64,000 nt of DNA from Metridium senile. Its lineage: Eukaryota; Cnidaria; Anthozoa; Actiniaria; Metridiidae. Numbering within the stretch: the first letter of the stretch is position 1; every line of letters begins with the position of its first letter. A program made the position numbers and the translations under genes. Positions 1 through 64,000 of the stretch are shown here, piece after piece. The DNA is taken from NCBI GenBank assembly GCA_949775045.1, contig OX459101.1:7350394-7414393 (forward strand). Direction: 5' to 3'. Below the pieces are notes generated by a model. The model saw only the letters and a list, made by a program, of their open reading frames with translations, was not told where the DNA came from and did no database searches.

Positions 1-29
1 ACTGACCAATACCTTTGACAATATTACTG

Positions 30-1130
30 TGGGATTGTATTGTTCTGTTCAATGCTCTGTACAATACTATGGAGGATTGATCAGTGCTATGCAATGCCTT
101 GTACAATGCAACTATGGGATTGTGTTGTTCTGTTCAATGCTCTGTACAATACTATGGAGGATTGATCAGTGCTATGCAATGCCTTGCAAAATGCAACTGT
201 GGGATTGTGTTGTTCTGTTCAATGCTCTGCACAATACTATGGAGGATTGATCAGTGCTATGCAATACCTTGTACAATGCAACTATGGGATTGTGTTGTTC
301 TGTTCAATGCTCTGTGCAATACTATGGAGGATTGATCAGTGCTATGCATGCCTTGCAAAATGCAACTGTGGGATTGTGTTGTTCTGTTCAATGCTCTGCA
401 CAATACTATGGAGGATTGATCAGTGCTATGCAATGCCTTGTACAATGCAACTATGGGATTGTGTTGTTCTCTTCAATGCTCTGTACAATACTATGGAGGA
501 TTGATCAGTGCTATGCAATGCCTTGCAAAATGCAACTGTGGGATTGTGTTGTTCTGTTCAATGCTCTGCACAATACTATGGAGGATTGATCAGTGCTATG
601 CAATGCCTTGCAAAATGCAACTGTGGGATTGTGTTGTTCTGTTCAATGCTCTGTACAATACAATGAAGGATTGATCAGTGCTATGCAATGCCTTGCAAAA
701 TGCAACTGTGGGATTGTGTTGTTCTGTTCAATGCTCTGCACAATACTATGGAGGATTGATCAGTGCTATGCAATGCCTTGCAAAATGCAACTGTGGGATT
801 GTGTTGTTCTGTTCAATGCTCTGTACAATACAATGAAGGATTGACCAGTGCTATGCAATACCTTGTACAATGCAACTATGGGATTGTTTTGTTCTGTTCA
901 ATGCCCTGTACAATACTATGTGGGATTGACTAGACCTATATAATGCATGTTCAATACTACATAGTATTACTGTACAATCCTCTGTCTAATACACATGTAG
1001 GATTGTTCAAGTCTGTACAATATCTATGTTCAATCCCATGTGGGATTGGTCAAGTGTACCCAACTATACAATCCCACTGTGGGATTAGATAGACAAGAGC
1101 AATACCTTGATCAATCACCATATGGGATTA
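30..1130. repeat. 85-bp satellite array with decayed right edge
   Basis: About ten copies of an 85-bp unit run from 30 to about 930; the anchor GGATTGATCAGTGCTATGCA recurs every 85 bases (once 84, a one-base loss near 345). The unit is an old dimer: both halves (about 42 bp) start with GGATTG and contain a CAATGC...ACAAT core. Two unit types, with TACAATGCAACTATG or CAAAATGCAACTGTG, alternate for the first six copies and then one dominates. From 930 to 1130, diverged 40-45 bp monomers with the phrase 'gggatt' continue, as expected at the edge of a homogenising array. The left edge lies outside the window. Confidence 0.92.
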
Positions 1131-2112
1131 CACAGAGGGTTTTCCTGTGATAGTACGTTCCAGTACTTTATGTTTAGTACTTTATATGTTGTTTTTATAG
1201 CAAAAACTATAACATCATGGCCTCCAACATCTACCCTGGGTACCAGAAGTCATTTTCTACTTGCTTTATAAACGTTTGTAAATTTGACGGTTTGTGATGC
1301 AACTAGAATTCAACCTCTGGCCCAAAGAGCTTAGAATCTCACTTCTATGTTGATTTGATTTACACTCAATTATAGCTATATCTGGAACCTAATCTCATCA
1401 AGTTGTCAAATTATTTCCAATCAAAGCTCTTCAAAGACTTAAAATCAATCAGAAGGCTGGGGTTAGACTCTGATCCTCCGCTTCTGATTGGCTCTGCGAA
1501 TTCAAAAGACTAGCCTCGTTTGGCTAGAGGGTTTCTGTAGAGAATAATGAACACAGACGTACAAATGATAAATACGAATACTAGATCAAGAATCCCTCTA
1601 ATTTCTAGGGTATCCAACATCGGACTTTGATAGAATGTTTGTTTTCACCGTTCTGTCAGTCATCCTTGGGGTAAAGCTTATGTAAACTTACAAGTCCAGT
1701 CACTGGCTGATTTGATATAACGTACCTCTCCCTATAACTTGATTTCAAAAAAAAGCAAAGCAAATAAAGCAACAGTTGTTTTACTAATAACAATAGAGCA
1801 TTTCACAGTTCTCGTCGACCAACCTCCATATAGATAGCGTGTAATGTATTCTTTAGAATTTGTTTAATGCTTGTGGAAATTTAAGAAATATACACATTAT
1901 CAAACAATTGAAACACTTACAAATTACATGGGCTGTAGTCAAATTCTGAAGAATATATTACACACTTTCAAGGCTGAGGTTGATTGACGAGAACCATGAA
2001 ATGATCTTTTACAAATGTTTGACACAAAATGTGAATGATTGCTATCTTTCTTTTCTCTCCGACATGTATGAATGTTAACCTATATTGTTTTCCTCTGTTT
2101 GCTCTTATTCAG

Positions 2113-5100
2113 AACTAGGCTGTCTGTTCAAGGCGATGGGCCTAATAAGAAATACAGGTAATATACATTGGCTAACATGTTACAACATTTACACCCAAAT
2201 GGTGTCATTTTACTACCTGAGTACCAGAATGCTTTACTAATTTGTTTTTAAAATTCAGATTTTTATTTCCCTCTTGAGAATACTAGAACAATCGATAATA
2301 ATTATTATGTAACAAAATATTGTAGGCAAAACATTCTGGTAAAAATTATTCATTCATTCATTTATTCACTTCTCTATTTGATATAACTGGAAACTAGTGA
2401 GTAAACTAGTATAGGCTGCATCAGTGTTTGATATAAACGATAGGTAATAGAATGAAATTTATAACACCGTAAAAAACGTTGACTTAAGTTAATAAGTCAA
2501 CATTTTTTATGGTGTTACAAATTTCATTCTATTACCTATAATTTGATATAATGTTTACTTTTTTCTGTAGAGGAATACTTCATGCATTCAAGACAATTTT
2601 AAAGGAAGAAGGAGGTTTCATGAGTGGATGTTTGTACAAAGGACTTGTCCCAACAACTTTAGTACGTATATCAATCTCAAGATTGGCATTGTTTGTTAAG
2701 TGTATCAATCTCTAACTTTTCTCAAGAAGGTTGGCATTGCTTTTAAAGTTTATATGTCACCTGACTAAGTATATATTGTGTAGTTCCTGAAAATATCCAT
2801 ACCATCCCCACCCCCCTCCCCCACGGAGGGTCAAGGAAATTCCGAGGGGTAGAGGGGTAGGGGTATGGATATTTTCTGGAACTACACATTGCAGCTTAGC
2901 TAATTGTGTTATTTGAGAATATTCTGAATGCATTTTATTTCTCTAGTCATGTTGTAGCTACTCATAGTGGAATGTAATATATTTAAATAATTCTTTATTT
3001 CAAAACCACTAACTTTCTTGAGATATATTAAATAATGTCCTAAAGTTGTCAATGACCTTAGCTTTTAAAATTATTACAATATGCTCAGTCTTGAGAAGGT
3101 ATATTAAATAATGTTGTTTGTGTATGTCTTTAATGAACAATGACTTTATAGCTCTGCTTAAATTTGATATTTATCAATATTTGTATCATTATTTCAGGGA
3201 ATTGCACCATATGTAGGAATCAACTTTGCTGTTTATGAGACTCTTAAAGGTTAGTCATTGTTTTGTATTTGGGATGCTCCAGGAACATACATGCAAAGAT
3301 CAGGCTTATTCAGTTTTTTATCCTTCTTTGTAGCACTCTCTTGGTTATGTATAATAAATTTTATAAGCTAGCACAATCTTTATGTAACGTTTGGTTTCTT
3401 ATTTACAGGCAATGATGAGATGTTTTTAAGTTTTTTATCCTTCTTTGTAGTTGTGTAGTTGTAATGTGTGGTTTCTTATTTCCAGGGTTCGTATTTACAA
3501 GCCACATGGCATCTGCTCAAGGAACAAAACTAAAAGCTATTAAAAAGGACCATGACCTGCCTGTGAGGTATAAACTGATGTGCGGCTCTGCTGCAGGAGC
3601 AGTATCACAATCAGGTACGGCCTCTATACGTGTTATGTATGCATATTAGAGCATGTTTCTTATGACTGTGAAAAGTTCAGTGCCGTGTGCGTGCCTTGCC
3701 GCGAACGTGATGTTTCTAGAATTTTTTGACATGTCTTGCCATGCCTTGACCATGTTCATATCATGAGCTTTTCACAGTCATACTAAAGAAGAAAGAAGTG
3801 TAATGGTCTAGTGTTTTGGGCTTTGAATTGTCTAGGTTAGATTCGCAGCCCAGACGCTTGCATTGTGTCCAGCTTTGGCAGGACTGACTTAGCACCTCAT
3901 GTTCTTTGACAAGGTCACAAAGCCAGAGGTCTCGTTTGCTTTCACTTAAGGTGGATCACTATAGTTTTCGGAAAGCCACACAAGGCCGTTTTAAACGTCG
4001 TTTTGACAAACTTCCCAATTTTCGATTGACCTGAAACTTTTACAGATTATCAGTCTTAGACTGAAATTTAAAACAATATACTTTGTTTTTAGATTTGTAT
4101 TTTAATAGCAGCGATATACAGGAAAAACGGAAATCAGTTGCGCTTAAATTGTAGACGAACGCGATGAGATCTCGAAAAGCGGCTACCATCACAGTAAACT
4201 ACAACATTAGGCACTCAAAATATCAAAGAATTAAAGAAATCTGTATGTTTGATTTCGAGAAAATTACAGATATATTTTGTACTTTGTAGTTTTGAGTGTT
4301 AGAAGGAATCACTCAATGTGTGGCAATATGACTTACAATAACTGAACAAATAGCGCTCAAAAACCGTCAAAACCTTCCCTGTACATATATGTCTTTAGTT
4401 ACTAAGTTTGGGACAATAAATCGTTTACAGTATTGAGAAATTTTTTTTTTTCTTAGAGATGTTAGAGCTTGACTTCAAGCGAAAACACATCACTGTTGCG
4501 CTTTTCTATAAATATTCAAAACTGCCGTTTACATTTTTCTGTAAAACTCACAAACTCTTCTCCAAAGTACTAGAAATGCTATCCTGTAGCTTCATTTCAA
4601 TTGAGGCATTTAAACGTGGTAAAAAAAAATTAAACTCGTTCGGATGTTCACGGCCGCTAATGATGCAAATCTGCGTTACATTCTGGAGTCACGACGCAAT
4701 ACACCGTGACGGTTTTGGTTGAGTTATTACTTCCGGCGATAAAAATAAATTTCGCTAATTGCTTCATTCCATTGTTCTTTTGATTGTGTTGTTCCAGAAA
4801 ATATCCATACCCCCCCCCCCCCCCCCCCCCCAACGGAGGGTTTTTTATTTTTAGACCCCCCTACCCCCTGGAATTTCCATTCCAGAGGGTCTTCAAAAGA
4901 CCCCCCTACCCCCTGGAATTTCCATAATTTTCCCACTTGCTTTAATACCCCTTGGAAAACCTCAAATTCATACCTAAAATGCTTTTTATGTCTATAATTT
5001 GCGGACAAAGGTGTTAATTAATGGTACAATTTTTGTTGTTATTACGTAGCCACAAAAAAGTAAAAAACATTTGATTTTCGGCTTCTGATTTTGTAAGTTA

Positions 5101-8100
5101 CTGTGCATGATTATTTTCTTGGAGGTACCAACCAGTTTGAAGATAAATCTTGCAAATTTAGCCAGTTTATTTTTGAAAATATCGTGAAAAGCGTCCTGGC
5201 GCCACCGCCGTGGGTCTCACACGAACACAGTTTATGTGTCACAAACTTACATCAGAGATCGCGATTTATAGCAAAAAACGGTTAAATACTTTCAGAATAT
5301 GTTCTTGCCTTTTTTAACAGTTAAAATGTCATGCTTTTACAGTGCTTTTGGGTCCTTTTGCGAGCTAAACAACACTACACTGGTGCGTTACGTGACATTT
5401 GACATGTGAACGGTAAGGCGCAATTAGAGGGACTGGGAACGACTTGGCCGCCATTTTGTCTTGCTCGAAGCAAGAAATGCAACTTAGAGAGACAAAGTGT
5501 TGAAATAAATGCCTGGAAAATCTTGGAAGCTTTACAACAAGCAATTTCAGATGCACTTTAATAGCAAGAGTATTTCTTTGGTTTAGTTTCCTGCTACCGA
5601 TAGTGAATTACGGTACTATACGTATCTCTTGTAACCCTCTGGAAAAATACGTTTTTATACCCCCCTCTCCCTCGGAAATTTTCCACTTTTAGACCCCCCT
5701 ACCCCTCGGAATTTCTGTGACCCTCCGTGGGGGGGGGGGGGGGGGGGGTATGGATATTTTCTGGAACTACACATTACATCTGACTGCATGTAGTGATACA
5801 TTCCTTTGTGCCGGTTGAATTTGTGAAATGAATTGCAAATTAGTTACCTTTTCTCTCAAAATACCTGCGAATAAAAAGTCACAACTAACAAAAGAACAAT
5901 GGAATGAAGAAATTTGCGAAATTTATTATTCTAAAGTGCTATATGTTTTGTGGATTTAGACCCCGTCTACACGGATCCGGATACTTTTGAAACCGCATAC
6001 TTTTTAAACTAACTCAGCTCCAGCCCTCCCCTCCCTTCCCTGGCTCTTTCTTTTATCGCCGGAAGTAATAACTCAACCAAAAATCACAAATTCAACTGGC
6101 ACAAAGGAATGTATCACTACATGCAGTCAGATGTAATCAAAAGAACAATGGAATGAAGCAATTAGCGAAATTTATTTTTATCGCCGGAAGTAATAACTCA
6201 ACCAAAACCGTCACGGTGTATTGCGTCGTGACTCCAGAATGTAACGCAGATTTGCATCATTAGCGGCCGTGAACAGCCGATCGAGTCGGCTTCGTTAAGA
6301 TATCCAAGTTTAATTTTTTTTTACCATGTTTAAATGCCTCAATTGAAATGAAGCTTCAGGATAGCATTTCTAGTACTTTGGAGAAGAGTTTGTGAGTTTT
6401 ACAGAAAAATGTAAACGGCAGTTTTGAATATTTATAGAAAAGCGCAACAGTGATGTGTTTTCGCTTGAAGTCAAGCTCTAACATCTCTAAGAAAAAAAAA
6501 AAATTTCTCAATACTGTAAACGATTTATTGTCCCAAACTTAGTAACTAAAGACATATATGTACAGGGAAGGTTTTGACGGTTTTTGAGCGCTATTTGTTC
6601 AGTTATTGTAAGTCACATTGCCACACATTGAGTGATTCCTTCTAACACTCAAAACTACAAAGTACAAAATATATCTGTAATTTTCTCGAAATCAAACATA
6701 CAGATTTCTTTAATTCTTTGATATTTTGAGTGCCTAATGTTGTAGTTTACTGTGATGGTAGCCGCTTTTCGAGATCTCATCGCGTTCGTCTACAATTTAA
6801 GCGCAACTGATTTCCGTTTTTCCTGTATATCGCTGCTATTAAAATACAAATCTAAAAACAAAGTATATTGTTTTAAATTTCAGTCTAAGACTGATAATCT
6901 GTAAAAGTTTCAGGTCAATCGAAAATTGGGAAGTTTGTCAAAACGACGTTTAAAACGGCCTTGTGTGGCTTTCCGAAAACTATAGTGATCCACCTTAATC
7001 CTAATATAAAGTGGACGTAAAAGATTATGTTGTTCACAAAGAGATAGAGGATTGTCTCCTGGCACAACAGTCTTGTATGCCTTGGAGGAAGCATTTGATA
7101 TGTATACCAAACTTATGCTTTTAAATTGCATAGCAGCAATGTGCATCTTCATATAGCAGTCCTCCACATTTCTCATGTACACTGAGATATTTGTTCTGAG
7201 CTTCTGATCTCCCTGCTTATGGAGAGTTTGACCAATTGCCCATGAAACTTTAGAGAGTTATTATAAAGTAATTTGTAGTATTATGTGCATTCTAGGGGTG
7301 GCTTATGGTAAATCCAAGAAAACTGAGATGTATGTTTTAAATTCTGATTTTAAAAATTTGAGACCAAGAGTTTCCTAACCTTCTAGCCATTTGAAAACAA
7401 ATTGACTCTGAGAAGATTGGATTTAAAATTCGAGACTCCGAGACAGCAGAAAAAAAATCAAAACTCCAACACACAAAAAAACCTGATGGAAAACAAAATT
7501 CCATGACTTGGCCATTTATTCAGAGACTATTAGTTTTTTGGTACCATTCGCCATATTATTCTCATAATACTCATTCTCACTCTGTATAATTACATTGTCC
7601 TAGTGACCTATCCTTTGGATGTTGTACGACGCCGAATGCAGATGAAAGGGTTAAAGAATGAATTTGCCTATAACTCAACATTACATGCTTTTAAAACTAT
7701 TTTACAAAAAGAAGGAATACGAGGATTGTATAAAGGGATTTTACCCAATTTAATCAAGGTAATTCTGTTGTTTAATGTTCAATCATTTTCCCATTCAATC
7801 AATCATTCATTTTCCCATTCAATCATTCATTCATTTTCCCATTCAATCATTCATTTTCCCATTCAATCATTCATTCATTTTCCCATTCAATCATTCATTC
7901 ATTTTCTTTCCAATCATTCATTTATCCATTCAATAATTTATTCATTTTCCCATTCAATCATTCATTTCCCCATTCAATCAGTTATTCATTTTCCCATCCA
8001 ATCATTCATTTCCCCATCCAATCATTTATTTCCCCATCCAATCAATCATTCATTTTCCCATCCAATCATCCATTTATCCATTCATAAATTCATTCATTTA

Positions 8101-8390
8101 ACATCCATACATATATTGATTCATCCATTCATGAATTCGTTCATCTATCCATAAATTTATTCATTCACTTTTCTATGCCTGTGTTCATTATTCATTTGTG
8201 ATGTTTATGTCTGTACTGTGCTTAGTTGGAATATTTTAAAGACTGACCTATGCAGTAAAAATAACTAAGATAAACATTTACAATTTTCCCATTTTTTTAC
8301 TTCTAGGTAGCTCCTGCTGTCGGCATACAGTTTGTAACATACGAGAGTGTCAAAACAATATTATATGGATATCAGATACCTTTCAAATGA
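2113..8390 (+). CDS. Mitochondrial carrier family protein (SLC25, A42/A16-like), 3' part of gene, copy 1
   Basis: Six exons are visible: 2113-2157, 2571-2661, 3198-3249, 3486-3614, 7604-7758 and 8307-8390 (stop TGA). All have AG/GT borders and matching phases. They encode the last about 185 residues of a SLC25 inner-membrane transporter: the end of repeat 2 and all of repeat 3, with the signature YPLDVVRRRMQ. The exon set corresponds one for one to exons 5-10 of the paralogue at 12595-17711, so the four 5' exons should lie before base 1; nothing like them is seen in 1-2112. A 3-kb transposon sits in the intron between 3614 and 7604. The third repeat resembles SLC25A42/A16 (CoA and adenine-nucleotide carriers), but the substrate cannot be set from sequence alone. 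It could still be a 5'-truncated duplicate if no upstream exons exist. Confidence 0.88.
2440..2539. mobile_element. Short hairpin MITE
   Basis: A near-perfect inverted repeat of about 48 bp per arm: ATAGGTAATAGAATGAAATT at the left pairs with AATTTCATTCTATTACCTAT at the right, with almost no loop. It lies in a carrier intron about 30 bp before the next exon. No protein is encoded. Confidence 0.75.
2778..2887. mobile_element. 110-bp MITE with ATT target duplication
   Basis: Ends GTGTAGTTCC...GGAACTACAC, with the inverted repeat extending through GAAAATATCCATACC. It is flanked on both sides by ATT (2775-2777 and 2888-2890), a 3-bp target-site duplication. The centre is C-rich then G-rich. It belongs to the same family as the 987-bp element at 4786-5772. 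Confidence 0.8.
3950..6994. mobile_element. 3.0-kb palindromic element with TTAA target site (Kolobok/piggyBac-like, non-autonomous)
   Basis: Ends GGTGGATCACTATAGTTTTC and its reverse complement, each bordered by TTAA (3946-3949 and 6995-6998). The two arms are near-perfect inverted repeats of about 0.8 kb (3950-4785 and about 6130-6994). TTAA duplications are typical of Kolobok and piggyBac elements; no transposase is seen, so the superfamily is inferred from the target site only. The open frame at 4459-4722 lies in the left arm and has no recognisable domain. The left arm is interrupted by a second element (4786-5772). Copies of CGCCGGAAGTAATAACTCAACC occur twice in the right arm (about 6057 and 6180), showing a partial internal duplication. 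The element sits in an intron of carrier copy 1. Confidence 0.8.
4786..5772. mobile_element. 987-bp inverted-repeat element nested in the palindromic element
   Basis: Starts GTGTTGTTCCAGAAAATATC and ends GATATTTTCTGGAACTACAC. It is bordered by ATT duplications at 4783-4785 and 5773-5775. Homopolymer C and G tracts lie just inside each end. The opposite arm of the host element reads straight through the equivalent site (gatgtaatcaaaagaac near 6130), so the pre-insertion sequence is preserved. No convincing protein is encoded. Confidence 0.8.
7779..8165. repeat. CATTCAATCATT-type minisatellite in carrier intron
   Basis: An imperfect array of CATTCAATCATTCATTTTCC variants starts about 20 bases after the splice donor at 7759. 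The apparent open frame through it (to 8154) is exon read-through into repeat and is not coding. A related CATT/CATC array lies at 63150-63345. Confidence 0.85.
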
Positions 8391-9545
8391 TAACAGTATT
8401 ATTGCTCTTAAATATTATTGTACAGTAAGTATTATCAAATTTATAGGACGTATTATATAAGAACAATGTTTGAATTCAATGACAATGTTTTACCACTGAT
8501 TTCATTGCTACACACCAATAGTTTGTGTCGTGAGGTGGCTCTTCTCTTCTGTCAATCAAACACAATTTGTCTAGACATGTATCAAACAAGTTTTGAATGA
8601 TAGTATATATGGAAAACAAATTTTCAAGCCTTAAAAATATATTCTAGTACCAGATCATTAAAACTAAATAAATACATAAGATGGTATATATTACTGGCTC
8701 AAATGTTTCTAACTAACATTTCTACTTATATGTTTACATCCTCAAGTAATTTGTAGTCTAGACAATTTGTATTTTGTTGACAGAAGAGAATCGCCAACTT
8801 TGCTTGACCTTTTCATTTGATTGCATGTAGCAATGAAATGTTTGGTAAAAGATTTTAGTTTTTGGACTTGAAATAATGGGCAATTTCCATTATGGTATCG
8901 TATATATATATTACAAGTACTAGAATACCCTGCCTACTTTCCTCACTTCAAGAGTTATAGTTAGTGTTCTCAACAGGGAATTTATGAGAAATATATCTGA
9001 AAAATTCCCAATGATGCATGGAACTATATTACCTGTAAGCATTCTGGTACAAAGAAGTATGAGCTACTAGTCAATTCTAACTTTTTGAATTCGCTATGAT
9101 CCACTGTTGCCTTTTTATTTTATATTCATATTTTTAATTAGTCTAGACTAATATTTATATTCAATGGAATCAATAGATAAGTAAATAGATTATCAGTAAA
9201 AGTAAACATATTCTCATTTCATTAATTTTTATCATATATTTTTTAGTATTTTGGGATTTTTAAATTTCTGCTGGTCGATGACTATAAACGCAACACTTTT
9301 CCAAAGGTGAGGTGATTATCAGTGAATATAATGTATTGTTAAGACAAGATTATTATTCACAAATATTCACCAAGCCAGGATAATTATTTTATTTGAATAC
9401 ACAAGTGATTATTTCAAAAAAAGAAAATATAGTCACTTTTCAAAAACAAATAGGTACTATATTTTTTGCATATCTAATGGTCAATCACGATTGCTCAGTC
9501 TGTCTGGGATTATCCTAAGTTTTTCCTAAATTTTTCTCAGTCGAT
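8391..9545. other. 3' flank of carrier copy 1, no further gene seen
   Basis: AT-rich sequence following the stop codon. A polyadenylation signal AATAAA lies at 8667-8672. No other gene or clear repeat was recognised up to the MITE at 9546. Confidence 0.55.
8667..8672 (+). terminator. Polyadenylation signal AATAAA, carrier copy 1
   Basis: AATAAA 277 bases after the stop codon at 8388-8390. It is the first canonical signal downstream, so it is the likely 3' end of the transcript; this is inferred. Confidence 0.5.
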
Positions 9546-9740
9546 ACACTGAATCGAAAAATATTAATTGCGTCCAATTTGAATAACTTATCTTGATCAC
9601 TGACTAGCCTCGCATACATGTGGAAAACTCCTTTGTGTTTCAATGTGAACATGAGGCAAGCCAGTTAAGAAAAATTATAGTTATAATAATTTAATAATTT
9701 TAGTTATTAAAATTAGAGGCCATATTTGGATTCAGTCTAT
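9546..9740. mobile_element. MITE, 'CTGAATCGAAAAAT' family, copy 1
   Basis: An inverted repeat whose arms read CACTGAATCGAAAAATATTA and, at the right, ATTTGGATTCAGTCTATTTG. The core carries GCCTCGCATACATGTGGAAA. A closer-to-intact relative lies at 22198-22364 in NUP42, which supports this being a dispersed family. Confidence 0.7.
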
Positions 9741-10232
9741 TTGTTTCCTTCCTTTCTGTGTGAAATGTTTGTTTGTCTAAAGTTTGCATAATTTAGACTT
9801 TTTATAAACCACTATAACTATCATATAAAATATTTATAGTTGAAGGCAAACAATATATCCATGAAAGATTAGTAATCTTATTTAGCACAATTTTATGCTA
9901 ATTATATTGTTTGCCAATTTATTTAGAACTATTTTGTACTATTTAGTCATTTCCTGGATATAGGGTTTGCACTCTACTGTCAACAATAATTGTTATAATA
10001 AAGAGTCTTAGAAAATGACACTGCTGGTCAGTTTTTACACATAATAAATAATATTGAAAGTATAACTATTTCCTGGCTACCAGGAATACCATTATAAGAC
10101 CTGTTAGTTGACCAGTTAATATGACTCACCCCCAGTCCTCTATTGCTCAGTGTTGAGACATATATGTCCTTGGATGCATGGAGGATGACTGGGAAGGAGT
10201 CAGGCAGTTATTAGAAGTAATAACACTTATTA

Positions 10233-10676
10233 AAATAATTGTTGTCGGAATCAAAGGTACAGTCCACACTCTGAAGCCTGTAAGGGATGTTGGTATTACT
10301 GTGGAGCCCCGTTAATCTGACCACCGAAGGGACAGCCCAAAGTGGCCGTATTAACGGGGTGGCCGCATTAAGCAGGTAAATTTTATAGAAAATGTATGGG
10401 CATGCATTTCATCGAGACCTGAAAAACTGGCCGCAATAACAGGGTGGCAGTATTAAGTGGGTGGCCGAAAGGCTGGGTTTCACTGTACTTCTCTTGTTAT
10501 CGCTTGTATTCATACAACATATTTTGGTTGTGCGTGTTTTATGATTGTAACAAGTTGTTGCAAAGGTTGATTTCTTTAAAAAGCATGGAGTAAATGAAAC
10601 GTTATTTTCATATTACCAGCATCCTTTGCAGGATTTAGAGTGTAGACTCTAGCTTTGGCTGTGACAACAATTATTG
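10233..10676. mobile_element. MITE, 'AATAATTGTTGTC' family, copy 1, with inner MITE-like sequence
   Basis: Outer inverted repeat: AATAATTGTTGTC...CACTCTGAAGCCTG at the left against the reverse complement at 10621-10676 (GACAACAATTATT). The inner part (about 10295-10490) holds repeated GGCCG(C)ATTAA(G) motifs, probably a different element inserted. A second family member lies at 47790-48076 and a degraded half near 60745-60790. Confidence 0.7.
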
Positions 10677-10934
10677 AAATAGGTGTATGTTAATCCTCTG
10701 CAGTAACTTATTGTTGTCATTACAGCAATATTGACAAATCATTCTTATTTATGAATTCTCAAGATTCTGTTGACACTGACACTGATAGTCTCTTGCACAG
10801 ACGTTTTTAGTGTCCGGCACTGAGCATCTGCGCAGGAGGCTAACACTTTGACAGCTTGTTGTATTTTTGATTGACATCAATCAAATCACATGCATGACTA
10901 AAGCATGATGGGTAACTGAGTACTTGTGTCTTTC

Positions 10935-11326
10935 TATGCCAATAGACCAAATCAGCTAACCCGTTGCTTTGTCTGTTTTCACCCAATTTTATGTCTTCTG
11001 TATTTCCATATCACATGAAAATGTTTTGAACAAAATTTTTTATTCACAGAGGTTTTGAATAGACCAGTTTCATGTTATCTAGCACTGCTGTTCTATTTGA
11101 CAAAAGGCACATTTGCACAGCGATAGCCTCAACTCAGAGTAAAATCAAATGTGTTTTCTATTGTTAAGCGGTGACATTTTTTCATGCTTTGCTTGGAATT
11201 TGTGAATATGTTAAAAACAAATTGAGGCTTAGCCTGCGCAAATGCTCCTTTTGTCAAATAGTTTAACAGTGCTAGATAACATGATACTGGAGTATTGATA
11301 CATTAGCTGATTTGGTCTATGGCATG
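10935..11326. mobile_element. About 390-bp inverted-repeat MITE
   Basis: Ends ATGCCAATAGACCAAATCAGC and GCTGATTTGGTCTATGGCAT. A second inner inverted repeat contains TTATCTAGCACTG and TTTGACAAAAGG, with complements at about 11250-11285. It is intergenic between the two carrier genes. Confidence 0.7.
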
Positions 11327-11651
11327 ACTACACAAATATAATTTCTATAATTATAAAGAGTGTGGCCAAGGGGTAAATGTGTAGGTAATGTGTGAATATC
11401 ATAATTATCGATATATATAGTGAAACGTGATGACGACCCCCCCCCCTGGCCACCCTCTATATAAATATATAATTGATGTAAACTCAAGCTCAAACTCTTG
11501 CCCTCTATAAGTTAATTTGTATAATAACTAATTAAAGTAACTATAGTTTATATTTTTAAAAGCAAATAAAAGTATTGACAGTTTGAAACAAAATATTAAT
11601 GGATATTTAAATCACTGCAACAACAGATCAGATGTACTCATAATTCATGAT

Positions 11652-11821
11652 ACAGTGGTATTAAGCGGTCACCCATTAAGCAGTCACCCTCTATTAGGCA
11701 GCCACAATAAAGTCCCAAATCTATTCCTATACCTATTCTATACCTCTATTCAGCGGCCAACCTCTATTAAGCAGCCACTTTGGAAAGTCCCGAGGGTGAC
11801 CGCTTAATAGAAGTACCACTG
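11652..11821. mobile_element. MITE, 'ACAGTGGTATTAAGCGG' family, copy 1
   Basis: A 170-bp hairpin with internal tandem phrases 'ctctattaagcagccac'. The ends ACAGTGGTATTAAGCGGTC and GACCGCTTAATAGAAGTACCACTG are imperfect complements. A related copy in the opposite orientation lies at 39252-39423. Confidence 0.75.
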
Positions 11822-12594
11822 CATTCAAGTTTTGTATATAAGAATCATTGGTGATCTCTATGAGAAAATGAGTCCTTGCCAACCTCATTCCCAGGACCAT
11901 TCCCCTTTGCAAAGGGTTAATAACCTGGTTATGAGTGTGAATCCTTTCCATCCTTTTTTCTTATCTTTTCTTTCATTGCATTTTCAATATTCTTCTTATT
12001 TGTTCTTTTTTCAATTGTATTTTTCCTTTCTTATTTTTGATTATCTTTAATATCTCTTTTTTTATTCATTCTCTTTTCTCGTTCATTCCTTTACTTTCCA
12101 TTCCTCTCTTTTTCCCTTCTTTTCTTTTTTTTTTCTTTGTGAATCAACAATTTGTCGTTTTTGTCATCAAAAAGAAATGAAAGGAATCGAAACCGAATGT
12201 ATCATCCAAAATTCTATTGAGTGTTATGACGTCAAATATAACGTCAAAGCGAATCATTTGTTCGACTTCAACCCGTATCGTCGACACCCACTTGTATCGT
12301 GTTCGGAATCACGACCCGGATAACGAAATGACTTCCGTTGTAGAACCGGAAGCTTTTTGGGACCAATGATATTCGAGTTTGCGTCTGAATCAGAATGACA
12401 AAAGCGGTCAGACTGTATATTTGGCAGGCATTTTACTACGAGATTTTAATTGTATATTTTGACAACTTTCGCTTAGAAACTTAAGATCATATTTTAGTTT
12501 CGTTTTATATTGTCTTTTGTGTACTTTTGCAGTGTTTAGTACAAATAAGTGCGTTTAAAAGGTCGTGTTTATACATTAACTTCACAAAAACAAA
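11822..12594 (+). promoter_or_regulatory. Upstream region of carrier copy 2 with a full CRE palindrome
   Basis: A pyrimidine-rich stretch (about 11940-12140) is followed by less biased sequence up to the start codon. TGACGTCA, the full cAMP-response-element palindrome bound by CREB/ATF factors, lies at 12227-12234, and a half-site AACGTCA follows at about 12241. The transcription start is not identifiable. Promoter function is inferred from position only. Confidence 0.4.
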
Positions 12595-15500
12595 ATGACC
12601 GGTAAGAACCAGCAGTGGTTTGAGAAGTACGTTCCTAAAGACCAACTAATCCATCTAGTTGCTGGCGGGGTTGCAGGAGGATTCTCAAGAACATGTGTTT
12701 CTCCATTAGAACGTGTGAAAATGCTATTACAAGTAAGCTGCACTGACATTGCATGTTGGATTGCAGCGCAGATGTGTTAATTTCTGCACCTTTTGATAAT
12801 TTGTAAGCACTGGGTTTCTCCAACATTGAAATGGGTTTCTCCAACATTGAAATGGCTTTCTCCAACATTGAAATGGCTTTCTCATATTGAAAATGCACGA
12901 TTTATTATAGGAAAAACACATCTATATTCTCGCATTAAGCTTCTATAAAATAGGCATTTGAATTATTCATTGGTTGTCTTAGATTCAAGTTTCTTCGAGC
13001 CAAGCCAAATATTCTGGGGTTGCAGGAACCCTTAAGACAATTTACAAGAACGAAGGTCTTATCGGCTATTTCAAGGTATGTTGTTTGCATTGCAATATCC
13101 TGATCAGTTATTCTAGAAGCTTTGATCGCTATATTGGACTATTATTTTACAGTTTTATCAACGAATGGTCACCAAATATCTTGGACATTTATGTCAATAC
13201 TGAAACTGATTTTTTGTTTGTGTGTAATCGTACACTCGGTGTTCATTATTTGATTAATTAATAAGTTTGGATTTTTATTGTATGAATCAGTATAAATAAA
13301 TATAAATTAAATGTAAAATTATATATTTTTTCTGACTAAGTTGATAAAGTGTACTATTATCTTTTGTTTTTCTAGGGTAATGGTACAAATATTGTTCGTA
13401 TTGTCCCGTACACAGCAGTACAGTTTGCTGCATATGAAGAATTCAAAAAGGTACCAAATTAAAATAGATTAATATCTAGAATCTTTTACTGACAGTTAAG
13501 TATATGTCATTTTGACCTGCCAGACATATTGACCAGTAGTGTCTGAAAGCTCAACTTCTTTTTTGCTTGTTAGGGGTGGACTATTAGATTTTTGAGGGGG
13601 GGGGGGGGGGGGTGATTGGGCAAAAAAAAACAACAAATTCGAGCACAGCATTAAATAAAAAAATAAAAATCGTGCATAGCAACAATGACAAAAAAAGTAT
13701 TCATGCAAGTTGAAAAAAAATTCCTGCACATACATAGAATTGGAACAAACTATCCTGCAAATAAAATTTGCCCACACCCCCCCCCTCCCCCCTCAAAAAT
13801 CTAATGGTCCACCCCTTATTGGAATAATTTGTACAGTTCATAATTACCTGCACTTATGTTGGTATAAAGACTTAAAAACTGTTCAAATAAATATCTAACA
13901 TCAAGATTGATTGGTACAATTAAAACTCTCCATGGGTGCACATTTTCATTGTCAAAAGAATAGAAAAATATTGTCTGTTTGATATCTCTGAAAGGTATCT
14001 TATTGTTTGGATCAGAACCCAACAAATGTAAATCCTGGGAGAACTCATATTTTAAAAGGTTGGGGATTGTTGGTCTGTCCTTTAGGGGTTGAAATCAACA
14101 ATTTGGTAACACTTATATGGGGTGGCAAACATCTAAATTTATTAATTAAGATAAATCTGGAACTTTTGAGGATATTCTAGGGTGAATATCGTACCCAGGA
14201 TCAGGGTAACTGGAATGGCAAATAAGTGGTACATTTGTTAGCTAGGTAAAATCCATCTGGCATGTCTACTTGGACAAGATTCTGGTCCCTTTTAGGGGTC
14301 ATATCTGAAAGCACCTATCAGAATGATCACCCCACTAATTTTGTTCTGTTTTTTTTTTTGTCTTAGAATTGATTTTATCTTTTGCAGCTTTTAAAAATCC
14401 CAGAAGACACAAGGGAGCAGCATCCCTTCATGCGTCTTATTGCAGGAGCATCAGCTGGAATAGTGTCAGCTACTGCTACTTACCCACTGGACTTGATTAG
14501 GTATTCTTTATGTTCATTATAAAGTGATTCACATTGTTCAGAATAATAAATCAGAATATTTAGATTTGATGAAATAATCTGGTGCATATTTTTTTCAAAA
14601 TTATTGAAGTCGAAACTTTAACCAGTCAGACTGCAAATTAACTTCTATTTTTAAGGATTTATACTGATGAAGAGAAGCTCTTAATACAAACTGTTATTAA
14701 TTTTTAGCATTAACATTAAATGTGTTGTTCTTTCTATTTTATTTATTACCAGGACCAGGCTGGCTTGTCAGGGTGAAGGTGCTGAGCGCAAATACAGGTA
14801 AATGTCCACATTTATTTGTAATGGCTGAGTGGTGAGAACACTGGTCTTTCACAGCTCTGTGTTGTGAGTTCGAGTCCCTGTGAATTGAGTTTGTTTGATA
14901 CGTTATTTCTCTACCATGCCACAAGTGTTGTCTCTCTGTGTCATCTGGTTTTTCTTCCCTCATCAAAAATTAACATGAGGAGTGGAGGAGTGATGTGTGA
15001 AAAATATTTAATGTAGATCAAGGTAGTGAGTGTGAGTGTCAGCAGACAAACAGCCACTATGTGGATCTGCGGTAAAAAATATTTGAAAATATATATATTT
15101 TTCTCGCAATATTCTGATATTCTATGAGCATACGTCTCACAGCTTCCTTGTTCATGATGTAACATTAATAAGATTAAGATTAATCATTTCTGGTTTGTAG
15201 GAACATACGGCATGCATTTGTCACCATTATAAGAGAAGAAGGGGGATTATTTAGTAACTGTCTTTTTAAAGGAATTGGGCCAACACTAATTGTAAGTATA
15301 TATTGCTTTAACTGTGTATTATAAGCAAATGTTTTCAAACAATGAATACACCTTATTACAAAATGGCGACCTTTTGTTCCATTGGCCCTTGTGCCTCACT
15401 CTCATGAAATTATGCTGTTGTCTTTGAGCTTGAGTGAATTTAAAAGAAAAGAATAATTTCATGAGAACGAGACATCAAGGGCAAGTCAGCCATTTTGGAA

Positions 15501-17711
15501 TAAGCTGTATTCAAGTTACAGCTATAAGGAAAAACAAAAACTTGGGCCAAATTGACAAAAGCCTCTAATTGAATCCATTTTTCAAAATCATTTGAATATG
15601 TCTGTAAAAACAGCTATTTGTTATATAGATATAGATATATAATTTATATTTATAAAGTCTTTGAGATGCACACTCTGATTGTTTATATCAGAGGACAGAT
15701 ACAGGGCAGAAAAAAGTTCAAAAATGTTTTATAAATTTTATAAGCAATAGATAATGTCCGCTTGTATGTGTCTTTATACTGTATTATAACCACAATGGGA
15801 GCTGGAGATCGACTCGAGAAGTCATATATTCCTTAAATGTATATTTTAAATACTTTTTTGTTCATTTGTTCATATAGGGTATAGCTCCATATATTGGATT
15901 AAATTTTATGGTTTACGAGTCTTTAAAAGGTAGGAGTTCAGCAACAACCTTATGTAAATTATGACTTTTAATAATATAATAATACACAAGTTCATATATA
16001 GCTATAGGACATGTCAATTTTGTTATATTTGTTGATTATTATTATTTCCTAGGCTTTTGTTTAACATACTATCTTGCTGAGACTGCCGGTAACAAGCTCA
16101 GAGTTCTACATCATGACCAAGATCTTCCAGTTACAGTTAAACTTTTGTGTGGGGCAGTTGCAGGTGCAGTAGCACAGTCTGGTAAGTCAATAAAGCACTG
16201 CTTCATTTCTTATTCTCAGCCTAAATTGGCTGCTGACAATGTTTAAACTAAAATGTGAAAGCTGCATGGCATCCAATTTGTGTAGATATATACAGCCAAT
16301 TAAAAAAACATTGATGTCAATAAACTTCAAGTCTACGCGACTAGACCGAAAGGTAGCATGAATAGAAATCACTGAAGCGGCAAATTAATGTTGCATGTAC
16401 AGTTGTCCAACTGAAAAGACATTTTGACCATTGGACACAGGGTCACTAGTATCAAGCAATTAAAGCAAGCTTATGTGTCACATGTCATTTTGGGCGGACA
16501 ATGTTAATGATATATTGACTGTATTTTAATGATTGATTAATACAATTATTTATTAATTGATTGTTATGATGATCGAGCCCCTCCCAGTGGGGTGCATGCT
16601 CCCATGATCCTTTGATCTTTTTGCATTTCTCCCTTGTTCCCCATAATTATGTAAAATGAATGTCTCCCTGAAATGTTTTAATTACCTTATGTTCTCATGA
16701 TCCCAAAAAACTATTGTTTATCATATTTTGTTCCCTTGTTCCCTGAAAATAATTTGGCAGTATCCCTTGTTCCCTAAAAATAAATGCCTGTGCTCCGTTG
16801 ATCCCTTACACCCCTGGGAGGGGTTCTATGATCATACACTAAAGTATTTGAATGAGTATATTGTTGATTTAACTTGTCTACTATAGGAACCTATCCCCTA
16901 GATGTAGTTAGACGGCGCATGCAGATGGCAGGTGCAGCTGAAGGTCTATTTAAGTATAATTCTACCTGGGATGCATTCAAGGTTATCATTAAGTCTGAAG
17001 GTTTTGTTGGCCTGTACAAGGGAATGTGGCCAAATTTGCTCAAGGTACACTTATAATATCTGTAACCCTTAACTCAATTTAAAAGGCTTGTTAAAATGTT
17101 ACATGGTATGCTTAACTCAATTCTTCTCTCCAGATGTGGGTGGGAGCTTGAGAAATAGTTAGACGAGCAGGAATGGGCATTTTGTAAGATGCTTGAGTTT
17201 CTATTTCTAAACTCTTGTCTACTAAACAAGTTGTCCAGTCTAACTAGTTCAAATCTCTCTCTTGCTTCTGGAGAAGAGAATTTTGATGGCTTCTCAATAA
17301 AAATGTTTTATTTTTGCTTTCACAAGTTTACTCAGAAGACTCCAAAACAGTCCCAACTTTTACACACACAAAAAGTTTAGGTTTGATTAAACAAAGCTTT
17401 GGTCAAGAGGGAGCAAAACAGAAGACATGTGTCTTCTGCTTCGTCAACATAGTTCAGCATTCAACTCTTTTCCTCTGAGTTTTCATGCAAAAGTAGGGAC
17501 TATTTTGGAGTCTAAGTTTCATATGGATCTACTTGGATAAAGTATTTAATTAATAAACATTCTTGTGTTTAATATTATAATAATTATATAAATTAATTTA
17601 TTTGTTATTTCATCAATTTATTGTGACTTCTAGGTGGCACCAACCATAGGCATACAGTTTGCTATATATGAGCTGAGCAAGTCATTCTTGATGTCAAAAA
17701 GTGAAGACTAA
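12595..17711 (+). CDS. Mitochondrial carrier family protein (SLC25, A42/A16-like), complete, copy 2
   Basis: Ten exons: 12595-12732, 12983-13075, 13376-13450, 14388-14500, 14753-14797, 15201-15291, 15878-15929, 16053-16181, 16887-17044 and 17634-17711 (TAA). They total 972 nt and 323 residues, the usual SLC25 length. Three tandem repeats each carry the carrier signature: PLERVK (37-42), PLDLIR (135-140) and PLDVVR (249-254). There is no N-terminal EF-hand extension, so it is not an ATP-Mg/Pi (SLC25A24-type) carrier. The segment GNGTNIVRIVPYTAVQF and the ending of repeat 3 resemble SLC25A42/A16, which move CoA and adenine nucleotides across the inner mitochondrial membrane; the substrate here is inferred. 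The ATG at 12595 gives a short polar N-terminus followed by the first transmembrane helix (LVAGGVAGGFSRT). Its introns match the upstream copy at every comparable position, so the two are tandem duplicates. Confidence 0.95.
12812..12890. repeat. 21-bp tandem repeat
   Basis: Four copies of GGGTTTCTCCAACATTGAAAT or a close variant, in the first intron of carrier copy 2. Confidence 0.85.
13573..13815. mobile_element. MITE with TTA target duplication (Harbinger-like)
   Basis: Ends GGGGTGGACTATTAGATTTTTG and CAAAAATCTAATGGTCCACCCC. It is flanked by TTA at 13570-13572 and 13816-13818. A G-run follows the left end and a C-run precedes the right end. The 3-bp TTA duplication is typical of PIF/Harbinger MITEs. 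Confidence 0.78.
14820..14890 (+). repeat. tRNA-Glu-like SINE head (candidate)
   Basis: A-box-like TGGCTGAGTGGTGAGAAC and B-box-like GAGTTCGAGTCCC sit about 35 bases apart, with CTTTCAC in the place of an anticodon loop (TTC, Glu). The acceptor stem does not pair, so it is a tRNA-derived SINE or relic and not a tRNA gene. The body may run to about 15170. It lies in an intron of carrier copy 2. Confidence 0.5.
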
Positions 17712-18050
17712 CAGACTCCCTCAGATAGATGAATTAGAAACTTCTGTGGCCAGCACACATAAAGCGACAAGTTGTAGCGACAAATCTCTTTGTGTGATGT
17801 GTTGAATTGTTAATTTAAATGTTAATTTATGTTTGGTACAAACCTTTTCTTCTGCAACCAGTTGCACAAATAACATCCGGTTTGAATGTGTATATATATG
17901 GTCGCAAGAAATGGAAGAAATACACATGGAGAGACCTGTCACAACAACAAGTTGCAGCAACTTGCTGCCTGCCATATATCCTGGCTTTTACATATTGAAA
18001 TATGGAGACCTGGAACATATTACACAGTAATATAAATAAATATATATATA
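17712..18050 (+). other. 3' untranslated region of carrier copy 2
   Basis: Non-coding sequence after the stop codon, ending with AATAAA at 18035-18040, the likely polyadenylation signal. Short open frames on both strands here show no family resemblance. Confidence 0.55.
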
Positions 18051-18322
18051 AAGGATAATGAACTGGGTAGAATCTCCCATGACCACCTATAAGTGTGCAG
18101 GTAGTAGGGATTGTTTTTAATTATTAAAATTAATATTAATTATCATAATTATTAGTATACTTATATTATATTTGTAATATATTATAATATAGGAAAGTAC
18201 TATAGGATAATGAACTGGGCATTTTCTTCCATAACCACCTATAATTTATTAATTGTGGTAGTAGGGATTGTTTTTTATTATCAAAATTAATATTAATTAT
18301 CATAATTATTAGTATACTTATA
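18051..18322. repeat. Tandem duplication of about 155 bp
   Basis: AGGATAATGAACTGGG...ACCACCTATAA...GTAGTAGGGATTGTTTTT and the AT-rich tail that follows occur at about 18051-18168 and again at about 18208-18322. The second copy differs by small substitutions. Confidence 0.8.
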
Positions 18323-18560
18323 AAATTCATGAATAATTAATGAGCAATTGACAAAAGAATTCACGTCCGTGTCGGAGGTTGTAAATCTCATACAGATTTC
18401 GTCCTGATTTGCATAAGTTTCAACTTGAATTTTCTCGGCCAGATTTACATTTATCTTGACAATTTTAGTAAAATATGAAAGAACTAACGTTGGACTTTCA
18501 TAAGTTCTATACAATATTCGCGTGCGATCTGTATCCGATATACAACGGCTCGTCTTCAAT
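18318..18560. mobile_element. Dispersed repeat, 'ATTCATGAATAATTAATGAG' family, copy 1
   Basis: About 240 bp shared with 20957-21130 and 54347-54620: ATTCATGAATAATTAATGAG, CCTGATTTGCATAAGTTT and ATTTTCTCGGCCAGATTTA occur in the same order. No protein and no clear tRNA boxes, so the class is unknown. Confidence 0.7.
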
Positions 18561-19194
18561 CAATAAAGCCAGCAAAATAACTGTCAAACAATCATAAAAA
18601 TAAATGAAAAACCAAGCAAGTAAAAAAAAAAGCAAACACAAGGACGGACAGACCAAAAAACTTTATTCAATCAAGCAGGCATATAGACATAAAATAATGT
18701 AAAAAAAGACAACAAAAAAAGTAACATGTTATTTAGTTTCTTAGAATAATTTTTATTAAGTTCCTTACAAGGAACATGTAATTGAGTGCCATTTTGTTAT
18801 CAAATTTCAAATTTCTTGTCAAAATATTACAACAAATGAAACCCTATAGTAAGTTATTTACCTGTATACTAGTTTTAAAAACATTTGTACAAATCTACTA
18901 ATTAGTGGAAAGTATTTTATAGATAACGATAATACTATTAATACCAGATGTGTGAATTAATTCTTCAAAAATATGTACTTTAAAAGTTATAAAATATTTA
19001 GCTGATTTGAAGAAGATTAGAGGTTTTGAAATAATAGACTTTAATTAAACATATTGATTGTTTTCTCCATTCATTTTTGTTTCTTTACTCTGAAGATGAC
19101 TTCCACTCTGGTTTTTGAAAAGTCAGACATCAACACCATCATTCTCTCAAGACTACACCAATCTGGACGATCTTACCTCATTTACATCAATATA
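18561..19194. other. AT-rich intergenic stretch, nothing recognised
   Basis: No gene was found. Near 19080-19210 there is a half copy of the element seen complete at 59151-59551 (CTCTGAAGATGACTTCC...CAGACATCAACACCATCA). Confidence 0.5.
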
Positions 19195-19800
19195 CATGTG
19201 GGTCATTCCACATGAGACATTGAAATAATGAAAATTTGACAACATTAAAAAGCGTGCTCCAAAAAGAGAGTTAAATGAACAAGGTTCTCAATGTGATTTT
19301 ACTGTAATATTATCTATTCTATGTGATATTTACTAAGAAAAATAGGCAATTTTCTTATATTTGACTTACAGAATTTGCCATTTGTAATGTCCGTAACATT
19401 TTGTGTAATGTCCGTAACGTAACACTTTCATTAATAAAAAAATAATAAATGAAACAGAGTGTATAAAACAGCTATAAATTAGAACTACAACATCTAGTCT
19501 GTTCAAGAAATGTTCCTGAATTTCTGAGGTCTTTTTAAATTCACAGCAATTAAAACTTGAAATGAAGGATTAAACAAAGTGGTTGTTTTAGCTGTAATGT
19601 CCCTAACGACATTTTAAATAAATATATCTGTCATTTACGAGAGTGTGCATTTCTTTTTTTACTATGAATTAGAAGCTATTGCCTAAAAGTACATTGTAAC
19701 AAAAAATCATGCAAATCTGACTATAACATTTGGAAGAGTAAAAATAAATAGGTCTAAAATGTTCTCTGGGTGTAATGTCCGTAACGGTGGAATGACACGT
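19195..19800. mobile_element. About 600-bp element with GTCATTCCAC ends (candidate)
   Basis: Imperfect terminal inverted repeats GGGTCATTCCAC and GTGGAATGACAC. The phrase TAATGTCCGTAAC recurs at about 19385, 19405 and 19770. No reading frame. The target duplication was not determined. Confidence 0.5.
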
Positions 19801-19868
19801 GTGTATATTTGGGCGAATTTCAAAATCTTATGATTCCCCCCCCCCCCTGAAATTTGCCCAAATATACA
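19801..19868. mobile_element. 68-bp hairpin MITE
   Basis: GTGTATATTTGGGCGAATTTC pairs with GAAATTTGCCCAAATATACAC around a C-run. Confidence 0.7.
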
Positions 19869-19922
19869 CATAAAAATATATATTGTGTGACAATAAGGCA
19901 TTATGAATCATTATAATTTTGA

Positions 19923-20058
19923 GAGTAGCTTGAAGGCCATATACTACTGACAGTTCTTTATATAAATCTTTAGCTTTCGTCGAGCACTGATGTCCGAGCC
20001 CAATGAAAGCTAAAGATTTAAATAAAAAACAGTAGTATATGGCCTTAAATCTACTCTT
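19923..20058. mobile_element. Hairpin MITE, 'GGCCATATACTACTG' family
   Basis: The arms AAGGCCATATACTACTGACAG and CAGTAGTATATGGCCTTAAAT are inverted. A related sequence occurs at about 21545-21665 inside NUP42 (AGTAGTATATAGCCTTAAATC), so it is a dispersed family. Confidence 0.7.
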
Positions 20059-20350
20059 ATAATTACACACAATGCTACTGAAGGACAACTTTCTTATTTT
20101 ATATACGTATGTTGAGATGACGTAGAGTTTAGTTTTAAACCGTAGTTTGGACATAGGAGGCTCATCTGTTGAATTCGATTTTTGATGAAGGACAACTTTG
20201 ATATTATAATTTTGTTTTTACACTTTGTATTAGCTGCCAGTTGAGTTAATAACATGCAACATAAAAATAGAACAAAGTGCATCTAGAATATTGTTATGTT
20301 TTGTATCTAATATATCTATTTACCTTATTCCGGAGTATATAGCACATGTA

Positions 20351-20550
20351 AGAAGGAAAACTAACTCTAAGAGACAATGTTTCGTTGTCATCTCAACAAC
20401 ATCATCAGGCAAATAATACACTTGACTTAATGTATTGTCAATCTAGTTCGATCTATCTATATTTGCATATAGTTCTTGTTATTCATTTACCTGATGATGT
20501 TGTCGAGATGACAACGAAATGGTGTCTTTTACAGTTAGTTTTCCTTCTTA
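20351..20550. mobile_element. 200-bp MITE with about 45-bp inverted repeats
   Basis: AGAAGGAAAACTAACTCTAA...GTTGTCATCTCAACAACATC is mirrored by GATGTTGTCGAGATGACAAC...GTTAGTTTTCCTTCTTA. It ends 55 bp past the NUP42 stop codon, so it may lie in the NUP42 3' UTR. Confidence 0.8.
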
Positions 20551-20604
20551 ATTGTTTAAAAAAAGTACCTTTATCAAGATAACACATGTAATATATTCTA
20601 TATT

Positions 20605-23600
20605 CTATGCACAAAACTCAGGTGGCGGAGGGTGTTCAGGTATTTTACCAAGTACAAAATGATCTCCATTGAAAGCAGCTAAGTCTTCTTCAGATAATTT
20701 CAAGGTGGTTGTTGATGTAGCTGTTGTTGATGTAGTGTTGCTTGATTGACCAGATAATGCTGGGGTATTACCAAACGTACTCTGAAAGGAAATATTGTAT
20801 TATGTTAAGTTTTTTTTACCACCTGAACAGCTTCATAATGTCTCTCACATTTTTCGTTGCGACCAATATTAAATATGATTATTAGAGTACAAACAATAAA
20901 TCATTAAAATACAAATACTAAATAGTACAAAATAGTGCTACATTAATAATAATAATATTCATAAAAATCATGGATATTTAATGGGAATTTTACAAAAAAA
21001 ATCACATCCGTGATGAGATCAGTAAATCTCATACAGATTTCATCCTGATTTACAAAAGTTTCAACTTGAATTTTCTCGACCAGATTTACTTTTATCTTAA
21101 CAATTTTAGTAAAATATGCAAGAACTCACATCTTCGACTTGCCATTTGTGTATACCCATAGCATACAGATTGGCTGCTCATTGTATATATTACTTAAAGA
21201 GTAATGCCTCACTCATCAAAGATGATTTTCAGGAGAGTCCTCAAAAATTAAAGCATGTAAAAACAAGACCACAAAAAACTAAAATGACTGTAAAAATCAA
21301 TCATCCACAAACCTGTTGCACAATGCCTGGTTGACCAGTGGCAGTTGTGGACCCAAAAGGACTGGCTGTAGTTCCTGTAGTTCCTGCCCCAAACAGTGAT
21401 GCACCAGTTGAGGGTGCTGTAGTATTTGCACCAAATACACTTTTACCAGTAGACCCAAATAGACTGGTTCCTGTTGAGGTTCCTGCATGACAAGAAAATA
21501 CATCAAATACTAACTCAAGAACTAACTAAAGATCAAAATCTTTTCCACTCTTCTGATGATGTCGGTGCCTGGCGAAAGCTTAAGATTTGAATAAAAAAGA
21601 GTAGTATATAGCCTTAAATCAACTCTTATAATTAAACACAATGCTACTGAAGGACAACTTTAATATTCTTTGAGATCAAAATAGTTTTCTATGCATTTTG
21701 GTAGTAAACATCTAAATAAAATAGAGTGCTCTTAGTCAAACTGATAAATAGTTATATAAATTTAGTTAATTTAATTAGCTATATTTAGCTGCCGTCACAT
21801 AAAATAGTTACAGCCTGCTGAACTAATGTTTAACAAGTCTGAAAATAGGCATTCAATCTTGTTGTTCTCCCTGTAAAAAAATGAACAGTTTTCATATGAT
21901 TTCAAATTTAGATGACGCCAACTAAAATAGTTATTTACTTAATATCTAGAAATTATTTAGGTGATGTCAACTATTCAACAGTTTGACTAAATGCACTCTA
22001 TGGAATAAATGTTTAAAATTGGTATTTATAGGTGAGTGCAGTGTTTACAAGTGTTGGGATTGTGATGCTAATTTGCCAACCATTTACACAATAGATTTTT
22101 TAATTTTCTTTGCTCAAATAACAATGGTTGGTTGGCAAAATCATAACAAAATATATCACTGTACCTCCACCTATCAATTTAATATAAAATGCATCTAATA
22201 CACCGAATCGAAAAATGGCATCCAATTTTAATAACTATTGTTCTTGACTGGGTAGCCTCGCATACATGTGAAAACTCCATTGTGTTTCAACATGAACACG
22301 AGGCTAGCCAGTCAAGAACAATGGGTATTAAAATTGGACACCATATTTTGATTCGGTCTATAGCAAAGGTGCATGTACCTATTGAGCCAGGATTTGTAGA
22401 TCCGATCTGTACAGGAGCATTAGTGGTAGATCCAAATGGTTTCTGAGCAGCACCAAACAGCCCTGCCCCACTCATGCCAGTACTAGCACCAAACAAGCCT
22501 GTTGATTGGCTTGTAGCTGATGTAGCCCCAAACAAGCCTGTTGATTGGTTTGTAGCTGTTGTAGCCCCAAACAAACCTGTCGATTGGCTTGTAGCTGTTG
22601 TATTCCCAAATACGCCTGGCGATTGGTTCAAAGTTGAAGTTCCACCAAACATGCCTTGTGATTGGCTCATAGTTGATGCACCACCAAACATACTACCTGA
22701 TTGGCTGCTTGCACCAAAGCTCATTGAAGACGACTCGCTAGCAGTGTTTGTCATAGCTGCTTTGATATCTGATTGCTGAAAACAATAACAAAACTTAAGA
22801 CTTTTGAAAAAACCTTTCTTAATTATCAGCGGGTCAACCAATCAGGAAAGAGCTGAATTTTGACTTCCGGACCAAGCTCCAACAGACTACATTCCCAGGG
22901 GTATTTTTTCTGGGAGCGAGAAACAAGCGACAGACGATTAACCCTGGGTTCCCGAGGATGGGTAATTAAGTAGATAAATAAGGTAATATGTAATAAGTAA
23001 ATCAATAAGTAAGTAATAAGTATTTAATCTCTAAATTGATAGTTTTACCAATTGGTGCAAGTTGACATTTTTGAGTTCCATCCTTCTTTGCTTGCTCTTT
23101 TCAATCAGAGACTTCAATCCTTGTTGCTGTTTTAATGAAAAATAAATACTGGTCAGACATAAAAACTATTAATAAAGTAGAGATATTTCGTATTTATTTA
23201 ATTTTTGCCATCTTAAATATCTAATTACATTTTATGTATTAAAACATAAATAATTATACAGTTATATTGGCGAGGTGATTTGATGGGAAGCCACAAGGCT
23301 TATGTCACAGTGTCATGATAGGTTACATGGAGGTCTTACAATCGATAATATAATGATAAATATGCAGTAATTTTCATGTATTTAGTATTAAAAAAATGTA
23401 TTTTTTTAGAGAGATTATATAAAGCAAGGATTCCATTTCCAAAATGTGAATTCATGATTTCAACTACTGTAGAGCGAAAACACTAGAACCATGAAACAAA
23501 ATCAAATTGTTAGTGTGTAATAGTTCTTATTTAGCGACTATTAGTTACTATAAAAGACAAGTAAAGTTGTAATGAGGTATCGGTTCCTTTTGTCTTTGAT

Positions 23601-26600
23601 TTTTCTGGTTGAGTGATACTGACTAAATAGTCACGTTAATAAAAACTATTAGTTAGTAACTATTTTGTTTTTATTTCATGAATGGTTCTAGTGTTTTCTT
23701 TCTATTTATTTCTATTATTAATAATATCTACCTTGTAATTTATAACCATCTCTTTTTAATATGTACATTGTACTTTTAACATAATTTCATTGCCAATATT
23801 TGTAAAATTATTATTTATTATTATAATAGCCTCGAAGACAGTCCAACTATCTATTTTATACTGGGTTTCTATTGTTAATCCATGGTGTCGTGTGAAGAGG
23901 TATCTTACATATTGTGGTGCTGTATTACTGGTAGTTGTATTTACATGGTGTTATAATATAAAGAGGTAAATATCTTACATATTGTGGTGCTGTATTACTG
24001 GTAGTTGTATTTACATGGTGTTATAATATAAAGAGGTAAATATCTTACATATTGTGGTGCTGTATTACTGGTAGTTGTATTTACATGGTGTTATAATATA
24101 AAGAGGTAAATATCTTAGTACATATTGTGGTGCTGTATTACTGGTAGTTGTATTTACACGGTGTTATAATATAAAGAGGTAAATATCTTACATATTGTGG
24201 TGCTGTATTACTGGTAGTTGTATTTACATGGTGTTATAATATAAAGAGGTAAATATCTTACATATTGTGGTGCTGTATTACTGGTAGTTGTATTTACATG
24301 GTGTTATAATATAAAGAGGTAAATATCTTACATATTGTGGTGCTGTATTACTGGTAGTTGTATTTACATGGTGTTATAATATAAAGAGGTAAATATCTTA
24401 GTACATATTGTGGTGCTGTATTACTGGTAGTTGTATTTACATGGTGTTATAATATAAAGAGGTAAATATCTTACATATTGTGGTGCTGTATTACTGGTAG
24501 TTGTATTTACATGGTGTTATAATATAAAGAGGTAAATATCTTAGTACATATTGTGGTGCTGTATTACTGGTAGTTGTATTTACATGGTGTTATAATATAA
24601 AGAGGTAAATATCTTACATATTGTGGTGCTGTATTACTGGTAGTTGTATTTACATGGTGTTATAATATAAAGAGGTAAATATCTTACATATTGTGGTGCT
24701 GTATTACTTGTCTTTGCATCGTATGCTTCTTTTCTTATTTCTTCAAAAGAGAAGTCTACAAGACCTTGAATCAACAAGAACAGGACATTTAGGACCATTA
24801 TGATACATGTGAGATGTATTGAAGACAGTCAAAATAAAGTTGGCAGGTATATGATGGTCAGCCATTGCATATAATGTCTATGTACAACATGAGCGGCCGA
24901 AATAATATGATAATAATATACATTTTTTTGTACACGGTTACTAGGTTACCTGGTAAACAGGGTTCTTCCTTCAAGAACGTGTAACAAGACAAGGGCCACT
25001 GGTTACTAGTCTCCCAAACCTCCATATCACGACGTACAATTCCTCTGTGAGTATACAAATTATGACAAAAAGTAGTCTATATTTATTTTGTTCATAAGCA
25101 ATCAAGTCCGGTACTTGGAAAGATGGTTTGACATACTAGGCAAGGGCTTCTTTGCTACCTTGTAAGCACAAACACTATATCCATGAAATAACATCATAAA
25201 CATTGCTGTGTAACAGTGGATATTTAATAAGTCACTATCAAAGACAAGCAAACTTGTAATGAGGTATTGTTTCCTTTATAATAATGATGTGTCTCAGATT
25301 TTTTTCAATAGAGTAATAGTGGGTGTTTTCCATTTGTCCAGAAAAACCGGTTGATGATGAAACCGAGACAAGAATGGTTGTAATGCAACAGTTCAAACCA
25401 ACTTTATACACCTACGAACTGAACGTGCAAATTAGAGAACAGGGCCTGTGAAATTCCGAGAAATTCCTTAATGGTTCAGACAATTCCAGTTGGTTCGTAC
25501 CAGCCAGAATAGCAAGGCAAGCCTGAAAGGTTAACCACTTTTTCGGTTGGAAATACCTAAAAACTGACTGTTCCATTTGTTGTCCAACCAAAATAATCGG
25601 GGTTTTTTTTACAAATGGTAATCACCCATTGACTAAAATAATAGGCACTAAAAAGAAACTATTATTCTAAAAAAACTGTTTTGGTTCTATTTCATGGTAC
25701 CTGCTCTATCATAAGAATGTCATAATATAATCTTACTGTATTTGTGTTACTTGTGATTGGTTGTTAGGATCAACTGATGCTGCTGTGTTCAACTGCTGTT
25801 GATTTTTACCAAAAGCACTGGACTGTCCACCAATTGATGATTCATTTGACAGAGCACTGAACCGATTCTTAGAATTTGAAATAATATCTATTAGAAACGT
25901 TCTGATTACTGTGCGACTCGCCGTACCGTAGTCACTTACAAAAAAGTTTGATGAATTTTTGACATTATTTTGACATTTTTTTCATCTCAATTGGACCAAT
26001 TACAGACATCTAAAGTTTCTAAAGTCTTCACCTCTCAATATACGTTCCGCCTGTCGATAAAAACTTGTAGCTGGTTGGTCCAATTGAGATGAAAAAATGT
26101 CAAAATAATGTCAGAAATTCATCAAAAGTGACTACGGTACAGCGAGTCGCACAGTAATAACACACATGATTTATGAAAACACACAGCATGTTGTTTGTTT
26201 ATATCAAAAACCAATGCAGCCTATACTAGTTTACTTGCTAGCTTCCATTTAAGAAATAGAAAAGTAACTTGCTTGCTGTGCACATCTCCTGTGTTCTGCC
26301 AATCCCAGCAAGATTTATTACTGCCCCGGAGCACACACATTTATTTTCCAATCTCATAAAAAGGCTTCCGCATTGATATCTGGTTCAATCACCTGATTTC
26401 TGTTGAATCCTGTATTTTTATTGCCTCCTCCAAAAGCTGATGTAGATTTATTTTGACCAAAGGCTGACTGGCCGCCAAAACTTGACTGAGAGTTGAATAC
26501 ATTTTGACCTGTTATTGATGTATAACCAAGGGAAGTTAGCCAATGAATGAAGAATATTTTACAGTGTATACCATTTGAAGAGGTTACAGTGAGGCCACTT

Positions 26601-28439
26601 GAACTGTGAACACTGTTAGTCTATTAATTTTTTACTTTTTAAACATGCATCCCTTGAGCAAATAGGTTAGAAATAATATTTAACTTATAAACACTAAGTG
26701 TATTTAAACTCAATGCTTCATTTTAGGGTTAGAGTGTGTGACTGGTAATCAGAAAAGTAAATATGGTACCATCTAGTCCTTGCACACCACTAGGGTTCAC
26801 AAGTAGCTCAGTGGTTAGAGTGTGTGAAAACACCATCTAGTCCTTGCTCACCACTAGGGTTCACAAGTAGCTCAGTGGTTAGAGTGTGTGAAAACACCAT
26901 CTACATGTAGTCCTTGCTCATCACTAGGGTTCACAAGTAGTTCAGTGGTTAGAGTTAATATATTATTATTACCAGCTGTTTAACACAGATATGGGTATAA
27001 TCATACTTACCAGATCCACCACCAGGATGAGCAAATTTACAGTTATTCCCAAAACGACAGTCTCCTCTCTGAAAGTATTGGCAGACAGTCTTGTTTGAAG
27101 CATTGCCTGTTGCTCTACCACTGCCTCCACCAAAACCACTACCTCCACCAAAACCACTACCTCCACCAAAACCACTGCCCCCACCAAAACCACTGCCTCC
27201 ACCAAAACCACTGCCTCCACCAACACCACTGCCTCCACCAAAACCACTGAATGGTTCTAAAAACAAACAAATCATATCATTCAATTTACATTAGTAAGCT
27301 AAATATTATTGATGGAACATGCATCAGATTTTCTTCCGGGATAATCAAGGTTTGTAGCCATGACCTTTTATTGATTGGCAATGTACATGTAGCTATCATC
27401 AATTGCAGAAATACCCCAACACTCGTACCACTAATGGTAGCCAGTGGCTACAGCTACGTGGCTACAGGTCAAAATTGAATCATCGTTCTCCCTGTGTCTT
27501 AATAGTCTTAGAACAAAGTATCTCTGGGAATTGGCTACACAGCTATGCTGCTACAGGTCAAAATTAAATCATTGATCTCCCTGTGTCTTAATAGAACGAA
27601 GTATCACTTAGTAGCGGCTACGCAGCTACAACTGGCTACAGGTCAAAAAGTACGTATCGGTCACCCTGTGTCTTAATAGAACGAAGTATCACTTAGTAGT
27701 GGCTATGCAGCTACAACTGGCTACAGGTCAAAAAGTATGTATCGGTCACCCTGTGTCTTATTAAAACGAAGTATCACTTAGTAGTGGCTACGCGGCTACA
27801 ACTTGCTACAGGTCAAAAAGTCACCCTGTGTCTTAATAGAACGAAATATCACTTAGTAGCGGCTACAACTGGCTACAGGTCAAAAAGTACGTATCGGTCA
27901 CCCTGTGTCTTAATAGAACGAAGTATCACTTAGTAGTGGCTACGCAGCTACAACTGGCTACAGGTCACCCTGTGTCTTATTAGAACGAAGTATCACTTAG
28001 TAGTGGCTACGCGGCTACAACTGGCTACAGGTCAAAAAGTCACCCTGTGTCTTAATAGAACGAAGTATCACTTAGTAGCGGCTACGCAGCTACAACTTGC
28101 TACAGGTCAAAAAGTATGTATCGGTCACCCTGTGTCTTAATAGAACGAAGTATCACTTAGTAGCGGTTACGCGGCTACAACTGGCTACAGGTCAAAAAGT
28201 ACGTATTGGTCACCCTGTGTCTTAAGACCCGTAGCCGTAGCCAGTTGGCTACTGACATATATTTTGGTATCCCTGTATATCTAACCTGTAGCCGTAGCCA
28301 CTGGCTACAGGTAGAGACGTAAAAGTGGTGGGGTATTCTGCAGTTTAGCCAAATTTTACTTACTTGGACCAGGATGTTCATTCCTGCATCGATCACCAAA
28401 ACGGCAATTTCCTTTGAGAAAAAACGAACAAACAACCAT
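20605..28439 (-). CDS. NUP42: Nucleoporin NUP42 (NUPL2/hCG1), CCCH zinc-finger FG nucleoporin
   Basis: Ten exons, in transcript order: 28439-28364, 27256-27011, 26508-26393, 25867-25737, 25044-24950, 24764-24688, 23126-23049, 22775-22379, 21482-21313 and 20781-20605 (stop TAG). Phases join to 1563 nt, 520 residues (human about 423). Residues 1-25 form a C-x7-C-x5-C-x3-H finger (C4, C12, C18, H22), the NUP42 hallmark. A second finger of the same spacing follows a run of FGGGSG repeats. The middle contains [18 protein letters not shown] and EEIRKEAYD, matching the family's conserved helical region. FG repeats (GLFGA, SLFG) come next. The end, LSEEDLAAF...[15 protein letters not shown], matches the vertebrate C-terminus LGKIPLKPPP. 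The protein sits on the cytoplasmic face of the nuclear pore and helps GLE1/DDX19 release mRNPs. The second CCCH finger looks like a lineage feature. It is head-to-head with ADRM1. Confidence 0.95.
20957..21130. mobile_element. Dispersed repeat, 'ATTCATGAATAATTAATGAG' family, copy 2
   Basis: Shares AATCTCATACAGATTTC, CCTGATTTACAAAAGTTTC and ATTTTCTCGACCAGATTTAC in order with 18318-18560. It is in the last intron of NUP42. Confidence 0.65.
22198..22364. mobile_element. MITE, 'CCGAATCGAAAAAT' family, copy 2, touching a splice donor
   Basis: An almost perfect hairpin: CACCGAATCGAAAAATGGCA...TTGTTCTTGACTGG against CCAGTCAAGAACAATGG...GATTCGGTCTATAG. It ends about 14 bp from the NUP42 exon 8 donor at 22378, which makes a misleading long open frame through the junction. 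It is related to 9546-9740. Confidence 0.8.
23476..23698. mobile_element. MITE, 'AAAACACTAGAACCATGAAA' family
   Basis: Ends GAAAACACTAGAACCATGAA and TTCATGAATGGTTCTAGTGTTTTC. Inner parts (GACAAGTAAAGTTGTAATGAGG) recur at about 25155-25690, and 'atttcatggatatagtg' relatives lie at 39085-39190 and 48620-48740. Confidence 0.7.
23901..24687. repeat. 70-bp minisatellite seeded from a NUP42 exon edge
   Basis: Eleven copies of a 70-bp unit (three are 74 bp, with TTAGTACA in place of TTACA) lead up to exon 6 of NUP42. Read on the NUP42 strand, each unit ends CTACCAG-TAATACAGCACCACAATAT-GTAAG. The last 19 exon bases and the donor GTAAG of exon 6 (ending at 24688) are therefore repeated in every copy. 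Confidence 0.93.
25906..26157. mobile_element. 250-bp MITE with long inverted repeats
   Basis: TTACTGTGCGACTCGCCGTA...CGTAGTCACTT is mirrored by AAGTGACTACGGTACAGCGAGTCGCACAGTAA. A second inner pair is CTCAATTGGACCAA and TTGGTCCAATTGAG. It lies in NUP42 intron 3. Confidence 0.82.
26725..26960 (+). repeat. tRNA-like tandem repeats in NUP42 intron
   Basis: Three to four units contain an intact tRNA A-box phrase, AAGTAGCTCAGTGGTTAGAGT, and the tail CCATCTAGTCCTTGC. One unit also has CTGGTAA in anticodon-loop position (GGT, Thr). The other units have lost that arm. They are the same family as 29715-30050, in the opposite orientation. Confidence 0.75.
27400..28310. repeat. Variable minisatellite (about 65-100 bp units) in NUP42 intron 1
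   Basis: Nine or so units share CCCTGTGTCTTAATAGAACG, AAGTATCACTTAGTAG, GGCTACGC(A/G)GCTACAA and TGGCTACAGGTCAAAAAGT. Units differ by loss of blocks. Confidence 0.88.
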
Positions 28440-28822
28440 GTTTACTAATCAATGAACCCTTGCAGCAGCACGTAAAATACAGCAATTACATCGTGAAAAC
28501 CTCAACACGATATCAAACATAATTTCAAGAGTGCCGCCATTTTTATTTCAGTAACTAGTGACCAGGTTCTCCCTGCATATACCACAGGTAACCCACAATC
28601 AAAGCTCACTATAATACGTTTATTAAAATTTATTAAATATAATTATTTTAACATTAACATTTCGACTACTGCGGTGTTTCAAAAAAAAAAATAAAATAAA
28701 AACTACATAAAAAATAGGAATTTGTAAGATACATGTATGCGTCAAGGAGAGGAGAAAGGGCTTATTATGGGCTTCCTGTGTATAAATACCCATGATTCCT
28801 CTAGGGTACTATTCATTCAAAG
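28440..28822. promoter_or_regulatory. Shared divergent promoter, NUP42 / ADRM1
   Basis: 383 bp separate the two start codons. On the + side, TATAAATA (about 28781-28788) lies about 40 bases before the ADRM1 ATG and could act as a TATA box, which would give a very short leader. GTGCCGCCATTTTTATTTC (about 28531) contains a YY1-like CCGCCAT core. Bidirectional use is inferred from the geometry. Confidence 0.6.
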
Positions 28823-31800
28823 ATGGCTACCTCACTTTTCGGTAATCTCGGCCGTTCGGCCTCCAAGCATTTGCTTGAATTTAGAGCAGGGAAAATGACT
28901 TTGAATGGAACAACGGTAACAGCAGATAAGCGAAAAGGTCAAGTATATATCTATCAAAGTGATGACTCGCTCATGCATTTTTGCTGGAAAGATAGAGGCA
29001 CTTCTAAAGTCGAAGATGTAAGTAGAAAAATGACGCTGCAAAATGTTATTTGACCAATTATGTTTAATTAGTTATTTATTTGATAGTTTAGAATGATTTG
29101 AAGTTTGTAGTTTATTTTCATTGTTATTTTTGTTTCATTGAGGAGTTTTTCTGGGTGATGTAAGCATTTAAAAAAGTAAAATTTTCAAGTGAGCTAAAGA
29201 CTATAAATTTGGAAAACGGCCAACAATTAATTAAGTATATTAAGGAATAATTTTATTTTACTGGTTTTATTTTATTTTATTATTTATTAACTACTTCAAG
29301 CTAATATTGAATAAAAGGTTTTAGATTAAGATTCGTTTCTTTATTATTGTATTGAGAGTTGGTCGTTTTTGGTTAATCTAAAATTTAAAAAATTTAAAAA
29401 ATTAAACCATACTGGGGCCGGTTGTACAAAGCCTGAATAGAGCTATTTACTGGATAAATCCCTATCCAACGGATACAACCTATACAAATAATACACACTG
29501 GATAACTCTTATCCAGTGGATAACTTTTTTATTTATTTATCCAGTGGATAACTTAATTTAACCCCTGGGGCCGGTTGTACGAAGGGTGGATACACTGCAT
29601 AGGTTTTTTATAGATTTTATCCGCTCGATAAGGATTTATCCCCTGGATAGCGCTATTCACCATTCGTACAAAATTTTGTGACCTTGTTGATTTATAATCA
29701 ATAAAGCATTGAGAATAAATTTACAGACACTCTAACCACTGAGTGAACCCTAGTGGCGAGCAAGGACTAGATGGCATTTAGTCTTATGATTACCAGTCAG
29801 ATGCTCTAACCACTGAGCTACTGATGGACCCTAGTGGTGAGCAAGGACTAGATGGTATTTAGTCTTATGATTAGCAGTCAGATGCTCTAACCTCTGAGCT
29901 ACTGATGAACCCTAGTGGTGAGCAAGGACTAGATGGTATTTAGTCTTATGATTACCAGTCAGACGCTTTAACCTCTGAGCTAATTGTGAACCCTAGTGGT
30001 GAGCAAGGACTAGATGGTATTTAGTCTTATGATTACCATTCACATACTAGAGCAAGGATAGTATTTAGACGACTGAATGAAAGCATATAAAACATGAATG
30101 GAAAGTTTAAATGGGAGAAGAGTACATTTCCTTTTATTAATTTCCGAGCGACAAACAACAACTACATTGATTTATATGTTTTCTTTTAAGGATTTGATTA
30201 TCTTTCCTGATGATATTGAGTACAAGCAGGTCAAACAGTGCACCACAGGTCGTGCCTTTATCCTCAAATTCAAGTCGTCATCAAGGAAATTCTTCTTCTG
30301 GATGCAAGAACCTAAAACTGACAAAGATGAGGAGTATTGTAGCAAAGTGAATAGCCTATTGAATAATCCCCCTACCCCTGGATCAGGTGGTAACAGTGGC
30401 GGCGGACTGTCAAGCGGCATTGCATCAGCATTGGAGGAACACCTTGGTGAGATTTATAGATGGTGATGAGGATTATGGTGATGGTTATAGTGGTGATTAT
30501 GGTGATGATGATGATGATAGTGGTGATTTTGGTGGTTATGATGATAGTGGTGATGGTGATCATGATCATGATGTATGGTGATGATAGTGGTGACTATGAT
30601 GGTGATGATTGTCAGGATTATGGTGATGGTGATTATGATGATGTTGGTAATGATGATTATGGTGATGATGGTGAGGAGAGGTGATTATTATGGTGATGAT
30701 GATGACAGTGATGAGTATGGTGATGATGATAGTGGTGATAGTGTTCATGATGATGATGATAATAGTGGTGGTTATGATGATGATAATGATCATAGTAGTG
30801 GTGATGAAGATGATAAGGTGATGATGATGATGAAGATCAATGACAAGAGTTGATATAATATGGATCATTGTCTATTTCAGGTGACAGCCAGTTGCAAGGG
30901 TTGCTGGGTAATATGGACCAACAACAGATGTTGCAGCTGTGGAGTGGTCTTGGCATGGGAGGACTGGGATCTAGTGTAACACCCCCACCTGCTGCTGCCT
31001 CACCAACGTAAGACATCATTACCATCATAGCTAATTGATACTATCATGATCACCACCACCATCATTATCATCACCACTACCACCACCATCTTCATCATCA
31101 TTACCATCATAGCTAATTGATACTATCATGATCACCACCACCATTATCATCACCACTACCACCACCATCTTCATCATCATTACCATCATAGCTAATTGAT
31201 ACTATCATGATCACCACCACCATCATTATCATCACCACTACCACCGCCATCTTCATCATCATTACCATCATAGCTAATTGATAGTATCATGATCACCACC
31301 ACCATCATTATCATCACCACTACCACCTCCATCTTCATCATCATTACCATCATAGCTAATTGATACTATCATCATCACCACCACCATCATTATCATCACC
31401 ACCACCACCTCCATCTTCATCATCATTACCATTACCATCATAACTAATCAATTTCATCATCATAACCATCCTCACCATAACTGTCATCATCATCATTGCC
31501 ATCATATCTACTCAATATTATCATTATCAACATATCCTTCATCATCATCCACATCTTCATAATTATCACCACCACAATCATCATTGCCACTACCACTACC
31601 ACCGCCATCTTCATCATCATTACCATCATTGTCATCATCACAAAACAGCCATCATCATTATCATCACCACCATCATTCATTACCATCACCATGATCATCA
31701 TCATCATCACTACTACTATGATCATCATCACCATCATATTCAACTTGTACTATTTCCTAGTCCATCTAGAGTTCAGTCTTCACCTGGTCCAAGAAATACA

Positions 31801-34800
31801 GTCTCTACTACACCTGCTGAGACACCCACACCACGCCCTGCTACAGCTGCAGCTGTTGGTGCCACTCCCCAGACACCACCTCCCAGACAGGCCGTACAGC
31901 TGAGTGACTTGCAGAATATATTGTCCAATATTCAAGGTAAATCTTATCATTATTATTGTTGTTATCACCACCATTACCAGCATTATCATCACCATCATCA
32001 GCATTAACATCGCTATCATCATCATAGTTATCATTATCACCATCATCAGTATTGACATCACCATCATCAGCATTAATGTTGTTATTGTTATCATTATCAC
32101 CATTGTTATCATCACTATCACCATCACCACTATTACCAGCATTATCATCACCATCATCAGCATTAACATCACTGTCATCATCATCATAGTTATCATTATC
32201 ACCATCATCAGTATTGGCATCACCATCATCAGCAGCTTCATCATAACCATCAGCATCATTATCATCATTACCACTATTACCACTATTACCAGCATTATCA
32301 TCACCATCATCAGCATTAACATCACTATCATCATCATCATAGTTATCATTATCACCATCTTCAGCATTGACATCACCATCATCATCAGCATCATCATCAG
32401 CATCATCATAACCATCATTATCATCATCACCACCATCAGCAGCAGCATCTACATCATTGATCAGCATTATTGTTGTTATTATCACCATTGTTATCATCAC
32501 TATCATCATCATCAACATCATTACTTTTTCAGTCATATTTTTGTTTTGATAGAATTATATTTTTAGTTCCAGGTCAAGGTGATGGAGCCAGTTCACAACA
32601 AGAAGGTTTGTTATTGTTTATTTGCCATTTTATCAACATGTAAGATGAAACACCACAACTTCAACATTCACACTCGACCATGTGTTGTTCCCACAAACAT
32701 TTCATTATATTATTTCATTCAACTCCAAATCATAAAACATAGAAACTAAAGACCTGGGCAAGCACCTTCAACATTTGCCATTTGCCACCCCATTTCAACA
32801 TTGTTGAAACCGTTTGCCCCCTACGTTTGACATTGTTCAACAACCATTCTACAATGTTCAACAAAATCGAGCCAATGTTGAAGCCAATGTTGAAGCCATT
32901 TGTCTGGGCCTTAAGACTGCAAGAATATCTGGGGGAAAATTAAATTAGTGAAATAAAGAATCTTATTACCCATGCTTCGGCCACATATTGCAGGCCAAGT
33001 TTGTTTCCATGGCTAGCTCATTTGTGTCTTACTAAAGTAAACAACTAAAGATAAGAGTAAATCTAACCAAGAAAATCCAAGTTCAACTTATACAAATGAG
33101 CATGATTCTGTATCTGTGTAACCTCCTTCAAAGCTGTGATTTCTTTTGTTGTTTTCTTATGAATAGCACTTTCCACAGATGACGTCACGATGATGCATTA
33201 TGGGATTGAAATGCAGACAAGCCAAGCCCAAAATACATACTAATATGCTGCAACAATGGTTTTTTTTGTCTTGGTGTTTCCAATTCATGGAAAAACTGTT
33301 GTTTTTTTTCGACTGATAATTAATCTTCTTTTCCGTGTAATCAAAGCCTTTTTACAGCCTTTTTTGTCCGCATTTCCATCCCACAAGGCTTCGCAATATC
33401 TATTTATAGTACCGGTAACCATGAAAAATGCTATTGAGTTTTGATAAGTTTTTGTACTAGATAAACATAGCATCAATGAGCGGTTGATACTTTGTTTATA
33501 GCTATTGATCTTACCCGTGTTCTGACACCAGAAGTGCTAGCACCTCTGCTAAGTAATCCTGAGTTCCGTGAGAGACTGGCACCATTCCTACCAACTGGCA
33601 GTGACATGCCTCAGCTACCAAGTGATGTATCTTCCACTCTATGGTCTCCACAGTTTCAACAGGTATTCATATTGTATTCACTTCTCTCACATAATCAAAA
33701 TGCCTTCTGTTTTTGGTGTAGATATTTTAATTCAAATGTGTTTGATTTGAATTACAATTGATTTGATTTGATTTAATTTACAATAACCACCCCCCCCCCC
33801 CCCCCCTCCCAAAAAAAACCACACAAACAAACAAGGCATTATGGGTATTGTGAAAGTAGAGAATTGTGTATTCGGATATCTTGTGTCAAAGGAAAAGCAC
33901 AAAAAGTTTTAATTGACTTGGGGCAAGTTATGCTCACTTTTCAAATACATTTGCAAGTTGCGTGATTTTATGACAGACTTTCATAATTCTGTGGCCATTG
34001 AAGAACAGACAACAATGTGTGAAAGGCATTTTTCAACTGCCGTCAATCAAAATATCAAAGATATCAACTGGTTGTTTTTGATTGACAGCAGCATGAAGCA
34101 TCTTTTTCATTTGAACGTTGGTGGTCCAGTAATTATGAAGTGCTGATCCTGATATTTTTATTTTTTTTAATTCAAATTTACAACAATTTACAAACAATAA
34201 TAAGCTAGTCATTACACAACTTAAAATAGAAAAAAACTTACTTATTTAAGAACTTACAAATAATCATTTTACAATACAAAATTTTTTTTACAATAACTTT
34301 AGAGTGTAGAGTGAAGACATTAAACCTGTGAAACAAAATTAAATAGTCAAGGTGTAATAGTCAAATAGACACAAAAGAAAACAATGGAATTAGAGTCTGC
34401 TAAGGTGTATTAGTCTAATATCTATTTCACAGGGTAAATGACTTCACTCTATTATTTTGTTTTTACATTTTTTTTTTACTTAATATTTTTATTGTGTTAA
34501 AGTCTGTTTTGTTTATTGTATTCCAGGCTGTTGGTATGTTTAGTACAGCGTTGCAGTCAGGTCAGCTGGGGCCTTTAATGGGTCAGTTTGGCTTTGGACA
34601 AGAAGTTGTTGATGCCGCTGCTAAAGGAGGTGAGAGGCAGTTGTTATTATCACCACTCTCCTACCATCACCATCATAATTGTAATCAGCACCATCACCAT
34701 CATTATCACATCCATCATCAATGTCACAACTATGCCATCACAACCACCATCATACCCAATATCATCAGTCAGCATCATCACCAACAGTGTCACTATCATC

Positions 34801-35230
34801 ATCATATCCAAAATCATCCGTCACCACCTTCACCAACAGTGCCACTATCACCACCACTATCACCATCACATCCAATATCATCAGTCACCACTATCATCAT
34901 CTCCACCATCATAACCACCACCATCATCATCACCACCATCATCACCACCACCATCATCACCACCATCATCAACACCACCATCATCATCACCACCATCATC
35001 ATCACCACTATCATCATCACCACTATCACCACCCTCATCATGATCATCAGCACCATCATCATCATAATCGTCACCATTATCATTGACAGTCATTAAAATC
35101 ATAATTTTGTCTATCAGACATGGTAGAGTTTGTACGAACCCTTCAAGCTGCTTCACGCCCAGGTACAGCAGAGAGCAAGAAACCAGACGTCAAGAAAGAT
35201 GACGAAGATGAAAACATGGCTCTAGACTAA
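28823..35230 (+). CDS. ADRM1: Proteasomal ubiquitin receptor ADRM1 (RPN13)
   Basis: Eight exons: 28823-29017, 30191-30446, 30881-31007, 31761-31936, 32567-32605, 33502-33662, 34527-34629 and 35118-35230 (TAA). Phases join to 1170 nt, 389 residues (human 407). The N-terminal Pru domain (about residues 15-125) carries [39 protein letters not shown] and [14 protein letters not shown]; it binds ubiquitin and RPN2 on the 19S regulatory particle. A Pro/Ser/Thr linker (about 150-235) ends at QLSDLQNIL. The C-terminal DEUBAD domain (about 265-370: [34 protein letters not shown]) docks the deubiquitinase UCHL5. The tail ends [12 protein letters not shown], as in vertebrates. Introns 2, 3, 4 and 7 are dominated by trinucleotide repeats. 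The small exon 5 (39 nt) sits in the linker. Confidence 0.97.
29410..29690. mobile_element. Pair of 'GGGGCCGGTTGTAC' MITEs
   Basis: GGGGCCGGTTGTACAAAGCC, then repeated 'ttatccagtggataa' phrases. A second copy starts at about 29571 (GGGGCCGGTTGTACGAAGGG) and ends near CATTCGTACAAAATT. The same family occurs at 37580-37808 and 59677-59810. Confidence 0.75.
29715..30050 (-). repeat. Tandem tRNA-like array, 81-bp period
   Basis: GAGCAAGGACTAGATGG occurs at 29758, 29839, 29920 and 30001, exactly 81 bases apart. On the - strand each unit reads like the 5' half of a tRNA: GTAGCTCAGTGGTTAGAGCA (A-box and D-arm), then CTGACTGGTAATCA with loop CTGGTAA (anticodon GGT, Thr). The 3' half is degenerate and no full cloverleaf forms. 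It lies in ADRM1 intron 1. Confidence 0.8.
30455..30845. repeat. (GAT/GGT)n microsatellite, ADRM1 intron 2
   Basis: Imperfect GATGAT/GGTGAT repeats begin 15 bases after the splice donor at 30447 and fill the intron almost to the acceptor at 30880. Open frames here are low-complexity artefacts. Confidence 0.93.
31020..31745. repeat. (CAT/CAC)n array with higher-order unit of about 85-90 bp, ADRM1 intron 3
   Basis: The block TAGCTAATTGATACTATCAT plus ATC/ACC triplets repeats about five times between 31030 and 31370, and simpler CAT triplets follow. It starts about 12 bases past the donor at 31008. Confidence 0.92.
31955..32530. repeat. (ATC/ATT)n array, ADRM1 intron 4
   Basis: Imperfect CATCAT/CATTATCA triplets with a higher-order block (CAGCATTAACATCACT) fill the whole intron from about 20 bases past the donor at 31937. 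Confidence 0.92.
32755..32915. repeat. Cluster of CAATGTTGAA/TTCAACATTG motifs
   Basis: Seven or more copies of TTCAACATTG-like or inverse CAATGTTGAA motifs lie between GACCTGGGCAAG and its weak mirror CTGGGCCTTAAG. This may be a short hairpin element in ADRM1 intron 5. Confidence 0.55.
34301..34453. mobile_element. 150-bp hairpin MITE, ADRM1 intron 6
   Basis: AGAGTGTAGAGTGAAGACATTAAACCTGTGAAA is mirrored by TTTCACAGGGTAAATGACTTCACTCTATT. Confidence 0.7.
34640..35100. repeat. (CAT/CAC)n array, ADRM1 intron 7
   Basis: Triplet repeats grade from irregular near the donor (34630) to nearly pure ATCACCACC before the acceptor at 35117. Confidence 0.92.
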
Positions 35231-35754
35231 CATTTGTTATAATCTTGTTTCATTCCTTATCAGTTACTTGATTAGTTAATCAATTAAAATGCAATATATA
35301 AAAACAATAGCACTTCCTTTTGTTCTGTGGCAGCATTTCACTTTCCCCACATCCAAATTGTGAGATTTTTTCTAATGGGATGTATTGACAGATACACAGC
35401 AAGTTTTGGAAGAACAATCTGTGTTTACGTGTTTCTGCAAAGGTTTATATAGAGTTAAAAGTTTTAAACCAATCAGAGGAGCCAGACAAAAGAAAAGAAA
35501 GGTAGACAATTTGCAGTGTTCCCCACATATTTGTATAAGGAAATTATTGCATAAATAAGAAATAAGTTGATTTGATTATCCACAAAGTTATGGCAACCAT
35601 GTCATGTCATTTCATGTTTCAACCAATCAGAACACCAGTTTAAACAATACTACAATTATCACCTTTGCACATTCCTTGCCGTTCCTGCTAGCGTTCTTAC
35701 ACAGATTGTTACTTAAATAGAAAGTGGTGTGTCATTCTCACACTCACAACATTT
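35231..35754. other. ADRM1 3' flank
   Basis: Non-coding. No canonical AATAAA was seen near the stop codon; AATTAAA at about 35281 is the best variant. No other feature recognised. Confidence 0.4.
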
Positions 35755-36271
35755 ACCCTGCGAACAGAGGTTCCTTTCTCTTACCTGGAACAACGAGGAA
35801 AGAAACCTCTGCCGGCACCCGCAATTAATCCTGTTTAGCATGCGTGTTTTCCAAAGGTCAATCAATTAGGTTTTTGCGTGGCAAGTTAAAATATAGTATT
35901 TCGCGCAATTGAGCAATGATGGCGAAATGCTTTCCGTATAATGTCTTCAAAAACTCCAATTGAGAAATATCAGAATGACATTGTTTAGTCTGTGGAGTAA
36001 ATCTAATGACAGTTGCGTAGAGCTACAATGGTCTTTAAAGTTAAATCTTGTTGGTCCTGGCCTCGACTGATTGAAATCAAAAGTAAACATCAACATTAAT
36101 TAATGCGTGGGAAAGTGATGTTTTCTGTCATCACATGGTTGAAAAACCAGTTTATAATTGGATAGCCCATAATGTTTTTGGATGTGAAATTGTGTGCTGG
36201 CAGAGGTTTCTTTCCTCGTCGTTCTAGGTAAGAGAAAGGAACTTCTGCTCGCAGCCTGTGCTCGCAGGGTA
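35755..36271. mobile_element. 517-bp foldback element
   Basis: ACCCTGCGAACAGAGGTTCC...TCTCTTACCTGGAACAACGAGG is mirrored by CCTCGTCGTTCTAGGTAAGAGA...CTGTGCTCGCAGGGTA. Arms are about 65-70 bp. No transposase. Confidence 0.8.
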
Positions 36272-36758
36272 GGCTGAATTGTACTCATCTTCCAATTTGA
36301 AATGTTTGGAAATCCCAGATTTGCGATTAATCCACTTTTCCTGATCTATTTTGTTCTTGATAAAGGTTCACCTACAAATCCTCCCATTTTGTCTAATAAG
36401 AAAATCATTTACCATTTGTCAGCAAATTTCCAACTGGATATATTTGCTTTCATGGAAAAATCACAAGTGCTTAAAACTCTCACTTGTTCACGGTGGTGTG
36501 GTGATTACTTACTTCCCTTCTTACTGTATCAAGCAATACAACATCTTTGAAGTTTTTATTTAATACAAAAACTACTAATGGTTAGCATCTACACAAGCAC
36601 ATTTTATATAACAAACTCTGTGACTATATTTATTTGCTTGTAAAGAGTAGGTAAATTGACCAATTTTTATGTGACAACTATATTTGCAGGAAAGCTGGTA
36701 TGTTAGCTTTTGTGACAAATAAAAACATTGTCAAATACCAAATATTGCTTGCAGAGTT

Positions 36759-36914
36759 GAATAGACCTCTTTACCTTCCTTGTTTGTTATCCCATTTCAG
36801 ATCATGTGATGCTACCCTTGGGAATTGTTTCTTTCACATGTAAATGATATAATTCAAGGGAATGACACATGGTCTGAAATGGACAATTTGCATATGTAGA
36901 AAACAAGGTCTATT
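36759..36914. mobile_element. 155-bp MITE
   Basis: AATAGACCTCTTTACCTTCC...CCCATTTCAGATCATGTG is mirrored by CACATGGTCTGAAATGG...AACAAGGTCTATT. Confidence 0.7.
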
Positions 36915-37459
36915 GTCACATCAATCTGATAAATATTGTGTATTTTTGCTATCAACACCACCACCAAAACGTCATATTCTTGTGTTACTTTTTATTTTAA
37001 ATACGTTTTCTAAATTTTTTTGCCACCAAAATTACATCTGAACTAAAATTTGCTGTGTCATTCACACGACTAAATAGATAAGAAATGTTGTTACAAAGTG
37101 TCACAAAAAAATGCTAGTGCAGCCCATGTTACTTACATGGTAACATCAACATGGGTTTCTATTCTGACAAGTTTAGCTACACTTAAAAAACGTAATAATA
37201 CTTGTCAATATGCCCATAATATCTCGACAATAACCTCCGTGTTCTTGAGAAGAAGAATCATAGTAAGCACCTCAATTATTCATGTTTACATGTATGCCCA
37301 TAATATTTCAACAATCTGTGTTCTTGACAAGTATATTGTCTATAAATAACTGGTTATAAAGTTAATGTTTTAGCATAAGTGTTTCAGTTGTGTGATTTTT
37401 GTATGCCAGGATATCTTGTCATTGTTTCTTCAAGACTGTTTTCTTGCGCTGTGTTAATA

Positions 37460-38627
37460 TCATCTGGCATCAAATACGACCACTGTTGAAACGTGGTTAA
37501 GGAAGGTAACAATGAAGATAAGAATTGTGGTGATGACTATGAAAATGATTAAATTGTGATGATGATGAAGATGATGATCCTGGGGCCAGTTGTACAAAGC
37601 CTTAATAAGTTATCCACCGGATAAGCGTTATCCAGTCTATAGAATTTGTATGGTTTTTATCCAATGGATAAGGATTTATCTGGGGCCAGTTTAATGAAGC
37701 CTGGATAAAGTTATCCAGTGTATAGAATTTGTATAGGTTTTATCTGTTGGATAGGGATTTATCCAGTGGATATAATAGTGCTATTCAGGCTTCGTACAAC
37801 CGGCTCTTGATAAACAACAAATAAATGATGATGTTGTAATCAAAGGATACTTCTTTTAGTCCTTTTCTTGTACATAATCCTGTAACCACACTCTCTACAT
37901 CGGATTGGATCACGGGATTTGATTTCATTTTCGGTGTGACACTCTGCAAAGCAAACACATTTCAATATTCTGTTTATGCTATGTCTGTGGTTGCCTTTAT
38001 TGCTACAGTTTGACTGTTTGTGTAAGGGATTTCGAACCAAAAAAATGCATATTTCTATTATCTATTCCATACACTTGGGTATCCAATCAATGAATTTGAT
38101 AACCAATAACAATCAATACCAATCATCTATATCATAATGAACTATCATAATAGATGACCAATCAGTGAAAACGATTTGTGTGATATATCGATTGCAATCG
38201 ATATTATCATTGTCAATGGATCATTGAATGCCTTGTGATTATAAATTCCCCAATATCAATAGATATAAGTTAGGTACCTATAACAGTGATATCAATTAAT
38301 TATCGATTGAATTTCCTATGATGTTTAAACGATGAAGTTGCTGTTTTGTTCAAACTTTCAACGCAAATTGTGTTATAATCGTTCTCTCTTTATAAATACA
38401 GATGTTTCGGTTCCAGTGTGAACCGAAACGTCTGTCTTTATAATATATATTACGACACAGAAAACAATTCCAAAATAATAGTAAACCTGACTGCAGATAA
38501 CAAGATTTTCATGTCAAAAAGTTAACTTGTGCACGTGTTTATAACATTCGTTTTTCTTACCCCCACAGATGTAGATCATGGCTTGCTGTCTGTTACTTTG
38601 TCCCTGACCTTGTTGGCTTGAGTCCAT
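37460..38627 (-). CDS. POLR2K: RNA polymerase subunit POLR2K (RPB12/RPABC4)
   Basis: Three exons: 38627-38561, 37943-37851 and 37482-37460, giving 183 nt and 60 residues (human 58). The protein starts [10 protein letters not shown], continues [19 protein letters not shown] and [17 protein letters not shown], and ends MVVFDAR. Four cysteines in two CxxC pairs (ICGEC and CREC) form the zinc ribbon. The last exon is a 23-nt microexon: the donor after AGA-A (37851) joins acceptor ...CAACAG at 37483, and the split ATG encodes the Met before VVFDAR. Without that splice the frame would end as SIL*, so the microexon is needed for the conserved tail. POLR2K is shared by RNA polymerases I, II and III and bridges the largest subunits. 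It lies convergent to ADRM1. Hairpin MITE copies lie in intron 2. Confidence 0.94.
37581..37808. mobile_element. 'GGGGCCAGTTGTAC' MITE pair in POLR2K intron 2
   Basis: GGGGCCAGTTGTACAAAGCC...TTATCCACCGGATAA, then a second start GGGGCCAGTTTAATGAAGCC, ending GCTTCGTACAACCGGCTC. Same family as 29410-29690. Confidence 0.78.
38387..38445. repeat. Short perfect-like hairpin
   Basis: TATAAATACAGATGTTTCGG...AACCGAAACGTCTGTCTTTATA folds into a 25-bp stem. It is in POLR2K intron 1. Confidence 0.6.
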
Positions 38628-38730
38628 TTTTATCAAAAGATCGTTAGTTGTTTCTTAAACTTTGAATTTAGCTCAAAGAAAGGAGAACCGGGAAAGATAT
38701 AAAAATCCAATATGGCGACTGCGTTTGACT
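38628..38730 (-). promoter_or_regulatory. POLR2K upstream region with YY1-like site
   Basis: On the - strand the sequence GTCGCCATATTGG (about 38706-38718) matches the YY1 core CGCCAT, 80-90 bases upstream of the start codon. Function is inferred. Confidence 0.35.
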
Positions 38731-38967
38731 AGTATTACACAGGGATCCCATAACTAGAAATGCCACAGGAAGCCCAAATAAGAGCAAAACCACTTAAAAA
38801 AATATTTACTATTTGTCTTTCATAGTAATTTAAGTAACTGAATATATGTGTAAAATTATTTATTTGGATTTTTATTGTTTTAGGACCCTTCTGTAAATCA
38901 CCGCCAAGTGACGATGGTATACTCATTAAAGATTATTTATTATTATTATTAATATTATTTACTGATT

Positions 38968-39036
38968 AACGGGTTAGCTCAGTTGGGAGAGCACGGCCTG
39001 TTAACCGGGAGGTCGGTGGTTCAAACCCTAGCCGTT
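38968..39036 (+). pseudogene. tRNA-Asn-like sequence, probably a pseudogene
   Basis: AACGGGTTAGCTCAGTTGGG begins a tRNA-like stretch with a good A-box, a loop CTGTTAA (anticodon GTT, Asn) and a T-loop TTCAAAC. The 7-bp acceptor stem AACGGGT/AGCCGTT pairs at six of seven positions. The T-stem (GGTGG against CCTAG) pairs poorly and the anticodon stem seems to hold an extra base, so it is unlikely to make a functional tRNA. It stands between POLR2K and LAS1L. Confidence 0.55.
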
Positions 39037-39251
39037 ATTATTATCATTAATAAAAATAATTACACAGTAGCAATTTTATTATATTTCATGGATATAGTGC
39101 TTTCACTCTGCTGTAGAATATAACACAAATACTATATCTATGAAATATAATTAAATTGATACTGTGCACTAGAGTGCAAACAATATATCCATGAAATAAA
39201 AACAGAACACCACATTAGGATGAACATCAAATTTCTACTGTAACAGTGAAA

Positions 39252-39423
39252 TACAGTTGTACCTCTATTAAGCAAACACCCTCGGGGCTTTCCAAAGTGG
39301 TTGGCTGCTGAATAGAGGTATAGAATAGGTATTATATAGGAATAGTGGGACTTTTTATTGTGGCCACCTAATAGAGGGTGACCACTTAATGGGTGACTGT
39401 TTTAATAATAGAAGTACCACTGT
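39252..39423. mobile_element. MITE, 'ACAGTGGTATTAAGCGG' family, copy 2
   Basis: ACAGTTGTACCTCTATTAAG...CCTCGGGGCTTTCCAAAGTGG, then GAAGTACCACTGT at the right. It is the reverse complement of the arrangement at 11652-11821. Confidence 0.72.
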
Positions 39424-39490
39424 AGAACACAAACATTGTAACCATTCATTGTTTATTTATATGTTACAAGTTTTCATATATTTAATTATT

Positions 39491-39496
39491 TTTATT
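39491..39496 (-). terminator. Polyadenylation signal AATAAA, LAS1L
   Basis: TTTATT on the + strand, 25 bases beyond the LAS1L stop codon. Very close to the stop but canonical. Confidence 0.45.
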
Positions 39497-39520
39497 TGAA
39501 CTTTCCTTCATATTCAAAGA

Positions 39521-41896
39521 TCAATATAACACAATTTCTGGTTCAGACTCTTCCATTCTACTTTGCATGTCTTCATCCACCTCTAAACTCCCACTTATCT
39601 CACTACTACAATAATTAACCTCAAATTCATCTTCACTTTCAATCTCATCCATTTCTTCTTCACATTCATTCACAATCTCCCTTGCATCTTCTAAGGGCAC
39701 CAGACTGATTATTTGATTCAACTTGATGTTTTCAAATACTGATAGTTCAAGGGCATCAACTGACTGAACCTCACAGCCTAAGACTTCTCCAAAAGGAATC
39801 AAGTCCCATTGAGTCTGAGAACAGTCTAGGGACCAACCTGAATTGTGTTGCAAATCATTTGACATTGTCTTATCAACTGTTGTCTTATCAACTGGGTATT
39901 GCCGTTCAATGATGTTGAGTTGTTCAAATGACTTCATTTTGTAGTTTTCTTTAGGACTGCTGTTAGTAATGAGCTTTTGTCTGTGGTATATATCAACAAG
40001 ACATTTGATCTTTTCTTTCACTGCACCATTGAACGACGGGAGTTCATCTAATATCAAGTCAACAAATTCCTTCAGCAGAAAGTATGGATTTCGTAGACAA
40101 ACTTCTAATATAGTAAGCCATGGAAGTTTTGAAGAGAATACTGGGTTGCTTTTTGTTGATGATTGTATAAGCCACAATGCCCATGGTAATAAATGGTTAC
40201 AAATGTCTTTATTATCCGAGTTTGATTCTAAAATCTCAAGGATAAGTGATGGAATAAAATCAGGCGAAACTTTGTCTAGTGTTTTAAACATTGGGTACCA
40301 GATCTCTCTCAAGGATTCTGGAAGATAGAGACCTGGTTCTGATGCTTGATTGACAGTGTTGGTCTCACCACCTTTGTCTGTAGACTGTTGTAGGAAGTTG
40401 TTGTTAAGAAGGAGTGTTTGAAGTTGAGACCTAAATAACAAAAACATAGATGATTAAAGTGTAATCATTTTTATCATCACCATGATAGATAATCATTATT
40501 TATCAGTAGTATTATAAATATTTATCACCATCATCATCATTACCATCATCATCATCATTACCACCATTATTTATCAGTAGCATTATCATAAATATTATGA
40601 CCATCGTCATCATCATCATCTCCAGCATAATCATCACCACCATCATTTGTCAGTTGCATTATCATAAATATTATCACCATCATCATCATTGTCATCATCA
40701 TCATCTCCAGCATAATCATTACCACCATCATTTGTCAGTAGCATTATCATAGATATTATCACCATCATCATCATTACCATCATCATCACTGCCAGTGGTA
40801 TCATCACCACCATCATTTGTCAGTAGCATTATCATAAATATCATTACCATCATCATCATAACCATCATCATCACTGCCAGTGGTATCATCACCACCATCA
40901 TTTGTCAGTAGCATTATCATAAATATTATTACCATCATCATCATCATCATCATCACTGCTAGAGGTATCATTAATAGTTTCATCATCATCACCATTCTGA
41001 ATATCATCACAATCATCACCATCATAACTGCCATCATCATCACCCTTAAAAACCATCACCATCATCATTACCAACATCATCATTGAATAAACAAAATATT
41101 TATACTAGACTTACCATAAATTATTACTTCCAACAAAGCTTGTGACTTCTTCTGCCACAGACTGTAATTTAGAAGCCTGTTTCTCCACATTTTTCTTCTT
41201 TGTGTTTCTTATGGAGGACACATCACGATACTTCTCTAGCAGCTCACATAGCTTCACTTCGGAATCTTTATGTGAACTTACTTGCGCCTCCCAGTACTCT
41301 TTTTGTAACCATGACAATGCAACTTTAACACCAGCTCGCAATGTATCTTGGGAAGGGAGATTTGCATGGGTAGCCTCGTGCCTTAGATCAACCAGCCAAT
41401 CAGGGATTCCTATTTCCTCTGCTATTGAGTGCACAGAACGGGCATAAACACCTAACGAAATGAACAAAAAACTACTGTAAGTTAATGCAAGTTTAGAATA
41501 CTTGATTAGAATTACTAGACGTTTTTCAGTGAACAAGTTATTAGCTTCAACAAATGAATCAGTAACCTTCAACGACAAAAAAATTGTTTTAACTTCAGTC
41601 TAACCTTTCTGACACATGTCAACCATTCCATTAACAAACCGAACGAGCGCCATCGATGCCGAAAGCTGCTTTTCGCTTGTAAACGACGAGCTAATGTTCG
41701 CGTCAATGTGAGCAAGCACAAGATCCGCGGTACTCTCAATTGCAAGCGGCAACTTCCCTCCACTACGACTTTTCCAAGCTTGTACACGATCTAAACCTTT
41801 CCGCTGTAGTTCCACGTTGTCAAAATTGTACAAGGATCTATAAATTTGAAGCCATTCGTCTCGATTTAACCAACAAACCACACGTGCGCCCGCCAT
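39521..41896 (-). CDS. LAS1L: LAS1-like ribosome biogenesis endonuclease
   Basis: Three exons: 41896-41605, 41451-41115 and 40430-39521 (stop). They join in phase to 1539 nt, 512 residues, near yeast Las1 (502) and shorter than human LAS1L (734). The start MAGARVVCWLNRDEWLQIY and the block GIPDWLVDLRHEATH match the family. R121-H126 (RHEATH) is the HEPN catalytic R-x4-H motif that cleaves ITS2 in pre-rRNA together with the kinase NOL9/Grc3. The C-terminal third is variable and ends in an acidic tail (EEEMDEIESEDEFEV). The long last exon encodes about 300 residues without introns. LAS1L is head-to-head with SRRT across 161 bp. Intron 2 is a trinucleotide array. Confidence 0.95.
40465..41095. 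repeat. (CAT)n array, LAS1L intron 2
   Basis: ATCATC/ACCATC triplets with a higher-order block of about 110 bp: CATTTGTCAGTAGCATTATC recurs at about 40565, 40645, 40730, 40815 and 40900. Confidence 0.92.
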
Positions 41897-42057
41897 TTTG
41901 AGCTGCTCTTCTGATCAGGCGTTCCTATCGGTGTTGATGGGAGCTTGGGTCGATACTGAGGCATGATGGGATCTCCCACCCATGTGCTCCGCCATTTTGA
42001 AATCTTCTTCCTCTTTGTTTAAGAACAGCTCAATTTCACCTCGATTTTTAGCTCAAA
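41897..42057. promoter_or_regulatory. Shared divergent promoter, LAS1L / SRRT
   Basis: Only 161 bp lie between the two start codons. The sequence contains GCCATTTTG at about 41992; the same GCCATTTTG phrase covers the LAS1L start codon (about 41893). These match the YY1 core GCCAT(T/N)TTG, common near start sites of housekeeping genes. No TATA box was seen. Confidence 0.65.
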
Positions 42058-45000
42058 ATGGGCGACAGTGACGAGGAATATGATCGGCGAAGAGCGCGGG
42101 ATAAGTTCCGAAGAGAGAGAAGTGATTATAACGACCGTAGACGAGATAGGGATGACCGTGGTGGCTCGAGAAGGGATGATTGGTCAGACCGAAGGAGAGA
42201 CCAGGGGAACTCATGGGAGGACAGAAGACGAGGAGATTACAGAGATTTTGATCGTGGAAGACGAGATAGTTCTGGTCGGCACCACGAAATGAGTCCACCA
42301 ATGCCGAAACGAATGAGAAGAGATTGGTAATAATAAAATAAGATATTTTTTTTCCATCACTCGCCATCTTCATACAAACTCGATACTCCTTGACTTGCCT
42401 CTAATTCATTTAACGACCAGGGAAATAATATGACTTATTAAAAAAGTACACGTTCTTCAAAATTGAGAAACAGAAATTCCTTGTTATTCATAAAACCTGG
42501 GGTATCCTACCACTGAATGGATATTAATTTATCTTGGGCACTTGACGACCTCCTACTGCGTGACAAATGTTACTGTCATTAGAAACACTGACAGTGTATC
42601 GCGGAAGGTGGTCATCAAGCACCCAGGATAAATTGACGGCCACAATAGCGCAGCGCATGAATGACATCACAAAAATGGAGACAAAGGCCTAACTCGGACA
42701 AACAAACTTTTATTTAACTTTCAGCAGACTATTTTCAATGCCGATCGAAGCAAATCTTTGTTTAATCACGTTGTTATTCTAATTTCAGCAGGAAATGATA
42801 TGATCGGTTCATATATTGCTCAACACAGAAAAACTGAACACAATGTTTGTCCAAGTCTTTGAGCTATTTTTAGCATTTCTGCGCTGTGCTATTGGAACAT
42901 CAATAACACTAGGCCATAATTGCTTCTCCAGCGATGATTGGAACATACTTCACCATACTAAGGCCACAATCACTATTTTTAATGCTATTTTTTTTTTTTT
43001 AAGGGATGAGCCTTTTCATGGCAATGAAGGCAATTTTAGCTTCGGGGGAGGGGCTAATAACACAGGGGGAGGCATGCATCATGGTGGATGGAATCATCCT
43101 GGAGACTCACAACAGATGCAAATGGGAGGACAGGATGCTAGACAAATAAGGTAATGATGATGATGGTGGTAATGATGATGATGACAGTGGTGATGATGAT
43201 TACAATGGTGGTTATGATGATGATAATAGTATGGTGTTGGTGCTGATGGTGATTACAATGGTGATGGTGATTACAATGGCAGTTATGATGATAATGGTTG
43301 TGGTGTTAATGACGATGATGATGACAACAATGATAATAGTATGATGATGATAAGATGATCAAATTAAATGTATTGCTCATCAAATTAAATATTACAGTTT
43401 TACAATAAATTAATTGCCATGCATATATACAAATAGTAGTATTTAAAATTGTACATATAAATTTCATTATATTACCTATTGTACATATAAAAGTTGAGCC
43501 TGAGGGCTAGGTTAACTGGTAAGTTTTCTAGTTAGCCCCCAGTCTTTATGTTGCTAATTTATTATATAGGCTAAGGAATGATGATGGTAACGATGATAAT
43601 GATGGTGATAATTGCAATGATGATAATAAAAACAATTAAACCTTCACAAAAACTACGATAATAATGCATTCATTGAAACACTTATTTTACTAATCTAGAC
43701 CTGATGCTTCATCTGACACACCTCAAGGACCAGCCATGCTGACATTTAAGCAATTCCTCAATGCACAAGATGATAACATTGATGACATGGAAGCAGTGAA
43801 GAAATACCAAGAATACAAAGTAGAGTTCCGTAAGACGCAACTTGGTGACTTTTTCCAGCAACACAAGGAAGAGGAATGGTATGTAGTTGAATAGTTTCAT
43901 ATAAGTAAGAAATAACGTGCATAAGTACTTAGGTAAGTATATAATGAAGTTTATAAGTAAGTACATAAGTAAGTACACAAGTAAGAAAGTACATGCATAA
44001 GTATGTAAGTATATAATTAAGTATGTAAGTACGTAAGTAAGTATGTAAGTATATTATTATGTAATTAAGTACATAAGTAAGTATGTAAGTACTTAAGTAA
44101 AAAAAACAAAATCGTCTTTATTAGGGTAACATTATTACCATAAGTAAGTACTAAGTCAGTTAGAAAGTAAGTAATGTAGAAAGAATGTAAGCGACTTTAT
44201 GTAAAGAGGATGACATGTGACAGCTCAGCCGGTGACCTGTGGCCTTCTATTTCAAAGTCTTGAGTTAAAGGTCGGATTTGTCATTGGTCGACTTTTGATG
44301 TAAACTTTTGATGTGGAGGGAGGGAAAGATGTGTTTTACATTGTAGTGGATAGGTGTACTTGTTTGAAAGTTGGTGAAAATTGGAAACTGATTTCTTTTT
44401 GAAGATTTGTAGAGTTGAGGAAAAAACTATTCTTCACAAAAATACATTTTCAGCTCATTACAAAGAAATTTTGTTTTAAAACATAAAACACGATAGGGTT
44501 GAGTAAATGATGTCATTTGCCCACAATGTAGATGCTAAAATCATGGTAATTACTATTCATCTGTTTTGATTTTGAAGACAATTTTGTTTATGGTGATTAT
44601 ATGTACAGGGTTAATCTAGTTTTAAGTCATTCTCAATCTTCATTGATTTTCAACAAAGTGCTCCTTTTGTATTTATGTTATTAGATGTACTGTGTTTGTG
44701 CTTGTTTCTAACACACAATATTACCTTTACAGCAAACTGTGTGTTAAAAAAGGCCATTTGGTGGATGTTAACTGTCGTTTAGTAAAAAAAGCCTCTCACA
44801 AGAACTGCACGCAAGAGTTAGCACTTTTTTGTTCACAACCTCTGCGCACAATGCAGTTGGTTTCCTAGGTTTTCAGTATTTTTTTGGCTCTAAATTTGAG
44901 CATTAATTTATAAGCCACAAGGCTTCTTGATAAGTTGTAGTTATTTTGTGCAAAAATCGTTTTGTTTGGAAGGAAAGAATGAGTAGTCGGTTCACTTCAG

Positions 45001-48000
45001 GTAATGTTACTATAATAAATTGGACGTGTTCACTAGGTCGTCAATCTGTGTAGTGTTACGTTGTCTGAGCTAAGTACTGTCGTTTGGTCGTTTGCAGGTT
45101 CAGAGGAAAGTATCATCCCAAAGAAGCATCAGTCAAACAGAAGGAGATGCAGAAGGCTGTGAGAAAGAGAGTTGCAATCTTTCTTGAGTTGATGAAGTCT
45201 GGCCGTGCTGATTCGTTGCTGTTGGATATGGAGCATGCTGATGATATTGTCAAGCTTTTGGATGCAGGTATGGTAATGATGATGTTGAGGTTGGTGATGA
45301 TGATGATAATGGTGGTGTTGATGGTTGTGTGTGTGATGTTGGTAGTGGTGGTGATGATGATGATGTTGAGGATGGTTATGATGATGATAATGGTGGAGTT
45401 GATGGTTGTGTGTGTGATGTTGGTAGTGGTGATGGTGGTGGTGATGATGATGTTGAGGATGGTGATGATGATAATGGTGGTGTTGATGGTTGTGTGTGTG
45501 ATGTTGGTAGTGGTGATGATAATGGTGGTGTTGATGGTTGTGTGTGTGATGTTGGTAGCACTTGGTGATGGTGGTGGTGATGGTGGTGTTAATGATGGTG
45601 CTGGTAATAATTATCACAATGATACTGGTGGTGAGTGATGATGGTGAGTGATGATGATGAAGATAATTAGTGTGATTATGATTATGATACTTTTAATGAT
45701 AATCATGACTATATCATTAATGATTGTGATATATTAATAATGATACACTAAAAGACTAGTCGTAATAACACTGCAGTGATTATATTATTAATGATTTTTT
45801 TTCTCAGTTGTAATTAAACTTGAAGGAGGTTCAGACCTGGATCTATCTATCCTGGACCGCTCACCATCACCAGAGAGAAAGCCTGTAGAAGATAAAGATA
45901 CAGATTCATCATCTAAGAGAGATAGAAGGAAAGAGAGTACAAGATCCCAATCCAGTTCACCATCTCGTTCTCCTGCTGCTAGAAAAACAAATGACAAGGA
46001 AGGTAGCTAGATCATTTCTTTATTTCATTCTTTATTCCTCTCTTTAGTAGTCCCTTTTTTCTTTACTCTTTTTTTATTCTTTTTTATTCTCTTTTTTTAT
46101 TCTCTTCTGTTCCCTTCCTTTCTCCCTCCTTCCCTTTCTCTCTTCCTTCTATCTTTCCTTCCATCCTTTCTCCCTCCATCCATTCATCCCTCACTTCCTG
46201 CTGTTACCCCTTCCTTCATCCCTTTCTAAAGACTTTGATGAGTAATACTGTCCTTTGCACCTACCCATTAACGGTCGCAACAAAAAATATGTTCTGTCTA
46301 GACGTGAACTTCCAAAGTTTGGCACCAAACTTTGCAATCTCCCAATGCAATCCTCTAAATAAATTCAATTTCTTGAGGTAAATTTCGCATATTATATATT
46401 TTTGTTGCATCTGTTAAAGGATAGATGCAAGTGCAGTACATATCTATAAAATTTCTAGCCTTTTTTCACGAAAGTGGTTTACAAACATGCAAAGTTTGGG
46501 GTGCTAATCTTTGAAGTTTGACTGCAAAAAAGAACATGATTTTGTCGCAACCGTTTACAGGTAGATGCAAGCGACGATATTTTGTTGAAAGCAAAGGACT
46601 ATCATCACAATTAGCCTTTTTCATATCGAGCAAGGGACTGGAACCAAGTTTCTCAAAATTCATTTAATTCAAAAATAAACCCCTTCACACAAAAGAACAA
46701 ACACAAATTAGTAGGAATTGAAAGTTTGAACAAGTTTGTGCAAATTGCAACGAAATTATGGTAGTTTAATTTTTTTTTTTAATTTTTTTTTACAAAGCAT
46801 GTATGGTTTGGAAGGACGTTTTGGAAGGACACCATACATTTCTCTGTAATTTTGGCAGTTTGGATGCTTATATTTTTTTTTTCTATTTAACCAAATGTTC
46901 TGAAACTTGGTGAATAAGCTTATATTTGGTTACTCTCCAATGAAACAGGGTTATTTTTTCTGGAACCATAATTAAATTAATTTTTCACACTCATACCCAG
47001 TCCCTTGCTCAATATGGAAAAGGCCAATCATGTTTGTATCTATGTAGATTCCAGTGAGATTGTTGAACCTGTATCTCCATCATCTGTACCTCTACCTGAT
47101 GCCCCTCCTCCGCCAAGTAAACCAGACACTGCTTCTCAGAGTGACGCTAAACCCATGACAATACCTGATCCCACTCCAGAGCAGAAGCAGTTACAAGAAA
47201 GAGCTCAGCAGTACCATCAACTGAGTCAACACTTTCAACAGGTAGTGTGATAGTAATGATGATGGTGGTGTTGATGATGATAATGGTGCAGTTGATGATG
47301 CTGATGTAATGATGATTATAATGGTGATGATGATGATAGTGGTGTTGATGATGATGATCAGTGATGATGATGATTGTGGTGGTGATGATGATGATGGTGA
47401 TAGTGGTGTTGATGATGATCAGTGATGATGATGATGGTGGTAATGATGTTGGTGATAGTAATGATGATGATAACCACAATAATAAAGATAATATCAATGA
47501 TGATTATGATGAAGCTGATGATAGTAATGATAATGATGGGGATGATAATGATATTAAAAATAATGATCAGAATAATAATGATGGTGATTATCATGATGAT
47601 GACAGTGATGGTGATAATAATGATGATGGCAATAGTCCTGATCGATGATGATAACAACGTTAGGCAATAAGGTTGATTTTGGCCATAACCTTCAATTCTC
47701 ATTACTAGCAGCAAATGGTAGAACAGTCAGGACAGCAGGAACAGGAGGAACAAAAGCCAACTAGTGCAAAGGTACATATACACCTATTTCAATAATTGTT
47801 GTTCAGCCGAAGTTACAGTCTACACTCTGAAGCCTGCAAAGAATGTCGGTAACATGAACATAAATTGTTGGTTTATTACTCTGGGTTTTTTTCAATAAAT
47901 ATTTGTTTCATGAGCTACTACTGCAACAGCTAGTTGCTGTTCATATAAGACGAACACGCACAATCAAAAATATGCTATGAATAAATTGAGAAGAGAAGAA

Positions 48001-51000
48001 AATACCAACATCCTTTGCAGGCTTCAGAGTGTAGACTGTAGCTTAATTGATTGCGAGAACGATTTTTAAAAAAAAGGTGTATTTTAACATTATGATGATG
48101 ATTGATTGATTGATTTTGATGGCAAAAGTGGAATGATGGTTCAATTATTTAGAAGATTGTGATTATTGAGGATTGTGAGATGATGATGATAATGAAGAAG
48201 GTGATGAAAATGGTGATGATGATGACGGTGGTGGCGGTGGCGGTAATCATGATGATGATGGTATATTATTGTCTTAAAGGATGAATCTGGTAAGAAACGG
48301 CGCAAGCACCGTCACCGTGAACCTTACTACTACGATACCAATGAAGATGAGAGTGACAGTGATTCAGACTCTGATTCCGACACAGAACCAGCCCCTCCCG
48401 GTGAAGAGGCTGTCTCCAGTGAATCAAAGGGAGAAGAGGAACTGCTCCCCCCTGGTGTAGAGGCTGCTGTGTCAACTGGTGATGCAAGTATACAGTTACC
48501 GACAAGCTCGTCAGGGACTGATGTTGCAAATACAACAACTAACAAACCAGGTAGAGCTGAAACACACGATCATTTAAATATAAATTTTTGCAATTGCATA
48601 GTAGCAATTTGATTTTATTTCATGGATATAGTGTTTGTGTTCTATTCTGCAGTAGCAGTTTGATTCTATTTCATAGATGTAGTGTTTGATCTCTATTCAA
48701 CAGTGGCAATAGTTTTTTTTTCATGGATATAGTGTGCTATTTCATAGTAGCGTTAACCAGTTAACAGTTATATATTACTATAGTTCCACCTTGTTTTATT
48801 ACAGCAAAAATCAAGATAAATGTTATATTGACCGGTTTTCTTATTGTTTTCCCACCAGAAGCTGACGATGCTGCAGTTGGTTCCAGTGAACCTGAGACAG
48901 TCAGCAGCCAAGAAAACGCTAAAACTACTAAACAAGAGTCCCCTACTTCAGGTAAACAATAGACCACTTTCATAAATACCATAATATGTTCCGGAAAAGG
49001 ATTTTTCAAGTAAACAGATATTTTAATATTTTAGCACTATATGAAACAATCACCTGAAATAGGCATGTTTGGAAGGTTTTGATGCTCTGGCTAAAATACC
49101 AAAGAAGTTATGCTCGATGAAAAATGTAGAGATTTGTATGTAATTTTCTGCTGAGGCCTTTGATGCCTCGTTTTGGTGTTTTTCTGATTTTTCAAACTTA
49201 CAGAAAAAAAAACAGAAAGGAAATATTGGACTCATTTCTTCCTTTTTATTGCAATAGATGATGCTGCAATCGACTCCACTCAGAGTCCAGACCCCAAGAA
49301 AACCTCTGAAAGTCCTGACCAATCAGAAGAAAGCATAAAGAGAGCAACTGGCGACCCTCAGGTTGGTAGCACTGTCAATAATGACAACAGTGACACCACA
49401 AGGGTTAGTGAGGATGTAGAGATGGCACCAGCATCATCAAGTGAAGCAGAACGAAGACCTTCGCAGGATGCAGAGGCTGTGTCTAATGATGTGGAGACAC
49501 CATCCACTCCTGTCACACCAGACATGACTAAGGTGCGATGATGATGATGATGCTTGTGATGATGCTTGTGATGATGATGATTGTGATGATGATTGTGATG
49601 ATGATGATGCTTGTGATGATGATGATGCTTGTGATGATGATTGTGATGATGATGATGATGTAATGATGCTTGTGATGATGATGATGCTTGTGATGATGAT
49701 TGTGATGATGATGATGTAATGATGATTGTGATGATGACGATGCTTGTGATGATGATTGTGATGATGATGATGCTTGTGATGATGATTGTGATGATAATGA
49801 TGATTGTGATGATGATTGTGTTGATGATGGTGATGATTAAGATGATGGCAATGGTGATAATGCTTGTGATGATGATTGTGATGATAATGATGATTGTGAT
49901 GATGATTATGATGATGATGATGATGTAATGATGCTTGTGATGATGATGATGATGTAATGATGATTGTGATGATGATGATGCTTGTGATGATGATTGTGAT
50001 GATGATGATGCTTGTGATGATGATTGTGATGATAATGATGATTGTGATGATGATGATTGTGTTGATGATGGTGATGATTAAGATGATGGCAATGGTGATA
50101 ATGCTTGTGATGATGATTGTGATGATGATGATGCTTGTGATGATGATTGTGATGATGATGATGATTGTGATGATGATGATTGTGTTGATGATGGTGATGA
50201 TTAAGATGATGGCAATGGTGATAATGCTGATAGTGATAAAGAAGATGATGGTTGTGATATTGATGATGATGTGATGATAATGATAAGGATGATGATTATG
50301 GTGAAAATGATAGTGATGATGGTGGTGATTTTATTGATTGTAAAGATGATGATATTGATGATGATTTTAATGATGGTGATGATAGTGATGTAATGATGAT
50401 TGTGATGATGGTGATGTGATGATAGTGATGATGATGATGTTGACAACATCAATTACAATGATTATGATGTTGACAACATCGATTACAATGATGATGATGC
50501 AAGATGACTATGATGTTTGTGATGATAATGATGAGTGATGAAGAAAAAGATAATGATGATAGTTTTTAATTAGTTGATAGTTAGTTGTGCACAGTCGGCT
50601 CAAGTATTGGTCATTCCATACCAACAACTTGATTACAAAACAAACCTGTGCTAAATTGACACTCACTTTGCAACCCTTTGTCATGATTTGTACTTTTGGC
50701 TGAGTTACTAAAGAGTGGGGATACCGTTATTGTTGCTTCTATATTGCTGTTGCCCTTTTAAAATATATATAGAATGTGATGATGGTGATGGTGCAAGATT
50801 ACTATAATGATGATGACTGTGATTATTGCAATTGAGAAGATAATGATTATGGTGATGGTTGATAGTCTTGATGATGATGATTGTGATGATGATGATTGTG
50901 ATGATAATGATTGTAATGATTATTGTGGCGACAGTGTTGATAATAATGATGGTATTGATGATGTTGATGATTGTGGTGGAGATGATGATGATGTAAGGTG

Positions 51001-54000
51001 ATGATAGTGATTATAAAGATGGTTTTAAAGATGTTAACAAGAACACTAGTGAATCTTTCAACCATTATACTTGTGCCATAGAAAAACAATGAAGTGATTG
51101 ACTCCAATAAGATAGCAGAGAAGAAAGAAGCAAAAGAGGAAGAGAGTCCTATGAAGACTACACCAGCGAAGGAATCCAAAGAAAACACCATAGAAGAGAA
51201 AGAGAAAGACTCAGCTGAGGAAGGAGAAGCCAAGAGCATGGAAGTAGTGCAGTCATCCCCTGAACCAAGGCCATTACACAAGACATATTCATTATTTATG
51301 AGGAACATTCCACCTAATATATCTAAGATCGACATTGGTGGTGTAAGTATATACTTTAGATGTGGTTTTGATGCACACTTTGATCATATGCAAAATACCT
51401 TAGGACATAGCCTGCGTGGTGGCTCAAGGGGATTGGGGGAGGGAGAGGGAGGGGAGGGGTGGTGGGGAGAAGGAGGGAAGGAAGAGCCTGCAGAGAAACC
51501 CCACTTTTTTGATTCAAACTACCTCCACCAGATGGATATAGTTTTTGATTGGCTAAGATCGAAGAATCATTCATCACCTCAAGGTGCGAGGCACACATTC
51601 ACAACATGGTGCCATTTTATAGCGATTAGTCATCTTGAAAGCTGTTTGAATACTGTTTTATCTAAGCCAGAAAGCTCTGGTTTTATGTTTTCTTCATAAA
51701 CATGAGCAGAAGAAGACTTTTGGCTCTCCCTTCTTCCCTCTTCCCTCCCCTTCTCTCCGCAAACCCTAGAGCCGCCACACAGGCTACTTAGGACATTACC
51801 TGTTTTTATACGTAAAAAAAGGTTTTATACGCATTTTACGTTACCCCCTCTCCTGAATCACTTTTTGCAGTGTATTCATCACTATTTCTCATGTGTATTC
51901 TTTACTATAAACATTGTTACATTATGTTTGAATGGATCTGTTACTTATTCTCAGGCATGCAAAAGATTTCCTGGATTCCTTCGAGTTGCACTTTCAGATC
52001 CTAGCCCAGATAGAAGGTAAAATAATACAATGGAAATTGTCCATTGTGAAAAGCATAGTATAAATCATGAACATCCTGTAGAATGTAGAATGGAAATGTT
52101 GTGGTCAGTTTTATGTCATTTGTCATTTTTAAATTAGAATTCTTGAAACCACTTTTTAGTTCCTGAAATAGAGTATATCTATGAGTATAGACTCATGTAT
52201 GGTGGCCCATGGTTATCATCCATTTTTATACTATACTTTTCGAATTCTATTTCCATTTCTATTCTTATTTTAATTTCCTTTTCCATTTCCATTGTGATTT
52301 CTATTTTAATTCTGAATTCACGTTCAATTTTAGTATGAAATTGATTTCAAAAGTAAAGTCTAAAACGATTTATTTATTATTTTTATTATTACTAGTATTT
52401 TTGGTAAATTAAAATTAAATTTGCAGTTGATTTCTCTTTTTAATTCAAAAATTATCTCTCTCGGCCGGCCCATTGAAAAAAAAAAAAAAAATGAAAAGCT
52501 TCACGTGGCCCATCGTTATCATTATCAGCGTATCCCATGATCCTTTGCCTGTCACATTCCAGCACGTGATTTTAGTTATGGCGGATCAATGGAAGGATGA
52601 CGAAAGTTTACAACTGGATTTATCAAAGTACGTGAAAGAAAACTTGACTGAAAAGAAAAGAAATTTTAGACTTTGTGAGGAGAGATTACCCAAGTTATAG
52701 TTGGAGTCTTCCAACTCTCGATCGTCGTCTTCGTTTCTTTGGTATCAAATACATTGATTATGCTACCCCTCTTGAAGAAGTCTCAAATGCTATCGAAAAA
52801 GAGCTCGATGGGCCAGGACAATTACTCGGTTATAGAGCACTAAACCAGAAGTTACGTACTGAATATGATATAAAAGTTCCAAGACATTTAGTATACAACA
52901 TGATGGTGGAGATGGATCCAGAAGGTCTTGAAGCTAGAGGGCTTCAAAAGAAGAAAAAAAAGAAGAAAGTACCATTTGCATGTGAAGGTCCGCTAGCAGT
53001 AGTATCGTTGGATGGCCACGATAAACTTTGCGGTTACCAGAACTGGACTTTTCCTCTGGGTATCTACGGAGCTATCGATACATTTTCAAGGAAAATATTG
53101 TTTTTGTACATCTGTCATTCCAACTCAAATCCTGTTATTATCGGTAAACACTACCTTGAATACCTGTATGAAGCCCAAGTAATACCAAAATACTTGAGGA
53201 TTGATAAAGGAACGGAGACTGGAAAGATGGCTACACTTCATGCTTACCTTATAAACAGCAAGGCATCATGGACAATCCTCTTGACTCAGTGATATATGGT
53301 CCATCCACTTCGAACAAGATTGAGCGTCGGTGGCGCGATTTACACGAAAGACTTGAGCTCTACTTTAAAGTACAGTTAACCCAGTTATTGAGAGCAAACG
53401 ATTACGATCCTTATAACGACCTCCATAGGCAGTTGTTGTCTTATGTATTCATGCCAGTGATCCAGAAAGAATGCGATACATTTGTAAATGTTTGGAACAC
53501 TCATAGAATACGCGAGCAAGATAAATTATTACTACCAACAGGTGTACCCAACCATATGTTTTCTTTTCCAGACGATTATGGAGGTGAAAACATGGGGATC
53601 CCTGTAACAGTAGACGAGCTCAAAGAAGTAGCTGAACTTTCCGGTTTACTTGACATTGCAAGTCCAGATAATATATCTACACAAGTACGAAGTCAGTGTA
53701 AGAAGTTGATTGACAATCCTTCACAGCTAGAACCCCATCAAGCAAAGAACGCTTATTTATTTCTTAAGCAAAATGTAAAGTAGATTTTTGTTCATTGCTG
53801 GTATTACATGTAAATATCAATATAACTTGGTATTTTACGAGTCATTTGTTGCCCACGTAGCGTGCACTCGCAATGAATCGGAAATCACAGTTCAGTAAGT
53901 GATGTGAGAACATTGCAAAAGATTACTGATAATAAGCGTTATCCAAAGAAACATTTGTACTTTTGATGACATTTATAATCGAATCTTTTTATAAAATACA

Positions 54001-57000
54001 TTATTGTTTATTTTATAATTTATTGAATGTAGAAAAAGGGGAAACTTATAAAATTCCAAAGCCCAATGTATAAAGTGTTTTGTCTTGTCATCATTGTGAA
54101 ATCTACAACAGCCTAGTTTGATATGTACCGTGAGAACACTGCTTTCTCATTGGTTGATATTTTGAGCTTCTCAGATATGAATAAATTTGCAAGCAGTGTA
54201 TTTTTTGTGCTTGGTCGCTAAAAATAAAAACAATTTATTTATGGATGGCTTTGTTTCGATATTTAATCGACAATAGCGAATAACAAACGCATCTAATGTG
54301 CAGTCTTTCGAATCAGTTTTTTGAGCTTTTATGGTATATTAAAAAATTCATGAATAATTAATGAGACATTTTCAAAAGAAATCATGACCATGACGAGTGT
54401 TGTAAATCTGATACAACACTAGTGTTGTATATCCTGATTTGCATAAGTTTTAACTGGTAATTTTACGGCAAAATTTATTTTAATCTTGAAAATTTTGATA
54501 AAATATGAAAGAGCTAACCTAGTCATTTTTTAAGTAGTTTACAACATTCGCGTCCGTGTTGTATCGGCGATACAATCGCGCGCCTTCGGCTTGCGATTGT
54601 ATCTGCCGATACAACACGGCCGCTCATGTTGTAAACACTACATATAAACACTGTTATTTTTAAGCATTTTAAAAAACAAAGAAACAAAAAAGAACAAGCA
54701 AAACAACAAATAATTTCGTAAGCTGTTTATTAAACTCAACATTTAGATTTGTTTTATAAACTGTGAAATAAATATTGCCTATAAATGTGTATTAGATGTG
54801 TACTTGATACAACTAACAAAGGAAAACAATGAATTTGGGCCCTACAAGATATAAAATGTGTATTTAATTCGATAGCTATTTCACGGGTTTATGAAAACCA
54901 CTATCTATAGGCCCTTTTAATAAGTCCCGAAGTGTTGTGTTTTCCGCGCTTGACGTCAAATTTATTGTCTTGCAATTTTGTATGATATGAAAGGAATTGA
55001 AAATAATAAATTTGACGGCAAGCGCGGAAAACACAACACGTCGGGACTTCCTAAAAGGGTCTATAAAATTGTTCATCAGTTGTATTTTAAAGTAAAAATT
55101 TGTTAGATAGAGTGATTGCATAGTTGTGAAGTAAACAGTAATTATGTAAACTTTTAAAGAACTCAAATATTTCGTGTTAATTTAGTAACGCTGAAATCAA
55201 GTATAACGTAGTAATACATCGCTAGTTTAATTCAGTAACCAAAACGTTCATGCATTTCTTAAATGTCTTTAAGTTCCATCATTTCACAGAACTTATTACA
55301 CTGACTCGTGGACTTCTTTGAAGTGATTAATCCCTACGATTGAAAGGTTCCCTGCACAAAAAAAGAAATCCTCCGAGTCATCACTTTCTTCGCTCTGCTC
55401 GGGTATCTCGGTTGTAGCCAATTCAGGGTCGTAAAGATCATACTTGGCGCCCTGAATGTCTAAGATCATCAGCTTTTTCTTTGAATACAGATAACTGAAA
55501 TGAGCTAGACACTGTGCTTTTGCGAAGATATCATCATATTCCTTGCTTGGAGAGTCAATACAGTGTCCATCGTTATTGACGTATTTGGAAAAATCACCAG
55601 CTACGAACTCTTCTACTGTGACGGGACAATCTTCATACAGAGAAAAGTAAACTTTTCCATATTTAAATAAGTCACCAAACTCTACAGGGACTTTTGTTGC
55701 AAAACGCGCGGTAATATTTCTGGCGACAGCGTGCATTTGCACTTGTTTACGGGTGTGATTCTCTAGAGGCATTTGGAGTGTGTTAGTAATTGTGTCAATT
55801 GATTTCTTCGTGTACTTCTTAATTACCCATACTGTTGATTTCTTCGTGCACTTTGCTTTGAAAGCATCTCTAAAAGCGCCGCTTGCGAAAGCCGTTTTCT
55901 CCACTTCTACTTCAATACTTGGAATATCTATCCATTTGCAGCTCTCGACATTGAATATTTCTAACTTTAATATGGCGACTTGGGGTGGCTTGACAAGTTT
56001 ACCCGCTTTCATCAGGTCACCAATAGAAATTGATTTGGGATAAACTGTTCTAGGCATACATACTTGCCTAGTGCTAGATTGTGCTACGGCTTTGGATGGT
56101 GAAATCGGAACGGATTTAACCCCCTTTAGTACCGGTACTTGCTTCTTTGCATGTGAGAAATCTTCCTCCTTTGGTTGAAGAAAGCGAATGCAGTAAACTT
56201 TTTTCCCTTTTATTTGCTCCATTTTATTACAGGACGGCCCCCTATCTGATGCCAGAACATCACACGATCCTGTTGGGGCCTTGTAGAATCGCTCACAGGC
56301 TTCTTTTATGGTTTCGATGGACAATTCCTCGTATTCTGCGAACGGGACAAAGTCCCTTGTGTCCAAAGGTTCGTACTTTTTTAGCCGTCCTGAAGGCGTG
56401 GAAGCCATTCGTTGAACTAAAATATCATTCGGAACTTTGCCATGTCCTCGCTTCTCCTCAAATTCTCCTCTACCGTTCCTTTTTTGCCCGACTCTTTTTT
56501 CAAAATCATCCCAAGACTCTTTGAGCTTTCTTTTTTTCATTTTCGTGGCAATTTTTGCATCACATAAACAGCCAAGCGATCGCGACTAGTCTAACCGCAC
56601 GTGGTTTGTTATGCAACATATTCGCAAAGGATCATGGGATACGCTGATAATGATAACGATGGGCCACGTGAAGCTTTTCATTTTTTTTTTCAATGGGCCG
56701 GCCGAGCGAGATAATTTTTGAATTAAAAAGAGAAATCAACTGCAAATTTAATTTTAATTTACCAAAAATACTAGTAATAATAAAAATAATAAATAAAACG
56801 TTTTAGACTTTACTTTTGAAATCAATTTCATACTAAAATTGAACGTGAATTCAAAATTAAAATAGAAATCACAATGGAAATGGAAAAGGAAATTAAAATA
56901 AGAATAGAAATGGAAATAGAATTCGAAAAGTATAGTATAAAAATGGATGATAACCATGGGCCACCATACTCATGGTAGCTTTAAAATATAACAAAGGTTA

Positions 57001-60000
57001 CCTTAAGTGCATGGAACTTCACAGGAAATTTCTTATAATTCGACTTCAAACACTGTAGTCAGAAACTCCTAATGTTTACATTGGCAAATTTACCGCTGTG
57101 AAAATTTTGTAGTCGTTTGAATGCTGTTTGAATAAAATACTATTTTGCTAGTAAATGTTCCCAGGTTTTTGTGTGCACTTAGAAAAATGCTCAATATGTC
57201 TTATCAGGTTTTGTTTTTTTTGGTGATAGATTTTTTCGTAGAGGATGGATTACATTTGAAAGGAGTGTCAACATAAAAGAAATCTGCTGGGATCTGAACA
57301 ATGTTAGGGTAAGATTACTTATTGTTACAGCTGATTTCAAAAATGTTGTCAATCTGAATTTATTTGATAACTTTAGTTATAAAAAATGGTCTATTATCCT
57401 GGGGAGGGGGGGTGGGGGGGAGGGGGTATCATGTATGCTCATCAGAACTTTCAAAGACATCTCTGAAAGATGCTGAAAGTCCTTTCAAAGGGGTGTGACA
57501 TGGAGGTTTTATCATTCCTAAAAGATACCATAAAAAATGATAAACAAAGAAATAATTTACATGCAACTGTAATACCAGCTTTTGGTATTTACATCATACT
57601 CCCTCAGTGCCTTGTCGTCTTGGACAAGGACGAAGGGGCTGTGGTCCCATTGGCATTTACTTCAAGATGGATGTGAAACATCCTTTTGTACTGTTCTCAA
57701 AGAGTAGGGAAATGTTTGGGTCTTTCTCCGTGTATTCTTTGTTAGGTTTGATATCGTTTAACATTGGGTCTTTTACTCTTTCTATTGAATTATGTAGGCC
57801 GTCTGATGCATGGAGAAAGAGCTCTCTCTATTTTATATCAATTGCTGGTTCATAATTCTTTATTTCATTTGTGTCGTTTCAGTTTGTTTCAAGTCAATAC
57901 GTTCTTACTTACAACGTTTATACACACTAACTTAATCATTCAAAAAAATCCTATTTTCATCCCTTTCAAACAATGGGGGTTATGTAACCTACTAAAACAA
58001 TTACATAATCAAACAATATTTATGCTAATGAGCTTAGGTATATCAAATTGGTTCGCCCTAATGACGTTATTGTACAGAACACTCTTTTTCTCTTGGTACA
58101 GCAGTCTGTTCCCTAAATAATTGCAAGTATGTTTGAGCATGTAGTACATAACAATTATTTGATTGTATTATATCAGATAAAAGATACAGAGCTCAACCTG
58201 GTAGTCAATCGTGACCTGTCACGCCGTGTGAGGTCTGTTAGTGGAATCGCATTTGCTAAGCCAGTTATCAGAGAAGATATTAAGTTGGCTGCACAGTTGG
58301 TGAGAGTACTGGACAAAAAAGCTGCTGTTTATGATAAAGAAAAGAAAGTCGAAGAGGCAAATGGAGCTGAGAAAGAAAAGGAAACAGAGGTATGGAATTG
58401 ATGATGAGAATTCTGATACTAATATTGGTGGTGATAATGATGGTGATTATGATGGTCATGGTCATGGTCATGATAGATAATGATGATGGTGGTGGTAATG
58501 ATGATGATGATGGTGGTAATGATAGTTACAATGATGATGAGAATTGTGATACTAATATTGGTGGTGATAATGATGTTGATTATGATGGTCATGATAGATA
58601 ATGATGGTGGTGGTAATGATGATGATGGTGGTAATAATAGTTACAATGATGATGAGAATTGTGATACTAATATTGGTGATGATAATGATGGTGATTATGA
58701 TGGTGATGGTCATGATAGATAATGATGATGGTGGTGGTAATGATGATGGTGGTAATAATAGTTACAATAATGATGAGAATTGTGATACTAATATTGGTGG
58801 TGATAATGATGGTGATTATGATGGTGATGATAGATGATGATGGTGGCGGTAATGATGGTGGTAGTAATGATGGTGGTGGTAATAATAGTTACAATGATGA
58901 TGATAAATGATATGTCTTCACCTACTAATTCCCCACTGCACAGTCGGCACAAGTTGTGGTGATTCAATATCGTGAACTTGTTTTCTATACTAACCTGTGC
59001 TAAAGTCAACTCACAATGCAACATTCTGTCACCTTCTGCTTGTGATAGAGTTACTTATTTGTGGGACAAATGACATTCTCGTCATGATATCTCACCATCG
59101 TCATCCTCAAATAAATCTGATGGGCAGTATATGTAAGACTAAACATTTACATGTAGATGAGGCATGATCGTCCGGGGTGGTTTAGTCTTGAGAAAGACTG
59201 ATGGTGTTGATGTCTGTCCATTACACATTGCACCGACTATCACCAACGCCGACTACTTGAAAGCAGGTACACCGGCTTGTAACAAAAGCCACTTAACCGT
59301 TGCGTAACACTACCGGCTTCCTACAATAGACTTATTAATGACTTCAAGCATTCCGCTAATACAATGACTAACACCTGCCCACGCATCAACAACAACATAA
59401 CCGACTGAACCAGACACATAAATAAAACCGCTGTCTTTTCGTTTTCTTTACTCTGAAGATGACTTCCGGTCAGGTTGTCGAAACGTCAGACATCAACAAC
59501 ATCAGTCTTTTCAAGACTACACCACCCAGGATGATCATGCCTCATCTACATCGATTACACCTGGGATCAGACCATTCACTCTTTTACTAAACATTTAGTC
59601 TTCCTATCGTCTGATAAAGACTAGCAGTAGCAGTAGCAGTTGAAAAGTTGTGGTTCAAACCTTGGACATTTGTCATGGGACGGTTGTACGAAGGGTGGAT
59701 AAAGGGTTTATCCGCAGATAAAAGTTATCCACTGCATAGGTTTTTTTTATAGATTTTAAGGATTTATCTGGTGGACAGCGCTATTCAACCTTTCGTAAAA
59801 CCAGCCCCAGACAAACAAATACAGTAATAGCCCACGTATAAGAACCTGCATTTTAAGAACCTGTTAGGCTAAAATTTTCATTTTAAACCCCCTCCACATA
59901 AGAACCTATTAAGGTTTAAGTACCACTTATTTAAGAACCTTATAAGAACCTATTTAGGCTAAATTGAAAAATTCAGGTTCTTATACGTTGGCTATTACTA

Positions 60001-63000
60001 GAGCGTATTCATATATCCTATTTCTTGTATGCTAATGAGTTTTATTATATTCATGAGCATGAAATGCTCGTAACTGTGAACAAAAATTGCGAAGGCGACA
60101 AATGTGAACATTAACAATTGTTTCCTGTGTTTGATCTGAGTTGTATCATGTGAATCACTCAAGCATGATCTTTGCACTATTGTTTTCATGCTCATGAATA
60201 CAATAAAACTCATTAGCATACAAGAAATAGGTTATACGAATACGCTCTACTGTATCCACAATGAAGATATGATCATGATCATCTTTTTGCTGTGACTATT
60301 TGTTAATGCCATGCAATACCTTTACTCTTCAGAAGAAAGAGGAGAAGGAAGAAGGAGAGGAAGGACCCTCTGAAGACAAAGACTCATCCCTCAACATTCC
60401 CGACAACAACCCTATCATCGCCTCCCTCTCTGAAGATGCCACGGAAGAAGAAGAAGGTGAAGAAATGGAATTACTGGGAACCTCATCAACCACCAAGGAA
60501 ACTCCATTGGCTGAATCAGAGGTTGATTTGACAGTTGATGTCAATCTACTGCGTGTTTTAGATAGGTTGATATTGTATCTTCGTATTGTGCATTCTGTGG
60601 ATTACTACAATGGAGGTGATTATCCTCATGAAGATGAGATGCCTAATAGATGTGGGATCATCCATGTTAGAGGCAATGCACCTGAGAAGGCAACACAATC
60701 CGAAGGTACTTAACCTATTTCACATGCATGTCTCAATCATAGCACATACAGTCCACACTGAAGCCTGAAAATATTGTCAGTATTTTGTCTCTTGTTGTCG
60801 ATTTATCCATAGGATATCATGACAGTTTTCATAAGAAATGTGGAGGGCTTATCAGACTGCTCTTACAGCACACATTACATCCACACAGTTTACAAACATG
60901 ACAGTTTTACATGAGAAATGTAGAGGACTTATCAGACTGCTATTACAGCACACATTACATCCACGCAGTTTACAAACATGACAGTTTTACATGAGAAATG
61001 TAGAGGACTTATCAGACTGCTATTACAGCACACATTACAGCCACAGAGTTTACATTCATGATAGTTTTTGCATAAGAAATACATGACCAGACTATTGTAC
61101 CAGTTGACAATCCTCTCAAAACAACACAACAGGATATTGTAGATTCTATAGGGTAAGATTTGAAAGCAAATTGGACCTTGGGTTTTATTTTCTTATCCAA
61201 GAAGACAACACTAAGATCTAGTAAAGTGTCTTGCCTAAGTAATTTTCCAGGCCGTAATAGAGTACTCAAGTGTGACATCACAAAAACACAAATTTTGGCT
61301 TTTACAATTTTTAGTTACCAATTGCGAAAAGACGTTCACACGCCAAATTTGGCAAGAATTGGTCAATTATTAGCTGATATATGGCCACTTGAAGAGATAA
61401 TTTACCCATACAAATCACTGTTATTTGAACTGAGCCCAAAATACAGTGATTTGTATGGGGAAATTATATATTCAAGTGGCTATATCTCAGCTGCTATTTG
61501 ACGAATTCTGGTCAAATTTGCTACGTGAACATCCAGGTGATTTCGCGCGCGCACTTCCGGTTAGTATAAAGCCAATCAGAAGCATTTCTGTCGCATCGCC
61601 AACAGTTCCAAGATGGCGTCGTTCGAGAGAGTTGTTTCCTGTGTTAACCCACGATAAATACGTCCTTAAAATAACTTTATATTAAAATGTTCTATGTTAC
61701 TTGGACAATAAAAGTTCACTGCTGCTCTATCAGGGATAAAAAAGAATAAAAACAAAACGCAAATGCCTAAAAGTAAGCGAAATTGTTTTTGTCTCAAGGC
61801 GCCATTTTGGAACTATTCGTTTTGACAAACAATCCTTTTCGAAGCAAGATCACCTGGATCTTTTTTGATTGCCTATTAAAATTGAGAACCAAAAATATGA
61901 TATAGTGAAAATGCTATTTCATGACGTCATCCCTTGAGTATTCTATTGTTTTGATTGTAATGTCATGTGTTTGTTTTCAGTTCAAGAATGGCAGAAATCT
62001 TTAAAACAAAAGCTTGATCCCTACATGGAAGACAAGGAACCTATAAGTGATGAAGAAGTGATAAAAATGGGCAAGAAGGACCCAGAATCATATCCTTTGA
62101 AGACTTGACATCATAAATAAACCTTTTCATCTTCATCATCCTCACAACCTCTATTTTTATCATTATCATCAACACCATCATCATCATTATCATGCCAGTA
62201 TTATTCCCTGTTTATCCTTGACTGTTTTCACTGAAGTTGAAAAGTTTGTTGAAGCCAACACACAAGAGCTTGGGAAAGACAAATGGCTATGTCCCCTAAG
62301 TGGCAAGAAATTTAGAGGTCCAGACTTTGTCAGGAAACACATCTTTAACAAACAAGCTGACAAAGTAGAAGCTGTCAAACTCGAGGTAAGATAGTATGAC
62401 ATAAGAATCCTTTAGCGAGCTCACAAACTTAGCTCCAACACGAAGAAATTATTGACATGTTTGAACAACGCTCTTGACAACTTGTTGATAGATTCATAGT
62501 TGTAGTTGTATTAATTATAATGATGTTGATTAATAAGTTAATGATTCATGATGATAATGATGACTGATGAAGAGCATCACAATGATCATCATTTGGATGA
62601 GAATGATGCTTCTACTAATGCTGATGATGATAATGGCAATACCACTGCTGCTGTGATGATGATGATAATGATTCAGATGATGACTGTGATTGTGGTGGTG
62701 ATGATGATAATGGCAATACTACTGCTGATGTGATGATGATGATAATGATTCCAATGATGATGATGATTGTGGTGATGATGATGATAATGATTCCGATGAT
62801 GATGATGGTGATGATGATTGTGGTGATGATGATAATGATTATGATGAAGATGATGATTGTGGTGATGATGATGATGAAAAAGATTGTAATGGTATTAATG
62901 ATGACAATAAAAATGGTGATGGCAATAATGAGTGAAGAAAAAGATGATGATAGTTTTTACTTAGTTGATAGTTAGCTGTGCACAGTCGGCTCAAGTATTG

Positions 63001-63544
63001 GTCATTCCATACCAACAACTTGATTACAAAACAAACCTGTGCTAAATTGACACTCACTTTGCAACCCTTTGTCATGATTTGTACTTTTGGCTGAGTTACT
63101 AAAGAGTGGGGATACCGTTATTGTTACATTGATGTTGATGATGTTTTGTGTTGATCTATTCATGCATTCATTCATTTATCCATGCATCAATCCATTCATA
63201 TATCCATCTATCTATTCATTCATCCATCCATTCATTAATTGGCTCATTTATCCACTTAATGTTTCCTTCATCCATTCATCCATTCATCCATCTATCAATC
63301 AATCCATCCATCAATTCATTCATTCATCTCTAAATTGTTCATCTGATTTCTTCCCCTGTCCAGGCTGAGTTTTTCAATCGTTATCTAAGTGATTCCAAGA
63401 GACCTCGGGATCCAGAGCCTACAACTCAGGGTAAAAACACAGGTCCCCAGGGACACACAGGAGGACAGACGTTTGGTGGACAGCAGCCTGAAGGCGGGCA
63501 AAACATGATGGGATGGGGTCCTAGACCTCATATGATGATGTATG
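42058..63544 (+). CDS. SRRT: Serrate RNA effector SRRT (ARS2), 3' end outside window
   Basis: Eighteen exons: 42058-42326, 43004-43150, 43699-43878, 45098-45267, 45808-46002, 47048-47241, 47709-47771, 48280-48550, 48859-48951, 49258-49532, 51082-51342, 51955-52016, 57230-57308, 58177-58389, 60333-60705, 61981-62089, 62232-62385 and 63364-63544, which then continues past the window. They give over 1096 residues (human 876). The N-terminus is Arg/Asp-rich ([19 protein letters not shown]). Exons 3-5 encode the conserved helical part ([30 protein letters not shown]). Exons 6-11 are an acidic, low-complexity region that accounts for the extra length. [19 protein letters not shown] begins the RRM-like core, which continues into FFRRGWITF. 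Then come [14 protein letters not shown] [26 protein letters not shown], and the zinc finger [11 protein letters not shown]...[13 protein letters not shown] links the nuclear cap-binding complex to miRNA processing, histone mRNA 3' ends and RNA decay. Intron 12 holds the kinase-bearing transposon; intron 16 is U12-type. Confidence 0.96.
42526..42634. mobile_element. 109-bp hairpin MITE, SRRT intron 1
   Basis: AATTTATCTTGGGCACTTGACGACC is mirrored by GGTGGTCATCAAGCACCCAGGATAAATT. Confidence 0.7.
43151..43360. repeat. (GAT)n microsatellite, SRRT intron 2
   Basis: GATGAT/GGTGAT triplets start at the donor itself (AG-GTAATGATGATG). Confidence 0.9.
43905..44180. repeat. (AAGT)n / GTAAGT-rich microsatellite, SRRT intron 3
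   Basis: AAGTAAGT/ATAAGTAC tetranucleotide variants start about 25 bases after the donor at 43879. They contain about a dozen exact GTAAGT hexamers, the consensus 5' splice site. Confidence 0.88.
44181..45097. other. Remainder of SRRT intron 3
   Basis: No gene. A weak tRNA-like stretch (GACAGCTCAGCCGGTGACC, about 44218) could be an old SINE but has no convincing B-box. The rest is unremarkable AT-rich intron. Confidence 0.4.
45268..45665. repeat. (GAT/GGT)n array with higher-order unit, SRRT intron 4
   Basis: Starts 4-10 bases after the donor at 45268. A block TTGATGGTTGTGTGTGTGAT recurs four times at 60-90 bp spacing. Confidence 0.92.
46615..47023. mobile_element. 409-bp MITE, SRRT intron 5
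   Basis: Ends CCTTTTTCATATCGAGCAAG and GGGACTGG, mirrored by CCAGTCCC and TTGCTCAATATGGAAAAGG (about 27-bp inverted repeats). It ends 22 bp before the exon 6 acceptor. A separate inverted repeat (about 46245-46605, CGGTCGCAAC / GTCGCAACCG) lies just upstream. Confidence 0.75.
47242..47650. repeat. (GAT)n array, SRRT intron 6
   Basis: GATGAT/GGTGAT triplets begin about 12 bases past the donor at 47242 and reach to about 60 bases before the next exon. Confidence 0.92.
47790..48076. mobile_element. MITE, 'AATAATTGTTGTC' family, copy 2
   Basis: TTACAGTCTACACTCTGAAGCC...AAAGAATGTCGGTA is mirrored by TACCAACATCCTTTGCAGG...AGAGTGTAGACTGTAGC. It matches the outer arms of 10233-10676 but holds a different middle. 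Confidence 0.78.
48090..48265. repeat. (GAT)n tract, SRRT intron 7
   Basis: Imperfect GATGATGAT triplets before the exon 8 acceptor (48279). Confidence 0.8.
49533..50530. repeat. 1-kb (GAT)n array, SRRT intron 10
   Basis: Starts at the donor: AAG-GTGCGATGATGATG. GATGATTGTGATGATGATGC blocks and a larger block (TTGTGTTGATGATGGTGATG...AATGGTGATAATGC) recur at about 49810, 50055 and 50180. Open frames rich in Met/Ile/Val are artefacts. Confidence 0.94.
50529..50736. repeat. GAT-linked dispersed repeat, copy 1
   Basis: About 180 bp (CACAGTCGGCTCAAGTATTGG...AGAGTGGGGATACCGTTATTG) lies directly behind a GAT array. It is nearly identical (two differences seen) to 62927-63126. A diverged copy is at 58911-59075. 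Confidence 0.85.
50775..51010. repeat. (GAT)n array, distal SRRT intron 10
   Basis: GATGATGATTGTGATGAT triplets resume after the dispersed repeat and end about 70 bases before the exon 11 acceptor. Confidence 0.88.
52578..53783 (+). pseudogene. IS3/retroviral-integrase-like transposase, two frameshifts
   Basis: The reading starts at the ATG at 52578 ([11 protein letters not shown]), 30 bp inside the left inverted repeat. A one-base excess near 52650-52665 (an A-rich run) moves it to the frame of ...[13 protein letters not shown] one-base loss near 53260-53280 moves it to the frame of [20 protein letters not shown]. The product would be about 400 residues. [17 protein letters not shown] resembles the helix-turn-helix before the IS3 catalytic core. 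The DDE residues are visible: D in [10 protein letters not shown] in RIDKGTETG, and E in NKIERRW, about 39 residues after the second D and in the last frame. C-terminal blocks include [12 protein letters not shown] and VPNHMFSFP. Both shifts are single-base changes in opposite directions, so mutation is more likely than programmed recoding. Confidence 0.88.
54347..54620. mobile_element. Dispersed repeat, 'ATTCATGAATAATTAATGAG' family, copy 3, inside the transposon
   Basis: ATTCATGAATAATTAATGAG and CCTGATTTGCATAAGTTTTA match copies at 18318 and 20957. This copy adds hairpins: GATACAACACTAGTGTTGTAT, and TGTATCGGCGATACAATCGC mirrored by GCGATTGTATCTGCCGATACA. Confidence 0.7.
54908..55062. mobile_element. 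155-bp hairpin MITE inside the transposon
   Basis: TAGGCCCTTTTAATAAGTCCC...TTTTCCGCGCTTGACGTCAAATTTATT is mirrored by AATAAATTTGACGGCAAGCG...GGGACTTCCTAAAAGGGTCTA. It lies between the ends of the two convergent genes. Confidence 0.8.
55296..56540 (-). CDS. Transposon-borne alpha-kinase domain protein
   Basis: A single open frame of 414 residues, starting 84 bp inside the right inverted repeat and convergent to the transposase. Residues 1-200 are Lys/Arg-rich, with no domain I recognise ([27 protein letters not shown]). Residues 205-411 have the atypical alpha-kinase fold: glycine loop [10 protein letters not shown] (218-227), lysine in WVIKKY (K241/242), [16 protein letters not shown] (310-325), zinc-type His in LAHFSYLY (H347), catalytic LDIQGA (360-365, D361 and Q363), DPEL (371-374), and [13 protein letters not shown] (395-407) ending at H411. 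Alpha-kinases (TRPM7, eEF2K, vwkA type) phosphorylate Ser/Thr. The family's last motif, H-x-C-N-x-x-C, is missing in frame, but TGT AAT AAG TTC TGT GAA (C-N-K-F-C-E) follows a few bases on in another frame, which runs to 55259. The C-terminus therefore looks shifted by a small insertion. Whether it is expressed or active is unknown. Confidence 0.9.
   Translation of the reverse strand: MKKRKLKESWDDFEKRVGQKRNGRGEFEEKRGHGKVPNDILVQRMASTPSGRLKKYEPLDTRDFVPFAEYEELSIETIKEACERFYKAPTGSCDVLASDRGPSCNKMEQIKGKKVYCIRFLQPKEEDFSHAKKQVPVLKGVKSVPISPSKAVAQSSTRQVCMPRTVYPKSISIGDLMKAGKLVKPPQVAILKLEIFNVESCKWIDIPSIEVEVEKTAFASGAFRDAFKAKCTKKSTVWVIKKYTKKSIDTITNTLQMPLENHTRKQVQMHAVARNITARFATKVPVEFGDLFKYGKVYFSLYEDCPVTVEEFVAGDFSKYVNNDGHCIDSPSKEYDDIFAKAQCLAHFSYLYSKKKLMILDIQGAKYDLYDPELATTEIPEQSEESDDSEDFFFCAGNLSIVGINHFKEVHESV
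58390..58910. repeat. (GAT/GGT)n array with about 120-bp higher-order unit, SRRT intron 14
   Basis: Starts at the donor GAG-GTATGGAATTGATGATG. The block GATGAGAATTGTGATACTAATATTGG repeats four times, about 115-130 bp apart. Confidence 0.93.
58911..59075. repeat. GAT-linked dispersed repeat, diverged copy
   Basis: CACAGTCGGCACAAGTTGTGG...ACCTGTGCTAAAGTCAACTCAC...GAGTTACTTATTTGTGGG aligns along its length with 50529-50736 and again lies directly behind a GAT array. Confidence 0.72.
59151..59551. mobile_element. 400-bp inverted-repeat element
   Basis: ATGTAGATGAGGCATGATCG...GACTGATGGTGTTGATGTCTG is mirrored by CAGACATCAACAACATCAGTC...CATGCCTCATCTACAT. The middle has CTCTGAAGATGACTTCCGG. A half copy lies at about 19080-19210. 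Confidence 0.8.
59677..59810. mobile_element. 'GGGGCCGGTTGTAC' MITE, copy in SRRT intron 14
   Basis: GGGACGGTTGTACGAAGGGTGGATA...CCTTTCGTAAAACCAGCCCC. Confidence 0.75.
59823..59999. mobile_element. 177-bp MITE
   Basis: AGTAATAGCCCACGTATAAGAACCTG is mirrored by CAGGTTCTTATACGTTGGCTATTACT. The phrase AAGAACCT recurs inside. Confidence 0.82.
60000..60249. mobile_element. 250-bp MITE directly abutting the previous one
   Basis: AGAGCGTATTCATATATCCTATTTCTTGTATGCTAATGAG is mirrored by CTCATTAGCATACAAGAAATAGG...GAATACGCTCT. TA borders both ends, as in Tc1/mariner-type insertions. Confidence 0.82.
60818..61080. repeat. 80-bp tandem repeat, SRRT intron 15
   Basis: ATGACAGTTTT...GAGAAATGTAGAGGACTTATC...ACAGCACACATTACATCCAC recurs at 60818, 60898 and 60978, with a partial copy at 61058. 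Confidence 0.88.
61350..61510. mobile_element. 160-bp hairpin, MITE-like
   Basis: GGTCAATTATTAGCTGATATATGGCCACTTGAA...CCCATACAAATCACTGT is mirrored by ACAGTGATTTGTATGGGG...TTCAAGTGGCTATATCTCAGCTGC. The open frames across it are artefacts. Confidence 0.72.
61546..61625 (+). promoter_or_regulatory. Promoter-like motif cluster in SRRT intron 15
   Basis: Within 80 bp: a CpG run CGCGCGCG, an ETS site CACTTCCGG (61552-61560), a CCAAT box GCCAATCAG (61571-61579) and a YY1-type AAGATGGCGTC (61610-61620). The only ATG there starts a 13-codon frame. It could be an internal promoter or a promoter carried by a repeat: CATCCAGGTGAT at 61530 is mirrored by ATCACCTGGATC at 61849. Confidence 0.4.
62090..62231 (+). 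other. U12-type AT-AC intron in SRRT
   Basis: The 142-nt intron starts ATATCCTTT (62090-62098), contains the U12 branch site TCCTTGAC (62215-62222, branch A at 62221) and ends CAC (62231), ten bases after the branch A. No GT donor exists near the exon end. AT-AC splicing joins GAC CCA GAA TC to T GAA GTT GAA AAG in frame, giving KDPESEVEKF, which matches the conserved SRRT sequence KDPEQEVEKF. Confidence 0.95.
62540..62935. repeat. (GAT)n array, SRRT intron 17
   Basis: GATGATGATAATGATTC and GTGATGATGATGATTGTGG triplets. It is followed directly by copy 2 of the GAT-linked repeat. Confidence 0.92.
62927..63126. repeat. GAT-linked dispersed repeat, copy 2
   Basis: Nearly identical to 50529-50736, including the GAT-side junction ATGAGTGAAGAAAAAGAT and the far end GGGGATACCGTTATTGTT. 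Confidence 0.88.
63150..63345. repeat. CATT/CATC minisatellite before SRRT exon 18
   Basis: TTCATCCATCCATTCATTCATT variants end about 20 bases before the acceptor at 63363. Similar in composition to 7779-8165. Confidence 0.85.
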
Positions 63545-63596
63545 GTGAGTATTGTTCACAGTTAACGCTACCTATACATTAAATGTAACTGATTGA

Positions 63597-64000
63597 GGTT
63601 TAGTGTGTGTAGTGTGTGTTAGTATGAGCCAGTCACTTAGAGTGGTTACAACCAGGGTTTGTTACGTCCTTAGTGGTTCTTTTACGTCCCTCCAATGCAG
63701 ATTAGTGAGTGTAGTGTGTGTTAGTATAGAGTGGTTACAGCCAGGGTTTGTTACGTCCTCAGTGGTTCTTTTACGTCCCTCAATGCAGGTTAGTGAGTGT
63801 AGTGTGTGTTAGTGTAGAGTGGTTACAACCAGGGTTTGCTACGTCCTCAGTGGTTCTTTTACGTCCTTCCAATGCAGGTTAGTGAGTGTAGTGTGTGTTA
63901 GTATGAGCCAGTCACTTAGAGTGGTTACAGCCAGGGTTTGTTATGTCCATCAGCGGTTCTTTTACATCCCTCAATGCAGGTTAGTGAGTGTAGTGTGTGT
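63597..64000. repeat. 89/101-bp tandem repeat, continues past window
   Basis: GGTTACA(A/G)CCAGGGTTTG...TACGTCC...TCAGTGGTTCTTTTACGTCC...CAATGCAGGTTAGTGAGTGTAG. Spacing of the TACGTCC anchor is 89, 89 and 101 bases; the longer units carry the extra GAGCCAGTCACTTA. Each unit contains TTTTACGTCCCTCCAATGCAG-GTTAGT, which resembles a splice acceptor joined to a donor. Confidence 0.88.

Follow-up and report, generated by a model that had tools for sequence, protein, structure and literature searches.

A two-gene IS3EU-like transposon carrying a transposase and an alpha-kinase in an intron of Metridium senile

The window analysed here, a stretch of 64,000 nucleotides from Metridium senile (contig OX459101.1), contains a degenerate copy of a two-gene cut-and-paste transposon, apparently of IS3EU type, in which an alpha-kinase on balance probably serves as an accessory factor of the element and not as passive cargo. 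The association of this kinase with the transposase is old, and it recurs in a very divergent second family and in other animals.

Architecture of the element

The element lies in an intron of the host SRRT/ARS2 gene (Table 1), whose joined exon peptide matches the serrate RNA effector molecule homolog with E 1.7e-23. Its left and right terminal inverted repeats (TIRs) differ from each other by three substitutions and one 6-nt difference in poly-A length. A nested insertion of later date accounts for about 0.3 kb of its 4771 bp; it is absent from the other two-ended copies and has a 74% relative at window positions 18312-18557. The transposase and kinase genes are convergent and begin 30 and 84 bp, respectively, inside copies of the same TIR, so the TIRs probably double as promoters of both. 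The gap between them in the window copy holds no ORF longer than 96 aa; the self-complementary segment of the hairpin found there is also present in copy L011. The preliminary description had presented the element as complete, which holds for the inverted repeats, the CTCATG duplications and the presence of both genes but not for an intact transposase or a full-length kinase.

Table 1. Features of the element and its host gene (window coordinates)
Feature	Position	Strand	Remarks
Intron of host SRRT/ARS2 gene, harbours the element	52017..57229	+	exons stop at 52016 and restart at 57230
DNA transposon	52198-56968		4771 bp, termini TATGG..CCATA
Left target-site duplication CTCATG	52192..52197	.	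read from sequence
Left terminal inverted repeat	52198..52548	+	351 bp, opens with TATGGTGG
DDE transposase gene, broken	52578..53783	+	frame changes twice (frames 0-1-0)
Nested insertion, ~0.3 kb, palindromic parts	54346..54641	.	boundaries approximate
Inverted repeat (hairpin) between the two genes	54906..55065	.	66-nt arms
Alpha-kinase gene	55296..56540	-	414 codons, PF02816
Right terminal inverted repeat	56624..56968	-	345 bp, closes with CCACCATA
Right target-site duplication CTCATG	56969..56974	.	read from sequence
Additional SRRT/ARS2 host exon	60300-60713		

The transposase and kinase genes

Two integrase-like ORFs are found on the plus strand (52675-53292 and 53268-53783), the second of which matches PF24764 (rva_4, integrase core) with E 1.1e-14, while the first reaches the same profile only below cut-off (E 2.9e-5). 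In the structural model the nearest folds are MuA, TnsB and retroviral integrases (E ~1e-4, with low TM-scores), and searching PDB sequences with a profile of the transposase gave no match at E 0.01. The earlier assignment to an IS3/integrase-like transposase agrees with the PF24764 match and with the nearness of the fold to DDE integrases. All 30 relatives in the alignment (30 of 30) keep the D, D and E residues; the best relative is 78% identical to the window transposase across its full length. The gene is not intact in this copy: from its start at 52578 the frame shifts twice. Bacterial IS3 elements use programmed frameshifting; this was rejected as the cause of the frame changes here, because three of the nine two-ended copies carry the transposase as a single open frame.

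The 414-residue alpha-kinase described on the opposite strand matches PF02816 (Alpha_kinase) with E 1.7e-24 and 87.4 bits, above the cut-off of 21.3. It comprises a conserved N-terminal block (approximately residues 40-120) that gave no significant Pfam match, a variable linker and the alpha-kinase domain (219-412), and 63 relatives of 380-480 aa, picked by length out of the first 94 matches, align across both the block and the domain. K241 is conserved in 67 of 68 rows, window kinase included, and D361, Q363, G364 and D371 in all 68; these positions, which we take to be the catalytic residues of alpha-kinases, are all present in the translation of the window copy. The nearest fold to the kinase model is the TRPM7 kinase 1ia9 (E 1.6e-17). 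A fold search of BFVD returned nothing at E 0.001 or better, and a pattern scan of viral and bacterial/archaeal contig collections gave 11 and 43 pattern matches, among which no kinase relative was confirmed. The alpha-kinase domain stands as first described, but the C-terminus is incomplete: a frame lesion near 55300 stops the window ORF early and removes the C-terminal cysteines of the family, which 64 and 63 of the 68 rows keep, as does P0001, and which are presumably zinc-binding, as in TRPM7. Intact copies exist, though, the kinase being open in four of the nine two-ended copies.

Copies in the genome and a second family

A search of the whole genome (389 Mb) with the TIR, which yields lower bounds, gave at least 49 matches and nine two-ended copies, that of the window included. 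All nine contain sequence of both genes and have the termini TATGGTGG..CCACCATA; identical 6-bp duplications flank seven of them, and the flanks of different copies are unrelated to each other. The claim that a single pair of ends encloses both genes of one IS3EU-like element is upheld, and copies with the same ends but no kinase, as expected of a one-off capture, did not appear among the nine. Six of the eight other copies measure 4446-4468 bp, L015 4507 bp and L013 9169 bp, the last with several kb of extra (nested) sequence. The copies are recent, with L010, L011 and L012 99.9% identical to one another; both genes are open in L011 and L012, and most copies carry broken genes. L014 and L016 have two nonsense codons of the transposase in common at two different sites flanked by target-site duplications, indicating that the element can spread via transposase made elsewhere. 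No TIR pair with a deleted interior, that is, a non-autonomous derivative, was seen among the matches of this lower-bound search.

The second family (L037) has TIRs that are 85.6% alike, the same termini and the duplication CACTAC, and its genes are also convergent; the kinase is 36-37% identical and the transposase pieces are 46-58% identical to P0151. Among the matches listed (97 transposase rows), 13 reach at least 60% identity; 10 of these have a convergent kinase match within 15 kb, and the remaining three are half elements. In the range of 43-57% identity a kinase was detected within that distance for 1 of 20 rows, and at or below 37% for none of the 64. The kinase thus appears not to be needed by every related transposase, in a count made with a single kinase query that can miss diverged or intron-split kinases. 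Conversely, for 24 of the 38 kinase rows, fragments in many cases, the matches listed include no transposase within 15 kb. These counts cover 38 of 56 rows for the kinase and 97 of 103 for the transposase, the rest being extra fragments at loci already entered; for the transposase, 102 of 285 candidates were scored. Elsewhere in this genome, the position of the partner gene is occupied by a HECT ubiquitin-ligase gene in two distant relatives of the transposase; the ends of these HECT-bearing loci were looked for and not found.

Linkage in other animals and selection

Relatives of the kinase and the transposase share contigs in other animals, most clearly in Exaiptasia. Matches to the two proteins fell on contigs of exactly equal size in 10 cases, 8 of them on contigs above 10 kb, for which control offsets of 1-10 bases gave one coincidence in all; on short contigs such coincidences arise by chance, at about 2 per offset over all sizes. 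The comparison used the best 120 of 201, 228 and 457 matches, setting aside those that came without a contig size (7 of the 150 for the kinase, 4 of the 120 for the transposase). The agreement between the two histories that had been asked for was found when compared as distances (Mantel r 0.72, p ~0.001; 0.52 without an outlier). In both genes amino-acid changes are fewer than expected, a sign of purifying selection: N/S relative to expectation, with a transition bias of 4, was 0.34 for the transposase (p 0.01) and 0.49 for the kinase (p 0.03), the latter modest and only nominally significant. Copy similarity and N/S were compared in eight of the nine copies, leaving out the nested L013.

Proposed role of the kinase and alternatives

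In the mechanism that we propose, the DDE integrase-like transposase would bind and cut the TIRs, leaving the 6-bp duplications, and the alpha-kinase, which has a conserved N-terminal block of its own, would act as an accessory factor for transposition. The kinase is probably nuclear and may phosphorylate the transposase or transpososome, or else host chromatin and repair proteins, which would let transposition or its repair succeed. Points against this accessory role are the related transposases that seem to do without a kinase, the spread of L014 and L016 with a broken transposase, the broken genes of most copies, the nominal significance of the kinase N/S value and the unpaired kinase rows.

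A less probable reading, although one of real weight, is that the kinase counters silencing or is directed at the host, where it would modify chromatin or proteins of the defence and thereby keep the element from being repressed. Its fold is nearest that of TRPM7, whose kinase can act on chromatin, and in two IS3EU-like families of this genome, both of them distant, the partner position is held by a HECT-domain gene, which encodes another protein-modifying enzyme. Additionally, there are fungal IS3EU elements with both an alpha-kinase and a TET/JBP gene, the latter proposed as an anti-silencing tool in the passages concerned of Kojima 2025 (PMC12730594); on the other hand, those elements keep the kinase as well, so that TET and kinase are no simple substitutes. 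Passive cargo or a recent host gene carried along by chance is improbable: kinases of this kind with no transposase detected do occur in the genome (e.g., L038, L039 and the C7 remnants), but the kinase is present in all nine two-ended copies, the same layout is found with the far diverged kinase of the second family, linked pairs with agreeing distances exist in other animals and the catalytic residues are retained, which together largely refute this reading. Less likely still is a chance nesting, in which the kinase would come from a different element or from a host gene inserted here; insertions do occur in L013 and in the window copy, but each of the nine two-ended copies has the kinase at the same convergent position, which refutes such nesting, and the start of either gene lies a short way inward from its TIR.

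The accessory role can be extended, tentatively and with considerable doubt, to the notion that animal IS3EU transposons, and perhaps fungal ones too from a common ancestor onwards, are two-component by design, with a transposase and a protein-modifying enzyme that has a nuclear target and makes transposition work. This enzyme would be an alpha-kinase in one large clade and a HECT ubiquitin ligase in its sister lineages within this genome. If so, a large share of the expansion of orphan alpha-kinase and HECT genes in such genomes would consist of transposon components wrongly annotated as belonging to the host. It is plausible that such elements explain alpha-kinase expansions in genomes; the family has been called highly expanded in rusts (PMC4469406). 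Cnidarian and tunicate proteins named TRPM6-like, eEF2K or myosin-heavy-chain-kinase-like can be transposon genes. In the literature searched, the pairing of transposase and alpha-kinase is mentioned for IS3EU elements of fungi alone; it is old, occurs widely among animals and is constrained, and the compact two-gene system makes a transposon's need for a protein kinase directly testable.

Comparison with known systems

The kinase resembles the TRPM7 kinase domain (PDB 1ia9), MHCK A, eEF2K and ALPK1 in its fold and catalytic residues; unlike TRPM7 and other alpha-kinases, it has no channel or other known domain beside its N-terminal block. As in the IS3EU/GingerRoot superfamily, described in PMC10045372 with TA..TA termini, usually 6-bp duplications and a DDE transposase, perfect 6-bp duplications are found in seven of nine copies and CACTAC in the second family, and termini of the TA..TA or TAYGG..CCRTA form (PMC10045372, PMC12730594) in all nine copies and L037; the word "kinase" is absent from the main text of that account. 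Styx of Zymoseptoria (PMC10853768) and the "Intons" of Kapitonov (meeting report, PMC3520738) are fungal and said to be IS3EU-derived, and hold more genes than the element described here, none of them named alpha-kinase in the passages concerned; the ancestor of Styx is given there as an IS3EU element "encoding two proteins" (PMC10853768). No case of a protein kinase in an IS3EU-like element had been known to the preliminary description, but a passage of Kojima 2025 (PMC12730594) states that every TET-bearing IS3EU family of fungi carries a transposase gene and an oppositely oriented alpha-kinase gene. The element shares with them this orientation, the 6-bp duplications and the TAYGG..CCRTA termini, and differs in that a TET/JBP gene lies between the two genes there, where the longest intervening ORF here is 96 aa. 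It is an animal, two-gene member of the IS3EU kind already mentioned for fungi, whose kinases were compared by description only.

Structure of the element and its genomic setting

The element lies in an intron of a SRRT/ARS2 gene, identified by matching the peptide of its joined exons to solved SRRT (E 1.7e-23), and carries two convergent genes inside one mobile unit with IS3EU-type ends. Its preliminary description (351/345-bp terminal inverted repeats (TIRs), CTCATG flanks, an alpha-kinase on the minus strand and an integrase-type transposase on the plus strand) was borne out. By sequence, the top solved-structure match of the kinase is the TRPM7-type kinase 1ia9 (E 6.3e-9). This copy is damaged: the transposase passes through reading frames 0, 1 and 0 (two frame lesions), and the kinase ORF has 414 residues compared to 425 in P0001, the closest database sequence, which is identical to it as far as the lesion and whose C-terminus carries the family motif CNxxC (64 and 63 of the 68 aligned kinase rows, respectively, retain its two cysteines). 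A later insertion, nested in the transposon, is related to another palindrome-rich insertion of the window.

Positions of the features (window coordinates unless a contig of the same genome, G000, is named)
Feature	Position	Strand	Details
Inverted repeats	52198-56968 (outer limits)		351 + 345 bp; 3 substitutions and one poly-A size change between arms
Duplication CTCATG	both flanks of 52198-56968		sequence
Alpha-kinase ORF	55296-56540	-	PF02816, E 1.7e-24
Integrase-type transposase	within element	+	PF24764 match
Host intron, SRRT/ARS2	52017-57229		contains the element
Additional SRRT/ARS2 exon	60300-60713		E 2.2e-27
Later insertion	54346-54641		about 0.3 kb
Related insertion	18312-18557		74% identical to the later insertion
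One-ended L017, L018, L019			transposase only
One-ended L020-L024, L026	G000:C7:18262500-18847500		kinase remnants only
One-ended L025			TIR only
L045/L048	G000:C9:135900-143600		open distant IS3EU-like transposase, 30% identical to query; convergent HECT-domain gene downstream
L046/L049	G000:C5:4271300-4279000		open distant IS3EU-like transposase, 32% identical to query; convergent HECT-domain gene downstream

Copies in the same genome

A search of the same genome (389 Mb, 169 contigs) with the left TIR gave at least 49 matches. In nine copies, including that of the window, both ends are present with high identity, and each of the nine contains sequence of the two genes, arranged convergently in the same way. 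Identical 6-bp flanks, every duplication of different sequence, were found in seven of them (exceptions L009 and L012), and since the sequences flanking different copies are unrelated, these are separate insertions. The kinase is open at full length in four two-ended copies (L011, L012, L015 and L016) and the transposase in three (L010, L011 and L012, which are 99.9% identical). The reading of the kinase as part of the transposon, against which copies with the same ends and no kinase would speak, held up: no such copy was among those found by the TIR search of the 389-Mb genome, and the single-gene copies all lack one end within the fetched stretch. Six one-ended relatives are clustered on one contig; their kinase halves are decayed, and their TIRs are for the most part 77–87% identical. 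Two of these relatives (L021 and L022) have equal match scores and may reflect a local duplication. In L011, L012 and the window copy (at 52489), the open frames of both genes reach an upstream ATG inside the TIR, at element position 291 counted from each end. The two proteins would then begin with an identical leader, which is probably a coincidence.

Two substitutions and some small gaps separate L014 from L016. Because two nonsense codons in the transposase are common to both, yet they occupy two different sites, each with its own perfect duplication, the simplest reading is that they probably moved in trans after transposase loss; the kinase is still open in L016 and broken by a small gap in L014.

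Selection and constraint

Across eight copies, 20 amino-acid-changing (one a stop) and 15 silent changes were counted in the kinase, and 11 (two of them stops) and 12 in the transposase. Setting the transition bias at 4, close to what was observed (40 transitions vs 18 transversions), gave ratios to expectation of 0.49 for the kinase (p 0.03) and 0.34 for the transposase (p 0.01); with no bias they were 0.35 (p 0.0025) and 0.24 (p 0.0008) respectively. Taken alone, the kinase signal appears modest. The better indication of constraint comes from conservation across families: 63 relatives of 380–480 aa, picked on length among the first 94 hits, are alignable end to end, with 17 invariant columns in the alignment of 68 rows and a further conserved block spanning about residues 44–120, for which a Pfam search gave no significant match. 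This N-terminal block is confidently modelled in the predicted kinase structure (mean pLDDT 83.4, pTM 0.59), whose 43 PDB matches within an E limit of 0.001 are all alpha-kinases (TRPM7-type, MHCK A, eEF2K, Entamoeba and ALPK1). For the transposase model (pLDDT 86.5, pTM 0.83), MuA, TnsB and retroviral integrases came up at E about 1e-4; the query TM-scores were no more than about 0.25–0.35.

Age and distribution of the pairing

Sequence comparisons indicate that the pairing of kinase and transposase is old. A second family in the genome, L037 on contig 15, shows TIRs 85.6% alike with termini TATGGTGG..CCACCATA and a CACTAC duplication; its open kinase is only 36–37% identical, and its transposase, present as several pieces, is 46–58% identical to P0151. 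In a midpoint-rooted kinase tree of 40 chosen rows, where its branch is long, L037 groups with the Exaiptasia kinase and four others, apart from the window kinase (split support 100/100). In public proteins, linkage was judged only by contigs of identical size (143 kinase and 116 transposase rows among the matches listed), which gave ten pairs, eight of them on contigs over 10 kb, where control offsets of 1 to 10 bases produced one coincidence in total. The same offsets over all sizes gave 21, so chance may account for the pairs on the two short contigs, of 2842 and 5435 bases. Exaiptasia LOC110237033 and LOC110237035 share one 374-kb scaffold; the Ciona pair shares a 12-Mb sequence, a weak linkage. 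Kinase and transposase distances agree over the ten pairs plus the window (Mantel r 0.72, p about 0.001). They also do so when Exaiptasia is dropped (r 0.52, p 0.007) and when the set is cut to 7 rows, those on contigs under 200 kb together with Exaiptasia and the window (r 0.69, p 0.03). Shared host history would be expected to produce this pattern as well. Stretches 43–59% identical to the N-terminal kinase block alone occur at L040–L042; L040 is convergent with a transposase 5.7 kb away (66% identical to the query), perhaps a third family.

Among the matches listed, 97 transposase rows of the genome were examined for a convergent kinase within 15 kb. It was found in 10 of the 13 rows at ≥60% identity (nine of the ten checked for ends, the other lying on C14), the remaining three being half elements; the single-query search, which distant or intron-split kinases can escape, gave 1 of 20 rows at 43–57% and 0 of 64 at 37% or less. 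The kinase looks like a property of one transposase clade, not of all related transposases. Three kinase-free loci were read. Two of them, from the 64 rows, represent two families with HECT-domain neighbours (PF00632, ubiquitin ligase; E 4.3e-8 in L046 and 9e-4, under the cut-off, in L045); at the third, L047, a broken transposase (50% identical) lies close to a YqaJ-like ORF. Element ends were looked for at these three loci and not found, so membership of the HECT genes in transposons is a lead only.

Proposed role and comparison with known systems

The transposase would cut and join at the TIRs, with the kinase as a putative helper of the element. The long-term retention of catalytic residues, the concordance with the transposase and another protein-modifying enzyme beside distant relatives speak for a kinase function useful to the element. 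Most weight would go to a nuclear target tied to transposition, be it the transposase, repair or chromatin, without choice among these.

In the literature searched, which took in PMC6505742, PMC5753468, PMC5295586 and PMC4150398 besides the papers cited below, with Repbase and most subscription journals outside its scope, no description was found of an animal transposon with this kind of transposase and an alpha-kinase. IS3EU elements have TA..TA termini and usually 6-bp duplications, according to an excerpt of PMC10045372. In fungi, larger IS3EU-derived elements appear in excerpts of PMC10853768 and PMC3520738, and the alpha-kinase family is called highly expanded in rusts in part of PMC4469406, where a table row gives 79 and 39 in two columns, presumed to be the two rusts. 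Fungal TET-bearing IS3EU elements carry a transposase and an alpha-kinase in opposite orientations (Kojima, 2025; PMC12730594).
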